Shown: one piece after another, positions 1 to 64,000 of the stretch
Position numbering within the stretch: position 1 is the stretch's first letter
Layout: each line of letters starts with the position of its first letter
Assembly (NCBI GenBank): GCA_019096195.1
Contig: JAGTXK010000243.1
Coordinates: 186,001-250,000, forward strand
From: Boletus sp. NGJ
Taxonomy: Eukaryota > Basidiomycota > Agaricomycetes > Boletales > Boletaceae
DNA: 64,000 nucleotides
Reading direction: 5' to 3'
Made by a program: the position numbers and the translations under genes
Notes under the pieces: generated by a model
The model's database searches: none
Seen by the model: the letters and a program-made list of their open reading frames with translations, nothing else
What the model was told of the DNA's origin: nothing

Positions 1-219
1 ACATTCTTTCACGTACGCACGTTGGTTCCTCCATCAAAATTTCCGTCGATCTTCGTTCCATCGCTCTCCCGTCTGAAGGTGGTTGTCTTGCATGCAGCAG
101 GGTCGACAACACCATCTCGGTTTACGCTCTCAGTGGTATCCTCCCATGTCCTCCTTGATCTGCATCTAGCAGTCGATCATCATCTGACCTTTCGAAAGCC
201 TGCCTATTGCCTACCATTG

Positions 220-1304
220 ATGAACATCAGTGACACGGCGTTTAAACCGTGGATGAACGCGGAAGCGACATTGTCCCGGGCCAAAGAAATTATGTCCTCG
301 GAACCTAGTCACAATACATTTGCCAATCGTGCCCTTGTACGAACACGTCTGCAGCAATGGAGTGCCGCCATTGTCGATGCTACACAGGTAGTTTTATACG
401 CTATTTTCTATGTTCCAACTTGGACTCATGTGCGGCACCCAAGTCCCTTGCCATCGCCAATAGCCAAAATGCAATGGCCGTCGCGCTCGGCCAAGGCGAA
501 CAAAAATCGCGCTTGGAGCCGTTGGTCTCGCCTTTCGCGATTGTGATTCAAACGAAAATAGTTTTCTCTTGCTTATAAAGGTCTGTGTCCGGCTTGGGCT
601 TGTTGGATCTCATCATTAGTTAACCGCATGTCGTATAGTCCATCCTGTTATTCGTGTGCGTCGAATACGACGATGCGAATGCCATTGCACAGTACACCTT
701 GGCATTGTCTTTCAATCCCCAGAACAAGGCAGGTCCTTCTTGTCAAACGAAGCAGGGCTAGAGCAGCGAAGGGGATATGGAGAGAAGCTTCGAAGGATGC
801 TGATGTGGTATAGCTATTCTTGGGATCTTCTTGGGCAGTTCTAACGCCTACCAAGGCAATCAATGAGGATCATTTCCCCCATTGTGGTTATGAATGTAGA
901 TACTCGGCACTGCATGGCATGGAACGCTATGACGAAGCCATTGACCCATTCACCGGTAATTGAAAGGTCCCCGGGTTCAAAGAGCCGTGGTACGTACCTC
1001 TTCTCCAAGCACATTCGCTAGGTGCTGAGGACTTTCTACAAAAATGTGCGAGAGCTACATCTCACCTCAGCAGATGATTGGAATTATTGACACCACGATT
1101 CGGGAGATCTTCAAAAGTTGTCCACTCGTCCTTATCGATGTCAAGACGGGTCGTCTATATGATGCAGCTGAGCGAACGCGTATACTCAAAGCGGAACCCA
1201 CCTTCAAGGAACTTGTCTCTTCGACAACCGTGAGACTGGACAAGGCACGCATCACACGAGTCGTCGCGAAATACTTCCAATACGTTATGTTCTCCCATGT
1301 ATAG
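220..1304 (+). pseudogene. TPR-HET domain gene, 5' part only, decayed
   Basis: The first readable exon starts at the ATG at 220 and encodes a TPR-like stretch (residues such as RALVRTRLQQWSAAIVDA), ending at a GT donor near 388. Further pieces in shifting frames follow: a helical segment at about 440-560, a TPR-like piece at about 650-800 (ANAIAQYTLALSFNPQNKAG, then KRSRARAAKG), and a block at 1044-1304 (SCPLVLIDVKTGR, FKELVSS, YFQYVMFSHV). The last block matches what I remember as the linker and the first strand of the HET domain in Boletales TPR-HET proteins, where FSHVW would continue; here a stop replaces the Trp and nothing HET-like follows. The family is linked to heterokaryon incompatibility. 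I read it as a host gene that has lost its 3' half and its reading frame. Family assignment is from memory; the decay is visible directly. Confidence 0.6.
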
Positions 1305-1642
1305 GAGGGAAAGGAACCAAGAATAAATCTGCATAATTTGAACACAGTTCTTGACTAGTAAGCCCTCCTGCATCACCTTGCTCTCATATCACTATGCATT
1401 GAATTGCAACCCGGGCTCCGTGGTTTGGTACAGTACGTCGATACCTCGGCCCAAGGAACGCTTAAACAACACCGGAGGAAATGCATCTATTCTGATTGAT
1501 TTTGTGGATAAAGCTAAATTATGAAACTTATGGAGAGTGAGAGATTTTTATCTTTGTATACCGCGACATCATGAAACTTCCTGACTGTTCTTGTGAAGCC
1601 GATTCGGTTCCGGCTTACACGAGTCACGTGATAACCTGAAAC

Positions 1643-1650
1643 ATATAAAA
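1643..1650 (+). promoter_or_regulatory. TATA box of the exon-module repeat gene
   Basis: The sequence atataaaa lies about 50 bases upstream of the ATG at 1699, a short but usual spacing for a fungal core promoter. A cacgtg E-box-like hexamer lies just upstream at about 1625-1630. Both are seen directly; function is inferred. Confidence 0.45.
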
Positions 1651-1698
1651 GGGGCGAGATGAACTGACCACCGCTGTGTTGTTTTCTTTCCTCGCCTT

Positions 1699-3135
1699 AT
1701 GAGTTCAAGCAATTCAAGCAATCAAACCAATCCATCTGTCAGTGTAGAGCAACAGGACCCAGGAGCCTATCCAATTCTATTCAGTACTAAAAGTGTGGAA
1801 TTGGGAAGTCGTCTGGACTCCATCCCTCCCTCGCTCCGGTTTTGGGCAGTGGATCAAGCACGTGCAAAAAACTACTGGGTAAGAATAACGACTCGATGAT
1901 AAGGTGCATTTAGCGCTCATGTACCATCTGAAAGTACAATGACATAGTGGCGGCCAATGACCTATATGAAGAATGGCTCAGCACACAGCCTCCAGGAGAA
2001 TATCCAGTGCCCATTGGTGGAAAATCTGAAGGAAAAAGGTTGGATGAAATCGACGACGGACTCAGGTTCTGGCTGGTTCACCCTGACCGCTCTTCTTCTT
2101 CATGGGTACGTACTTGACCTCGCAGTCCCCTTTAGAGCACAGCATTCACACATGCACGGTTCGGGTAGTACAATTTCTTCGCGAGGGCAAATGCTCGATA
2201 CGAGCAGCATCTCAATGCAACAGGGCCGCCTGGCAAGTTCCCTTTATTTCGGGGAAGTAACAGCAAGTATGCAGATCTACCTATCGAAGATGTTCCGCAA
2301 GATGTGATGTGGTGGGCATTACGCCCCTCTAACAGCCAGCGAGACTGGGTATGTCGTTCCGACTTTGTGTCCTATCTGTGATCTGGTTCGTTGAACATGT
2401 ATCGTGTCCAGTATCAACCGTTGTATGATGCCAATAAACGCTTCCTGGACGACGTATACAAGTCACGTTCTCCCGGGTCTGAGCTGATTTGGTTCGGTAA
2501 ATACCGAGGTCACCGTCTAGACCAAGTATATCAGCGTAAGGGTTATATGCACTGGTGCTTTGATCCCCAAAGGCAGGAAAGCGGACCGGTATTTCGGTTC
2601 CTCTTCTCCGTATTACGAAGTTCCACAACTTTTTTTTGGTTCATTTTAGCTCAGTCGATTCAAGGATCTGGTTTACCGTCTTCAGGATTGGCGACTGGCG
2701 CACCCCGAGCGTTGCGGCCCTCGCCAGCGAAGGAAAGCACCCGACATCCAGAACCCGGTTGGTGAGGCAATCGGACCCTGGGATGACTCTCCGGGTTCGG
2801 CAGATGAAGATGACTATGCCAGGGATGGTTTTGTCCAATCAGATAGCGACGAACTGGAATATTCGTCGGACAGCGATGACGAGTTTATGGACGATGGCAG
2901 TGCAGACGATCACTTCTCTGAAGATTCTGACGAGTCCACAAGCTCAAGTGTGGAGATGGTACCCTCCGGAGGCCACACGCACCGGCGCAGGCGCACAAAC
3001 GTGATCCTGTTGGACGAGGAGTCAGTGGAATCCGACACATCTGCTCGGAAACTTGGCAAACGATACAGGGTGCAGTGTGAGAGTTCGCAGGAGGTCGTAG
3101 CTCCTGCCAGGAAGTCGTCGAGACGGATGCAGTGA
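1699..3135 (+). CDS. Exon-module repeat protein with QSregVF/DUF3820-like 'GK.RG..L..V' units
   Basis: Model: 1699-1878, 1935-2105, 2169-2348, 2412-2588, 2650-3135 (397 aa). All four introns are phase 0 and 56-63 nt long. Exons 1-4 each encode one unit of 57-60 residues. Units 2-4 open with Y-N/Q, reach a P-G stretch, carry a core such as GGKSEGKRLDEID or FGKYRGHRLDQV, and end with an aromatic pair plus P (RFWLVHPDR, MWWALRPSN, MHWCFDPQR). Unit 1 is similar at its end (LRFWAVDQAR). The core resembles the short GKYKG-x-P-L-x-E-V motif of the quorum-sensing-regulated virulence factor family (PF12843), whose function is not settled. Exon 5 holds a half unit, then a very acidic Ser/Asp/Glu tail (about residues 275-350) and a basic C-terminus with KKR/RRR-type patches that could be a nuclear signal. 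It stands alone; the next gene is 1.2 kb away. The function is unknown to me. Confidence 0.75.
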
Positions 3136-4270
3136 CATGCGGAATGTAAGTTAGTGCTATTTGAATTGTAGTTTGGAAATCTACATACTATACAACTTCA
3201 TCGTGCTGTAACTGTCCGTGCATATGTACTACATCGAAACATATGACTCCAATGCCGCTGCGTTGTAAGTGGGATCCCGTGTTCACATCGCTCCGTAGTC
3301 GAGGCGCGAGCGCTGGGCTACGAAACAAGTGGTGGAAATTTATTGGACGGAAATGGTCACATTGGGCAACGTTACGGCTGTGATCCTGACGGGCCGTGCA
3401 ATTTGACTGAGATGCTGATCGTGAAAGTGCCTTACAGTAGTTTGCAACTTTAACTCGCCAGTGGTCGACGAAGAGAAGTACAAGTATGGAAATGAACAAA
3501 AGCCAAACAAGTGATAGGTTGGATTCTGTGAAAATGAGCTGTGCGGAACTCACGTGTACTTTGCTTTGCTTTCCGGTTCCTGGTACATATGTAAATTATG
3601 TATACCCAATATTTTACTAAACGGACTCCGTGTCTCTTACATACATACCTCTAAATCTTTGCTTCAAGTTGGGTGCCTGTCACATTGCGATGCTCTTACA
3701 TGAAACCTTCACTGGACAAGGGCGGAGTACCAGCGTCGTGTTCGGCGGTCCCGGACCACTCGTTTTATGAGTACCACTGGGACGGACCCAAACGCTTCCA
3801 TGTTCCTGTCTGGCAGCCCAGACAGACGACACTCGTCGTGGTGTTCGAGGGAGAATCGAGGCACCTTTTTTCCACTGCACATATCCTCTTATATTATAGT
3901 AAAGGGTCCCCGAAAGACGCTCGTCGAGCTGATGCTTGGGTGGGTCTGGTTTCCCGAATAAGAACTTTCCCCGTCATATTCATTTCGTGACGCTGCACAG
4001 GACGTTCAACAGCCAGTGGGATCAGTGATCCATTCGTTCAGAGGCCAAGTTCGGAATGCACCTCCCAATGCGTCTACGCTCCCGAAGCTCACGGTCGCGT
4101 TCGAAGTGGCAGTTAGTCAAGCTCCCAAGTCTTGCATTGATACCCTCGTCCTTCGCTCCCCAGCGAGCATACAAGAGCTTCGCCGCGATTCCATCAGTGT
4201 TCTGTTCGAACGCGAGCTCGCGTTAACTTCCGACACTTTATCTCTCTCGCTCTCTTTCACTCACTCGACC
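3136..4270. other. Intergenic, no supported gene
   Basis: About 1.1 kb between the repeat-protein stop and the F-box region. Short open frames exist on both strands (3188-3553 minus has a hydrophobic stretch near its N-terminus; 3673-3990 plus), but none shows a domain, a consistent intron pattern or plausible composition. The last 200 bases contain a CT-rich run (about 4240-4263) that could be promoter of the next gene. Confidence 0.5.
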
Positions 4271-4361
4271 ATGTTGTGGACCCCTATCACCTCAGGGAGG
4301 GCCCGAACGACATGGCATCACTAACCCCACCTTTCGGATCGAGCACATCACGACGCGCATT

Positions 4362-5543
4362 GTGCGGGTTCTCCCCCATGTTTCCGTTCGTCCCAGGATT
4401 ACCAACGGTCGTCTTCCCATGGAACTTCTTATCAAAATGTTTGAGGACGCCGAGTTTCAAGATAGCTGGCACGACGATCTGCTATCATTTGCGCAAGTGT
4501 GCCGTGCGTGGTCGTGCGCGATGGACGTCCTCCACTCCCGCCTGAGCTTCGCGGACGACGACAAGTGGAATCAGTCGAGACGTCTCCTGGACGTTTACGC
4601 GCTCGCAAACGCCGTCAGCGAGAAACCTCTCCTTGGCTACACCTTCCGACACTTCACAACGAACAACTTTGGAACGTTGGATGATTGGCGGAACATCTCC
4701 AGCATTCCCAAACGCAAGAACCCAGTTCGGTTTACGGCCGCTCTGATAGCGATCCTTCGCACCACGAAGAACCTGGAGTGTGTGCACCTCGGGCAGTTGG
4801 ATCCATCTCAGGCACACGCGCTGTTCGCAGCGCTCCATGCACTCCGCGATGTGCATACGTTTTCGATCGGACATGCAGAGGAAAGACCGTTCGGGAGGTT
4901 TCTCAAGCATCGTTGGATAGATGACACGACGCGCATACTCAGCGTCGTCCAGTTGGCGCGTTGTATGGCACGATGGCCAGCACTGAAATCCCTCAAGTTG
5001 CATCATCTCTACTCCGGGACCCTCTGCATATGGCGATTTGCGCTGCGACCGCCAGCGTGCAGGCTGACGCAACTCACGATCAGCCAGTCACATGTGAGCG
5101 ACAAGGACCTCGTGCATCTCTTTGCGTCCTCGGCGACGACGCTCGAACAGGTGGTGCTGCATAGGATCGAGGGCGTCACCAACGTTGGGCTTCTCGTCTT
5201 CCTGCTTGCTATTTCTCAGAACGTGGTGTACTTAACCGTTCAGGACGTCGCATTGGCGCCATTTCCGCAGTGGGGCAACCTCGTCATCGGACGCACGGAG
5301 AGGGCGTTGGATGTCGTGGTGGGCAAGATGCCTCGTTTGCAAGAACTGAGGATCGGCGGTGACGTGGCGAGTGAGTTTATGCTGGCTCGAAGGTCGAAGA
5401 TGTTCGTCGCTCACAGCACTTCGGAGGAGGCGCGGGTGCCGGTAGTTCGATTGTGGTTGGAGGACGTGCCAAGGTTGTGTGGGTTCGCTGCGGATGTAAA
5501 GTGGCCTGGCTGGTGTACGCCTGACAGGGATCGACAATGCTGA
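4362..5543 (+). CDS. F-box protein with C-terminal LRR-like region
   Basis: Single long open frame; the F-box begins at about residue 15 (GRLPMELLIKMFEDA) and runs through a Trp-containing helix (LSFAQVCRAWSCAMDVL), as expected for Skp1 binding in an SCF ubiquitin ligase. The remaining 330 residues are rich in Leu-spaced segments (VVQLARCMARWPALKSLKLH, LTQLTISQS, TLEQVVLH, MPRLQELRIGG), the irregular leucine-rich fold common in Agaricomycete F-box proteins. The start is uncertain: the frame stays open upstream of 4362 without a clear in-frame ATG, and ATG 4420 would cut into the F-box. A short upstream exon or the ATG at 4271 in another frame may be used. Substrate unknown. Large lineage-specific F-box families are normal in these fungi. 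Confidence 0.7.
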   Translation: MRVLPHVSVRPRITNGRLPMELLIKMFEDAEFQDSWHDDLLSFAQVCRAWSCAMDVLHSRLSFADDDKWNQSRRLLDVYALANAVSEKPLLGYTFRHFTTNNFGTLDDWRNISSIPKRKNPVRFTAALIAILRTTKNLECVHLGQLDPSQAHALFAALHALRDVHTFSIGHAEERPFGRFLKHRWIDDTTRILSVVQLARCMARWPALKSLKLHHLYSGTLCIWRFALRPPACRLTQLTISQSHVSDKDLVHLFASSATTLEQVVLHRIEGVTNVGLLVFLLAISQNVVYLTVQDVALAPFPQWGNLVIGRTERALDVVVGKMPRLQELRIGGDVASEFMLARRSKMFVAHSTSEEARVPVVRLWLEDVPRLCGFAADVKWPGWCTPDRDRQC

Positions 5544-5822
5544 TGCATAGCTTGCAGAGGGTGACCGGGAAGAAGGGGGGTTGTAAGGAGATGCTTACAT
5601 TGTGTTACAACATATTGCCTAGATGATATGAAAACGTTCGTAGCTCGGAGAACAATGCCTTCATGGGCAAGGACGTTGGAAAGTTGTGCTCCATATCGTG
5701 TACGTGAGACTAGAGATCATGATTTCATAACTAATCCGTGAGACCAGAGAGGAAAGAAACCGGGAATCAAGATAGTTGATGAAATAACTCAGGCGTGAAA
5801 AAGGTATACATATCAAAACCAC

Positions 5823-7077
5823 TTAGCCCGTTCTCAAGCGCCACATCCCATTCTTACCTGAAGTCAAACCCACCCATTCTTGCTTTCCACGAAGGAAATC
5901 GATCCGCTTCACGCCTTCCATTTTATCGTCTTCATGAAGGCAACGTTCAAAGTATGCGCGAGTGAGGACTTCTCGATCATCGTCGTCCAGTTCGTTATTG
6001 TGAAAGTCGTATTTAGATATTTGCTTGCTCAGCGAAGCGAACAGCTGCTGGAAGAAGTCTGCTAGCGAGATGTATGGAGCGCCATTTGCATGGATGTCGA
6101 TATACCAAGGCAGACGTGAGTGATAGAGCCGCATGAACTGGGTAGGCGGGTGTGTGACGGAATGATCCATGTCGCTCGCGAGTGGAGCACGATCCAACGC
6201 CCGGAACTTGACTGTCAGGGGCTCACGGCGTAAATCATATATTGTGATTGGACGGGACTTGTTGTAGCGAAGAAATGGGTGGAGGTCCAGCTTGGTGCTA
6301 TCGACGAAATCTGCAAAATGTGATGATCAAATACAGTATGTTCCCAAAGTGGAACTGTGACTGACCGTCCAAAGTCCGTACGGGGTTGGACCAGCTCCGC
6401 AACATGGATGCAAAGCCTGATTTGAATTTGAAATCGTGTCTCCAGTGCTGGGGACGTTCGTGATACGTCCCAGGCGGGATACGAGCGCTCAGAGAGATCG
6501 AGCGCGAAAGGGTTGATGAGGGCGTATGCATGTCGGGAGCGCGCGGAACGAACTGATGGACATCTGGCATCCTGGTCGGGATATCTAGGGGTGACAGATC
6601 ACCCTGCAACGGCCATGGGGAGTACTTGTGAAGAGAATTCGATCTCTTGCGGGAGCCTTGTGGTGGGTTTGATAGGTTGTGCATTCCGCGAAGTTGTGCA
6701 AATGGGTCGTGCGATGGCATCTCAGGGTGCAGGGGCTGACGCGGTAGGTATGGACTCGGTCCCGATTGCTGTGGAAAAGCGGTGGTATCATGGTTCCAAT
6801 GCCATGCACCAAATCGATCTTGCGGGCTGGGGAAGGAGTAGCTGCTACGAATGTATGAGCCTGCTGGGCAACAGATCTGAAATGTATGTGGAACGTACTT
6901 TGGCGCGGGGAATGGTGTGCCCCAAGGGTACTGCATCGTACTCGAGGGTGCTGTGCGCGGTGCTGGCATAGTAGTTGCACCCGGAGGTGGCGGGATACTA
7001 TTGCGTGGAGCCTGCGAGCTCGTGTTTGCGTCCGCCAGCGGGGGCATGTCGTCCCAAACTCCCCAAGTGCTTCCCAT
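5823..7077 (-). CDS. DUF6699 domain protein
   Basis: Model on the minus strand: 7077-6366 and 6310-5823, one 55-nt intron (phase 1), 399 aa. The first 230 residues are Pro/Ser/His-rich and low in complexity. The C-terminal 150 residues match DUF6699, a basidiomycete family of unknown function: LDLHPFLRY, ITIYDLRREP near the domain start, then THPPTQFMRLYHSRLPWYIDI and a helix with SLADFFQQLFASLSKQIS, ending LRGKQEWVGL. The ATG at 7077 (MGSTWGVW) is the first in frame after a stop. No transmembrane or signal sequence is visible. The neighbouring F-box gene is convergent with a gap of about 280 bp. Function unknown; family recognition is confident. Confidence 0.8.
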
Positions 7078-7779
7078 GGTGAAGTGTTAGTCTGCGGAAG
7101 AAGAAAAGACTGGATTTGATTTTATCGGAACAAGTCGATATCGATTTGCTGTGTTAGGCGATACGATGGCTCGGTGTACCAACGGCGGCCCGCCAACTCA
7201 GGGCAGAGTTTCAAAGTAACGCTGAAGCCTTCCAAGTAGTGGACGAGTTCTGTACCAAGGCTCGTTGAACAACAAATCCTAGCTGACAGCCATCGAGGAC
7301 GTTGATTCGTGCAATTCGTCAGCTCATATTCATGACAGAGGACATGTAACTTGGTGAGAAAAAAATCTAAAAAGGCAATTATTACATACAATTTACATAT
7401 ACAAGGACAGCCTTGTTTCAAAACGTCGCAGTGATGGCCCGGGACGATTGGACCTAGGATTCAGGCAGCTCTTCTAGTGCCGCCCTTGAGCTCCTGCCTA
7501 AGGACATTTCTCGACGAGGAGTGGTTGAAATGAACCACGGCAATGATACCTGCCAACCCCATTTTTTTCGTGTGTGCGTGGGAGATAAACCATTCCTGGA
7601 GCTAATCCCACTACAGCATCTTGTAATTGGGCATGATCAATCAGGACTCGGAGGCATGACATACTTCGCCAACTTTGACAACGGGAGGAGAAGCTGCACT
7701 GGTGGGCGCCCCAGTGGCTGCGAAACCGACCTCAATCATAGGCATCGCCGACGTCTGTACATCCCCTGGGCGGCGCCAC
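7078..7779. other. Upstream region of the DUF6699 gene, no gene recognised
   Basis: About 700 bases that should hold the DUF6699 promoter. The only open frames are short (7122-7421 minus, 7521-7916 plus) and show no domain or splice logic. Confidence 0.4.
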
Positions 7780-8335
7780 CTCCACGACGTAGTTTCGATC
7801 GGTCAGAAGGATGTTCACATGATACCATTTTGTGCACATCCTCGCGGAGGTGGTCACCTGTCTTGCAGAAATCTGGGAGCACGTTCCTCCAGCGAGGACA
7901 TCTGCAACTTAAATAAAGGTGCTCAGAGCAGCCTTGTGACGAGGAAACTCTCATGCATCTTCAAACAGCATCTGTTGTGGAACAGGACACCCTCGGTAAG
8001 AATGCCGCCGTCTTTCCATCCACACCCCTAACTAAATCAACCACGGAGTCCTTGTCCATACACACGAGATTGACGCCGTCATGTACCGCCTCAGCTCCTC
8101 CGTGCTTGAAAATATTGTAGGATCCGTGGAGGGCTTCCACCTGCACGCACTCAACATCGCCGCATGATCGCCCAGAGGGAGCTCGTCAACAAGAAGCTAC
8201 TTTTGGACTGCGTGGATATGATCCACGGCGCCGCAACATTGCACCCCAGTGCCTGGGACGTAATGGTGTTGTTCAGCCTATTTGATCTTAACGAAAACAC
8301 CAACGCTGAGGACGCGCTCTAGATCAACTTGACCT
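7780..8335 (+). pseudogene. Decayed helical coding remnant
   Basis: Read across three frames, this stretch gives consecutive amphipathic segments: one around 7810-7920 (HILAEVVTCLAEIWEHVP), one around 7945-8060 (MHLQTASVVEQDTLGKNAAV), one at 8060-8160 (AVMYRLSSSVLENIVGSVEG) and one at 8165-8320 (ELVNKKLLLDCVDMIHGAAT, then AWDVMVLFSLFDLNENTNAE). A GT donor-like site follows near 8380 after a lysine-rich helix. The composition is protein-like but the frame changes several times, so I read it as a broken host gene. The helical, P-loop-free character is reminiscent of N-terminal regions of fungal NLR-like proteins, but I cannot name the family. Confidence 0.35.
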
Positions 8336-8339
8336 CCAG

Positions 8340-11216
8340 GAGTCCAGGTTGACGAGATCCACCAACTCAAATTGAAAGGTACGTCCGAGTCCCTGTACGG
8401 GGTCGCGACAAAGACTGCCTCCAGCCTTTAACGTCCATTCTTGGGACGCATGGAAGTGCCATTTCACAACCAACACACCAGGAGAAATCAAACTCGCCCC
8501 TGCCTGTCATGATCCTAACAACGTCCTGCAAAAACATGCATTTCGCAAACCTCGCGCGACGCCCAGCAAGAGGTAGCTCCCGTGGGATAAACACGAAACC
8601 GTTTGGGTTATTTTGAGATTGTGTAGGTGTGTGAGATAATTGATGGCGACTGTTCCGGGTCGACTTGAACATCTATGGCTGTGAGACAGTGGATTGTTCC
8701 GTTCGATACTGCATTGACAGGTACCATTGATGGAACGGATGCATTTCGATGCGAACAGACATCTTCCCACTCCAATAAGGTATGTCCTGTAATGTGAGTC
8801 TATAACGCTATTAAACTAAGCAGTTCAGCATGGACGGGACAGATGGGGATCGATTGGAGTGAATATCCTCTCGGTGATTTTTTTTTTCGTGTCCAAGTGT
8901 CGAGCGATTCTAATACCGTATGTAAAGCCGGCCAAAATACTGGATTGGTTCGACCGGGCAACGGGATGTGGCAATCTCTTGAGTGGCTTAACCTGGTAAC
9001 GTGGAATGGACCTGCAGTCCTGAAGTTATTTCCTTGAACGAGATTACTAAGTACCTGGGAAGCAGATTTGAAGTGACAGCGTAGATCATTTCATTGATTT
9101 GGCCTCTGTTATTCAACGTCACCCTTGCTGTCAACTCCACTGGATCCCATCCATGAGTAAGTTAACTGACAGGTACTACCTTATTCCACGAGCGGGATGA
9201 GAATGTGTACCTCGACACTTTGCCGTACCCTGTGCCTGTAGGGTAAACCACTATCCTAAGGCCTAATGTTCAACCCGAAACAGCTCGTGTGAACGCTGTC
9301 CTCTACCCCATCGCGGTGATCCGCTCAGTGGTCACAGTCTTGTATTCTAGCCGTGGATGGGGAAGGAAGCGTCATTGATCCTCCAACTGACCAACTATCC
9401 ATCGTGCGCTATGACGTACCGTACTACGTACGTGAGGGGGAAATTGGACGACAAGGCAGTGGTATTTCTCACTTTCATCAGGGACGCATTGAGACCTCGA
9501 TGGTCGGCCACTTCGTTCCACCGGTCCGTATGCTAAAACCCACATGAAACGGACATGAGAAGGTAGAGTATTCCACTCCGCGATTACATTTAAATAAAAT
9601 AAATAAAACTTTTCATTGGGGTGCCATACGAGTTAGGTACAACGTTTTTTGAGTCCATAAGTATCTATTTCCATCGGAAGTGAGCGGACGACGTTATGAT
9701 TCCCTCCTGGTGTCATTTACAGCCGTCCCGTGTGATACCGTCTCTGCACAAAGTTCCGCGTCTAGGACAATGTCTCCGCATGGCAGGCGCACAGTGTTCG
9801 CGAGGAAAACAACGGTGCTGTCGACCGGACGTGGTGTTCGCCCCCCAGGAGACCTTGTTATCTCGACTCCACGATCACGCGGGTTCACACGGAGAACGCC
9901 GAAAGCCCCCACAGAAACCTTTTTTACACAAGGTTTTGACAAGCCGTGATAAGCTTTCGAGTGCATGAGGTACGTCGGAGCCAAAAAAGATCACCATCAT
10001 GGGACACTCCTTACTACCCATATCCCACCGAGCGTCTTTTTTATTTATTTTTTTCAATCACTTCGGCGTACGGGTTGATCGTATCATTATGCGCGCACAT
10101 ACGCCGTCGTTCTCTTTCTCTCTCATTTTGAGCAGTTGGCCAGCTGTTAGAATGTGTCTCCGGCGGCCGACGTGATCATTTCGGCGCATCCTTCGGATGA
10201 GTTGACAAGCCAGGGCGCTCGACCACATATCAGATGGGGCCCTACCGTAATATACATCGCTTGACCCCCCCAAAAAAAAAAAAACAGAAAAAAAGAAAGA
10301 TAAGTAAGGGCGCCCTCGCATCGCCACTGACGCTTTCAGACCCCCAGAATATCCATCATTTAGTGGGAAAAAACAGGATGTAGAACTGAGAGACGGGCCG
10401 CTCGGGAGCTGCTTTGCTTCCGCGGCCTGCGGTGTGACCGTGACGCTGGGCGGACCCTTTTTTTTTTTCTCTTTCTCTTTTCTTTTTCCACCCCATCGCC
10501 GTCCGATATGCTCCTTGCGGTTTCAAGAAAAAGAAAAAAGAAAACGCCCTTTCATCTAAGTTATCTATCTCATGACAGCACATGACCTTTTCAAAACTCT
10601 ATTTGCACGTGCGTCCAACGCCTTTCACTACGTAATGAAAAAAATGGTGGCCTCCATTCCCGACTTGCCAGCATGAGTTGAGGGGCGGGTGCGACATTTT
10701 CCTGAATTGCGTAACGCGTGTAAGTTATAGATGGGTGTTCGCGCCAACGGCTTCTCACCGCGAGAACGCCGCCACCTCGTGTGAGTTGTTTGTTGCGGTG
10801 TGTGTGCGGAAATTTGGGATAGCTCTTTTCGAATAACTCTCGAAAAGAGCTGTCTTCTCATTTCGCTTCGCCTACACTTACACCAAAAGTGTTAAAGGAC
10901 CGGATGTGGCGCAGAACTATGCCTCTACAGTACTAGATAGGAATAACTATATACAAGCCAAAACGGAGGTATTGAGTCAACGAACGAAGAGGAGTGTATC
11001 ACAGATAAGCTCTGGCCTGTTGAGCGATGAAGAGGGAGAGGTTATGTTACAGTTACAATTGGGAGTTCCATGTTTGAGAGATAAAAATACATCAGTTAAC
11101 TTGATGAGAAGTTGCGAGGCGGCGAATGAACGAAAAATTAAGAGAAAGTGCCAAGGAGAATGAGTCCAGATGAGCGCGGGACAGTACGTCGCAGATATTG
11201 ATCAATGATCGTGCCA
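8340..11216. other. Gene-poor stretch with simple-sequence tracts
   Basis: About 2.9 kb with no gene I can support. It contains A-rich and CT-rich tracts (about 10030-10055, 10268-10300, 10458-10490, 10528-10545) and an inverted pair near 10820-10850 (tcttttcgaataactctcgaaaaga) that could form a hairpin. One coding-like fragment lies at 9694-9984 on the minus strand and is listed separately. The region downstream of the HMG-box stop (11217) is A-rich and may be its 3' untranslated region. Confidence 0.45.
9694..9984 (-). pseudogene. Fragment of an unrecognised protein with a 'GDIVLD' core
   Basis: The minus strand reads a 96-residue frame with STVVFLANTVRLPCGDIVLD followed by AELCAETVSHGTAV. 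A related fragment on the plus strand at 15269-15574 has AVVIFTASSFHGDIVLDVKLC in the same order, and the DNA shares a block around ggagacattgtcctagacg. Two dispersed remnants of one protein family are therefore present 5.5 kb apart in opposite orientation. The alternating beta-strand pattern suggests a beta-rich domain. I do not recognise the family. Confidence 0.35.
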
Positions 11217-12711
11217 TCAGAACGCGGACAACGAGGACAAGAAGACGGACATGGACAAGTCGGTACCCACGCCAGGCATCGATTTTTCCGAGTAATCGTA
11301 AGGAAACGGATCTTTCGGGAAAGGGACGAAATCGGGTTGCACGAACACAGAGTCGGTGAGCGAATTCTCATGGTCAAAGATTCGCAGTCCGGCTGGATAT
11401 TGTTGACAAGGCTGAAGATGATCTGGTGTGGTGGAGAAAGAATTTAGCGCGAAGGGATCGGAGTCCAGAGCACATTCGAAGACAGGCGAGGGAGATAATG
11501 CTTGTGGTGTCCCCGGAGAACTGGAGAATGGGGACGAGGTAGGCGTCCAATCGTTGCGATAAGCAGGGTCGAGACATAGCGTAGGAGTTTGAACTCGCCC
11601 GGTTGTGGCGGGATAGCTGCCAAGGTTGGCACTCGTTGGCAATATTGAATCCCCGAATGCAACATCAAACGCGAAGGGGTCAAGATCCTGGACATCATAA
11701 TTAGGGTGGTAAGGAGAGATGCAACCAAAAACACTCACGAATGAAGGCTGGGATCTTGAAGGAAACGAATACGCAAGGGAAGGAAGGAAGGAGTGTGTAC
11801 CTGAAAGATCGGGACAGCTGTGTGAAGCAACGAGAGGCGTCGGAGCTTTTGGCTCCTCGACAGGTCTTTCTGAGGGCTGGCTACTGACTGAGCGTACGTG
11901 ACGGCAGGGTGATAGACAGGCCGTTTTCTTGGACTGGGGGCCGTCGATAGGTGCCGAGGACGATCTGCGATAAGAACCCGCAGTAATGGGCGTCTCGAAT
12001 CTGGTGACGATTTCAGGAACATGAGTACGGTCGAACTCCTGGATAGCGGCATCGAGCTCTGCCCCCTTTTTGCCTTCGACGAGTAGCTCTGCGATCTTCG
12101 CACACCTCTTCATATCCTTGGGCTCCACTTCCCGGACTCTTCGTTTCTCTGTCCCCCCCTTGCCTTTCGCATGAGATGGTCGGAAAGCGTACTGTGGCCA
12201 CTTCTTCCTATGCTCTTCTAGCGCTTTCCTCGCCTTTTTCATGCCAGACTTGGCGCTCGTCAGGTGGCATATTCTGCCACGTGAGACCAATGATCTTCGA
12301 TAACGTACTGTGATTTGTTTCGACTTCGGTAGAGACATGCTGGCTTTTAATGAAGGATGATCGAAATAAGATGAAGGCGTTGGGTGGGCGAGGAATATGA
12401 TCCTCCCCACGCTTTTTACTGTGCGTCGGACGGCGCGCGGAACACCCGGAACCGAAGGATGGGAATAAGAACGGTTGGAAGGTCGCCTCGGCGCCAGGGG
12501 GAGGGTCATTGAAGGTCATAGGGGTGATGTTAGGGGCAAAGGCAACGCCCTGAGAAGCAGGCTCGACTGGAACGGCCCAAGTTAGGTGAGCGCCTATGAA
12601 ACACGAGTCATCCCATCAATACCCATGGCCGAGGGGCGATAGAAAGCAAAAGACTGGAAACGAACCATCGACACTATCACATTTCAATTTCCGCGATCTC
12701 TCAGCAGGCAT
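11217..12711 (-). CDS. HMG-box transcription factor 1 (SOX/MATA type)
   Basis: Model on the minus strand: 12711-12666, 12593-11739, 11687-11217; introns of 72 and 51 nt. The start MPAERSRK matches the MPA/MPP start of the other HMG genes here. A MATA/SOX-type HMG box spans about residues 80-150 (HIPRPPNAFILFRSSFI, NHSTLSKIIG, W.NMPPDERQVWHE, then HRKKWPQYAFRP). About 35 residues later comes a block shared with two paralogues (MKRCAKIAELLVEGKKGAEL), then an RRSSSAP motif and a long Ser/Pro/Phe-rich C-terminus of transactivation type. The frame breaks once inside the box: the run of five T at 12235-12239 (A on the coding strand) needs one base fewer to join WHE to KARKALEEHRKK. This may be a sequencing error or a real disruption. 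The 51-nt second intron has no stop and could be retained. Expected role: sequence-specific DNA binding in the nucleus, possibly in sexual development. Confidence 0.75.
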
Positions 12712-15268
12712 GGTTGGTGGAAGGTATCACGGCGGGGGGGGTGGAGGGTACAAGGAGCGTATCGGCGGGGGAAACACGAGGCGAGGGATTGGACAGGATG
12801 GATTTATAGGGAATGATACACGTACACGGTAATTTAAGGGTCCTGATAAGATGTAAGGCGTCTATCGAAGGACGGCATGTGTAGGCAATAGAAGCGTTAT
12901 ATTCCGCAGGCGGACAGGGCTTCCATACCCAGGCTAGATCCTGACAACTCATTGGGTCCGGTATGGGCCGGATGGGAAATAATCTATGGCCGGATAGTTA
13001 TGTTTCCACGGACCACTCATCACGCGAAACTTAACATTGGCGCAACACAGCAACCCATTTGGCAACTCTGACCCACACGACCAAAATGGCCTGATCACAT
13101 GACTCTCTTGTTCCGGTGCCACGCCTTGCCACTGTTTGTCTCCGCACCGGAGTTGTCTTGTCGGCTAACTACCACTGCCTCATGTCATCTCGACTCATCA
13201 ATATTCGGTTCTGAAAATTTTAGGTGACAGACATTACCTGCTCTTTGCCCCTAGAATGAACCTCGGAAACATATATTACTTGGTATCCACCCAACATACT
13301 CGCCCGACCAATCGCTGTTCCTGGAGGACAAGCTTCGGGACTTCAACCTTGTCTTGCGTCGCTAAAAACTTCTTACCTTTCCCGGTACGCCTTATCCTCA
13401 GTTTTGGTGCCACAGGATGTTATCATTTCCTTCCGTCGGACGCGGTGGGTCCCTTGCTGTACCAAATGTCTTTATGAAGCTCGATTCAGCTCTGGCCGCA
13501 TTTCCAAGACCCTAGTCTACAAAATCGGGCAAGTTTCGCGCCACTTTTTACTTAGGCAGACATAACCTCAGCCCGATGCCGAACCACGGGACGTACCTGG
13601 TAGCATGTCGACCAGCTCGACTCGGCGCTTGTCTGTCATAGCTCGCTTGTTCCTTCGGTTGAGAATTCGTGTCACCACCACTCCCTTGTTTCAACTTTTC
13701 TTTGCCTTTGCTCCGAGCCTGGATGAGTGGTTGAACACCACGACATGCATGGTCGGATTTCTATAACACCATCGGTGAGTGATCGGGTATGAGGCAAGCG
13801 GACCGTCGCTCGCGTGTAGCCGTCTCAGCATGGCAATGGGCGATGATCGGGACTTGTCAAGGTCCCCAGTATCAACTGTCATCCACCTAAACGGCATAGC
13901 GGCGCATAATAATTATGGCCACAACCTTCCCCCAGATCCCAAATAGACTTGCTGTCCGTGCTTGACAATGACAATGCGTCCTCTGCCGAATCATGCGTTT
14001 CAGAGGTTCGTGAATATCGGATATGCGCAACGTAAGTAACTGCAGGCTCAAGCTCACCCTTGCTGAGCTAGCGGCATGAAATCAGGCGCGTGTCTCGTGG
14101 TTGCAGACGGGTTACACTGCGGGTCGGGGAACCAACACGATGCCAGTACCCGCCATGTTACACCGTAAAGGAGAGTTACAGGGTGACTACATTATACCGC
14201 AGCAGACTCGGATTCACCCGCGTTCGTCTCTTCGGTCGGATAGCTATAATAACATCCTCTGACGACTCCATGACCTGAGGCACAAGAGCCGCTCGAGCCG
14301 ACTGGCCGGTCGACCGGTGTCGTGTAAAGTGCAGCAATGGGCGTCCTTGCGAGAAGACGGGTCCGACTGAAGTTGGAGTTGCCCAACTGGAAATGTCATA
14401 ATGTGATGACCGAAGGGAGAACAAGGCTACTCTGAGGTAGTCCGAAGCCACGAGATGAAAAAAAAAGTGAAATTTGATTGATTGATGTTTTGTACTCTAG
14501 GTTTGGAGTCTGGATGTTCCATGGATTCCCCCGACACCACTCACCTACGACGAGTTAATTTTACTGTATGGGGTGCACTAAAACAAGTCATACAGGCCCA
14601 CGAATATCGCCGCCCATGACGCATCAATGGACTAGCACACGCTGTCCGGGGGTGACACGGTGACGTCTCGGAAACATGCTGATCTAATTAGCGGCCCGCC
14701 TCTCCCATGACGGTACGGGACATTCCGAGGTGCGGCGCAACGCTGTCCGAGAATAGTTTCGCGGGAACTGATGGACGCAAATAGTAATTAGTGCCATTCC
14801 CAGATGCTCGCGCGTCTCAAATACTGGCAGCTGGACGACAGGATCGATCCGGGGGAACAACAAGGGCATTCGCGGAGCCGGGGCACATGTGCCCCTCTGT
14901 AACTGGATTTGTATTGTCCTACATGGGGTGAGTTACCCTACTAGGACAATTCGGATAAAAGTGAATTCAGAAAGAGAAAAAAAAGTGCCAGGCAAGTCGC
15001 TAGAATTGTTTGCTGAGAAAAAATAGTCAAATGGAATGGACTCCCGCTTGAACTCGGTTATAATCGGCGGCCAACTCTACACAGTGACCATGCTAGCCGC
15101 GAAAAGAAGGGGATGGGGATGCAACAACATACCTACATGTGCTAAAACGAGTTCGTACTCCGAGACGATGAAGAAAATAACACCCACCTGGTACCGGTGT
15201 TGCATGGCAGACAAGTTGGGGCAAGCGGGTCCCATGATGGTCTCCAGGGCACTCGAAGTTAATCATAC
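12712..15268. other. Gene-poor stretch, probably the promoter side of HMG-box gene 1
   Basis: About 2.5 kb upstream of the HMG-box ATG. Only short unstructured open frames are present (for example 13256-13477 plus, 14176-14451 minus). No repeated block, tRNA or domain was recognised. A G-rich run at 12733-12742 lies close to the start codon. Confidence 0.45.
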
Positions 15269-15574
15269 TTGGTGAAACCTAAAACTGTTCGGTGGGCTGT
15301 CGACGAGCTTCCAGAATTCTCCGTGTCCTGCGTTACCGGCGTCCCCATATTGTGGGATCGATATAACAATGTTTCCAGGGGTTGGTCAATGAAGGCCGGC
15401 GGCGCCGTCGTTATTTTCACTGCAAGTAGCTTCCATGGAGACATTGTCCTAGACGTAAAACTTTGTGATCTACAATGTCATCGGTCATACGGGTTTATTA
15501 CTTGCATTAGGCGGGAGGGTGACTCCATCCAGTATCCCAAGGATCTTCATAACGGGGATGACAACTACTATTAA
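15269..15574 (+). pseudogene. Second fragment of the 'GDIVLD' protein family
   Basis: A 100-residue plus-strand frame with VDELPEFSVSCVTGVPIL, then a Trp-containing loop, then GGAVVIFTASSFHGDIVLDV. It matches the minus-strand fragment at 9694-9984 in order and spacing. There is no start codon context, intron pattern or continuation on either side, so it looks like a remnant. Confidence 0.3.
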
Positions 15575-18500
15575 TCCCTCTGTGTTGTATTATACGATTG
15601 GCGATATGTCAGTCGGAGAACCAAAAGATTTCTTCCCCTAGAAGTCACGGCTAGAAAGTAAGTTCGTGGCCACTGTGCGCATCACTGCGACAGGACAGAC
15701 AATGGCACTTGGCAAGTGACAGATTTGATAACTAGAGCTCTGGATCGTTGCTTGTTTCGCAGGACGCCACAGGGAGGTGTCCGAGGCACCCATCTCACGC
15801 TAAACAAGGTCGATCGTCGTGTCAGTGTATAAACAAGGAAATGGCAAAGTTTACTAGATTACGGATGGACATTTTGAAATTGTTGCAGCCTGAGGGCCAA
15901 GAAGAACAAGAGTCACCTGCGAGTGTCCAAGTACGTTCGGCAAACTCAACCTCGGGCTCTTCCGACCGAGGACGTCGTCAAGGTGATCCCAAGTTTTCAA
16001 AGCTGCCATTATTGATAGCGACACATTCAATCATTGGATGCCCTCAGGCTGTGGTCGGCCAACACCAACGTTGTCCTTATCTGGTCCCGCGTGTGCATTC
16101 CGTGATGAATAGTTCATGATGCAGAGCAATTTTTTAGACAAGGGCCACTCAACTTGAAGGAGATTGCCACATCTCGTCGCCATCCGGGCTAGTAACCAGA
16201 CTGCTATGTGTTTCTGTTTACGGACGATGCTCGCGTCGCTCTGCAGTTCGGATGTTGTTCGAGTTGCTTGGGCAGGACGAATGGAAGACGAAGTTCCTCG
16301 CATTCAATCCATTCATGCTGTTGCCTGCACTACAGTCTAACATTGAATGGAATAATGCACTGCCTTACATTCATCGATTTTGAAGCCAGCTTGGAATAAG
16401 CCATAGCGACACAATCCAAGGATGTCGTATCGCGATCTCCGCATCTACGATGTTTAACGTATGTTTGGGATCAGCGCCTCTTTACAGCTCCACCACTCCG
16501 GAGTCTAAAGACGCTGGCAATATCAATATCCAAAAGCCGTCGAACTTTCACATTAAATCGCAGCGCTAAGGCTTTGCCGCGACGCAAAAAAATGGTGGTC
16601 ACGGGATCATGGCTGCAGAGGTCATGTTGCCAATTGACGCGGAAGATTGCAGTCATGAGAAATACACGTCGTGGGTACCGGTTCATTCTCGGATCACCCA
16701 TTGTATAGTTCGAATCCTCTAGCGTTACGCCAACTTGCTCGCTCAAGACAGTTATCACGGAGGGATGGTTTGGTCCGTCGAGAGTGAGCCGATTACCGGG
16801 GAAAAAAACATGGGATCCAACGCTTACACTTACACTGTTAGCAAGACCCATCTGGACGTTGTTACGGGAGAATCAGGGAGATTCGAACGAGTTAAGCAGC
16901 GGTAATATGGTCCTCAAGACCACAGTTGGTCGAATTCCCTCCCATGAACGCCACTCCTTGCACATGATCCAAGCACCGAACTCAGCCTCGGCGTTGATTA
17001 TCGCTCCGAAGTTATTTAAAGCCCTTTGTGCAATAAGATGGGATCCGGATGGCTTCAAGCAGAATGTCAGCGCTTTCCACTATAGTCTCGTTGTTACGAA
17101 CAACATCCATCCATCGGACGGTATTGTGAATCTCGTGCCCAAGTCCTTCCTCTCTACCATGCGCATCCCTGACACATAGTCGTACCTCACGATGTTTGTC
17201 CAAACTCAGGTCTCTGATGAGAGAGGAAAAGCTAAGGCTTGCAACAAGTGGATCAGTTGAGGTCTGTCGTGGAAATTGCAGAGTTCCTTACGAAGTCCGG
17301 GACGATACAGAATGTAACTGATCCCCGAATCGTGATCGACTACCAGAGATCTGGAACGACTTCTGCTGTCACCTCAAATTTCCAACAGTCGCGGCTGGTC
17401 ATTGAAGTCGTAGTCGTACGACCATTCGACGGCGATAGTGACATATCTATCCACTTCGGTTTCCATTCTACAAAAGCATGTTCCGGAGACATGAAACAAT
17501 GAGGAGACTACGCACGAAATGCGTGCTTTCTTCCAACGTTGGGATCGTATTCCACCTCATCGACATTGATAGTCTTCGAGAAAGTGGTCACCTCTTGGGG
17601 GCACCCAATCCGCGTCACCTCGTGTCGGTTGTGGCCAACTTTATACGAGTTGCATACCGCCCTCCTTCCGCGACAGGCTTTCCACTGTGCTGGTCACGTT
17701 GTAATGCGACAGGCAGGAATGATGAAAGAGGAAGCAATGAACGAATTGTTGCTGTCAAGGTACGTGGTGCGTACAATCAAGGAGTTCTGGTATGCAGAAT
17801 CGCAGATGATACCGACATCACTGAAGATTAAAAAAATCAGTGAATACACTGCAAAAGGTCAGGTTCGAGAAGCATCACAGCCAAGACTTCATGCTCAAGT
17901 GCCATTCGAGAGACCATCATATCAAAGGTCTACGTCGAGCACGAAGAGGTTTAGGAGATTCATAAACAGGCGTTAAAGTTCCCGTGTTACCCTCTGCGAT
18001 ACCCGTTCTCAGGACTCGGTAAAAGACACCTTGATTTGGTCTAAACCAGTCATCACTGAAACAACAGAAGCGTGATAGTGGAATATAATACATTTTACCT
18101 CATTTTACCTTGTAGATAATCACAGATAATCACTGCGCAATGAGCCAAAGTAGACCCTATTCCATTAACATGCTTCTATGCAATTTTCAGATTCTTGCCC
18201 CTCCTTCGACAATATTCTATGAACGTCCTGTGCTTGACCGCTCGAATTATTTCTCCACTTTGCAATGCGTACTGATATTCATTAGCTGCAACTGCCAGGG
18301 CCCAGAACGTCGAAAAGTCTTTGGGTTGTAGTATTATGAGAATTTGGTCCTGAAACGGTATTTTGTTAAGTGATCGTTCTCCTTTCACAAGACGTCTGAA
18401 CGTACATAGTTGCCCTAATAGTTCGACGACCAAGCCTGCCGTCCCAGGGGTCTTGCAATCATCCAGGACTGCCGTGAACTTGAATGAACTCCTCCGAGCT

Positions 18501-19107
18501 GATCGCATGAATGGCCGCTCACAACTTCAACGTCCGACATGATGATATGAAGCAACCAGATCACGGAGCCGAATAAGGGTAAGGCGGTGAACTGGTCATT
18601 AGACCAATTATAGTACAAGAGACGTAGTAAGATGGACTTCTGCCCAAATACCTGAAGACGGGCGAGCCGTTGTGAGGGATGCAATTTCAATGATGCTCAT
18701 CCAGCAGATATCGCTACAGCCCATTTCGTGTGGTAACCACGATTTGAATCCATCTTTCCGCTTCCAGGTCCAACGGGGAATTTCTGCGCATCAACGGCTC
18801 ACTGCGAGACAGAAGAAACTCCTGAATACCTTACCCCTGCAGTACATTCCTGTGCTTCTGCATCCACGAAACCTAGGACGTCTTCTGTCGCAAAGGCGAA
18901 TGTTTTCAGATCATTGGGATCAAAAAGACTGACATGACCGACTTAGAAAAAGTGTATCATATCGGTGACTGCGAATGGCGATCGTGGGCCCGAGGATAGC
19001 TCTCCCCTGAATGGCGTGTACGGGAGCAAGAAAAAAATCATGTACCTGTTGAAGGCGCGTCCCAAATGGGCCACAGACACTCGCGAGCCTCCCAGGCACG
19101 CGTCTCG
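15575..19107. other. Gene-poor stretch with coding-like scraps
   Basis: Several protein-like but unrecognised frames lie here: 16471-16851 minus (126 residues), 16873-17203 minus in two frames (LIAQRALNNFGAIINAEAEF; RNNETIVESADILLEAIRIP) and 18176-18508 minus (110 residues, EYQYALQSGEIIRAV). They may be remnants of one minus-strand gene between 16470 and 17205, but I could not connect them with splice sites. Plus-strand frames at 17478-17976 show no domain. A short direct repeat of cattttacctcattttacct type lies at about 18090-18112. Confidence 0.35.
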
Positions 19108-19925
19108 AGAATGCACTAGCATGTCCAAAGCAGTACTCACTACGAATCCATGGGCGTACCTTCTGGGAGATCACGTTCTGGGCGTCGAGGCGACTGACTA
19201 CTCGCATTGGGGATAGGGTGTACTATCTGTTCGGAGTGATGGTGAACTCTTATACCGCAACTCTGTCCTGCGCCATAAGAGCCTCGTACCTGTGACATGA
19301 TGCAGGAGACAAAGGGAGAGCAAAGTGGTCCACAGAACGTTGTCCAAACCACGCGAAAACATCCCAACTAGGGTGCTTCATCGCAATAGCTTCGACTAGG
19401 CGTGAGAAAGCCCGCTGGCCACTAATCAATAGAGGTTGACGCGGAACAACCCGACAAGGTTGTCGCTGAAACCGTTCCCTCTTAACCCGATCGAACTCTG
19501 CTCAGTCGTAGAGCCAGAGCCTCGGGCCCGGCAAGCTGTTCCTCGCTAACCTGAAATCACGATCGGACAACAATATGAAAGTTCTTTGGAAGGTAGGGGA
19601 ATCTTGTTATGGGATGCGGAGCGGCCCGCCTCAAAACCATTCGTCGCGCTCGACAACTCTCGGCATGCGGAGTTACTGAGAAAGGGAAGTTGATGCGTGA
19701 TGGTGATATATTTGCATTCTTCTTTACTCGCAGGACAAAGAAGACGGTAGAACCAGGTGTATGGTGTATGAAGCTCCTAAATCTGTTACGGATATCCTGT
19801 GTGGGGAAGCCTGAGCCAGCCATGATACGGTCCCTCGGGCAACGAGTTCACCTTGTCGCTTGCGACGACCTTTATACGATCCCCTACTCCACTGAAATGA
19901 TAGGTTCGGATGTTCCTCTGCACTA
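19108..19925 (+). pseudogene. HET-domain pseudogene with an internally inverted block
   Basis: The plus strand reads a HET C-terminal half: 19108-19215 (IHGRTFWEITFWASRRLTTR) matches the intact HET gene at 31.5-33 kb (IHGRTFWEIISWASRRQTTR). The next block, about 19225-19450, matches the same gene only when read on the minus strand (HPSWDVFAWFGQRSVDHFAL against NPSWDIFAWFGQPSVDHFAL). From about 19465 the homology returns to the plus strand (IELCSVV, then RARQLSAC, WCMKL, NLLRISCVG, HLVAC). A segment of about 220 bp is therefore inverted within the gene. Stops and frame changes are frequent. Function has clearly been lost; the family is linked to vegetative incompatibility. Confidence 0.65.
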
Positions 19926-20183
19926 GTACGATACGAATTTAAATTTAATTGTTTTACTGTGACACAGTACATAAAAGTCGTAAGTTCGCTGGCAAGTTTT
20001 GATCCCGCCAATGAGGGCAGCGATCGTTTGCTGCCGTTCAGTGTTTAATTACAGGTCACCGATACCACCCAACTCGTACGAAAGCGATAACTGATTTTTT
20101 TATGTTCTAAATTTAATCGCCGAAGGTTCTCAGCATGGGCTTCCTTGGTTTTCGCATTAGTTACATGTGATTGGTTTCAATAG

Positions 20184-23015
20184 CTAATAAAGTGTATCCA
20201 GTCCCCCACTGCCATAGTACACGCTGATGAGTCTCTCGGCCTGCTCCCTCGTCAACCCACAGCGATATTGAAGGCTGTCGACAGTCATCTTCTTCTTGTG
20301 CGTTTTCCGCCCCCCAGTCATCTTCAGGCAAAATTTGGCTGAAATTTCTTGCACCCTTGCACGTCTGATGCGAGAAGAGACGGATTTCTCAAGCATAGCT
20401 TGAACGGATAGTCTAGATTCCAACAGTTTCTTGTCGAGCTGTATGCCGTCTGGATCGTGGTTCGCTAGCGACGTGATGCATGCATAACCTATCGCAGTCC
20501 CACCTATGGATTTGAGGAGGCCTTGTCCGTTCACTTCCCACCATCTCTCCATTGGATCGTGCGATTCGAGGTGGGTGACGACGAGCGCAGCTGGGACCTT
20601 CCCTCCGCAAAGGGCCTCTTTGAATAACCGATAGCAGTTGAGTTCAGATGGGGTGAGCTGCCCGCTTTTCTTGATGAAGACGATCAGGTCAATACCGCCC
20701 TCCTGAGACAAGGAGCGAATCAGCTGGGTGGCGCTCATTGCAGCTCGGATGTCGGGAATATTGTGCCTCATGGGTGCTGAGCCGAAACCTACGGTGTCCC
20801 AAATTTGGAACTGTTGCATCCCGGTGCTAATCTTGTATGCACAGGAATCCAAGGTGCAGAGGTCTGATCCTGAACCGACTTTGGCAATGGGATGCCCGAC
20901 AATGAGATTAATGACCGAGCTCTTTCCCACCCCCGCTTCTCCAAAAAAGACAACATTGAAGGGGCGCAGTGACCTGCTGAGCTTTTCTACCAGTGCTGTA
21001 GCATCGGGACGGCTCAATCCGCAGTGGGTAGTAAGGTTTGCAGAGGCGATCGTGTGAGACGAAAGAATCAAGACGAAGGGAAATCGGGGTGGTGGCGGCG
21101 GCATACGTTTGCAAGAGTGTTTTCAGCGCTTGTTTGGACTGATCACAGCCGGTCTGAACCGTGGTGACGCATGCATGTGGAATAGATTGAACTGGGATGC
21201 CGGTTCTTCGAGCGATGGTATTTTGATTGTGTTCCCACCACCGCCCATCCAGCGTATCAAAATGAGTCACGACGAGGGCTACTGGGGCACGACCGCCATA
21301 AAAGAAACCGTTGATCAACCGGTAGAGACTACCAAGCGAAGTGAAGATTTGGTTCTTGCATGCGCAGAGAAGAATAAGGTTAACGCCATCAGGGAGGTTT
21401 CGCAAGACAGCATGTGCTTGTTCGTAGGGTGAACGAGGATTGACTTCTCCCCAGTTGGCAAGGGAGAATCCCGCAGTGTCCCATAATCGGATTCGCTTTT
21501 CACCGATGGACATCTGGTACCATTGGGGTCGCTTGGTGCAAGGTTCTACGTCTGAGGATACGTGTGCGACTGGCTCCTCGGCAAGAAGATTGATGATCGA
21601 GCTCTTCCCACACCCGAGAGCACCGAATAGCACGACGTTGATATCAGATGTAGAACTTCGATCAAGAGTCAGAAGTTAGCAATTATATCATGACAGTAAC
21701 GTACTTGGGTTGTAACAGCTGTTCTAGTTTGTCTCTGGAGAACAACAATACTGCCTGCGCCGATGGTCGATTTCTCGGTAGTCGTGGAGACCAACATCGC
21801 TCGAAGAAGTTCCAAACACCGTCCGGAATGTTAGCAGGCCACACCGGGCGTGATGGATTCCGCAATTCCCTTAATTTATCTTCGGCCTCTGCACTGTTTT
21901 TCCAAGGAAATTGACCCGAAAGGATCTACATTTTTCAAATCAGAGGTTGAGATCAGAAATCGTTAATAGCAAAAGACAACATACAAAGAGCATGATGCTA
22001 CCAAGAGAGTAAATGTCGCTGTTAGGCGTGACTTCAATTTCGCGGTCCGGGTACAAATCTGGATATAGTAGCTCTGGTGCAGTCCACAGCATTGCACCGG
22101 CACGAACGGAGCTAGTCCAGACGGAGGACGATTGATCAGGCTCTGGGCTAAGAGTCTGAGATATTCCAAAGTCCGTGAGGCGCGGGTTATGATCACTGTC
22201 AATTAAGATATTGCCCTACAAATATACAGATCAGCCTGTTGACGTCAATCTAGTGATGCAACCCACGGGGTGGAAATCCATATGAACAACGGACTTCGAA
22301 TGCACTGCGGGAGGGTGTTATATAAACCTGCGACCAGCCAGAGATCTTGAACCTACGGTACTCTAGCCCGGCAGCTGCCCCTGTAATCTGTGACATCATC
22401 GTAAATTGGATGACAGTTCCAGAATCTCTTGTACTCACGAGTTGGATGCGACTAGGGAGCGACAGTTCATTCTCACGCTCCCAGATGTATTCAGCGAGCG
22501 TTCCATGTGGCATCCACATCGAAATCATGCAGGGATGATCGGATCCAAAGTCTTCACCGCGTGCTGTTCCCAAGAGGGGAACAATGTTCGGATGGTCTAA
22601 TCTTCTCCAAATCCCAAGCTCGCGTTTCACTTCCTAGAGCCAAACCAGAAGTTAGCAAAACATACGGCGGAGCATTGTCGCCAGCTCACCCGCATGAGCA
22701 TATCCTTCTCGGTTCCGTCGAGGCCACGATGGTAGGCAATAGCCTTGACTGCGACCTGAACATGAGGAAAATAGGTAAAAACACTGAGGGAAGTGACTGA
22801 GTATACTAACCTCCTCGCTCCGTGTACCAAAGGAATGATACACGGTGCTGAAAGAACCATGTGCAACAATACGTTTCTTACTCCGCTGAAGCGTGTCGGT
22901 GAGGTCCGGTAAATCCTTCAAATCGCCTTGTAGAGTTGTGCAGGTCGAGCTGCTTCTGGGAGATATACGTCAGAGTAAAGCGAACAACCAAGACGACGAC
23001 ATACCTTGAGTCCAT
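20184..23015 (-). CDS. Protein kinase fused to two tandem AIG1-like GTPase domains
   Basis: Model on the minus strand, ten exons: 23015-23005, 22955-22811, 22755-22690, 22633-22439, 22387-22357, 22304-22267, 22215-21985, 21925-21705, 21655-21107, 21012-20184; 771 aa. Introns are 49-94 nt and phases agree throughout. Residues about 30-300 are a TKL-type kinase: glycine loop AHGSFSTVYHS, VAVK lysine, catalytic loop VVHMDFHPGN, LTDFG, APELL, and a terminal RCW...RPSA motif. The next exon joins through a phase-2 intron (49 nt; branch site TGCTAAC; contains a stop if retained) to GTPase 1 (P-loop GALGCGKSS, switch LWDTAGF, ALVVTHFD). A 94-nt intron leads to GTPase 2 (GEAGVGKSS, IWDTVGF, ALVVTHLE). 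HRD is replaced by HMD, but Asp and Asn remain. The family resembles AIG1/GIMAP-like fungal G proteins. The fusion suggests a signalling switch; its targets are unknown. If the 94-nt intron is not used, GTPase 2 could start at 21104 as its own gene. Confidence 0.75.
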
Positions 23016-23186
23016 ACCATGGGACTCGAAGGGTGTCATAGTGTACTGTGGAGTGCAAGGGTGTGCTCAAGGTGTCAAAATCTAGTTTGTTGGTTCGTCT
23101 GTCTTGGAGTAAATTACTGCAGTGGCAGCGAGTGCAGGCCAAGATGTTAGGTTCTTACAAACATTGACACGAGCACCGGTGCAAAC

Positions 23187-23197
23187 TTTTATATAAC
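23187..23197 (-). promoter_or_regulatory. TATA box of the kinase-GTPase gene
   Basis: On the minus strand the sequence reads TTATATAAAAG about 175 bases upstream of the proposed ATG at 23015. The match is direct; its use is inferred. Confidence 0.4.
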
Positions 23198-24659
23198 AAA
23201 CCTCTCGGTTTTAGATCCATTCTCTGATTCATGACAGGTTGACAGCAAAACGGCGTACGGTGAGAGGGCCCTCGGCCGGGACTAGCCTGAGAGAGTGCAG
23301 TTCCGTCTCTTCTCCGAATCAAGCATAGCCAATATCGCTTACCGACAAATGGAGTTGGGAATGTGGCCGTGTACCCGGAAATTGACTGTCGACAAACTCG
23401 TGGATTATTGTGGGTTGACGAGGGAGCCGGCCAGTCACGTCATCAAGTTGTAGAACGGTAGTGGTTGAATAGATAGCCTACTTCACGTTCAAACTTCGCG
23501 CGGGAAAGTTCGAAATGGACCATTTGGAGTGATCGAAAATATACAATGAACGATAGATTGTACAGTAAACTAGATGGCAACGAGCGGAGATGACAGTGCT
23601 CCTGGAAGTACCTTTCAACGTGGAACGTGTGAGTACCTCGCTTGAACACCCGATGCAGACACCCCCAGGTCGTACCACATGAGCCTACTGGTTCAGCCGT
23701 GTTCGATCTGTGGTAGAACGAACGGATAAACGCAATGTGTGCGAGTCCAATTTTAGCCCCCATAAAAGGCTCTGAAACTTCGTTATGTGGTTCTCGTACG
23801 GGGAACGATTCGGGAAGGTGCACCGTCATCCACTCGTCCGGATCGACTCTCCTTGGACCATTTTACTACATAACATGCCAAATCTTTTTTCACCGTGTAG
23901 CTTGGCTCAAGCACCTGCAGTCCACTCTCCCCGTCGTCCTTGCCCTCTGTAAAGCCTCTTGCAAAGCATGGCGTCACGAGAGTAACCTAACCCAAAAGTT
24001 GCACATGTAGTGTGGTAGGTCTAGACCACATAACATACCTTCAAGCGCGAGTCTCGGAAATTCTGAATCAAGACTTGTATCTAGGCACACGCAACATGTG
24101 TGATTAACTTCATCGCCAAGAACGATCTAAATGAAAAATGATGAACAAAGCTTGTAGATGATCAGAGTGTACATTCGGCGCAGCAATCGAGATCAGTTGC
24201 AGCGCGTGTTGGAGGCGTGTCCCGCAGGCATCCCGAAATTTGATCCACGTGTGTTGGTCCTTGACTCCTTGGACGTTCAGAATCGCAGCATGACAACGTA
24301 AAAAATGATATGGAGTCGCGTTCAGTAACATAGGAATGCGTTCCCGGACGTAGATTCAGAGCCGTCCAAGACAGTGTAAGCCCGGCGCATCGTTGACACG
24401 CGACTTACAGTGCTCCAGGCTTTGTAGGACTCGTAGTCCGTCGTGACTAGAACGCAATTATGGAAATCGTTTCGACAGCATATGTGCATCGACTGCCACA
24501 TCCCATGTACTGAGATCTGTGTCGCGAAAAGGGATATTACCTCGCTCGCAAAGCAAGGTCCCATAGCTACACTTTTTCTGCCGATCGTCCACACGCGCAA
24601 ACATGGATAGATTGTCCGAGTCACTGCAACTCATTTACATAAGTAAGTGCGGAAATCAT

Positions 24660-24709
<50 letters not shown>

Positions 24710-25211
24710 CCACTCCTGTCCTTGCATTGCACTGCAAGCAGGTCCTGGTCCTCAATGACGACCCCTAGTGATGATATTGAAGAGAAACTGATCCGTAAGC
24801 GAGGCTCGTAACTCTGGAGGAAGAACCTTGAAAGTGAGGCCTACCATCACGCCCGGGAAGATCACTCAAATGAGAGTAGAGCAACCATACTACATAATCA
24901 AGATCATCTTTGGTATTGTACAAAGTTAACTAACGCAGGGGACAATGAGATAGCAAGCACGAGTCGTCTGGGTCTTACAACAACACCATCCACGAGATAA
25001 ATATACAACGAAGGAAGAATAGAGGGGATGCATAGTTCCAAACGCTTAGCAAGAATAGGAGCGCATACGAAGGGCAAAAGTGTTGCATAAATGAAGGAGC
25101 AGTCCAAATCACGATATCAGTATGACAAAACCAATGGGTAACGTTTCCCCTGTACAACACAGCCGCTCGAAAGCGTGAATTCTATATGGTTGATTTGCCT
25201 GAGGAAATTTC
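23198..25211. other. Gene-poor stretch with an unrecognised minus-strand scrap
   Basis: About 2 kb. Frames at 24110-24331 and 24322-24624 (minus) read protein-like text (HTWIKFRDACGTRLQHALQL; LVTTDYESYKAW) and may be the end of an unknown gene, but no start or domain is visible. The minus frame 23443-23829 has no recognisable domain. A poly-T run lies at 24661-24709. Confidence 0.35.
24661..24709. repeat. Poly-T tract of 49 bases
   Basis: An uninterrupted run of 49 T. It is not flanked by a recognisable retroposed sequence or target-site duplication. Homopolymers of this length are often wrong in length in assemblies. Confidence 0.9.
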
Positions 25212-27065
25212 TCAGTAAGCGACGGCGGGAAGGCAATCTCCCGCGTGAATGCGGATGTAATCGTTTCCGAGGCCGCCAAACTGATCATCGTCCCCAGGAT
25301 AGTGGTATGAAGCGTTTGTGCCGTCCATGCAAGCACTATAGTTTGGCACACACCAATCGTAAAAGTTCGTTGCCCCTGCGTACTCGATGAAGATGGGCAT
25401 CTGCTCGTGTGGAGCTGTACACTCGGTCCAGCTCTTTGGCACACAATACGCGTTTTGCGTGTCTCGGATATAAGCAGGGGGCAATCCCTTGTCAAAGTCT
25501 GCGTTCGTAGAGCAAAAGTTGTAGGCCGCAAAGGATTGATCCTCGACAGGAGAAACGGAGGGCGTGTGGAGGGTATAGGTCAACCCTAGGCAATCGGGAG
25601 AAGGGGGTAGCCCTCTCGATGTCTCGAGGAGATTATACGGCTGTAATGATTACGTGCTTGAGAGAACATTGGTAACCGGCATCTGATCAATACTCACGTC
25701 ATTCCAGCGCGCCGGTGCGCCTTCTCTAAGTACGGATGGAAGAACCAAGGGAGACAGACACCCAATGGAATCCACTGACACGGCATGGGTAAGGCCTTCT
25801 GTTTGATCACTATTGAATGATGGGCACGGGCCCTGTCGAGTCTCCGCAATGTCGTACGAGACGTTGGCGAAGACGCTTTCAAGCGAGCTCTGACGATGGT
25901 GAGAGGATATCTGGTTCGGGGAGGATTGACCCGCTGGAGCAGAAAGCGAACGCCTGAACATCCCCGTGAGTGGGATCCGGAAACGGTCGTCATGAGAGGC
26001 GTCGGGGGTCTGAGCACGGATTTGAGGCGGGATAGAACCTCCGCATCTATTCGCCTGGATGGACCTAGGGTCGCCAGTTGAAGCGAGGGCCCCAGCGATC
26101 GTAGTGGAAATGATCTTCCCGTGGGTTTCGGCTTCGTTTGCCACCGCCACTTCTCTCTGTTCATCTCCGTCCTCCTTCCTGGTCCTTGCTCCATCTTTGC
26201 AGGAGTCATTCTGCCCACCAACCCGTCTACCGGCACTATCCTCCCATCGTCTTACCGCATCCTCAAGATCGATTCCTGTCTTCCCTTCCACCAAAAGATC
26301 CGCGATTATCGCGCATCTCTCGTCACCACTTTTCGCTTTCTTACCCGCAGGATCTCCTTTGACCTTTCGTCCAGGCTGAGTTGCTCGTTTTCGATTAGAC
26401 GCCTGAGGTCCGTCCTTGACCTTGAGCTTGGCGAGTGCGTTGGCTCCGGGTCTGAAACGCCAATCGGGGTATCGTTTCCTATGTTCCGCCTGTGCGACGA
26501 GCGCCTTTGCCTCCCAAACCTCCCTCTCTTCACGAGGAAGTGTCTTCCAATATTTACCTGTGATGCGGTCGTAATGCCACTCAACTTGTGATGATAAAGC
26601 AAGATTGCTTACCGATGATCTTTGAGAGGGTGCTATGGTTTCCTTCCACCTTCTCCGGAACTTGCTGGCTACGGATGAAGGACGATCTGAAGAGAATGAA
26701 GGCGTTGGGCGGGCGTGGGATATAAGAGGCGTCTCGCTTCCTGCCATGGGCTGCGCGGTCGGGGCCGTGGAACGTTGCTTGGGTCTCAGAGAGCTCGGCG
26801 AACTCAGCGGGAGCGGGGACTGGGTTCTCCCAGAGTGTTTCGAACGGAAGGGTGGGATCCGCACTCAGGGCAGTGATGGGCGTCATGTCGGTGAAGAATG
26901 TAAACGTCATTGATGGATTCGGGTTGTCGACGAGAGGAGGCATTCCGTCTGGTAGGTGATTTGATGAGAACTGGACGATGGACATTCCCAAAAAAAAAAT
27001 TAAAAAAACGCACCGTCGTCGTCCATGTTGCATTGGGGGATATCGTGTTCGCTGATCGTGGGCAT
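25212..27065 (-). CDS. HMG-box transcription factor 2 (SOX/MATA type)
   Basis: Model on the minus strand: 27065-27014, 26948-26613, 26557-25698, 25640-25212; introns of 65, 55 and 57 nt, phases consistent, 558 aa. The HMG box lies at about residues 93-165: YIPRPPNAFILFRSSFIRSQ, NHSTLSKIIG split by intron 2, KYWKTLPREEREVWEAKA and HRKRYPDWRFRP. A Lys/Arg-rich segment follows, then the block shared with genes 1 and 4 (DERCAIIADLLVEGKTGIDL) and an RRSLSAP motif. The last exon encodes a distinctive tail with several Cys, Tyr and Asp residues (NFCSTNADFDKG, VPKSWTECTAPHEQMPIF, GLGNDYIRIHAGDC) not obvious in the paralogues. The expected role is nuclear DNA binding, bending at a TTGT-type core, possibly in mating or fruiting. 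Long antisense open frames over exon 3 are shadows. Confidence 0.85.
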
Positions 27066-28389
27066 GGCGAATAAAGATTCGACGGTATTGTAGGACTATC
27101 GTGTTGAAGCGAAAACAAGCAGAGGTCTGGATATCGATGGATCAGGATTGGGGAAGTGATGGAGGAGAGAACGCACGGACACAACGGTGTTAGAGCGTCT
27201 AGAGGGATGTCGGCAGGTCGACCGAATGGCTTTATTCTCTCTTTGGCAACTGGGGCAATGGAATGGAAGAGTCGAGCTTTCTCGGCCGGTCAGTTCCCAC
27301 CAAACTAATCTTCCCGGTCCTTGGGCGCTCAAGAATCGCTGGACGACAACTTTCAGAAAGCATTTTCTCCGACAGGTAACAGCATGCCCTCTGTCGGCAA
27401 ATGCGACAAGTACTACTACTCCAACTGGAAAAAATAACTCCGCAAGGTCTGTATTTCCTTTCCTTTTTTTTTGCTTGATGCGACCTCGAGGACGCCTCGT
27501 GGTACAACCTCCCCGACAATTGAGAGAAAATGTTGCTTTATTTGCAAGCCCGTTTTTCAACCTAGACAATACCTCAACCACGCTCGCTCGTTCGTCGGCT
27601 CGTTCGCGAAGTGCCACATATTCCAAGGCCGACTCCGTGGACCGTGTGTACTACACACACCCTTCGCTTCGAACTCACCGTCACTTTATCAATACGTACT
27701 CCACCGCCTAGTCGAGCCAGCGGGCAGTTGGGCTCCGTATCCATCCGACGCGTGTGAGATGCGGCTCACAGTGTAAATTACTGGCTACGGGGTGCGTGTT
27801 CTCTATTCCAATTCAGAGGCTACTGCAGACTGTTGGTCTGCGGAACGGCGCGACGGAAACGACCGGGTAAACCAGTAGAGATCAGACCTGAGACGACACG
27901 ACGAGAAATTGCGGCATGTTCGTTTTATCAACTGCATTCTCTCTCTCGCCCGCCGCTGCGGAGACCACGGCATATTTACCTGGACCTCCGAGGACGCCGA
28001 TCTCCACACTAATCTCTACCGCCGCCTATGGTACTGCCCCAGTCCGACCCTCAAAGGACAGATCTCGGGTGCTGTTGTCGCAAGGGTACCCCTTTTGGTA
28101 CCGGTGGACATTCCGTTTTTCGACCCAAATATTATCAAACTGTGGCGCCGCCATGCGAGCACATGTTAGGTCGCGATGATCGCACTTGATCAAGAATAGG
28201 TGTCATGACCGATGAAGTGATGGTCAGCACAGGCCTCAACTTGAACCGGATCTTGACATAAACCTATCTGTTTTTCGCAGACACACAGCCCTCACAGATG
28301 AATGAAAGTGGAGGTTCTTCCCCAGGCTCAAATTTCGTCAGATTGAAAAACGTACAGTGTCCACTATTGATTGAACATTCTCCTGATTC
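27066..28389. other. Intergenic between HMG-box gene 2 and the arsenic gene
   Basis: Holds the HMG-box gene 2 promoter and the 3' flank of the arsenite methyltransferase gene. Overlapping open frames at 27187-27711 plus and 27096-27626 minus cover the same bases; neither has a domain, and the minus one has only scattered Cys pairs. The rest (27720-28390) shows nothing. Confidence 0.45.
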
Positions 28390-30133
28390 TCAGTCGAAAT
28401 CCACCAAATCCTCCTGTTCCTTGTATGACGATACCCATTTCGTCGCACCTCCCGTCATCACGAACGCTTTCGACTCGGTGTGTCCTTGTTGATCCAAGTA
28501 ATCTTGGTACCTATACATGCATAGGTGAATCAAACATCCTCTCATGTCGTTAATGAGAATACCATTTAGCACACCGCGGCGCTCGACCATTGGAGCTCCC
28601 ACAGTAGAAGATCACCTGTTTTGTCCCCTTGTGTTCCTCATAGAACTTGAGTAGGTCGTCATAGAAGGTTTGAGCCGGTTGTTGGACACTTCCGCGGACA
28701 TGACCTCCCTTACCAATTATTAGCTTGGACAACGCACGATGGTCGATGGCAGGACACTCACTGCATGGTCATCTTTCCTTACGTCAATTACAACAAAATC
28801 TTTCTCGCCGAGTTCCGGGTTCCTGATAAGATCTGCGATTTCACCGCATTCCAGATTGCTCGGGGACGACGCTGGAGCCGGATACGCGTCCCACCAATTC
28901 TTAAGAGCGGATTCTGGCACGGAGTTAGCGGCAGCAGAGCCGTCGCTCTTCCTGGCATAAATTTGGTAGGACTCTTTTGTATCCAGGTGTGAATGTTGGT
29001 CAGTGCGAACGATACGCTACTAGCACAGTACTCACGGGCCCACTCGTTCAAATCTCCAATGTCAGCGGGAGCACATGCAGATGTAGCTGAACATTCCGTT
29101 CCGCAACACCCAATTGGGCCGTAGACATTGAGGTCACTTGGACTCCCCGTGAATAAAACATCTGCCAACATAATTGTGATATCGATGGCATCGCTTCTTT
29201 CAACACTAACCCACCTTTGAAGCCCACGTCCTCCATCAACGCTTGGTATTCCTGGAGCAGAATGGCACCGGATATACAGCCGACATACGCCGCCATGTTA
29301 GACCTCAAGGAATCCGGAAAGGGTTTCCTGGCGATAATCTGCGTGTGACTGTATAAGAAAAAGTCATACCATGACTATGCATACTCGACCGTACATCATC
29401 AAGGCTGACACGGCCTCCAGGTTTAAGGACGCGGTACACTTCCTGCATCAACTTGAGTTTACCCGCGGGCGGCAACAAGTTGATCACGCAGTTTGACAAA
29501 ATGCAATCCACCGAGTTGCTTTCGATCGGCAGATCTCCCGACAATGCAGCCTTCACGAATGCAACGTGCGGCGGCTTGAGGCCTTTGGCCGCAGCGTTGC
29601 GTCGAGCCCGAGTAATCATATCCTAGTACGTTCGTCTGAGATCAACATATTTCAGCCTCTGGGCTCATTCGGACCCACGTCTGAATTATCTAGCCCGATG
29701 ACTTGTCCGGTGGGACCCACTTTGGCAGCAGCGAGAAAGACGTCTATGCCCCCACCGGAGCCGAGATCGAGCACAGTCTCTCCCTATACATATACAGCAG
29801 GTCAGTGACGATATTCGTCCTGTCGTACCACAAACTCATCACCCACCTCCTTTATCGATGCGGTCGCAACGGGATTTCCACAGCTTAATCCCATGTGTGC
29901 TTCGGCTGGGACCGACTGTAGTTGTTCAGAGGTGTATCCGAACGCATTTGCGACGCGCTCGGCATCTAGGTTGGACACTCTACGGTCATCGACGTGGACA
30001 CTCGGGAAAAAACAGGTGGTCACATACAGGCTCGATCTGTACTTTCCCTGCTCATCTTGCTGTACGCCTCGTTCACGACATTAACCAGGTTCGCCTCATC
30101 ATTTGAGGCCACTTTGTTACAGCACGGGCTCAT
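28390..30133 (-). CDS. Arsenite methyltransferase fused to Cdc25/Acr2-like rhodanese (arsenate reductase) domain
   Basis: Model on the minus strand, nine exons: 30133-30028, 29977-29847, 29783-29679, 29622-29395, 29338-29215, 29161-29036, 28973-28762, 28708-28563, 28510-28390; introns of 50-63 nt, all phases consistent, 432 aa. The N-terminal 270 residues are an ArsM/AS3MT-type SAM methyltransferase: [16 protein letters not shown] binds SAM, and the three conserved cysteines are present in GLSCGNP (about 67), LSNCVINL (about 159) and YVGCISG (about 211). A Cys-rich patch ([13 protein letters not shown]) follows, as in other AS3MT C-termini. After the linker SYQIYARK, residues about 310-430 form a rhodanese-fold domain: [17 protein letters not shown] and the active loop [10 protein letters not shown], a CX5R loop as in Cdc25 phosphatases and the yeast arsenate reductase Acr2p. 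One protein could thus reduce As(V) and methylate As(III), probably in the cytosol. A TATA box lies about 200 bases upstream. Confidence 0.85.
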
Positions 30134-30330
30134 GGTGAAGACTTGATATCAACGAACTGTCGATAGCACAAAAATAGTTGTAAACGTGTGACGATCTGCC
30201 TTGACGAGGGGGTGAAGAGTGGTGGGACAAAAGCGATAAGGAACTAGCTGAAACAGGCTCTGCTAGTGTGGCAGTAGACAGAGGGCTTCCGGCGACCAAT
30301 GCCTCAGGCTCGTCAGCTCAGCTAGAAAGC

Positions 30331-30338
30331 TTTATATA
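30331..30338 (-). promoter_or_regulatory. TATA box of the arsenite methyltransferase fusion gene
   Basis: The minus strand reads GTATATAAAG about 200 bases upstream of the ATG at 30133. No clear metal-response palindrome was recognised nearby. Confidence 0.4.
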
Positions 30339-31480
30339 CGATATGCTAACTTGAACATAGGGATCAGTCAGCACTATGTAAGTCGATTACCAACCAAACT
30401 ACACATGGCGACATAGTGTGAGAAGGTCAAGGTACAAACGACATCCTGAGAAGCGGCTAAGCATGTCCTGACATACTGAATTTCCAGGATATGACAAGGC
30501 GTGTCAGGGATTGTCAGGGCATCAGTGGTCAGTTCCCCTATTTTGTCCTCTGCTTAAAGGCATGTAACATGGTGATCAAAATTCGATTGCATCCAGGCGG
30601 TCTCAAGGCTTCGCGCTGAGCCTCACCCGTTGCCAGTTGAAGGAACCTCGGCATCATAAATTATGATAGCTATCTCTGATCATGTCACACCTAGCTTTTG
30701 GTACTTCACGCGCTCCTGTTGTGTGCGCAAACACCACCGGGGGAGGATTGGTGACTCCTGGTCAAATCTGTTGCGTATCCTCAACGGTGTGCCTCCCTTG
30801 CCTTCCCATCGAATGCCGAAAAGTGTAATAGGCCTTCCGGATCCCTTTATTTTCCGACATCCGCTGACCCAATGAAATGTTCACCATCACCAATGAACAT
30901 CGCATTCGTCGTGCCATATGAAGCATCGGGGAACGGAACGACGTGGAGTGAGAGACCTCGAGCGTCTCGAGCATCAATCCATCTAGAGGCTTCGACATTA
31001 TCTTTGCAAAGGCAAGCAAGCGAGTGGAAGCTCCCCAACGTGGGAAGGCTCCACAGCACCATCCGAGTCGTAAAAATATGCTTTCAAAAATGTATCTTGT
31101 GAAGGATGATAAGATAGCATTATGAGTCCAGCCGGAAGGAGAGAGGAGTACCGCTCCGAGATGTACCCTTCAAGATGCCTCTGGCAAGAGTCCAAATTCG
31201 ACCATGCCGCAATTTGCCGTACCTTGACAATGGGAGTTTCTGTCCGACAATAGGGACAAACTGATTTGAGACTCCATGGTTTGGTCCTTCTTGATACGAT
31301 AGATGCAAGCAAAAGACTTGACCCAACGAGGCAGGTTGATGAGTTTAATTGAATGACAAGTTGTCTTTGTTTTCATGCGGAACTCACGGGCCGGGTCGGA
31401 CCGCGGCGTCGCCTGCTGCACCCCATGTGACAAATTAAATTCGAGAACGAGGTTGGTATCGTGAGGCACAGTCGAAACCA
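30339..31480 (-). other. Possible continuation of the HET gene 3' end, otherwise intergenic
   Basis: Minus-strand frames just below the HET stop look coding: about 31440-31540 (LHLVACNNIHTISYIEIVVS), in a different frame from the HET end, matches the end of the HET pseudogene at 19.8 kb (HLVACDDLYTIPYS). Further frames at 30998-31312 (SVCPYCRTETPIVKVRQIA) and 30847-31062 (EASRWIDARDARGLSLHVVP) continue in the same direction. The HET protein may extend through one more intron or a frame change, or this may be decayed sequence. Positions 30339-30840 show nothing. Confidence 0.35.
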
Positions 31481-34400
31481 CTATTTCGATGTAGGAGATC
31501 GTATGGATGTTGTTACAAGCGACAAGGTGAAGGTTTTTCGTCCAGCCACACTAGCCGGCTGCGTATCCTTGAGATCTGGTTCCCGAATAACCGTATCACT
31601 ACCGGTCGTATCAGGCATCCCCACACAGGATATCCGTAAAAGGTTGTCGGTGCAAAGCTTCATCCATGGGATTTCATCATCTTCTCCGCTCTCCGAGTAG
31701 AGTAGAAAACAGATATAATCCGCCCCAACGACCAATTTCCCTTGCTGGCGACTCTGGGTGGGGTGGTGGTTGATTATGCATGCCGAGAGTTGTCGAGCGC
31801 CACGAATGATTCCAAGGCGGTCCGCCCGGCATTCCACGACGAGATCTCCGTACCTCCCCAAAAGACTTTCCTTGTCTGATCGTGGTTTCAGGTTAACGTG
31901 GAATGGGTGTCCGGGCTCGTCTGGGACTACGACTGAGCAGAGCTCCATCGGAATAGGAGGCAACGACTTCAGAAACAAGCTATCTGGAGTGATGGTGAAC
32001 TCTTGCACGCCAGCCCTACCCTCCACCATATGAGCCTCGAACCTGGGGTATGATGCGGGAGACGAGGGGAGAGCAAAGTGGTCCACGGAAGGTTGTCCGA
32101 ACCATGCAAAAATGTCCCAACTAGGGTTCTTTGCAGCAATAGTTTCGACAAGGCGCGAGAAAGCCCGGGTGCCCTCCCCATAATATATTGTAAGGTCGAT
32201 GTGCAACAACCCGACAAGACAGTAGGCCCTATCTTCAATGCGAGTCGTCTGTCGCCTCGACGCCCAGGAAATGATCTCCCAGAAAGTACGCCCATGGATT
32301 CCATGGCTGTTGTCAGCGGTGAGCACTGCTTTGCAAATGCCAGTGAAATTCTCGAGATGGTGAGCGACAGCGACGTCTTTTCTATCGTCGTCGACCTCGA
32401 GATGGTTGAAGGATTGCCAGTTTCTGTTGTAAAACTTGATTCGTCTAGGGGCTAAGAGGTCCAGAAGGGTCCAGCTTTCTATAAACCACGACTCGTGGAC
32501 CCAATCTTCATACGACGCAGACTCCGCAAGATAGACGATACAAAGGTACGAGTTTGCATACCACTTGTACATCGCTTGAGTAGCCTCGCTGAGCTCAGCC
32601 GTGTTCGATTGATCCACACAGCAAGTATCCACCCAGGCCAGCTTGCGTCCCAGGCTGCGAGATATCATGCAGAACTGTACGATCTTACTGGACGTGAACT
32701 TGTGCATGGAAGAGTAATTTCTATCACAAATATCCCGATAGGTGGGTTCACCGGCGATCTCATCCCGGCGATGAGACAGTACGTCGTATTTCACGACTTC
32801 TTGGATGATTTGTCTGAGAACGGTCGCGCGCTTAGACTGATGCGTAGCCAAGGGATCGCTCTGAGACATCCGTTCTTGGATCTGCTCTTCATCAACTTTT
32901 GCTATATCATCTTTGAGGACGCGAAGGACGCTCTTCCGTGAGACGAGTTGCAACGTTGACGTGTCAATGAAGCGGGCAGGTAATTCGTTGTCAATATATT
33001 CTTTGAAGGCATCGGCGATGGAACGGGAGGGCTGTTCGTCGCCATTGTTAGCTCAAGACCATTCGAAGAATTTGCATTTGGTTTCTCACCGACGAAGTCG
33101 GTGATTTCCCTTTCTTCCTGTTCCGGTGCCTCGCGGGAGAATGGCGACGTGAATGGGAAGGGGATGCATAGTGAGATGAAGATGGGCTCCCCGCACCTTG
33201 CGAAGGGTGACTGCTGACAATTCGGAGAGTTGGAGACCTAAACTGGCGGGAAACAAAGCGGGGCGTGCTCCGATCAGCACTCAAGCCCGTGGTAGTGACC
33301 TCATCAGTGCTGACGTAGTCTAACGTGATATCATTCGCGAAATCACCCAATCGATCAACATCAGAATGAGTTGGTGGTTCATGCTCTTTATCTCTCAGAT
33401 AGACAGTATCTGAGAGCAATGAGTAATTGTGACAACATGGAAATGTCATTCTTACCTGTATCTCTAACTATAGAATAGTGCATGGGCACTAATGCTTCAA
33501 GACGGTTCTCCAGGTCCTCCACCGTCCATGATTGTCCCTGGATCACGACACTTAAAAAACGAGCATGAGTAAGATGGATTCCTCACCCCTTCGGACGATT
33601 TGAGCATTGCTATCCACTGACTATCATGAGTCACAGCGATTTTTGCGGACGGTTCCTACACCGCCATGAGTATAACCGTCGCATACCTCAATCCAAGGCG
33701 GTACAAACCTTTGCCAATAGATACCGGTTGATAATCTCCGATGGATGAGATGCCTAACAAATAATTGCACTGATCTGGTCCCGGTGATGCAGGATAAATT
33801 TTACCTGTGTTATGTTTGGTACATGCTCAATTTTTACATTGCTTTTGGGGGTCTCTGTCGCTGTTTCCTGATTTGAGTCTCCCGCCGGAGAATTTAGGGA
33901 CAGAGGGAAGGAAAAAATCCTGCCGAGTAATCCAGCTTCTCGTTGTCCGCTCGGGACTTGTTCAAAGAGATTAGGTGTGACTGTGATTGCACGAATAAAC
34001 ACGGTTTGGTTATGTCGCCCTTGACGGTTTGACGGGGGGCCGATCTTGCGCTGAAAACGACCTGTAGGCTGCCAAACTGAGGCATCCCGTATAGTCAGTT
34101 CATCTACTTCCACCAACTTGCAATGCGTCCGGACTGGGTCGGTATTCGCAGCCATGTGCATGCTGAATGATGCAATGGACCACGAACACGTTTTATAGTA
34201 CCCAGTGAGTAGGTAGATCGAGTTGGATCGCGGCCATCCGAGACGATCTCTAAAACGCTCGAGCCAATCCGCCCCATGCTCCCTTGCATAGTCCTCGAAT
34301 AGTCGCCTATGATGGAGTCCAAGCTGAAACAATTGTGCCCCCTGAGGTAAGATGATATGTGATCCATCATCAGACAGGGTAGCACTATATTCAGTTGTTC

Positions 34401-34813
34401 TACGACTGGTCGCGCAGTCAGCTGCCGTTGCACGATTATGGGAGGAAGCTAGCATACCTGACACCAGCGTCGTCCATGACCGCTTCCACTTCATCAACAT
34501 CCCACATCGTTGCAGGGGATGAGGCTACCTCACGAGGTGGGATGTCTTCGCCGCCGTAGCGAGCATCCTCCTGCTCAATTGGTGGGAAGTTTGGTGGGGA
34601 GCCACCATTTCCTGGAGGAGGTTCAAAGATATTGAAGAAAAGATCGAATCGTCCTTGTTCATCGACGGTGCCAACGTCCCCGATCCTGAGGCCGACGCTC
34701 TGGCAAGCCGGTGGCAATAAGTCTGGGTCAGGGTTCCACAGAGGATAGCCATGTATGAAAAGATGTTTTGCAAATGCAGCTTGTAGAGAAGGAAGGGTTT
34801 GAGTGGGGGGCAT
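31481..34813 (-). CDS. HET-domain protein with N-terminal Agaricomycete 'GYPLW-GDVG' module
   Basis: Model on the minus strand, seven exons: 34813-34458, 34405-33805, 33753-33709, 33655-33587, 33537-33456, 33409-33090, 33031-31481; introns of 46-58 nt, every phase agrees, 1007 aa. Residues 1 to about 400 carry an Agaricomycete module I know only as hypothetical: HGYPLWNPDPDLLPP, RIGDVGTVDEQGRFDLFFNI, a Trp-rich middle (YYKTCSWSIASFSMH), then HPSEIINRYLLAK and KIAVTHDSQWIAML. A basic Ser/Pro-rich linker (about 440-491) follows. The HET domain occupies about residues 575-740 (KYDVLSHRRDE, LAWVDTCCVDQSNTAELSEA, MYKWYANSYLCIVYLAE, WFIESWTLLDLLAPRRIKFY), continuing with WEIISWASRRQTTRIEDRAY. HET domains trigger vegetative-incompatibility cell death. 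The link depends on the 58-nt phase-0 intron at 33032-33089; if it is retained, the N-module ends at 33048. The usual HET Trp in SHRW is Arg here. The C-terminus may continue in another frame below 31540. Confidence 0.7.
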
Positions 34814-35705
34814 ACTAAAGCCCTCAGCAGGAGAGCGAAAGGCTCGAGCCGGGGATTACCCGAAGGCACACGGTGTAACTTAGGGCTATATTATTACATA
34901 ACTTGAGCTCCCTTGGTGCTCTCCGACTTCCAAGGACGAGGGATTGGGCACCAACTACTCGTATGGTGCTAGAGCCTAGCATATAGCACGTTTCTCCAGC
35001 TGATAGAAACGGATCAGTGCGCGAGGACGTCGTTCAATGTACCAGTGTGTCAAGTGACCTTGCATGCCAGGAAGTCGAACGAACCTGCGATTAGACTGTA
35101 CACATCACTCAAGTTCTACACAAGGAAAACGAATCCTGAATATTGTGAGTCTGTCCGTCTAATGCATACGGCCATTGATGCATCTGATGGACCGTGTTAC
35201 ATGGATGATGATAGGGAAGATGCGTTTGCGACACTGCTCACGAATGACGTAAACACCTGATATTATCATTCGAGTGAATGGGCTCTAGACTATGAATATA
35301 GATGATGGCGAACCAATGTTTATATCGTCTTGGAGTCACCATGGCCACCACTATTCCTTCCGGGTCGGACTCCGTGACCGTTCGTTCCTTGGGCCAACTC
35401 TTCGAGGGACAAGACCCTCTCCCGTCCTTCTTGCATCCGCGGCAAGCACGTCCGTGATGGACCATCATCACGTGTCAACCATATTTAAGCTCGGGCGGTA
35501 TCCTCAGCTCCAAATGCGCCTGCGCCCCAACGCGATCCGCAGTCTTCGGGACCCATCCCAGCAGTTGCGACAACCGAAATACACGCGTGTCCACCGCGAA
35601 CGCCTGTCGTCCTAGACAAAACACACACGCTGCCGTCTTGGGGCCGACCCGTCGAGCAAAACCAGCGCTTGGCATCGCACATTCGTCCGTCACCCCCAGC
35701 GCTGC
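33311..35705. repeat. Segmental duplication, copy 1
   Basis: Near-identical to 38912-41302 in the same orientation. It covers the N-module exons of the HET gene, their upstream region and the 3' half of a HhH-GPD glycosylase gene. One breakpoint lies in the linker after the N-module, the other inside the glycosylase gene. A small block at about 34928-35010 is inverted relative to the corresponding bases at about 40480-40558. The N-module is intact in this copy. Confidence 0.85.
35290..35700 (-). pseudogene. Truncated HhH-GPD DNA glycosylase copy
   Basis: Matches the 3' half of the intact gene at 40902-41840 almost base for base (for example the blocks encoding HLELRIPPELKYG and KERTVTESDPEGIV), but the 5' half is missing beyond about 35705 and small deletions change the frame in the catalytic segment. 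It is the edge of the segmental duplication and cannot encode a glycosylase. Confidence 0.8.
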
Positions 35706-36355
35706 TCCGGCGAAGAGTCAGGAGGTCTTAATAGTGTGTCACCCATGTTTTGGCTCACTCTCCCTTACCTCCCCTATCGCGTGCCGCCGGCGGTCGATTC
35801 GATGTCATTCATTTTGTAGACAAGTATCACAGGATGCGGAGACGATGCGGTTACAGTTATTGGGCAATCCTGAGCTGCTTCGACAAGTCCATTTCGATCT
35901 TACCACCCACCTCGAGTTGACCTACTTTACAACAGACCCAACCTGAGTTGGCTAATGCGGGGAGGAAGAAATCCCGATAGCTCTGTTCAGGCGCTCCTGA
36001 GTCTTTAAATTGGAGCGTCGAGGGAGTAGGCTATCCAATTATGAATTGGGGGAAACGTGGATGTCGCCGCGAGTATGCTGTTCGGGGGTGAGGGTCAGAT
36101 GAACTATGCGGACATAGAGGGTGTTGACTTCAGAATGAGTGGGTAGAGGTTGAATGAATAGTCAAACTCGACTAAAACCAGGATGTGCAGATGTAAAATA
36201 ATATGCATTGCAGGGACATTTATAATTGCAACTTTGAACTGAATCCCGGCGGAAGCAAGTCCTGAAATATGTGATAACAGTTACAGACAGCAAGTATAAG
36301 CAAAGCAAAGCGCAGGAAGACAGAACGAGACAGCAAACGAGGATATAAAATTTAA
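35706..36355. other. Intergenic, nothing recognised
   Basis: About 650 bases between the duplication edge and the end of the TPR-CHAT sequence. No domain, repeat or RNA gene was seen. Confidence 0.5.
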
Positions 36356-38911
<2,556 letters not shown>

Positions 38912-38930
<19 letters not shown>

Positions 38931-41302
38931 GTGATATCTCACTGGGCAAGCGCAATCGATCAACATCAGAGTGAGTTGGTGGTTCATGCTCTTTATCTCT
39001 CAGATAGACAGTATCTGAGAGCGATGAGCAATTGTGACAAAATGGAAATGTCATTCTTACCTTTATCTCTAACTATAGAATAGTGCATGGGCACTAATGC
39101 TTCAAGACGGTTTTCTAGGTCCTCCACCGTCCATGATTGTCCCTGGATCACGACACTTAAAAAACGAGCATGAGTAAGATGGATTCCTCACCCCTTCGGA
39201 CGATTTGAGCATTGCTATCCACTGACTATCATGAGTCACAGCGATTTTTGCGGACGGTTCCTACACCACCATGAGTATAACCGTCGCATACCTCAATCCA
39301 ATGCGGTACAAACCTTTGCCAATAATACCGGTTGATAATCTCCGATGGATGAGATGCCTAACAAACAATTGCACTGATCTGGTCCCGGTGATGCAGGATA
39401 AATTTTACCTGTGTTATGTTTGGTACATGCATGCTCGATTTTTACATTGGTTTTGGGGGTCTCCGTCGCTGTTTCCTGATTTGAGTCTCCCGCCGGAGAA
39501 TTTAGGGACCGAGGGAGGGAAAAAATCCTGCCGAGTAATCCTGCCGAGTAATCCTGCCTCTCGTTGTCCACTCGGGACTTGTTCAAAGAGATTAGGTGTG
39601 ACTGTAATTGCACGAATAAAAAATGGTTTGGTTATGTCGCCCTTGACGGTCTGGCGGAGGGCCGATCTTGCGCTGAAAACGACCTGTAGATGAGGCTACC
39701 TCACGAGGTGGGATGTCTTCGCTGTCCCAGCGAACATCCTCCTGCTCGATTGGTGGGAAGTTTGGTGGGGAGCCACCATTTCCTGGAGGAGGTTCAAAGA
39801 TATTGAAGAAAAGATCGAATCGCCCTTGTTCATCGATGGTGCCAACGCCCCCGATCCTGAGGCCGACGCTCTGGCAGGCCGGTGGCAATATGTCTGGGTC
39901 ATAATTCCACAGAGGATAGCCATGTCACATGAAAAGATGTTTTGCAAATGCAGCCTGTAAGGAAGGAAGGGGTTGAGTGGGCATACTAAAGCACTCAGCC
40001 GGAGAGTGAGAGCGAGGGGAAGAACTCTAAAGCAGTGTAAGCGGCCTGACAGATACAGAGCATTGCACGAGAAACTGCACAATGACCAACTCGCGTCCGA
40101 CGTATTTACATTTACATCTTTTTGGTTGGGCCCAACATGGGACCCCGAAAATCAATGCAAGGTGACGGAAATCCATGACTACATATCGATTATGATCATA
40201 TCCACGACCTGCAGAGTTCCTCTCGTACGTCAAACATTCATAGTATACAAGTGTGTCGAGTCCAACGATCAGCGTTGCGCAAGTAAGGTTCGACACGCCG
40301 TAGTACCTCCAACTCTTTGGTGTCGGGGATGATCGATGGCCTTGAATGGTTCATCAGGTGGACAACAGCGAGATGCGTCCATCTTCGCTGCAAATGTGTC
40401 AGAGTCCCGCCGAGACACGCTTCATCGATCACTGTAGGCTTTCCTTCACCAAAAACGACCGTGACATTGGCTCGTTCTCGTTTCTGTCAGCTGGCGAAAC
40501 GCACTATATTGCTAGCGCCATACGAGGAGTCGTGGGTAGTCGGCGTTCAATCCCTCGTCCTTGGTATTCGGAGAGCAGGAAGAGAGAGCTCACATGCGGA
40601 TGCGTCGGCATCTGAGAACAAAATTTGACAAAGCTGCACGTTTGCTATCCCCTCCATCTAGCAAGACACGTGCCGACATTCTCGTCGTTGTCGTTCACCG
40701 CGGCGTACGAGAGCCCGGGCCACGTCGAGAGCCTGAGCACGATTAGGGCGGATCAGTGCAAACTGCAAGGACGGCGTTCGGAGGATGCGTTTGCGATGAA
40801 TCCCCTGCTCACGAACAACGTAAACACCTGATATTATCATTCGAGTGAATGGGCTCTAGACTATGAATATAGATAACGGCAAGATGATGGCGAACCAATA
40901 TTTATATCGCCTTGGAGTCACCATGGCCACCACGTTCCTCAACTATTCCTTCCGGGTCGGACTCCGTGACCGTTCGTTCCTTGAGCCAACTCTTCAAGGG
41001 ACAAGACCCTTTCCCGTCCTTCTTGCATCCGCGGCAAGCACGTCCGTGACGGACCATCATCACGTGTAAACCATATTTAAGCTCGGGCGGTATCCTCAGC
41101 TCCAAATGCGCCTGCGCCCCAACGCGATCCGCAGTCTTCGGGACCCACCCCAGCAGCCTCGACACCCGAAACACATGCGTGTCCACCGCGAACGCCTGTC
41201 GTCCGAGACAAAACGACAACACACACGCCGCCGTCTTGGGGCCGACCCCGTCGAGCGAGACGAGCGCTTGCATCGCACGCTCGTCCGTCACTCCTGGCGC
41301 TG
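38912..41302. repeat. Segmental duplication, copy 2
   Basis: Partner of 33311-35705. Here the N-module has lost about 450 bp relative to copy 1 (the part equivalent to about 34073-34523), while the glycosylase side is complete and runs past the breakpoint. This suggests copy 2 holds the ancestral glycosylase context and copy 1 is the transposed unit. Confidence 0.85.
38931..39984 (-). pseudogene. Decayed 'GYPLW-GDVG' N-module next to TPR-CHAT
   Basis: Homologous to exons 1-6 of the HET fusion gene. The start ATG (39984) is kept, but a three-base insertion adds a stop before the GYPLW motif, the middle third is deleted, and one-base changes shift the frame near 39620 and in the linker (about 38950-38960). 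Splice sites between the small exons are conserved. The linker runs on toward the TPR frame (SDEHPSYHYNQLGGFEEA), suggesting that the module once formed the N-terminus of the TPR-CHAT protein, as it does for HET in the other copy. Confidence 0.7.
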
Positions 41303-41840
41303 CGAGATGCTGGAGATCGTATCGCCCATGTTTCTTCTTGACAGCAATGAGCGCTTCCTGGATCGTCTTTGCCTTGCGATTCGCAAGACCGCCTGACCGA
41401 ATAGCATTAACTATCATCTCTCTGTCCGCGTTCGCCATCTTTTCAAAACCGGGTTCGCCCTGGCCGAAAACGCTGTCCAGGGAGCGTTTGGCGGCAGAGC
41501 TATTGGCAGACGAGGTGTTCTGAGAGAGAATCGTACCGATGAGCGCGTCAATGACGTTCGGCGTGCCTCCACATGTCATTGCAGAATTTGAGTCTGCCAA
41601 CGGTGGGCTGTGGACTGGAGCCCCTCCTGGCGTGTGCGAAGCAAGAAGGGCATAAATGGCCCGCACATCTGCCGTGGATGGATGAAGAAAGTCAGGAAAT
41701 GGTGAACGGATAGTATGATGAGCGAGTAGCTTTAGTTTTTTCGAAGCGTGCGCAGAATGTCCGTCCGAACGAGTGGTGCCGTCGGCTTGAACTGGCATAT
41801 ATCGCTGTGGAGGAGGCGAACTTGGTCGACGGCGTTTCAT
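40902..41840 (-). CDS. HhH-GPD DNA glycosylase (endonuclease III-like)
   Basis: Single-exon frame of 312 aa from the ATG at 41840 (MKRRRPSSPP). After a basic, low-complexity N-terminus (about 1-55), the helical glycosylase fold starts (PFPDFL, IDALIGTILSQNTSS). The helix-hairpin-helix is LVSLDGVGPKTAACVL, with the lysine position used by bifunctional glycosylases, followed by FAVDTHVFRVSRLLGW with the catalytic Asp. A Cys cluster near the C-terminus (HGRACRGC, then GSC) could be part of an iron-sulphur motif but has fewer cysteines than the four of EndoIII. Expected role: base excision repair of damaged pyrimidines in the nucleus or mitochondrion. Its 3' half is duplicated at 35290-35700. The basic start could serve as a nuclear signal. 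Confidence 0.85.
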   Translation of the reverse strand: MKRRRPSSPPPQRYMPVQADGTTRSDGHSAHASKKLKLLAHHTIRSPFPDFLHPSTADVRAIYALLASHTPGGAPVHSPPLADSNSAMTCGGTPNVIDALIGTILSQNTSSANSSAAKRSLDSVFGQGEPGFEKMANADREMIVNAIRSGGLANRKAKTIQEALIAVKKKHGRYDLQHLAAPGVTDERAMQALVSLDGVGPKTAACVLSFCLGRQAFAVDTHVFRVSRLLGWVPKTADRVGAQAHLELRIPPELKYGLHVMMVRHGRACRGCKKDGKGSCPLKSWLKERTVTESDPEGIVEERGGHGDSKAI

Positions 41841-41899
41841 TGTCACGGAAAAGGTCCTGTGTTCAAATCCATCAGAGTTCTTGCAAGTAGCGATGCAAC

Positions 41900-42520
41900 A
41901 ACGTACCTTGGATGGTGGGACAATACCAGTGACCTGAGGGCTGATGTAATCAACCTGTTAGGCAGTCGGTGGCTGACATCGAGCGCCTGAACACCAACAC
42001 CGCGACGAGTTCGCCACTCGACTTGAGCCACCGGCGCATCCAACGATTGTTGCCTAGACACCGTTGCGAAGCCAGGAGTCACATCGCGTCGCCACTGTAT
42101 CCTGGTTCCTCGAGCACCCAATCTACGTCGGTAAGTCTGTCGGAGACCCATACAGGATAGTACCTAGTGCCACTGACTGACGCGAATTGCCATCCTTGAC
42201 ACGTCCAGAGCCACCATCACCACCGAATGATCGATTAAGAAATTCGACGTGGCGACGTAGAGCTTCAAGATTTCCCTTTACCAGTACAACACAAACTCCG
42301 TATCGAACACCGAGGTCGTCCCGGTACGTTTCTGACTGTACTCCATTAGCGCGAGAATGGGGCAAGGCCTACTCTTGCAGGATCTGTGTCTGGAGTCTTC
42401 TGAACCGCAGCTGAACGTTTCGTTCGCCTGACGACCATCACGATCGATAACGACGTCGTTCATATCTACATTGATTCTAGAAAGTGGGCGTAATGTGGGG
42501 GTCAGTCCCAACAAAGTTTA
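41900..42520 (-). other. Possible small multi-exon gene, unrecognised
   Basis: Minus-strand frames here look partly coding: about 42123-42420 reads LRFRRLQTQILQE and then DDLGVRYGVCVVLVKGNLEA, LRRHVEFLNRSFGGDG in one frame; an ATG-started piece at about 42462 (MNDVVIDRDGRQ) lies upstream. It could be a two- or three-exon gene upstream of the glycosylase, but I could not find a fully consistent set of splice sites and do not recognise a domain. Confidence 0.3.
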
Positions 42521-45500
42521 GCTGGGGCTGGCGATGGAGGTTGGAGTAACTTCTTTCCTCCTTCCCATGGTTGGTTGTCCTTGTTCCGGAGATGGTTACC
42601 GGGCGCCGACGGAGCCAATTTTGGTGACAACGAACCGACAGAGCGGTACGACATCATATAGATCCGGCGAACCGAACCCAGTCGGACACACATGGAACGC
42701 CCAATGGCGAATTAACTTTTCACTCCGGGAGCGGATTTTTGGTGGATTTTGCAAACAAATTGACGGGACTGACTCGTCTCCCGCGGAAGTAAATTTTTAA
42801 TCCTGCATGTGACTCCATTGACGGACAAATTATAGAAATATAATTTCCGAGGACGTAGTACACTGTACGCTGCGCTATGCTCGAGATACATGTGATAATA
42901 AAATGTTGCAACCAAAAGATGAGTCTGACAAGGGGCATTTGGACCGATCGAGATGATTGACCTTGCAATATCGACGTGTGCTGTTAAAGGATGAGAGGAC
43001 AAGATTGAGAATGTATCGCGAGAATCCCAACTGCCAAACCAACACTCTGGATATGATGGTTGGCGTCCAAATGCTTCCAGAACTTGGTCCAGGTCCGGCG
43101 GTGCGATTTTGGGGTGTTGATTACATGACAAGTGGAACGATGAGAGGCGCCACCACTTTGATCTTGATAGTGAGAAAAAAAAATTGGTGGCCGTATCGGC
43201 GGCAAAAACATTCAAGTCCACCATCTCGAGTAGCGGTGAAATCACGCTGAGCCTGAGGAAGAAGGCGGCACCCCGTACCACCCATTCGCTATTGGTTGCC
43301 TAAATTAGTTACTCTCTGATGCTGCGAACGTCGTTGACGTTACACGTGTAACGTTGAGCGTCCGTGGGTCCAACAGGAACGGCTTGCAGACGACCCGCCA
43401 AGCTTACTCAGCAGGGCCGACAGTCGCTTCCATCCCTTCTCAGAGGCGGGCTTCGTGTTCCGTGGTGGGCACTAACCGTATATGAGGCGAAAGTTTCGCC
43501 GCGCATCAATCTTGCGCGACACAGTAACGAAAGCACTGCTAGAACTCCAAGTGGCGCTCGAACTTCGATCCATTTCAGAACCCGGTCGAACAGTGACAGC
43601 GAGGGAAGAAAGTCGACGCCAATGCAAGGGTCAGATGGCGGTAAACAGCTGCTTAGCACGACGGTGGAAGTCGAAGCGCCTAGCCACCAGTAATCTGAAT
43701 GATGCCCGGTCCATCGGATTGTGCCTCGAGCGCGTTCCAGAGCCTATGGGGCGAGAGATGAAACCTTGTGAGATGAGCAGGATGCAAACTAGGACTGACT
43801 CAGAGACAGGACGACCCTTGTAACCAGCCCCTCTGATGATCACGGGTTGACCCGCTTAGTCAGCGATGAAGGCTGGCAGCTGCCACCATCTTCCTTGAGC
43901 CTGACATTCCAGGAATCCATAACCAGCTGTACGACCGTCGTGCCTGTGCGGTGTGATGCTTACGTTTGCACATTGGAGGGGCTTCTAGGTCCTGCGGAGT
44001 GGCTCATCAACTCTCCATTCTATCCCGTAAGTGCAACTTAACCTACGGAACCACTCGTTCACCAAGAACCCATTTGATGGCATGACCGGTCAAAAGTCCG
44101 GCGCGATAGCCCGAGGACGGGGGTCGGCACGGATCATGGGATACAAGTTGGATTACATTGCGCTTCTCATAACTTGCGACGGTCGTACGATTCAGCGGAT
44201 TAGTGAGTAAAAGGTAACATTGAACTTGCATTCTTTGGCAGTTTCGGAAACCCAGCTGGGCGAGATTGAGCCCGTCGCTTCAGGTAAGCCTGATTCCATT
44301 CTCACCATCATCAATCGCGCATCACTGCGGAGCAGGAGTTCGGTGTCCGAGTGTACTGGGGCAAGGATGTACCGCTCCTCACGGAGACTGGACAATTGGC
44401 ACTGTGGTAGGCGTAACACGCCACGCTTTCCCCCTGTCACAACGCATTTGCCCATGCGGCACGAGTTATTCTAAACGTCCACTGCTTCCGCTCCTTTGAA
44501 TCTACTTAATTTCGCATTGTCCGCTCATTAGGGTTATAGTAGTGCACGGAACAGTTCGCATCACCTCGCGACTGAGTTTCCGTGCTACATGAACGACGTT
44601 CATTGCTAATGCATTTCTTCCATATGCTGCTACTGCTCCATTATTACTACCGTTCATGCAAGGATGACTCGGCTCGCCAACCCTCATTGATCTTAGATTG
44701 CTCCTGACGTGACTCGCCACTGGTGGAATGCAACCATGCTGACTGCTAGGTGACTGGCCCATCGTGGCGTGGGCTGATCCGTTCGCTCGCTCCTTTCACA
44801 TCGATACCACGCGGTTAGATGCACGTTCACTTGCCGAAGGGTTCGCACCGAGTACGGAATTACGCCAGAGTTCACTATCTGATCGATGAAGTCATATCTC
44901 TCAGCTCATTTCCCAGATACCAACTTGAAGAACAATGGCCCAGCTCAACCCCGTTGGTCACTACCCGATGCTGTCACTATCGAAACGCCAAAACGAGCTT
45001 TCTCTTCGATTTCTGTTCAACTTATCTTTTTCATCTGTCAAGTCCATGAACGAGGTTGATAAGGAATTGAGTCGCCATCACTTACATCTGGTGACACATG
45101 GAAGCCCATTCAATTCAAATCACCGGTCACTTGTCACGAGCCTGACTCGTTCACAGTTGAATTTAATCGCATTCCGATCGTATGGGAGATGAACGGCAGC
45201 TGCCGACCTGCAACACTTCTGACTCCACCGACCAATTGTATTACCTCGCAGAAATTGCAAGGCACCTACGTTTTCTCGCGCTGATACCTCACGTGCCTAG
45301 ATCGTGCAAGTTACAAGCCACGGCCCATTGTTCGCTGGTTTTGACCCTGCCGTTCGCGCGTTTTCTCCACGCTCAGGCGCATCAGATTATGAACTCGCGT
45401 GCGACCGGAACGTGGTGTGATTATAGGACGGTGTGTGTGCAAGTATAGCTCACAGAACAACTCGTCTTTCCGCGTCGTTCTGCCAAGTCTGATCGGTCAC

Positions 45501-48500
45501 TATTATATATCGTCAGGCCCATCCGGTAACGCTGCATATTCGATCTCATATCCGTGTTTCGACGAGTGACTCGATCCTTCGATCCTGTTTTCCACGGTTA
45601 TCCCGAAAATCATCCCACCCATTGACATCCAGGTTTGGGGGGGAGGGGGGGCCAAGGCAAGTGCGCCACCACGGGCGTTACTACGCCGGGCTCGAGTCAA
45701 CACCCCCATTGAGTGAAGTCGTCATCTCACCTTGCTTGCTGCGACGACGTGTGCCCGTTACCAATGTACCGGGACAGAGTTACCCACGACGGAGGGGGGC
45801 AGCTGACGCGAGGGGCGTGAACGTGACATATTATATTTACCACCATACCAAAGAAAGCAATTCGTCTCAGGCGCTATTATAGACACGTTATCGCCGAAGG
45901 AACCGTTAGAAGCGATTGACTTGTCCAACGTAGGTTTGCATCATCGCGATCGCTCGTTTGTTGTGGGCCCATTGCTTCTTCATTGTTTCTTTTTCACATG
46001 GCCTGCTGTACTGACTCGTTTACACCACGCGGATGGCACTCGAGACGGTGAAGGTATCCGCAGATACGGGATGAACGGGCAGATGACATGACACGTGTTG
46101 AGGAAACGGCACGCGCAGGTAAACCGCTTTCCCTCTCCCCACCCCCGCCTCACGCCCTTTCGCGAGGCCACATTTTTTTCACTCCAATAGTGTTCGTCCG
46201 AGGAATCCCGATCCCGGATTCCCCCCAACAAGCAAAGCGGGTGATCCGTACTATCGCCCTCGTGATGTCCACAGCCACGTCATTCGACATGGCGTTTCTA
46301 CCTAGTTATGGCAAGGGCGCTCTCTGTTGGACGGCATCAGGATTTTGACATCGCATCGTATGGAGTGACGAGGAAAGCCCGCCTGGTGTTGGGCTGGAAG
46401 GCGCCTCGTGGCACAGCGCGTTTGTGCACGCATCGAACCCTTGCCCCCACGCCTCCCGGAAATGGTCACACTCCTGGCAAATTGGGTATCCCACCGCCCC
46501 AAGTCGGTGTGTAGATGTATCGCCGTCGTCCTTTTCGTCGCATCCTCATCTTTGTGGCTCTTGAAAGCTTGATCAGGCGAATGCGTGTATTCCCTGTGTA
46601 CAATTTCAAACCGAGGCGATTGTGGATGCGCAAAAGGACAGTTCCAGAAACACGTAGCAGACATTCCTCAGCCGACGGTTGGCTTCCGAACCCCCGACCG
46701 ACGAACGTTTCGCTCGTAAGGCTCTGTCAGGGTGACCCCTGTTTGCTCAGAACAATCAGTGATATCTCTATGGATAACGTATGATGCATGATGTCTGTTT
46801 CATGTGGCGTCTCTGCAGAGCGTTTCTCCAGTTGGCTGTCGATCATCGCCTTGACTGGAGAGATAAGAGCGGCGGATGCTGTACATCTGATCACGTTTCA
46901 TCCTGAATGTGGGCTCAAAGAAATGTGGGCTTTTTGCTTCCGAACGTCTGTTTTTTTTTGGCCAAAAGACAAGATGTGGTCCATGGTGCCCTGATCGAAA
47001 AAACATCCATCGATTTTCCGTTTTCTTCGTTCTCCTGTGTGGTCTTGCGCCTGAGGTGTGAGGAATAGGTAGTAGGTTGTCAGTTGCACAGGTTCCGACT
47101 TTCGCTTGTCCACCCCCCCTGAAATGCCAGAACGTCAACAGAGTGATAGGATCCGTTCGTTCGTTCATCGGTTTCACACCTGGATAGTCCGACAGCTTTT
47201 GCGTACTTGTGTTCCAAGACATACACAACCCGATCAAGGAATGACGCACATTTAGACTTTTTTATTGCGGGGAGACGAGAGCACAAGGCATGTCGATCGA
47301 CTCGCTGTAGAGAACTTCCGGACGGACGGAACATCACGCGCACGGCGTCGCTGAGAGTGCAATTTGTCGATTTTTTGGCCAAATTACGACATCCGCTGCG
47401 ACTTTGGATTGTTTCTCCCACACCCCATCCATTTTCTTTTCTTTTTCTTTGGGCAGGATTGCTTGCAACAACATGTCCGCGGCGGTAAACGCCCAACACG
47501 TGTGTGTGACGGATGGTGATGTAGAGTGTACTCGAGTGCAAGAGCCGGCGGGACGTACTACGAGCTTCGCGCCAGCATCCGCCATGTACGACAACATGGC
47601 ATCACTTTTTCCCATTCTCGATAATGACGCATTTCCCCCAACGACCAAGGACACAAGACCCGGTGTGCCGCGCGCGCGTAGCGGAGGTCGAGGGAAACTA
47701 TGACGCCCGTTGTACGAGATGTGGAGTCCGGGGCGGATGAATGGGAGTTGCTGTACGACGACGGGTGCAAAACCCCTGATGACGTCGGTCACTTTCGAAA
47801 CTCATCCAATAAGTAACCCAGGGGCTGTACGACGGAACATGATCATCACAACGTACGGGAGGTCGGCGCGTACGGCGCGTGGGGAGCCCGGTTGATATCG
47901 GACATCAAACCGATGTATGAAAATGGTACACAGAAAGAGAGCACCAGGCTGACATATGATAGCGACCGCAAAGGTAAATCACACCAGCGCCTCCACAGCC
48001 ACTAGGAGAGGGTCCATATCGATGATATTGATGCTTGGAGAGGAGCATGCAAACAGAGCAGAGACGGACTGTTGGGTCGAAACTTCCAAAATAGGAATGT
48101 TGAATGTCGAAATGCTGTGTTTGCTCTCCTGCGCAAATCTGGATGATGGCGTGTCAATGGACGGAAGGAACCAGAGAGATGAGACTCTGAATCGAATCCA
48201 AGCAAACGGGGCCGTCGGCGGAGACTGGTCTGAGGTGTCGTGCCGCGGGAAGTCTCAAGAGGTACGGCCAATGGAAGATATTACGTGTGTCAAGTTTAAC
48301 GAGTCAGGATCTGAATTTGCAGATAAGGAGGAGGGAAAAAATACGGAATTTTTAGCGAAATTGGGAGAAGACGCGCGGATGAATATTCTTGGGAATTTCG
48401 CCGGCCGAGGAAACGGCGAAAAGACAATAAGAAATTTGTTTGTGCGGTTGTTTGTACACGGAATGCACGCGAAATTGGTCTCATACGACAAAGCACGGGT

Positions 48501-48634
48501 GTCGATTTGATAAGCGTGCATCTCCCGTTCACCTTCATTGTCTCACTAATCCGGGTCTTCCCAACCAAATCCGGTATCTTGCCCCTGCCCCCATTCTATC
48601 TCAAGGTTTAGGTTCGACTCCAATCCGACCCAAC
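42521..48634. other. Six-kilobase gene-poor stretch
   Basis: No gene could be supported. The longest frames are 42712-43281 minus (189 residues) and 47956-48510 plus (184 residues); neither shows a domain, good codon pattern or splice sites. Frames around 43847-44041 and 44220-44474 are short. Pyrimidine-rich and G-rich runs occur (for example 45640-45651, 46127-46150, 47425-47447). The right end (about 48500-48874) is CT-rich and probably the promoter and 5' leader of HMG-box gene 3. Confidence 0.4.
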
Positions 48635-48642
48635 GTATATAA
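48635..48642 (+). promoter_or_regulatory. TATA-like element of HMG-box gene 3
   Basis: The sequence gtatataa lies about 235 bases upstream of the ATG at 48875, followed by a CT-rich leader typical of highly used fungal promoters. Inferred. Confidence 0.35.
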
Positions 48643-48874
48643 CGAGTAGTCCGTATTGTCTCTCGCTTTTTGTGCCCCACTCGCCCAATTGTTTTCGCGA
48701 TCGCGCTTGTGTGACAACGACATCAGTCAGTAGCCTCGTTCCCGCCAGCGAAACCTCATTATTCAAACCCCATCCGCGTCATCCTCCCTTTCGCTCCCAT
48801 CATCCCCCCCTTTTTTCCGAACGAGTTTGCTCACCTAGCAGTTATTGTTCATCGTCCCCCGAGACACTGAACAA

Positions 48875-50535
48875 TGCCTGCGCTTCGCACTCGCGATACC
48901 CCTTCTCAATGTAAGTCCTCCCCGCTCTCCAATCAGCTTATCATCGCCCTCGATCGCCACCTAACCACTCACCGTTCGTAGCACTTGAGGTGATTACGGA
49001 CACCGTTCAGCAGCCATCTTTGGCCATTGTTTCTCCGACGCCGCGCGCCATCTCGTTTCCTTTCAACCAAACCCAAACCTGTCCCTACTCGTCTCCAATG
49101 TCTTCTCCCTTTGAGCCAGATCTCCGGAAGCTCACGCTCAGCCCCACACTCGTTCGCACCCTTTCTCCCTTTTCTTCTTCAGAAACGACATGCACCACGT
49201 CATCGTCGACATCTCTGTTCCCCACAGCGTCGTCAACGACTTCACTCTCCACATTCCCCGCGTCGCCATCATCGTCGCAGAAACGCCGCAAGTCATCGAT
49301 ATGCAGCGATATCGACCGCAGACCTAGGAAGGGTGACGAAGATTATATCAAGCGCCCCGAGAATGCGTTCATCCTATTCCGCAGAAAATGCTGCGAAGAC
49401 CGTCAGGCTGCCCAGGAGGATGCAGCAGCACTCGATGGGCCAGCGAAGAAGCAGCGCCAGGCAGATCTATCCAAAACGATCAGCCAACAATGGAAGGCAC
49501 TCTCACCCGAGGAGCGTCTGTATTGGGAGGAGTTGGCAAAGGAGAAGAAGAAGGAACACGAGCAGATGTACCCGAATTACGTTTATCGACCCCAAAGGAC
49601 CAAGGATCGGAAAGGAAAGAAGGGGAAGCGTGGCGAAGAAGGTGACTCTGAATCCAGCATCTCCTTCGTCCTTCCCCTGTGCGCACCCGCAGTCGGCAAG
49701 AATCACGGTCGTTCGTCCTCGGCCCCTACACCGCCTCGTCAGACCATCCAAATTCCGTCGGTTTACCTGCCTTCGTGCCCTACGTCACCATCAATGATGT
49801 CGATGATCAACCGGAGAGCATCGCATCCGGATCACGGATCAAGTTCGTCTTCTCAATTCGATTTCGTGGCTTCGAACACTGCTATGCCTCAGCAGCAATA
49901 TTCCCCCTCGGAGGTGTTCCCAGATGTTCACGTAAGTCGTTCGAATGACTCTCAATGGACCGTCCTTTGATCGCTTTCGATAGGCTGGTGGTCTGTATCT
50001 CCCCGAAAACCCGCATTCTCTGTCGATATCGTGCAACATGTCGACGAGCCATACCGTCCACCAGATGGGATCGCCTGCATCGTCGGTCAGTTCAGGATCC
50101 GGGCCGTCATCGCCAGCATCGAGCGCCTTCTCTCCTATGGCCTGCATACCAGGGGATTTCTCGTACCCTCTTGCGCCATGTGACGAGCTTGGTTCACAGG
50201 CGGTGGCTGGGTCATTCTGCGGAGGTCCCTTGGACGTGCAGTTCGATTACCCGCCATCTTCGTGGGAAGCAGCCGGCGCATGGGGAAGCCAGAGTCATCT
50301 GCTTGCGGGCGACGAATTTGACATGAGCGCAATTCCACCAGTCGAGCTTGGTATCCCCGAGTGTGGCGACAACATTTTGCCACATGCTCTATCTGGGACC
50401 TTCACCCTCGGATACACCGATGGCCCCTATGATCCCATGGTGATGGAAGCGAGTCAATATTCCACCGATTCGCAGAACCAGTTTGAGCAACTCTTCAATT
50501 TCGAAAGCATGCTCGCTGCCCACCACGGATATTAG
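48875..50535 (+). CDS. HMG-box transcription factor 3
   Basis: Model: 48875-48911, 48982-49931, 49984-50535; introns of 70 and 52 nt, phases consistent, 512 aa. The start MPALRTRD is like the other HMG genes. Residues about 20-120 are Ser/Thr/Pro-rich. The box, about 133-215, reads DYIKRPENAFILFRRKCCED, an inserted Ala/Gln stretch, then ADLSKTISQQWKALSPEERL, YWEELAKEKKKEHEQMYPNY and VYRP. The IKRPENAFILFRRKCCED signature is one I associate with a widely conserved basidiomycete HMG subgroup, distinct from the RPPNAFILFR genes 1, 2 and 4. A Lys-rich nuclear signal (KDRKGKKGKR) follows, then GRSSSAP. It lacks the DLLVEGK block. The C-terminus is acidic and aromatic (activation-like). BUB3 follows 0.8 kb downstream on the same strand. 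Confidence 0.88.
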
Positions 50536-51338
50536 ACGCTTCCGACCAATGTATGCTGGCGTCCATTGGCTTCCTCCTGAACTCTCTTCCGCACATAACG
50601 GACTCATCTGTATAACACCTTCAGCCCACCAACCATTGCATCCACAATACCCACGCGCTGCTGCCACTCACCCATTCTTTTCTCTTGTGAAAAAAAAAAC
50701 ATGCGCTCCTCTTGGTTTAATTGTGGATAACCCCTGTTGTTGGATTAGTTGTAGTGATATCTTTCATGTGCATAACTCCCTCATACTCACTTTACGCATT
50801 TCCCACTCCCGATGACATCCACTCCCCGCGCCACCACCTTTTGTGCACATTTAACACTTAACGTGCGTCACCCGCCATCTCTCCACCATCATTTTTGATT
50901 ATGCCCCGAGTTGACGATTTCACGTACCCCTCTCTGCACACCGTCCCCCCTGGCATTGTCACGAAGATACCCTGTTGTAGTAACTTTTTATCCCTTATTG
51001 CGGTACTCACCATACGTAGCGAAGTTGCGCAGCAGAATGCATATCTTTGGAGACAGGCAAACTGGTGGGCGGCGTCACGTATGAGTTAGTGTGACTTTCA
51101 TGGTAAGATACACGTCGGAAAACTTGGCGAGGACATGGAAAGGTGTCGAACGAATTCAAAGGTTGTCCAGGTAGCTCAACAAGGTTTATAAGAGCCTCGT
51201 CGAGTCCTCACGACGAGTTGCTGGAGCAACGGTGGTCAAAGGCTTGTGCAGGTCACGTGAGTCGGGACGGGCAAGTTTGTTCGTGGCACGACACGCGTTT
51301 CCGTTCCTCGTACTGCACACATATCCACATTTCTGACC
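50536..51338. other. HMG-box gene 3 3' flank and BUB3 promoter
   Basis: About 800 bases. The first 300 are T/C-rich and look like a 3' untranslated region. A run of nine A lies at 50690-50698. No gene or RNA was recognised. Confidence 0.45.
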
Positions 51339-52742
51339 ATGGCAGGTAAGCCAACCATGTATACTTGCGACGAGGGTCGCATGTCTGAAGACCCAGTCCA
51401 AAAGATCATTTTGAGCTATCTTCACCGCCCTTTGACAGCGTCGCTCAAGTACGTTTCTCGCCAACGAACCCAGAGCAGCTGTTAGTCTCTTCCTGGGACA
51501 CGGTATGCCTAAAGTAAGCTTCCCACCGATGGCGCCGTTTGCTCAACGTCGTGCCGTCTAGACAGTCCGCCTCTATGATGTCATTACCAATGAGCAAAAA
51601 GCGAAATTTGATCACCGTGCTGCTGTGCTGGCGTGCACGTTTGGAGACGCTACGCACGCGTATAGTGGGGGGTTGGATACGGGCGTGCGACAGTGCGTGG
51701 GCTTCCTTTTCTTCTTTTTTTTTTTCGGTGTTGACTGTGTGGAACGGTTATATCTATAGGCTCGATTTGGCGGCCGAAAAGGTCACCTATGTGGGTCAAC
51801 ATGAAAACGCGGTGGTTGCCATGAACTATGCCCGCGAACAAAGTAAGTACGCCTCTATTTCCGCGGTCGTGTCCCTGACGAATGAATCGTGACGCGCGCG
51901 CAGACGCACTCATCACCGGCTCCTGGGACCAGTCGTTGCGGTTCTGGGATCCGCGCGCAGAGACGGCCGAGGTGTTGTCGCATGCCCTCCCCGAGCGTGT
52001 GTATAACATGGACCTCGTCCACAACACGCTCGTGGTGGCCATGGCGAGTCGGTTATTCCATATTTATGATATCCGCAAGATGAGCGAGCCGGCGCAAACG
52101 AGGGAGAGTAGTCTCAAGTTTATGACGCGGAGTCTGGCGTGTATGGCAGACGGGCAGGGTGGGTTCTGCCCAGGGCGTGACTCTTGACGCATGCTGAACG
52201 TTGTCTTTGTTGTAGGGTATGCCATCGGCTCGGTTGAAGGCCGTATTGGCGTCGAGTACTTTGATCCAAGTCACGAAGCGCAGAGCAAAAAGTATGCATT
52301 CAAGTGTCACCGCCAGACGATCGACGATGTCGACCACGTCTGGCCCGTCAACGCGCTCGCTTTCCATCCCGTGTCAGTCTCACTCTCGATCTCTATGAGG
52401 CAGTCATGATATTGAATTCTATTTGGATAGATACAATACGTTTGCGTCTGCAGGGTCTGACGGTACGGTGTCCATCTGGGACCACAAGGTCAAGAAACGG
52501 CTGCGGCAATATCCTAAATACTCGGCAGCGATCCCTTGTGTCGCGTTTAATTGTGATGGCACGCGCTTGGCGGTCGGTGTTAGCTATACATGGGACGATG
52601 GAGAGGAGGGGGCAAAGACGGCGGAGCGTCCGGCAGTTTGGATAAGGAAGACAGGAGAGGAAGTGAGGGTGAGTTGAATTCTATTCACCTCGACTGACAA
52701 GCTCACCTTTCTTTTTCATGACAGCCGAGGCAGGCTAGTTGA
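51339..52742 (+). CDS. BUB3: Spindle-checkpoint WD40 protein Bub3
   Basis: Model of eight exons: 51339-51345, 51405-51502, 51562-51692, 51760-51842, 51904-52158, 52216-52372, 52431-52668, 52725-52742; introns of 56-67 nt, all phases agree, 328 aa, the usual Bub3 length. It begins [15 protein letters not shown], with [17 protein letters not shown] as the first blade, [34 protein letters not shown], and the Bub3 signature [18 protein letters not shown], which separates it from its relative Rae1. It ends with [18 protein letters not shown] and a last blade containing [17 protein letters not shown]. Bub3 binds the GLEBS motifs of Bub1 and Mad3/BubR1 and recruits them to phosphorylated Knl1 at kinetochores. 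It is a single-copy housekeeping gene embedded between HMG-box genes. The seven-base first exon is unusual but phase-consistent. Confidence 0.93.
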
Positions 52743-55656
52743 GGCCTAGTGTCGCAATCCGTTCATAGGGCGTACTGTGGAGGTGAGACGGGGGAGCAGT
52801 TGCTTCGTGTGTGACTTTCTTGAGCAGACGGGACAAGGGGCCTTCTTCTGCATGTTGTCATGTTTATCGCATAACAAATTGAGATTATTTTCCTCTTCTC
52901 TTTGGCGAGGAGCTACGAGCGCTGGATCGAAACGGTGGGAAGCCATGAAGCATGAGGGGACCCTTGGTATTCCTAGCACCATAGCAAAGCGATGCCAAGT
53001 TAAACAAGTGCGGCCTACTTGCTGGCAAGGCTGTTAGGGCCATGGGGTTGTTCACGAACGTGCACCACCCTCCCGACTGCGTGAACAGCCGCACACATAT
53101 AGGAGCGCCAGGACGTTCCCGGTGTGACAGTAGTAATTTTGAGCGCAGCGCAAATGACATGCCATCCCTGAAATAGCCAACATAGGGAGTCTTGAGGCGG
53201 AGGCATGGCTCCCCTTCTTTACCGGACATGTTTCCACACCGACATATTTCACTTTCCTGTATCAGACACTGCTTCTCGATAGCTCGATGGCCCTCGGAGA
53301 ATGATGTAGAAAAGAATACGGTGACCTGGAGGAGGAGGTAACCCAGTACCCTGAGGTGGTAGCTGGCTTACGAGCCGGAGAGTGCCGTGTACTGTTATGC
53401 GATAGATCTCTCTCTCTCGCTGTGCCGGATCCAAGTGAACGTGATGGCTTTGCGTTTCGCGTGTGAAATACGCATGTCTAGATCGACCCCACCCTCCTTG
53501 CTCAGGGACTGTCCTTCAAGGAACGATCACGTCGTAAAAACCACCACAAAGAGTTCCTCGCGTCGAAACTTCGTTCGAAAAACTAGTCGGACCAACTGTC
53601 ATCTCTCGAGGATCTGAGTGCGGGGGGGGGAGGGGGGGGTGGTTTTTTTTTGTAATTGCAAGATCAACACGAGTGTGGGACGTGTACGAGAGTAACATGG
53701 ACGGTATAGGGGGGATGATCCACGTATGGTTTGGGACGTTGATCTGCTGAACCAGTGCATACCGCAAGTTGGTTGCAACTCAGAAAAAAAAAGTGGAGGT
53801 CAATGAGGTTCAGCTATCGGGCTGAACGGATCACCGGGGCTCATCGATATCGTGTTTCTCATTTCCCATCGACGGAAGAGAAAAAAGGGTCTCTGGTACG
53901 GTCCCTCTGTCAAGCCTTGGATTGGTGACGGACCGTCCCTGTGTCTGAAATGTCAGGGTCCCCCGACGAGTCGGAAGTGAGCGATGGGACCGTCACGCAC
54001 GGCTTGTCAACCAGATATGATTGGCATCGCCATCCTCTGAGCTGTCGTGATCTCGAAACAAAGATGGACATGATGCACCGCAGTGACGGATGCGCGCGCG
54101 CGCTAGATTCGTTTGACTCGGCAAGGCCGTCTGAAATGGTAAGAGCGACGTGTATGTTTCAGTGAGCGCTCATGATTTGCCCGTCAGAGAGGGGACGTAC
54201 AGGTTCGACCGACATGCCATCATGCCAATCATCTTTTTTTTTTCCTTCCGTTTGGCGATCGCGAAGTTGCGACGGATCAGACGTCAGCTGCCGCATTATG
54301 AAAATGCATTGCTATGAAATGCACTATTGGTGAAAGCGCCGGTTAGGTTTGCTGCAGCCGAATACGATCAACCCCAGTGTCCTCGTACACCACACATCTG
54401 GTGATTGACAGGTGTCGACGGCAGCGAGTGTGGCATATATGAACACAGGAAATCGCAGCAAGAATTGCAGGCTATCGGGGGAAGAGACATGTAAATTATC
54501 TTTCGTCAACGCGCTTGTGAGTCACGGCAAGACACTCACAGCAATCAACAGAGGAAGCGCGAGCGAGAGTGAGAATTTCGAACATTATGATGCGATGGCA
54601 TGGCATTTACGGCGAGGGCACGTCTTGAAGAATCAATTCGCGGCGTATCGCTAGTATTACGGATCAACTGGAAGTTCTTCGCTCGCTCGCTTGCTAGAAA
54701 TGGGGAGATCGAAAGTCATCCCTTGCAGTGACCTGGGCTTTGCGCGTAGCATGCTGATATCGTTCTGTGTCCTTCTTCACATACACACAGGGTAGAGGAC
54801 GACCGACCATCGTGGTGGATCGGTATGCCGCAATCTGGGGTGCGGACCCTCGGTAAAACTCGGAAAGTCATTCACCACTCTTCTGAATATTCCAACCTCC
54901 ACGGTTGGCGGCGTTCGCTGAGTGGTTTCGTAACGAGTGAGCTGAGTGAGGCGAGACCGCATGTTCCATGTGGACCTCGTGTGGATTATTACATCGTTCC
55001 CATGCTTCGTATGATCCGCTCAAAAGCCGATGATGTAGATGGTCCGCAAGATGCGACAACGCCTCGAAAAAAGTGGTTGGGCGACTTTGTCTCTGCACTC
55101 TCGAAAAAGTTACGCGACACACTGTGAAGTTCGCATCGAGACTGATCATGAGGGGATCCCTCAGAGCGCGTTGGCCGGTGAGCTTGCCCGTCACGAGAAA
55201 CGGACGCTCGCAAGTTGTTACGGCGGTAGGAACGCGACATGATGGGACAAGGATTGCTATAAATGGCAGCTATAAACGACTGTCCTTTTGCGGTACAAGC
55301 AAACGACCAAATTCAGCACAGCAGGACTTCGTGCACTCACCATCAAAAAAGTGAGCGCTATCTGCCGGAAATTGTGCATCGCCGTACGCAAGGCAGAGAA
55401 TAGCCCACGGCGTAGCAAGTCCGGTGTTCTGGGTCCTGATAAGTTGGGTGTGCCCCGTAATTTTCGAGGTGGGAGATCACTTTTTTCGCTGCCAGCTGCC
55501 GGATGATATAAGGTAGGGAGAGAACAATTAGCGCTTTTGTTCTGTGCCCCCCTCGCGCAGCTTCTTCTCTTTTGTCTCGCTCCTTTGGTCGTCCCCTCCG
55601 CCCATCCCGTGTCAACGTGTATCCATTTTCAGATTATTGAATAGATCCTGTCAGTC
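52743..55656. other. Gene-poor stretch between BUB3 and HMG-box gene 4
   Basis: About 2.9 kb with no supported gene. G-rich run gggggggg-a-gggggggg at 53622-53638 followed by T8; purine/pyrimidine runs at 54233-54243. Short frames (54412-54654, 54825-55127) lack domains. The last 150 bases are CT-rich and are probably the HMG-box gene 4 leader. Confidence 0.45.
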
Positions 55657-57361
55657 ATGCCTCCGTCCCGAATTCATGGCCGCTATTCCATCGGACGTCG
55701 TCCCTCCTCTTTTGCAAGTCCAACTTGTAAGTGTTTCACCACCTCCTCGGTGCTCCCTACTGAGACACGACCTGTACAGCCGACCTCATCAAACCAGGCA
55801 TCTATGGTGCATCGCCATCGCCACGTTCTGTAACGTTCGCCCCCAACGTCACTCCGGGTACATACAAGGAATCCGACGATCTCACCCTTGAAACCGTTGA
55901 CGAGGTCTCCCTATCCCCTGATGCACAGCTTTTCCCACCGTCAGAGCAACTGCCCAACCCTGCCTCGAAGAGACGTGCTCCCCCCGGCAAGCGCAGGTCG
56001 CTTGGTTACATCCCTCGCCCGCCAAATGCGTTCATGCTCTTCCGTGCCGATTTCGTCAGGCAGAAGCATGTTCCTGGGTCGATCGAGACTAATCACGGCT
56101 CGCTGTCAAAGATCATCGGCAACTGTTGGCGCGCGCTTCCTCTGGAGGAAAAGCGCATATGGGAGATCAAGGCAAAGCAAGAGAAGGAGGCCCACTCCAA
56201 GCGATACCCGGGCTACCGCTTCAGGCCCGTGCACAACAAGAACAAGATGAAGAAGAAGGAAAAATGTTCCCCAACGCCTGAGGATGAAAGACGTTGCGAG
56301 GAAGTCGCGCACCTGTTACTCGTGGGGATGAAGGGTGACGAGCTTGCCGCTGCTATTCGCAGGATGGACGAGAACAAGGTGGTTGCTCCTGCACCCCAGT
56401 TGCAGCATCAACCCTTCTACCCTCCTCGTCGGCCCTCTTCCGTTCCTCTTCCCGACTCACGCTTTCATCCAATTGCAATCCCGTCTGTACCGTTCTTTAC
56501 GTCGGGTTCACGCTCAGCTTCGCCCGTGAACAACATCTCGCGGAGCGCACGTATGATCATCGGCCAACGTCGTCCCTCTAGTGCGTTGCCTCATTTCGGA
56601 CGGACTTCCTGGGGAGTGGACGATATCCCATTGTTCACCTCCGTTCCTGTATCGAGCTTCTATCCTCCTTCCCAGTCTTCGCTCCAGCGCGATGAATCGC
56701 CGCTTCCAGATGTTGATACAAGCCTGTTCGAGGACGCGTTCTTGAATTCCGCCTCTGCGTTCCTGACTGGACCTGGGGAGCCTCCTGCCACGGTTCGTAC
56801 TCGTTTGTTTTCATTGTATGTGATGCTTAGTCTTTTCCACAGACCTTCAACGATATATTCCCCAACGTTGCGCCACACGCAGCCTCTGCGTCGCCTGCGT
56901 CGTACGATCTCGCACCAATACACCACATTTCACCGCAAGACATGCCGCTTTCCCTGGACTGTATGACTGCCTCTCATTTGGACTTCCAGCACTCGAACGC
57001 CCTCACGGCGTCGTGGAACCAACCACCAATGGAATTCTCCAATTCTGGACCTTCATCGACTTACAGTGGATCTCCGGCTCGATCGGACCTCAGTCTCCCG
57101 GTCATCGCACCACAGCCGCAGCATGTCCCTGAGGCGTTTACGTTTGACATGTGGAACGACATTGCTTCGTCTTGTCAAGCTCCTGACGGCAAGGCCACAC
57201 TCGGCGAAGTCCGGGGACTGCCAGTTGCCCTGGCAACGAACCACCTCGGTGTTCCTGCCGTCGCAGTTGCTGGCGTGGACATCGGTGCAGATCAGCAGAT
57301 GCATCTTCCAGGATTCGAGATGATGTTCGATGGTACCTTTACCGGCATGGAAGAGTTTTGA
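55657..57361 (+). CDS. HMG-box transcription factor 4 (SOX/MATA type)
   Basis: Model: 55657-55726, 55780-56792, 56843-57361; introns of 53 and 50 nt, phases consistent, 533 aa. It starts MPPSRIHG. The box lies at about residues 100-172: GYIPRPPNAFMLFRADFVRQ, NHGSLSKIIGNCW, LEEKRIWEIKAKQEKEAHSK, RYPGYRFRP. A Lys-rich run (NKNKMKKKEK) and the block shared with genes 1 and 2 (DERRCEEVAHLLLVGMKGDE) follow, then Pro/Ser-rich sequence with QRRPSSAL. The last exon has an FTFDMWNDI-type motif and ends in an acidic-aromatic tail (FDGTFTGMEEF). It lies closest to genes 1 and 2 in the box and shared block, not to gene 3 next door, so the array is not a simple head-to-tail duplication. Expected nuclear DNA-binding regulator; target genes unknown. 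Confidence 0.88.
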
Positions 57362-59309
57362 CCCGCCCTCGTCCAAAACGGTCTTCCGCCAGGTTCGTTC
57401 CGAACGGCTCTCACACGAACACGATACCCCATTCCCAAACCAATTAACCATGGCGGAGACGGATGGCGTTGCATTTGTTTTTTTATTATTGCTGTATCAT
57501 TAGATCGATTACATTTCTTTTTAGTCACTTGCTCACCTGTCGACTCTGATTCGCCATTTGGGTGCCTTTCAATGTGTGCATACGTCTTGTATTTCTGATC
57601 CCGTTTCCCGGCTTCACCTTTCATGACCCCCCTGGATCACCTACTATCCAAGTGTCCCATTCATACACGCTCACAGTTGTAGCCTTATCATGAGCCTGCT
57701 TTTTCCAACCAACTTGTCTCGTCCCAGTGTAGCCTTTACATACCGTCGATGGTGATTTCCTCACTCCGCTGTCCGTGGACGATTGTTTGATCATCGTGAC
57801 ACTTCAATGAATTGTGTTTAGAACATGACGAGAGCCAAGGTTTGTTAATGGCACAAGACTTGCGGGCCGTCAGTCGACGTTTTAACACAACAGCTCATGC
57901 TCTGCGTATCTTGGGATACCCCTCGCCAGAAATAAATAGTATTATGTACTACTACAAAAGGTGGCGTCTGAACGCTGGACATGATCCTTTCCAGCGAGGT
58001 CGACATACAATCACAAGTAACCTTTTTCCATCCACAAGTCTTCTGTGTGCTAACTAGTCCAGGCATCCCTAGTTCGATGTACGAATCTCAATCGACTTGT
58101 GTGACCACCGGGCCCGCTTGGTTTCGAAATATGGTGTTGGACTGCTCGCTGATCGGCAGCGGGGTAGGCATTTCATTTCGAAAACCTGTCGGGAGGTTAT
58201 TTATGCGTAATAGATTTCCAGTCATGCGTCCGATGGAAACGCGGCGCGGGTTTGAGTCCAACGCCAGATGGTCGTGGCGGATAAGTACCACAGCAGATAC
58301 ATGGCACATTCTCTTCATGACTGGAAGCTTGTGCGGAATGTCTTGGAGGCGTGGCTGGCGCAAATCCGTTGATGCAACGTAACAAGAAGAAAAAAGGAAC
58401 ACGACCATCGAGCGACATGACATCTTTGAGACCCTACACTGTGTTCATCGAATCAGTGCCGTGCCGAGACAGGGTACCTTGCTCCTTACGCTAACCCGGA
58501 ATACTTGTGTCACGTACCATCCCCTTGCAAGGTCCTGTTCTGGACCGCGGGATGTCGTCATATTCCCCTATGTAGTAGTAGATGAGGCCCTGGATGTGCG
58601 CGTGTCACAGGAGGCTATGATGCCGGCTGTGCAAAGTGGGCGGTATCATGGCTGACTCGTGGATTATACATCATCCTGTTCTGACCCAGTAAGATTGGAT
58701 GAGGGCCACTGAAACGGCGTTGAAGACAGGGATTCAGTTGTACCTTATAACGGGGATCTTTGGGCTGTAGGCCACTTGTGTGGTTGTTGGGATATTAAAA
58801 GCGTCCTGGCTAGCACCCCAAGTGCGCCACCTTCTCCAAAAGTCAGCTGGGTTGATCGAGATGAGGAGGACATCGATGCGCCGGGAGAAGCCTAGTGAGG
58901 ACCAGAAGTACCACGCAGGACTTCATCGTTACAGGATGAGGAAGGTCCCTGTAGGCCAGCCACCAGTCATAGAGGATGAATGGAAAAAGAGTAAGCGTGT
59001 TGAGTTTCTGCCTACAAGGTCAAACGGTTGTAAGCCGGAATCCAATTAGGTGCTGAGGATACCAGCGAGGTTACAATATCAGTGTTGCAGGGAACACGGG
59101 CTTTTTTTTCGAATGAAAATAAGGCGTAAGATGGTCACCAGTCTACGTGAAATGATAATGATGCATCTTTGACCTCGCTTACTAATTAATCATTAATTTC
59201 GATTATCACACATGGATATTCCTCTTTTTGGAGATTTAATCCCAGCCCCAACTACAATGCAGCCCTAGAGACTCGGAGTGGCCACAGGAAGCTCTTGCCA
59301 ACACCCTCC
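57362..59309. other. HMG-box gene 4 3' flank and unrecognised coding-like pieces
   Basis: The first 450 bases are pyrimidine-rich flank. Protein-like text then appears on the plus strand: 57840-58020 (AQDLRAVSRRFNTTAHALRI, MYYYKRWRLNAGHD) ending at a GT-like site, 58080-58380 in another frame, about 58735-58895 (SVLASTPSAPPSPKVSWVDR) and 58880-59049 (HRYRMRKVPVGQPPVIEDEW). These could be exons of one unknown gene between 57812 and 59049, but I could not assemble a consistent model and recognise no domain. Confidence 0.3.
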
Positions 59310-60988
59310 ATGTCAGACCCTAGCAAACAGGAACGTACAGAGGAATTTATGAGAAAGTCTCTTCTCGGAGAGGAACTTGTCAACACCCAGTTTCACCTCT
59401 TCTCTGCGAGGTCTTCAGCATCGGGTCGCGTCTTGAAGCCTCGTGTTCTGTGTGCAAACAACGTTCTTCTAGCTAAGAGCTCAAAATACTTCTTGGATCG
59501 TGAGCGATTCATTCACAAAACGATGATTGTTGTACTCATTAGTAGCCGCCAGTGTTGAGCTCAGATATAAATCCTTCAGACCCTTCGTTGATCGACCTCA
59601 CGGATGACAATGACGTTCCCAACAATGCTCGGATCGATGATTATGGCTATGGAAGTGATAGTGACCTCGATGACTGCAATGATATTGTTTCTGTCGAGGC
59701 ACCAAATCATCGGTCTGCGACGCTGTCAACCTCCCCTTCCAAATTTGGCGCTAAAACCCGCGCCAAGGATGGCGATGAGTGATTGATACCATCATCCGTT
59801 TGCTTACCAACTGATTTGTATGCATAGATTGCCTGAGGATGGCTTCGAGTCGGATAGCTCTGATTTGTTCGTCATGAGTCCGGAGCAGCCAAGCACGGAT
59901 GAGCCATTCTCCCTGAATAAGGATGTCGCCGGATCGGTAGCGAGCAGCGAGACTGCAGTTCAAGAGAGGGGTAAAAAGACAATAGCGAACCAGACCGCCA
60001 TACGTCTGCGGTCCTTGGCAAGCCGCCATGTCCTTGTCAAAGATACTGCGTTCCAAACGTAAGCTCGCGGCGGCATGTTCTTTCCGTCTGGCTGAGTGAT
60101 AGTTGACGTTTAGATGGTATACTCTTTTGAACTATCTCTACACCGACAAGTTCAACTTCTTGCCTCTCGGATCAGCAACACCTGGTGGGCAGCTTCACGA
60201 ATCTTCAACGAGCTCGCTAGATGAGTCGAAATGTTCTGCTAAGTCCATGTATCGTCTCGCCTGCAAAGTGTGTATGCCTTGTCACGAGATCGGAGTTACA
60301 CGCTGAAAAACCCGGTTTAGGTTGGGTTAGATCATCTTCGCGACGAGGCTTTTTCCTACATTCGGAGCAATCTTACAGAGCACAACATTCTGAAAGAACT
60401 TTCGTGTAGCCTCGTCTCAAAGTATGTTCTCATCGGTCCATGACGTTGCTTGCTCACCGAATTTGTAGACATCCGCAACTATTGGAGATGGAGCTTGACG
60501 TGTTGTACTCCCACATCGCATCCACTCCAGTTGTTGTAAATTTCCCCGCCTTCGCAAAGCGCATCGCTAACAACGAGCTTTCTCATGGAGCTGATATCAT
60601 TCTTGGAATTCATACAAGGCTTTTGAAGGAACCTCATCCTTTACCGTTCAAATCAGCTACCCCAGGGCCATCCAGCATTTTATGGTCACCGGGATTAGTG
60701 AATCTAGACGCAAGGATTGTTGTATCTGCAGAAATACCTGCAGATGAAACTGGACCGCCTCATGATGACGAGGAAAGTCCTCGGTCAAGATCACCGTCTC
60801 CCCCGCGGAGTAGTGTGCCCATTCCCCGTGTGTCAGCATTTGGTGGCTCTACCACACTCAGTGGATTGCCAAAGACGACAGGAAAAGCGGTGCCACAAGC
60901 AGCTTCTTTCGGAGACGTACCAACTTTCTCTTTCTCACAGGCCAATCCAAAAGGACCACCAAAAGCCAGTAGCAGAGGCAAGAAGTAG
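59310..60988 (+). CDS. BTB/POZ domain protein with an acidic insertion
   Basis: Model of six exons: 59310-59499, 59553-59778, 59828-60058, 60114-60267, 60321-60421, 60469-60988; introns of 47-55 nt, all phases agree, 473 aa. The BTB fold is split: its first strands and helix lie at about residues 20-65 (EELVNTQFHLFSARS, RVLCANNVLLAKSSKYFLD), then an Asp/Ser-rich insert of about 95 residues (IDLTDDNDVPN, YGYGSDSDLDD), and the second half from about 150 (HVLVKDTAFQTWYTLLNYLY, TDKFNFLPLGS, SMYRLACKVGLDHLRDEAFS, YIRSNLTEHNILKELS). This layout is common in Agaricomycete BTB proteins. The C-terminus is Pro/Ser-rich with basic ends. BTB proteins dimerise and often act as Cul3 adaptors; no MATH, Kelch or zinc finger is present here. 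The start at 59310 is the first ATG of the frame. Confidence 0.85.
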
Positions 60989-61382
60989 TGTTTTGCATCA
61001 CGCCCCCCCAAGCCTCCAGGTAATCCTCCGCGAGTTGTATTCGTCCGATAGCGACTCACCCGGAACTTGTGACAGGCGGAATCCAGCTAAAGGGCGGGGC
61101 CCTTTTGATGTTTCCGTTTTCAAACTTGTTGTACTATCGAATAAACACTGCAACGATGTCAATACTGAACCTCATCATACCCCACCAAAAAGGATGGACC
61201 GAGCAAGGGTAGTGATCTCTCTGTGCTCGTATGGGATTGTGGCACGCCGAAAACATCAGGTCAATCGGTCTTCATTCGTTAAGAGGTCGGTATCCGGTTC
61301 CATTCGTACTTATCCGGGACGATTTACAGGATGTTTGGCGGGTGGGTAGACCGTGCTCTTCGAGCATGATTGCGTATAGATT
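60989..61382. other. BTB gene 3' flank
   Basis: About 390 bases after the BTB stop; nothing else recognised. Confidence 0.5.
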
Positions 61383-61700
61383 CTAACAGAAGATGAATCC
61401 GATACGGTGCGTCGTAAACCCTTCACGGGGCCTTCGACCTATTGTTGGACGGCTCTGGCAAGCACAGAACACGGGCTCATCGGCGTCATCACGACACTTT
61501 TTCGGAGTTGCCTCGAGATAAAGTCTGTCGATTAATTGAGCGAGGTTAATCGTTGCTGTGTCCAACAGTGGCACGACCGCATTGTTGTCGAGCATCCCCA
61601 CCTTGCCGGCAATGGGGTTGATGATGGAAGACTCGCCGACGCCGGTTTCACCGGCGTATATGATGATATTTGGGGCGGAGACACCGACGGGCATCCTGCA
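61383..61700 (-). pseudogene. AIG1-like GTPase fragment
   Basis: The minus strand reads VSAPNIIIYAGETGVGESSI and a short degraded continuation, matching the start of the GTPase at 62254. The P-loop Lys has become Glu and the reading departs from the family after about 30 residues. It faces the next copy head to head at about 570 bp. Confidence 0.6.
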
Positions 61701-62253
61701 GAGAAAACGCTGAGTAGCTAAAGGGAATAAAGGGCAGTCCAACTCGTTTTTCCCGCAATGGGCCCGGTGAGGGATGGTCTGTGACCCCGAGCACACGGAC
61801 CAATTCGACCCGCCTCAAGCGGCACGGGAGTGAGTACCTGAGTAGCATCCCATGTAGTGCGGTAATTACTGTAAATAAATGATGAACATGCGTCCCACGG
61901 GATCTCCCGCGACACGCACCTCGGGTGCTCGGTAGCCTACCCGTCAGGCGTTCCACTAGCACACATGAGGCTTGTGATAAGGATGAAGGTGCCCAGATCT
62001 TTTGCTCCGTTCACTCTAGAGGATCAAATTCAACGGGAATGGCCCCAAGAGATGGATTCATCGTGTTCTACATATTGCATTCACAAGGCGCATGCGAGGC
62101 AGGTCGAAAGTACTTATACCTGGCGTGGCCATATGCATGAAGAACGGGTAACAGACAATGAATCCGCGTATTCAACCTTCTTCAAACGCTAAACAACGGG
62201 GAGAGGTGACACCGAACAGCCCTTGATTCCCCTCAGCGACTGAGTATTTTCTC
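61701..62253. other. Spacer between the two GTPase remnants
   Basis: About 550 bases between the head-to-head remnants; short frames only, no domain. Confidence 0.4.
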
Positions 62254-63453
62254 CGTAGCACATCGTGGGCCACGATGCTCCAAATATCGTCATCCATGGC
62301 GAAACTGGTGTCGGCAAGTCCATCATCAACCTCATGGCTGGTCGGAAACTCGCGCACAGCTCCGATGCCACTCCTGGGTGTACGTTCCAGCATCAACGGT
62401 GCCTCGTCGAGATGGACGGGACGTCATGCGCCCTCTGGGACACCACGGGACTCGACAAGGGGACTGAGGGGACGGTGCCTGCCAGCCAGGCGGAAAGCAA
62501 CCTGGAAGCCTTGATGCGAGGGCTGGCACAGTCAGGGGGCATCCACCTCATCATCTATTCCATTCGTGCCACACGATTCACTCTGGCCCCCAAGCGAAAC
62601 CATGGCCTAATCTATGCCACGGTCTTTCGGAAGTTGGTCGTGACTGGTCTGGAACACCAGCAAGGCGAGATGGAGAGGTGGTGGAATGAGAGCGAGGGGG
62701 TGCTGCGAGGGCACGGGATGCGGTTCGATGCACATGCGTGCGTGACGACACTTGATGTCGAGGACCCTGTCATACAGCAACGACGCTCTGATTCACAGAG
62801 GCTTCTGCGCGAGCTTGTGGCCAGGTACTCCAGGCTCTCAGCTTGGAAAGTCGATACCTCGTTGATATCGCGCGTCTTGCCCAAGTTCCGCGCTGTCCTC
62901 TACAGGACGTCTTCTATGTGTAATTCGGGAAACATCACGAGCATGCGGAAGGTGATCGTCTGTGACATGACCCAGTCGAGTTCTCGCCGGGACTTACCGC
63001 TGTATGGGAGAAAATTGCAACCCACATAGGCGATGGACAGTACGAGTTGTCCGGATCAACAAGCATGCCCTGCGGTCGCCCACAAATGTAACATTGGAGG
63101 ACATTGGAGGCGCAGATATGGGCTTACTCGTCTTCTACACCTCCACACTGTTCGGCCCCCATATACCCCCAACGGACATCGACACACTGAGGACGTTCTA
63201 TGGCATTGCGGGTGGACAGATATGTCCCATGATCGTCGTACTGCGAGGCTGCGATGATGAAGAAGTGACCCGGACGTGCCGGGCTGATGTTGCCTCGAAT
63301 CATGGTAACATCCAGGTATACTTTGTCTCCCTCCCCAGTGCGGTGGATGGCAAGTCTGACGCGCAAGCGAAGTTGGATGAGATGATCGAAAGGCTGTGCA
63401 TCGAGCACGTCGAGATCAAGTCCCCAAACAGAAGATACACGACCGTGCAGTGA
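62254..63453 (+). pseudogene. AIG1-like GTPase gene, broken
   Basis: After an acceptor-like tag at 62252-62254, the frame reads HDAPNIVIHGETGVGKSIIN with the P-loop one Ser short of the usual GKSSIIN, then SCALWDTTGLDKG (switch II), GGIHLIIYSIR and LVVTGLEHQQGEMERWW, where the strand that precedes it in relatives (KVPVALVVT) is shortened, and DAHACVTTLDVEDPVIQQRR. The frame changes at about 62995 and 63045; the third segment (63050-63453) continues the family with MGLLVFYTSTL and MIVVLRGCDDEE. At least two frame changes and two small in-frame losses suggest a recent pseudogene, unless they are sequencing errors. The family is the same as the GTPase domains of the kinase fusion at 20-23 kb in fold, but closer to stand-alone Boletales G proteins. 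Confidence 0.65.
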
Positions 63454-64000
63454 ATCCGCCATCATATGGTCAAACGCGCGAGCCCAATCTACCGGCATAC
63501 CAGATGAGCGACAATTCGCTCCAAATCGCTCTTCCTGTGCACGCTCGCTGCCTTGGAGCCTGAGGGTCTTTGAGATACGATACGAGAGGGATGGTCGTAG
63601 TAATATATCCATTTGACAGCGCGTTTCCTGGTGTCGTGCTGGTATGACCATGTTGATACTTGTGATGGGTTGAAATCTGTCACATGCCATTAGCGACACG
63701 CTACATTTCACTATTTTGCATGCCTCAGCGGCCAGTCTTATACTTTCCTTCGCGCATACTGGCGGACTCATTTTACCACGGGCATTTATTGAGTTCCTTT
63801 GCTTTATGCTACACTTTGTTCATTGACACTCTCGAGCCCTTTCATGATCTCATCCTTGCCAGTGTTCAAGATCGCCCAACGCCATGCTCGCAAGAGGTCT
63901 TCTTTGGTTCCACACATGCCTTTTGATTGCGATGGCCTCTTGCCTATCCATTTCGAGGTTCGTCACAGCCTTGCCACTCGCTGGTCTGCTGTGTGACTGC
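63454..64000. other. Window end, no supported gene
   Basis: About 550 bases; the frames at 63684-63926 plus and 63124-63771 minus have no domain, and the latter overlaps the GTPase as an antisense shadow. Confidence 0.4.

What the first reader, a model, noticed from the sequence alone, without database searches (positions are those of the whole stretch)
31481..39984. One N-terminal module joined to two different death-type domains by segmental duplication
The same 'GYPLW-GDVG' module, with the same small exons, sits in front of a HET domain in copy 1 (34813-31481) and in front of a TPR-CHAT sequence in copy 2 (39984 to 36356). The duplication edge lies in the linker right after the module (about 33311 and 38912). 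This looks like a domain swap between two classes of fungal cell-death effectors through one shared input module. The module's own role is unknown; it may be a sensor or partner-binding part.
Basis: partly seen in the sequence, partly recalled or inferred. Interest (0 to 1): 0.85.

Follow-up and report, generated by a model that had tools for sequence, protein, structure and literature searches.

The report
One fungal module, many output domains
In this fungal genome one uncharacterised protein front end of about 390 residues is joined to several quite different back ends (a cell-death HET domain, a repeat array, protein kinases, a DNA-binding domain), which suggests a shared input part that evolution plugs into different outputs, though what it senses is unknown.

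Summary
Copy 1 (34813-31481, minus) splices cleanly into one 1000-aa protein: a ~390-aa module of unknown family, a Ser/Arg-rich linker and a HET domain. Four close HET paralogues on the same contig have no module match beside them; their sequence aligns across window intron 33089-33032, and three of four show a short own first exon with an ATG. Copy 1 keeps that intron and the end of that exon, but no ATG in the spliced HET frame. It is most likely a real gene fusion. Copy 2 is a relic: 451-bp deletion, several frameshifts, a foldback before CHAT. The survey matters more. Of 13 solid module places in this genome, 10 have an open module. Five of these 10 read in frame into HET, a TPR array, a kinase (two loci) or Zn2Cys6. 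One joins a C2H2 gene whose stand-alone relative is found, but is frameshifted. Three have a kinase, TPR-like or WD40 part on the same strand with the link unresolved or interrupted. One stands alone. Inferred role: shared input module. Expression untested.

The parts
34458..34813 (-). copy 1 module, exon 1 (GYPLW...IGDVG part)
   Evidence: M1 and P2 invariant in 6 of 6 aligned subfamily-A modules
33805..34384 (-). copy 1 module, exon 2 (LPQGAQ...YLLTGYYKTCSWSIASF part)
33709..33753 (-). copy 1 module, exon 3
33587..33655 (-). copy 1 module, exon 4 (AVTHDSQW part)
33456..33537 (-). copy 1 module, exon 5
33090..33409 (-). copy 1 exon 6: end of module (DTVYLRD), linker, and the 3' end of the former HET exon 1; no ATG in the spliced HET reading frame
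33032..33089 (-). intron 6, which corresponds to intron 1 of the stand-alone HET genes
31481..33031 (-). copy 1 exon 7: HET part (PF06985, E 2.4e-8)
33140..33245 (-). fusion junction zone: similarity to the C2H2-locus module linker ends near 33245, similarity to HET exon 1 begins near 33140 (strong from about 33124); about 105 bp of unknown origin between
33300..35705 (-). segmental duplicate, copy 1 side (glycosylase 3' fragment + module + start of linker; a stretch between glycosylase and module does not align)
38906..41303 (-). segmental duplicate, copy 2 side
38906..39984 (-). copy 2 module relic (451-bp deletion and several frame-shifting indels)
37622..38938 (-). copy 2 TPR part (PF13374), out of frame with the module relic
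36526..36945 (-). copy 2 CHAT part (PF12770, E 6.4e-16), separated from the TPR part by a foldback
40902..41846 (-). HhH-GPD DNA glycosylase ORF beside copy 2, whose 3' end is duplicated together with the module

Best explanation
Shown from sequence: window copy 1 is a chimeric gene in which a ~390-aa module, found at 13 solid places in this genome (3 of them relics), is joined through its linker into exon 1 of a HET gene of a family whose other members stand alone, reusing that family's intron 1. Sister copies of the module lead, in frame, into a TPR array, protein kinases and a Zn2Cys6 domain; a C2H2 copy has the same kind of junction but is frameshifted. Inferred: the module is a shared input or partner-binding part, and its fusions place different outputs (HET-type cell death, kinase signalling, DNA binding) under the same input. 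For copy 1 the expected mode of action is that a signal or partner recognised by the module changes the state or assembly of the protein and so switches on the HET domain. Copy 2 is a decayed variant with TPR-CHAT.
For: Open 1000-aa model for copy 1; HET Pfam hit. Four HET paralogues on C20 (66-78% identity), not at any place with a module match, align across the intron; 3 of 4 show a GTGAG donor and a 20-codon ATG exon. Intron and exon-1 end kept in copy 1 (nhmmer E 4.7e-46) with no ATG in the spliced HET frame. Clean chains: module-TPR 1039 aa; module-kinase at C21:78k and C21:90k and module-Zn2Cys6 at C59, no stop or frameshift. C2H2 junction with its stand-alone relative at C59:233k: similarity to the copy 1 linker ends at base 418 and similarity to the stand-alone gene begins at base 419 of the same stretch. 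Module dN/dS 0.21-0.64 in 15 of 15 pairs of six open modules; HET part 0.30-0.46 against four stand-alone paralogues. Copy 2 carries several lesions, copy 1 none.
Against: No transcript was seen. No structure was obtained, and the module has no Pfam or PDB match, so 'input module' is inference only. Three of 13 modules are relics and the C2H2 fusion is frameshifted, which also fits chimeras that arise by duplication and are then lost. At C3, C77 and C117 my models give one stop, one frameshift and two frameshifts between module and back end, and the TPR matches at C77 are below the curated cut-offs. At C21:90k the model reaches the kinase in frame but with an uncertain intron inside the kinase N-lobe. 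The HET match covers only 62 of 146 profile positions.
Confidence: 0.55

Rival explanations
1. Neutral chimeras: in contigs with many duplicated HET, GTPase and module genes, segmental duplication keeps placing the promoter and 5' end of the module gene in front of whatever lies downstream. The joined proteins have no selected function as fusions and decay.
For: Three of 13 modules are relics (copy 2, C21:71k, C109:415k) and the C2H2 fusion is frameshifted; modules share contigs C20, C21 and C3 with many HET or GTPase matches.
Against: Copy 1 and the TPR fusion are fully open over 1000 and 1039 codons, while copy 2, whose long module blocks are 1-8% diverged from copy 1, has several lesions. 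dN/dS is below 1 in module and HET. These ratios do not test the joined state itself.
Confidence: 0.3
2. Two separate genes: the module is its own gene and HET starts from its own promoter; the open reading through the linker is accidental.
For: If intron 33089-33032 is kept, the module frame ends 13 codons later; a stand-alone module exists at C75:179k.
Against: No ATG in the spliced HET frame between 33409 and 33032; five ATGs in 33382-33169 share the unspliced HET frame but stop after 4-27 codons; the first usable one (32869) would cut off the N-terminal part that the four stand-alone paralogues keep. In the TPR locus the module end and the TPR array share one exon.
Confidence: 0.12
3. The module is a targeting or stability part (it places or degrades the attached protein) rather than a sensor.
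For: The outputs are so different (HET, TPR, kinase, DNA binding) that a general handling signal would also fit.
Against: About 390 aa with many invariant positions is large for a localisation signal (judgement, not tested).
Confidence: 0.2

Closest known systems
Combinatorial domain fusions of fungal NLRs (PMC4986451, passages read)
   Same: Recent swaps of effector domains next to a nearly identical partner domain; the paper describes pairs with 80-99% identical NOD domains and distinct N-terminal domains.
   Different: No NACHT or NB-ARC match in the module or HET exons tested. The constant part is N-terminal and the changing output C-terminal. Outputs include a Zn2Cys6 domain and a C2H2 gene.
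Stand-alone HET genes of the same genome (C20:267k, 299k, 361k, 403k)
   Same: 66-78% identical HET part, same intron place
   Different: Short own first exon (ATG-donor model found in 3 of 4); no module match there
Effector-associated and Death-like adaptor domains of bacterial conflict systems (PMC8195603, PMC7159879: search listing and start of abstract only)
   Same: One adaptor family shared by several effectors (recalled)
   Different: No sequence relation shown; those are small domains (recalled), this module is about 390 aa; a scan of bacterial and archaeal genomes with two short peptide patterns found no relative
TPR-CHAT proteins (PF12770; CHAT discussed in PMC10197012 and PMC12881547, passages read)
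   Same: Copy 2 C-terminal parts match TPR_10 and CHAT
   Different: Copy 2 is interrupted, and its module relic is out of frame

Membership tests
HET-domain proteins (PF06985) | Pfam HET match above the curated cut-off | tested here: met
   34.9 bits against a cut-off of 22.5, profile positions 32-93 of 146
HET-domain proteins (PF06985) | cell-death activity | not testable with these tools
   needs expression in a cell
Fungal NLR (STAND) receptors | NACHT or NB-ARC nucleotide-binding domain | tested here: not met
   no such match in module exons 1 and 2, exon 6 or the HET exon; six whole modules have no Pfam match better than E 0.1
TPR-CHAT proteins (copy 2) | TPR repeats and CHAT in one open frame | tested here: not met
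   both domains match, but a 284-nt inverted repeat with a T-run lies between them
Shared module family of this genome | five introns at matching places in the module | tested here: met
   five module introns in each of the six open subfamily-A modules and in C59, C75, C77 and C117 (in C21:78k the fifth appears only); places compared by eye, phases not compared across the two subfamilies
Any described domain family for the module | Pfam or PDB sequence match | tested here: not met
   fold comparison not possible because no structure prediction ran

The most novel reading that the evidence does not exclude
The module defines a class of non-NLR fungal receptors: one conserved input domain wired directly to interchangeable outputs (HET death domain, kinase, Zn2Cys6 or C2H2 DNA binding, TPR), so that one signal could trigger death, phosphorylation or transcription, with new wirings still arising by insertion of the module into the first exon of stand-alone genes.
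Probability: 0.3. Interest if true: 0.82.

Novelty: new variant of a known kind. Interest (0 to 1): 0.62.

Why it matters
Fungal NLRs are described as receptors whose N-terminal effector changes (PMC4986451, passages read). Here the arrangement is reversed: a constant N-terminal module that I found in no library searched, and changing outputs, with two fusion events (HET, C2H2) for which stand-alone relatives of the back end and the junction are visible in the same genome. If the module is a sensor, comparing the HET, kinase and Zn2Cys6 versions could tell what it senses, and the stand-alone form at C75:179k offers a control without an output.

Tried and rejected
Two equal, working copies (first reading): rejected, copy 2 is broken.

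HET neighbours on C21 as fusions: rejected; those HET matches lie on the other strand or upstream of the module.

Copy 1 as derived directly from the copy 2 TPR-CHAT gene: not supported. Copy 1 shares its linker with the C2H2 locus about 55 bp beyond the copy 2 breakpoint, so the junctions look separate.

Module in bacteria or archaea: no relative in genome contigs (two short peptide patterns used, so distant relatives could be missed). Viral contigs, phages and plasmids were not searched.

Known fold: no PDB sequence match with E below 0.077; no structure prediction ran.

A caspase-like string after Zn2Cys6 at C59 (L030) was seen by eye; Pfam gave nothing at E 0.01.

In print: eight searches. 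I judged by the listed titles and abstract starts only, and some lists were cut (20 of 76, 15 of 44, 10 of 267). None of those listed names such a module. The library holds open-licence papers only, and other fungal proteomes could not be searched, so a description elsewhere is possible.
Full report
1. What is in the window. On the minus strand, seven exons from 34813 to 31481 join without stop into 1000 aa. The first ~390 aa form a module with no Pfam family and no PDB sequence relative (best E 0.077). Then come a Ser/Pro/Arg-rich linker and a HET domain (PF06985, 34.9 bits, E 2.4e-8). Upstream lies a second copy; its module blocks of 50 nt or more are 92-99% identical, while a global alignment of the whole duplicated stretch, including an unalignable part before the module, gives 85% (1669 of 1963 positions). 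Copy 2 keeps the small exons, but 451 bp covering the end of exon 1, intron 1 and the start of exon 2 are gone, and several length differences shift the frame, one of them between module and TPR. Its TPR part (PF13374, E 1.1e-7) and CHAT part (PF12770, E 6.4e-16) are separated by a perfect 284-nt inverted repeat with 100 nt, a T-run, between the arms. Copy 2 is therefore a relic; if the foldback is an assembly fault, its module is still broken.

2. The HET fusion. The genome has 53 HET matches (a lower bound by the tool's note). The copy 1 HET part has close paralogues on the same contig at 267k, 299k, 361k and 403k (76, 78, 67 and 66-78% identity), none at a place with a module match. I fetched DNA upstream of these four. 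An ATG exon of 20 codons with a GTGAG donor is found in 299k, 267k and 403k; in 361k the donor reads differently and my script gave no ATG-donor model, although an ATG stands at the aligned place. All four align from the first codon of window exon 7 and across the intron. In copy 1 this intron (33089-33032) and the last ~35 bp of that exon are kept (nhmmer E 4.7e-46, alignment from about 33140, strong from about 33124). No ATG in the spliced HET frame lies between 33409 and 33032: the five ATGs of exon 6 (33382-33169) are in another spliced frame and, read unspliced, stop after 4-27 codons; the next one in the HET frame is at 32869. So the native HET start is gone and the module supplies the start. 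The linker of copy 1 is similar to that of the C2H2 locus down to about 33245 (blastn E 5e-18). About 105 bp between the two similarities have no known source.

3. The survey. Searches of the same genome with exon 2 of copy 1, with the C59 module and with the full copy 1 module give 13 solid places: subfamily A with 8 (copy 1, copy 2, C20:337k, C20:342k, C21:71k, C21:78k, C21:90k, C3:241k) and subfamily B with 5 (C59:722k, C75:179k, C77:101k, C117:219k, C109:415k). One more weak match (C117:121k, E 0.0035) was not examined, nor was what follows C109:415k. Three of the 13 are relics: copy 2; C21:71k (a stop in the module; exon 2 runs into the end of a GTPase-like part); C109:415k (six stops in the match). 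The other 10 give modules without stop or frameshift. Five module introns are found in each of these 10, at matching places by eye.

4. What follows the 10 open modules. (a) Clean chain in frame, 5 loci: HET (copy 1); a TPR array in the same exon as the module end, 1039 aa in all (C20:342k; TPR_10 E 1.3e-20); protein kinase at C21:78k and C21:90k, without stop or frameshift into the kinase (an intron inside the N-lobe of C21:90k is placed differently), the kinase domain modelled to its end, with an MMR_HSR1 GTPase downstream whose link to the kinase I did not test (Pfam on C21:78k; C21:90k is 99% identical there); and Zn2Cys6 at C59 (Zn_clus E 1.7e-5), where splicing completes C-x2-C-x6-C-x6-C-x2-C-x6-C (that this is the family pattern is recalled). 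(b) Junction clear but damaged, 1 locus: C2H2 at C20:337k. Its stand-alone relative at C59:233k is 83-85% identical in the two long aligned DNA pieces (618 and 262 positions). Similarity to the copy 1 linker ends at base 418 and similarity to the stand-alone gene begins at base 419 of the same stretch, about 120 nt after the stand-alone gene's ATG. A one-base length difference shifts the frame before the zinc fingers; my rough models of both the fused and the stand-alone gene also meet a stop near the second finger, probably from a wrong intron. (c) Same strand, link not resolved, 3 loci: kinase at C3 (PK_Tyr_Ser-Thr 24.9 bits, cut-off 23.1; one stop in the linker of my model), TPR-like at C77 (E 8.3e-5 and 4e-5, below the curated cut-offs; none in the exon tested; one frameshift in the model), and WD40 at C117 (E 2.9e-13; two frameshifts in the model; kinase-like exons behind it read by eye). 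(d) Alone, 1 locus: C75:179k, where the module end is followed by a stop 16 codons later; next on the strand is a DSBA-like match.

5. History. The tree of the 10 open modules separates the two subfamilies (100/100). It pairs the TPR and C2H2 copies (92/96, below the tool's star threshold), whose modules differ by dS 0.105, so those two neighbours probably acquired different back ends recently; the deeper order inside each subfamily is open. Module dN/dS lies between 0.21 and 0.64 in 15 of 15 pairs of the six open subfamily-A modules; 161-216 HET codons give 0.30-0.46 against the four stand-alone paralogues. These are simple pairwise counts without a test of significance.

6. Function. Shown: gene structure, fusion junctions, variety of back ends, ratios below 1 in both halves. 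Inferred: the module is the shared input and the back end the output. HET domains are described as TIR-like and sufficient to induce cell death when overexpressed (PMC12881547, passages read), so for copy 1 the likely output is regulated cell death. I rate the input reading at 0.55, neutral chimeras at 0.3 and separate genes at 0.12; a targeting or stability role (0.2) overlaps with the others.

7. Known or new. Swaps of effector domains on nearly identical NOD domains are known in fungal NLRs (PMC4986451, passages read). This family lacks the NLR nucleotide-binding domain in what I tested, has the constant part in front, and reaches DNA-binding and kinase outputs. Eight paper searches listed no description (titles and abstract starts). 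I also looked at passages of PMC9815663 on NLR effector domains and PMC10197012; the passages shown do not describe it. Other fungi could not be searched, and I recall, without a test, similar 'IGDVG' front ends in other mushroom-forming fungi. I therefore call it a new variant of a known kind.

Noticed in passing
window 37135-37802: Perfect 284-nt inverted repeat with a 100-nt T-run between the arms inside the TPR-CHAT sequence: a recent foldback or an assembly fault.
   Followed up: partly
window 35345-35705 and 40937-41303: The 3' end of an HhH-GPD DNA glycosylase gene is duplicated together with the module; only the upstream gene is a long ORF.
   Followed up: partly
window 34842-35233 and 40013-40804: The stretch between glycosylase and module does not align well between the copies and looks partly inverted by eye, so the promoters probably differ.
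   Followed up: no
window 25653-26864, 48993-49967, 56037-56963: Three ORFs with HMG_box matches in one 64-kb window (E 4.2e-5, just below the curated cut-off, 4.3e-10 and 1.3e-7, which tested 10 of the 31 ORFs).
   Followed up: no
window 20187-21633: Two overlapping ORFs with MMR_HSR1 GTPase matches; this GTPase family is large in the genome (90 matches) and many lie on contig C20.
   Followed up: no
window 19211-19423: A HET fragment with two stops, 66% identical to the copy 1 HET.
   Followed up: no
C21:80431-81162 and C21:92157-92888: The GTPase parts behind two module-kinase genes are 99% identical while their modules differ by dS 0.236, which suggests recent copying or conversion of the back end.
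   Followed up: partly
L030 5458-5914 (C59): An ORF behind the Zn2Cys6 domain reads like a caspase-type sequence by eye (recalled resemblance); Pfam gave no match at E 0.01.
   Followed up: partly
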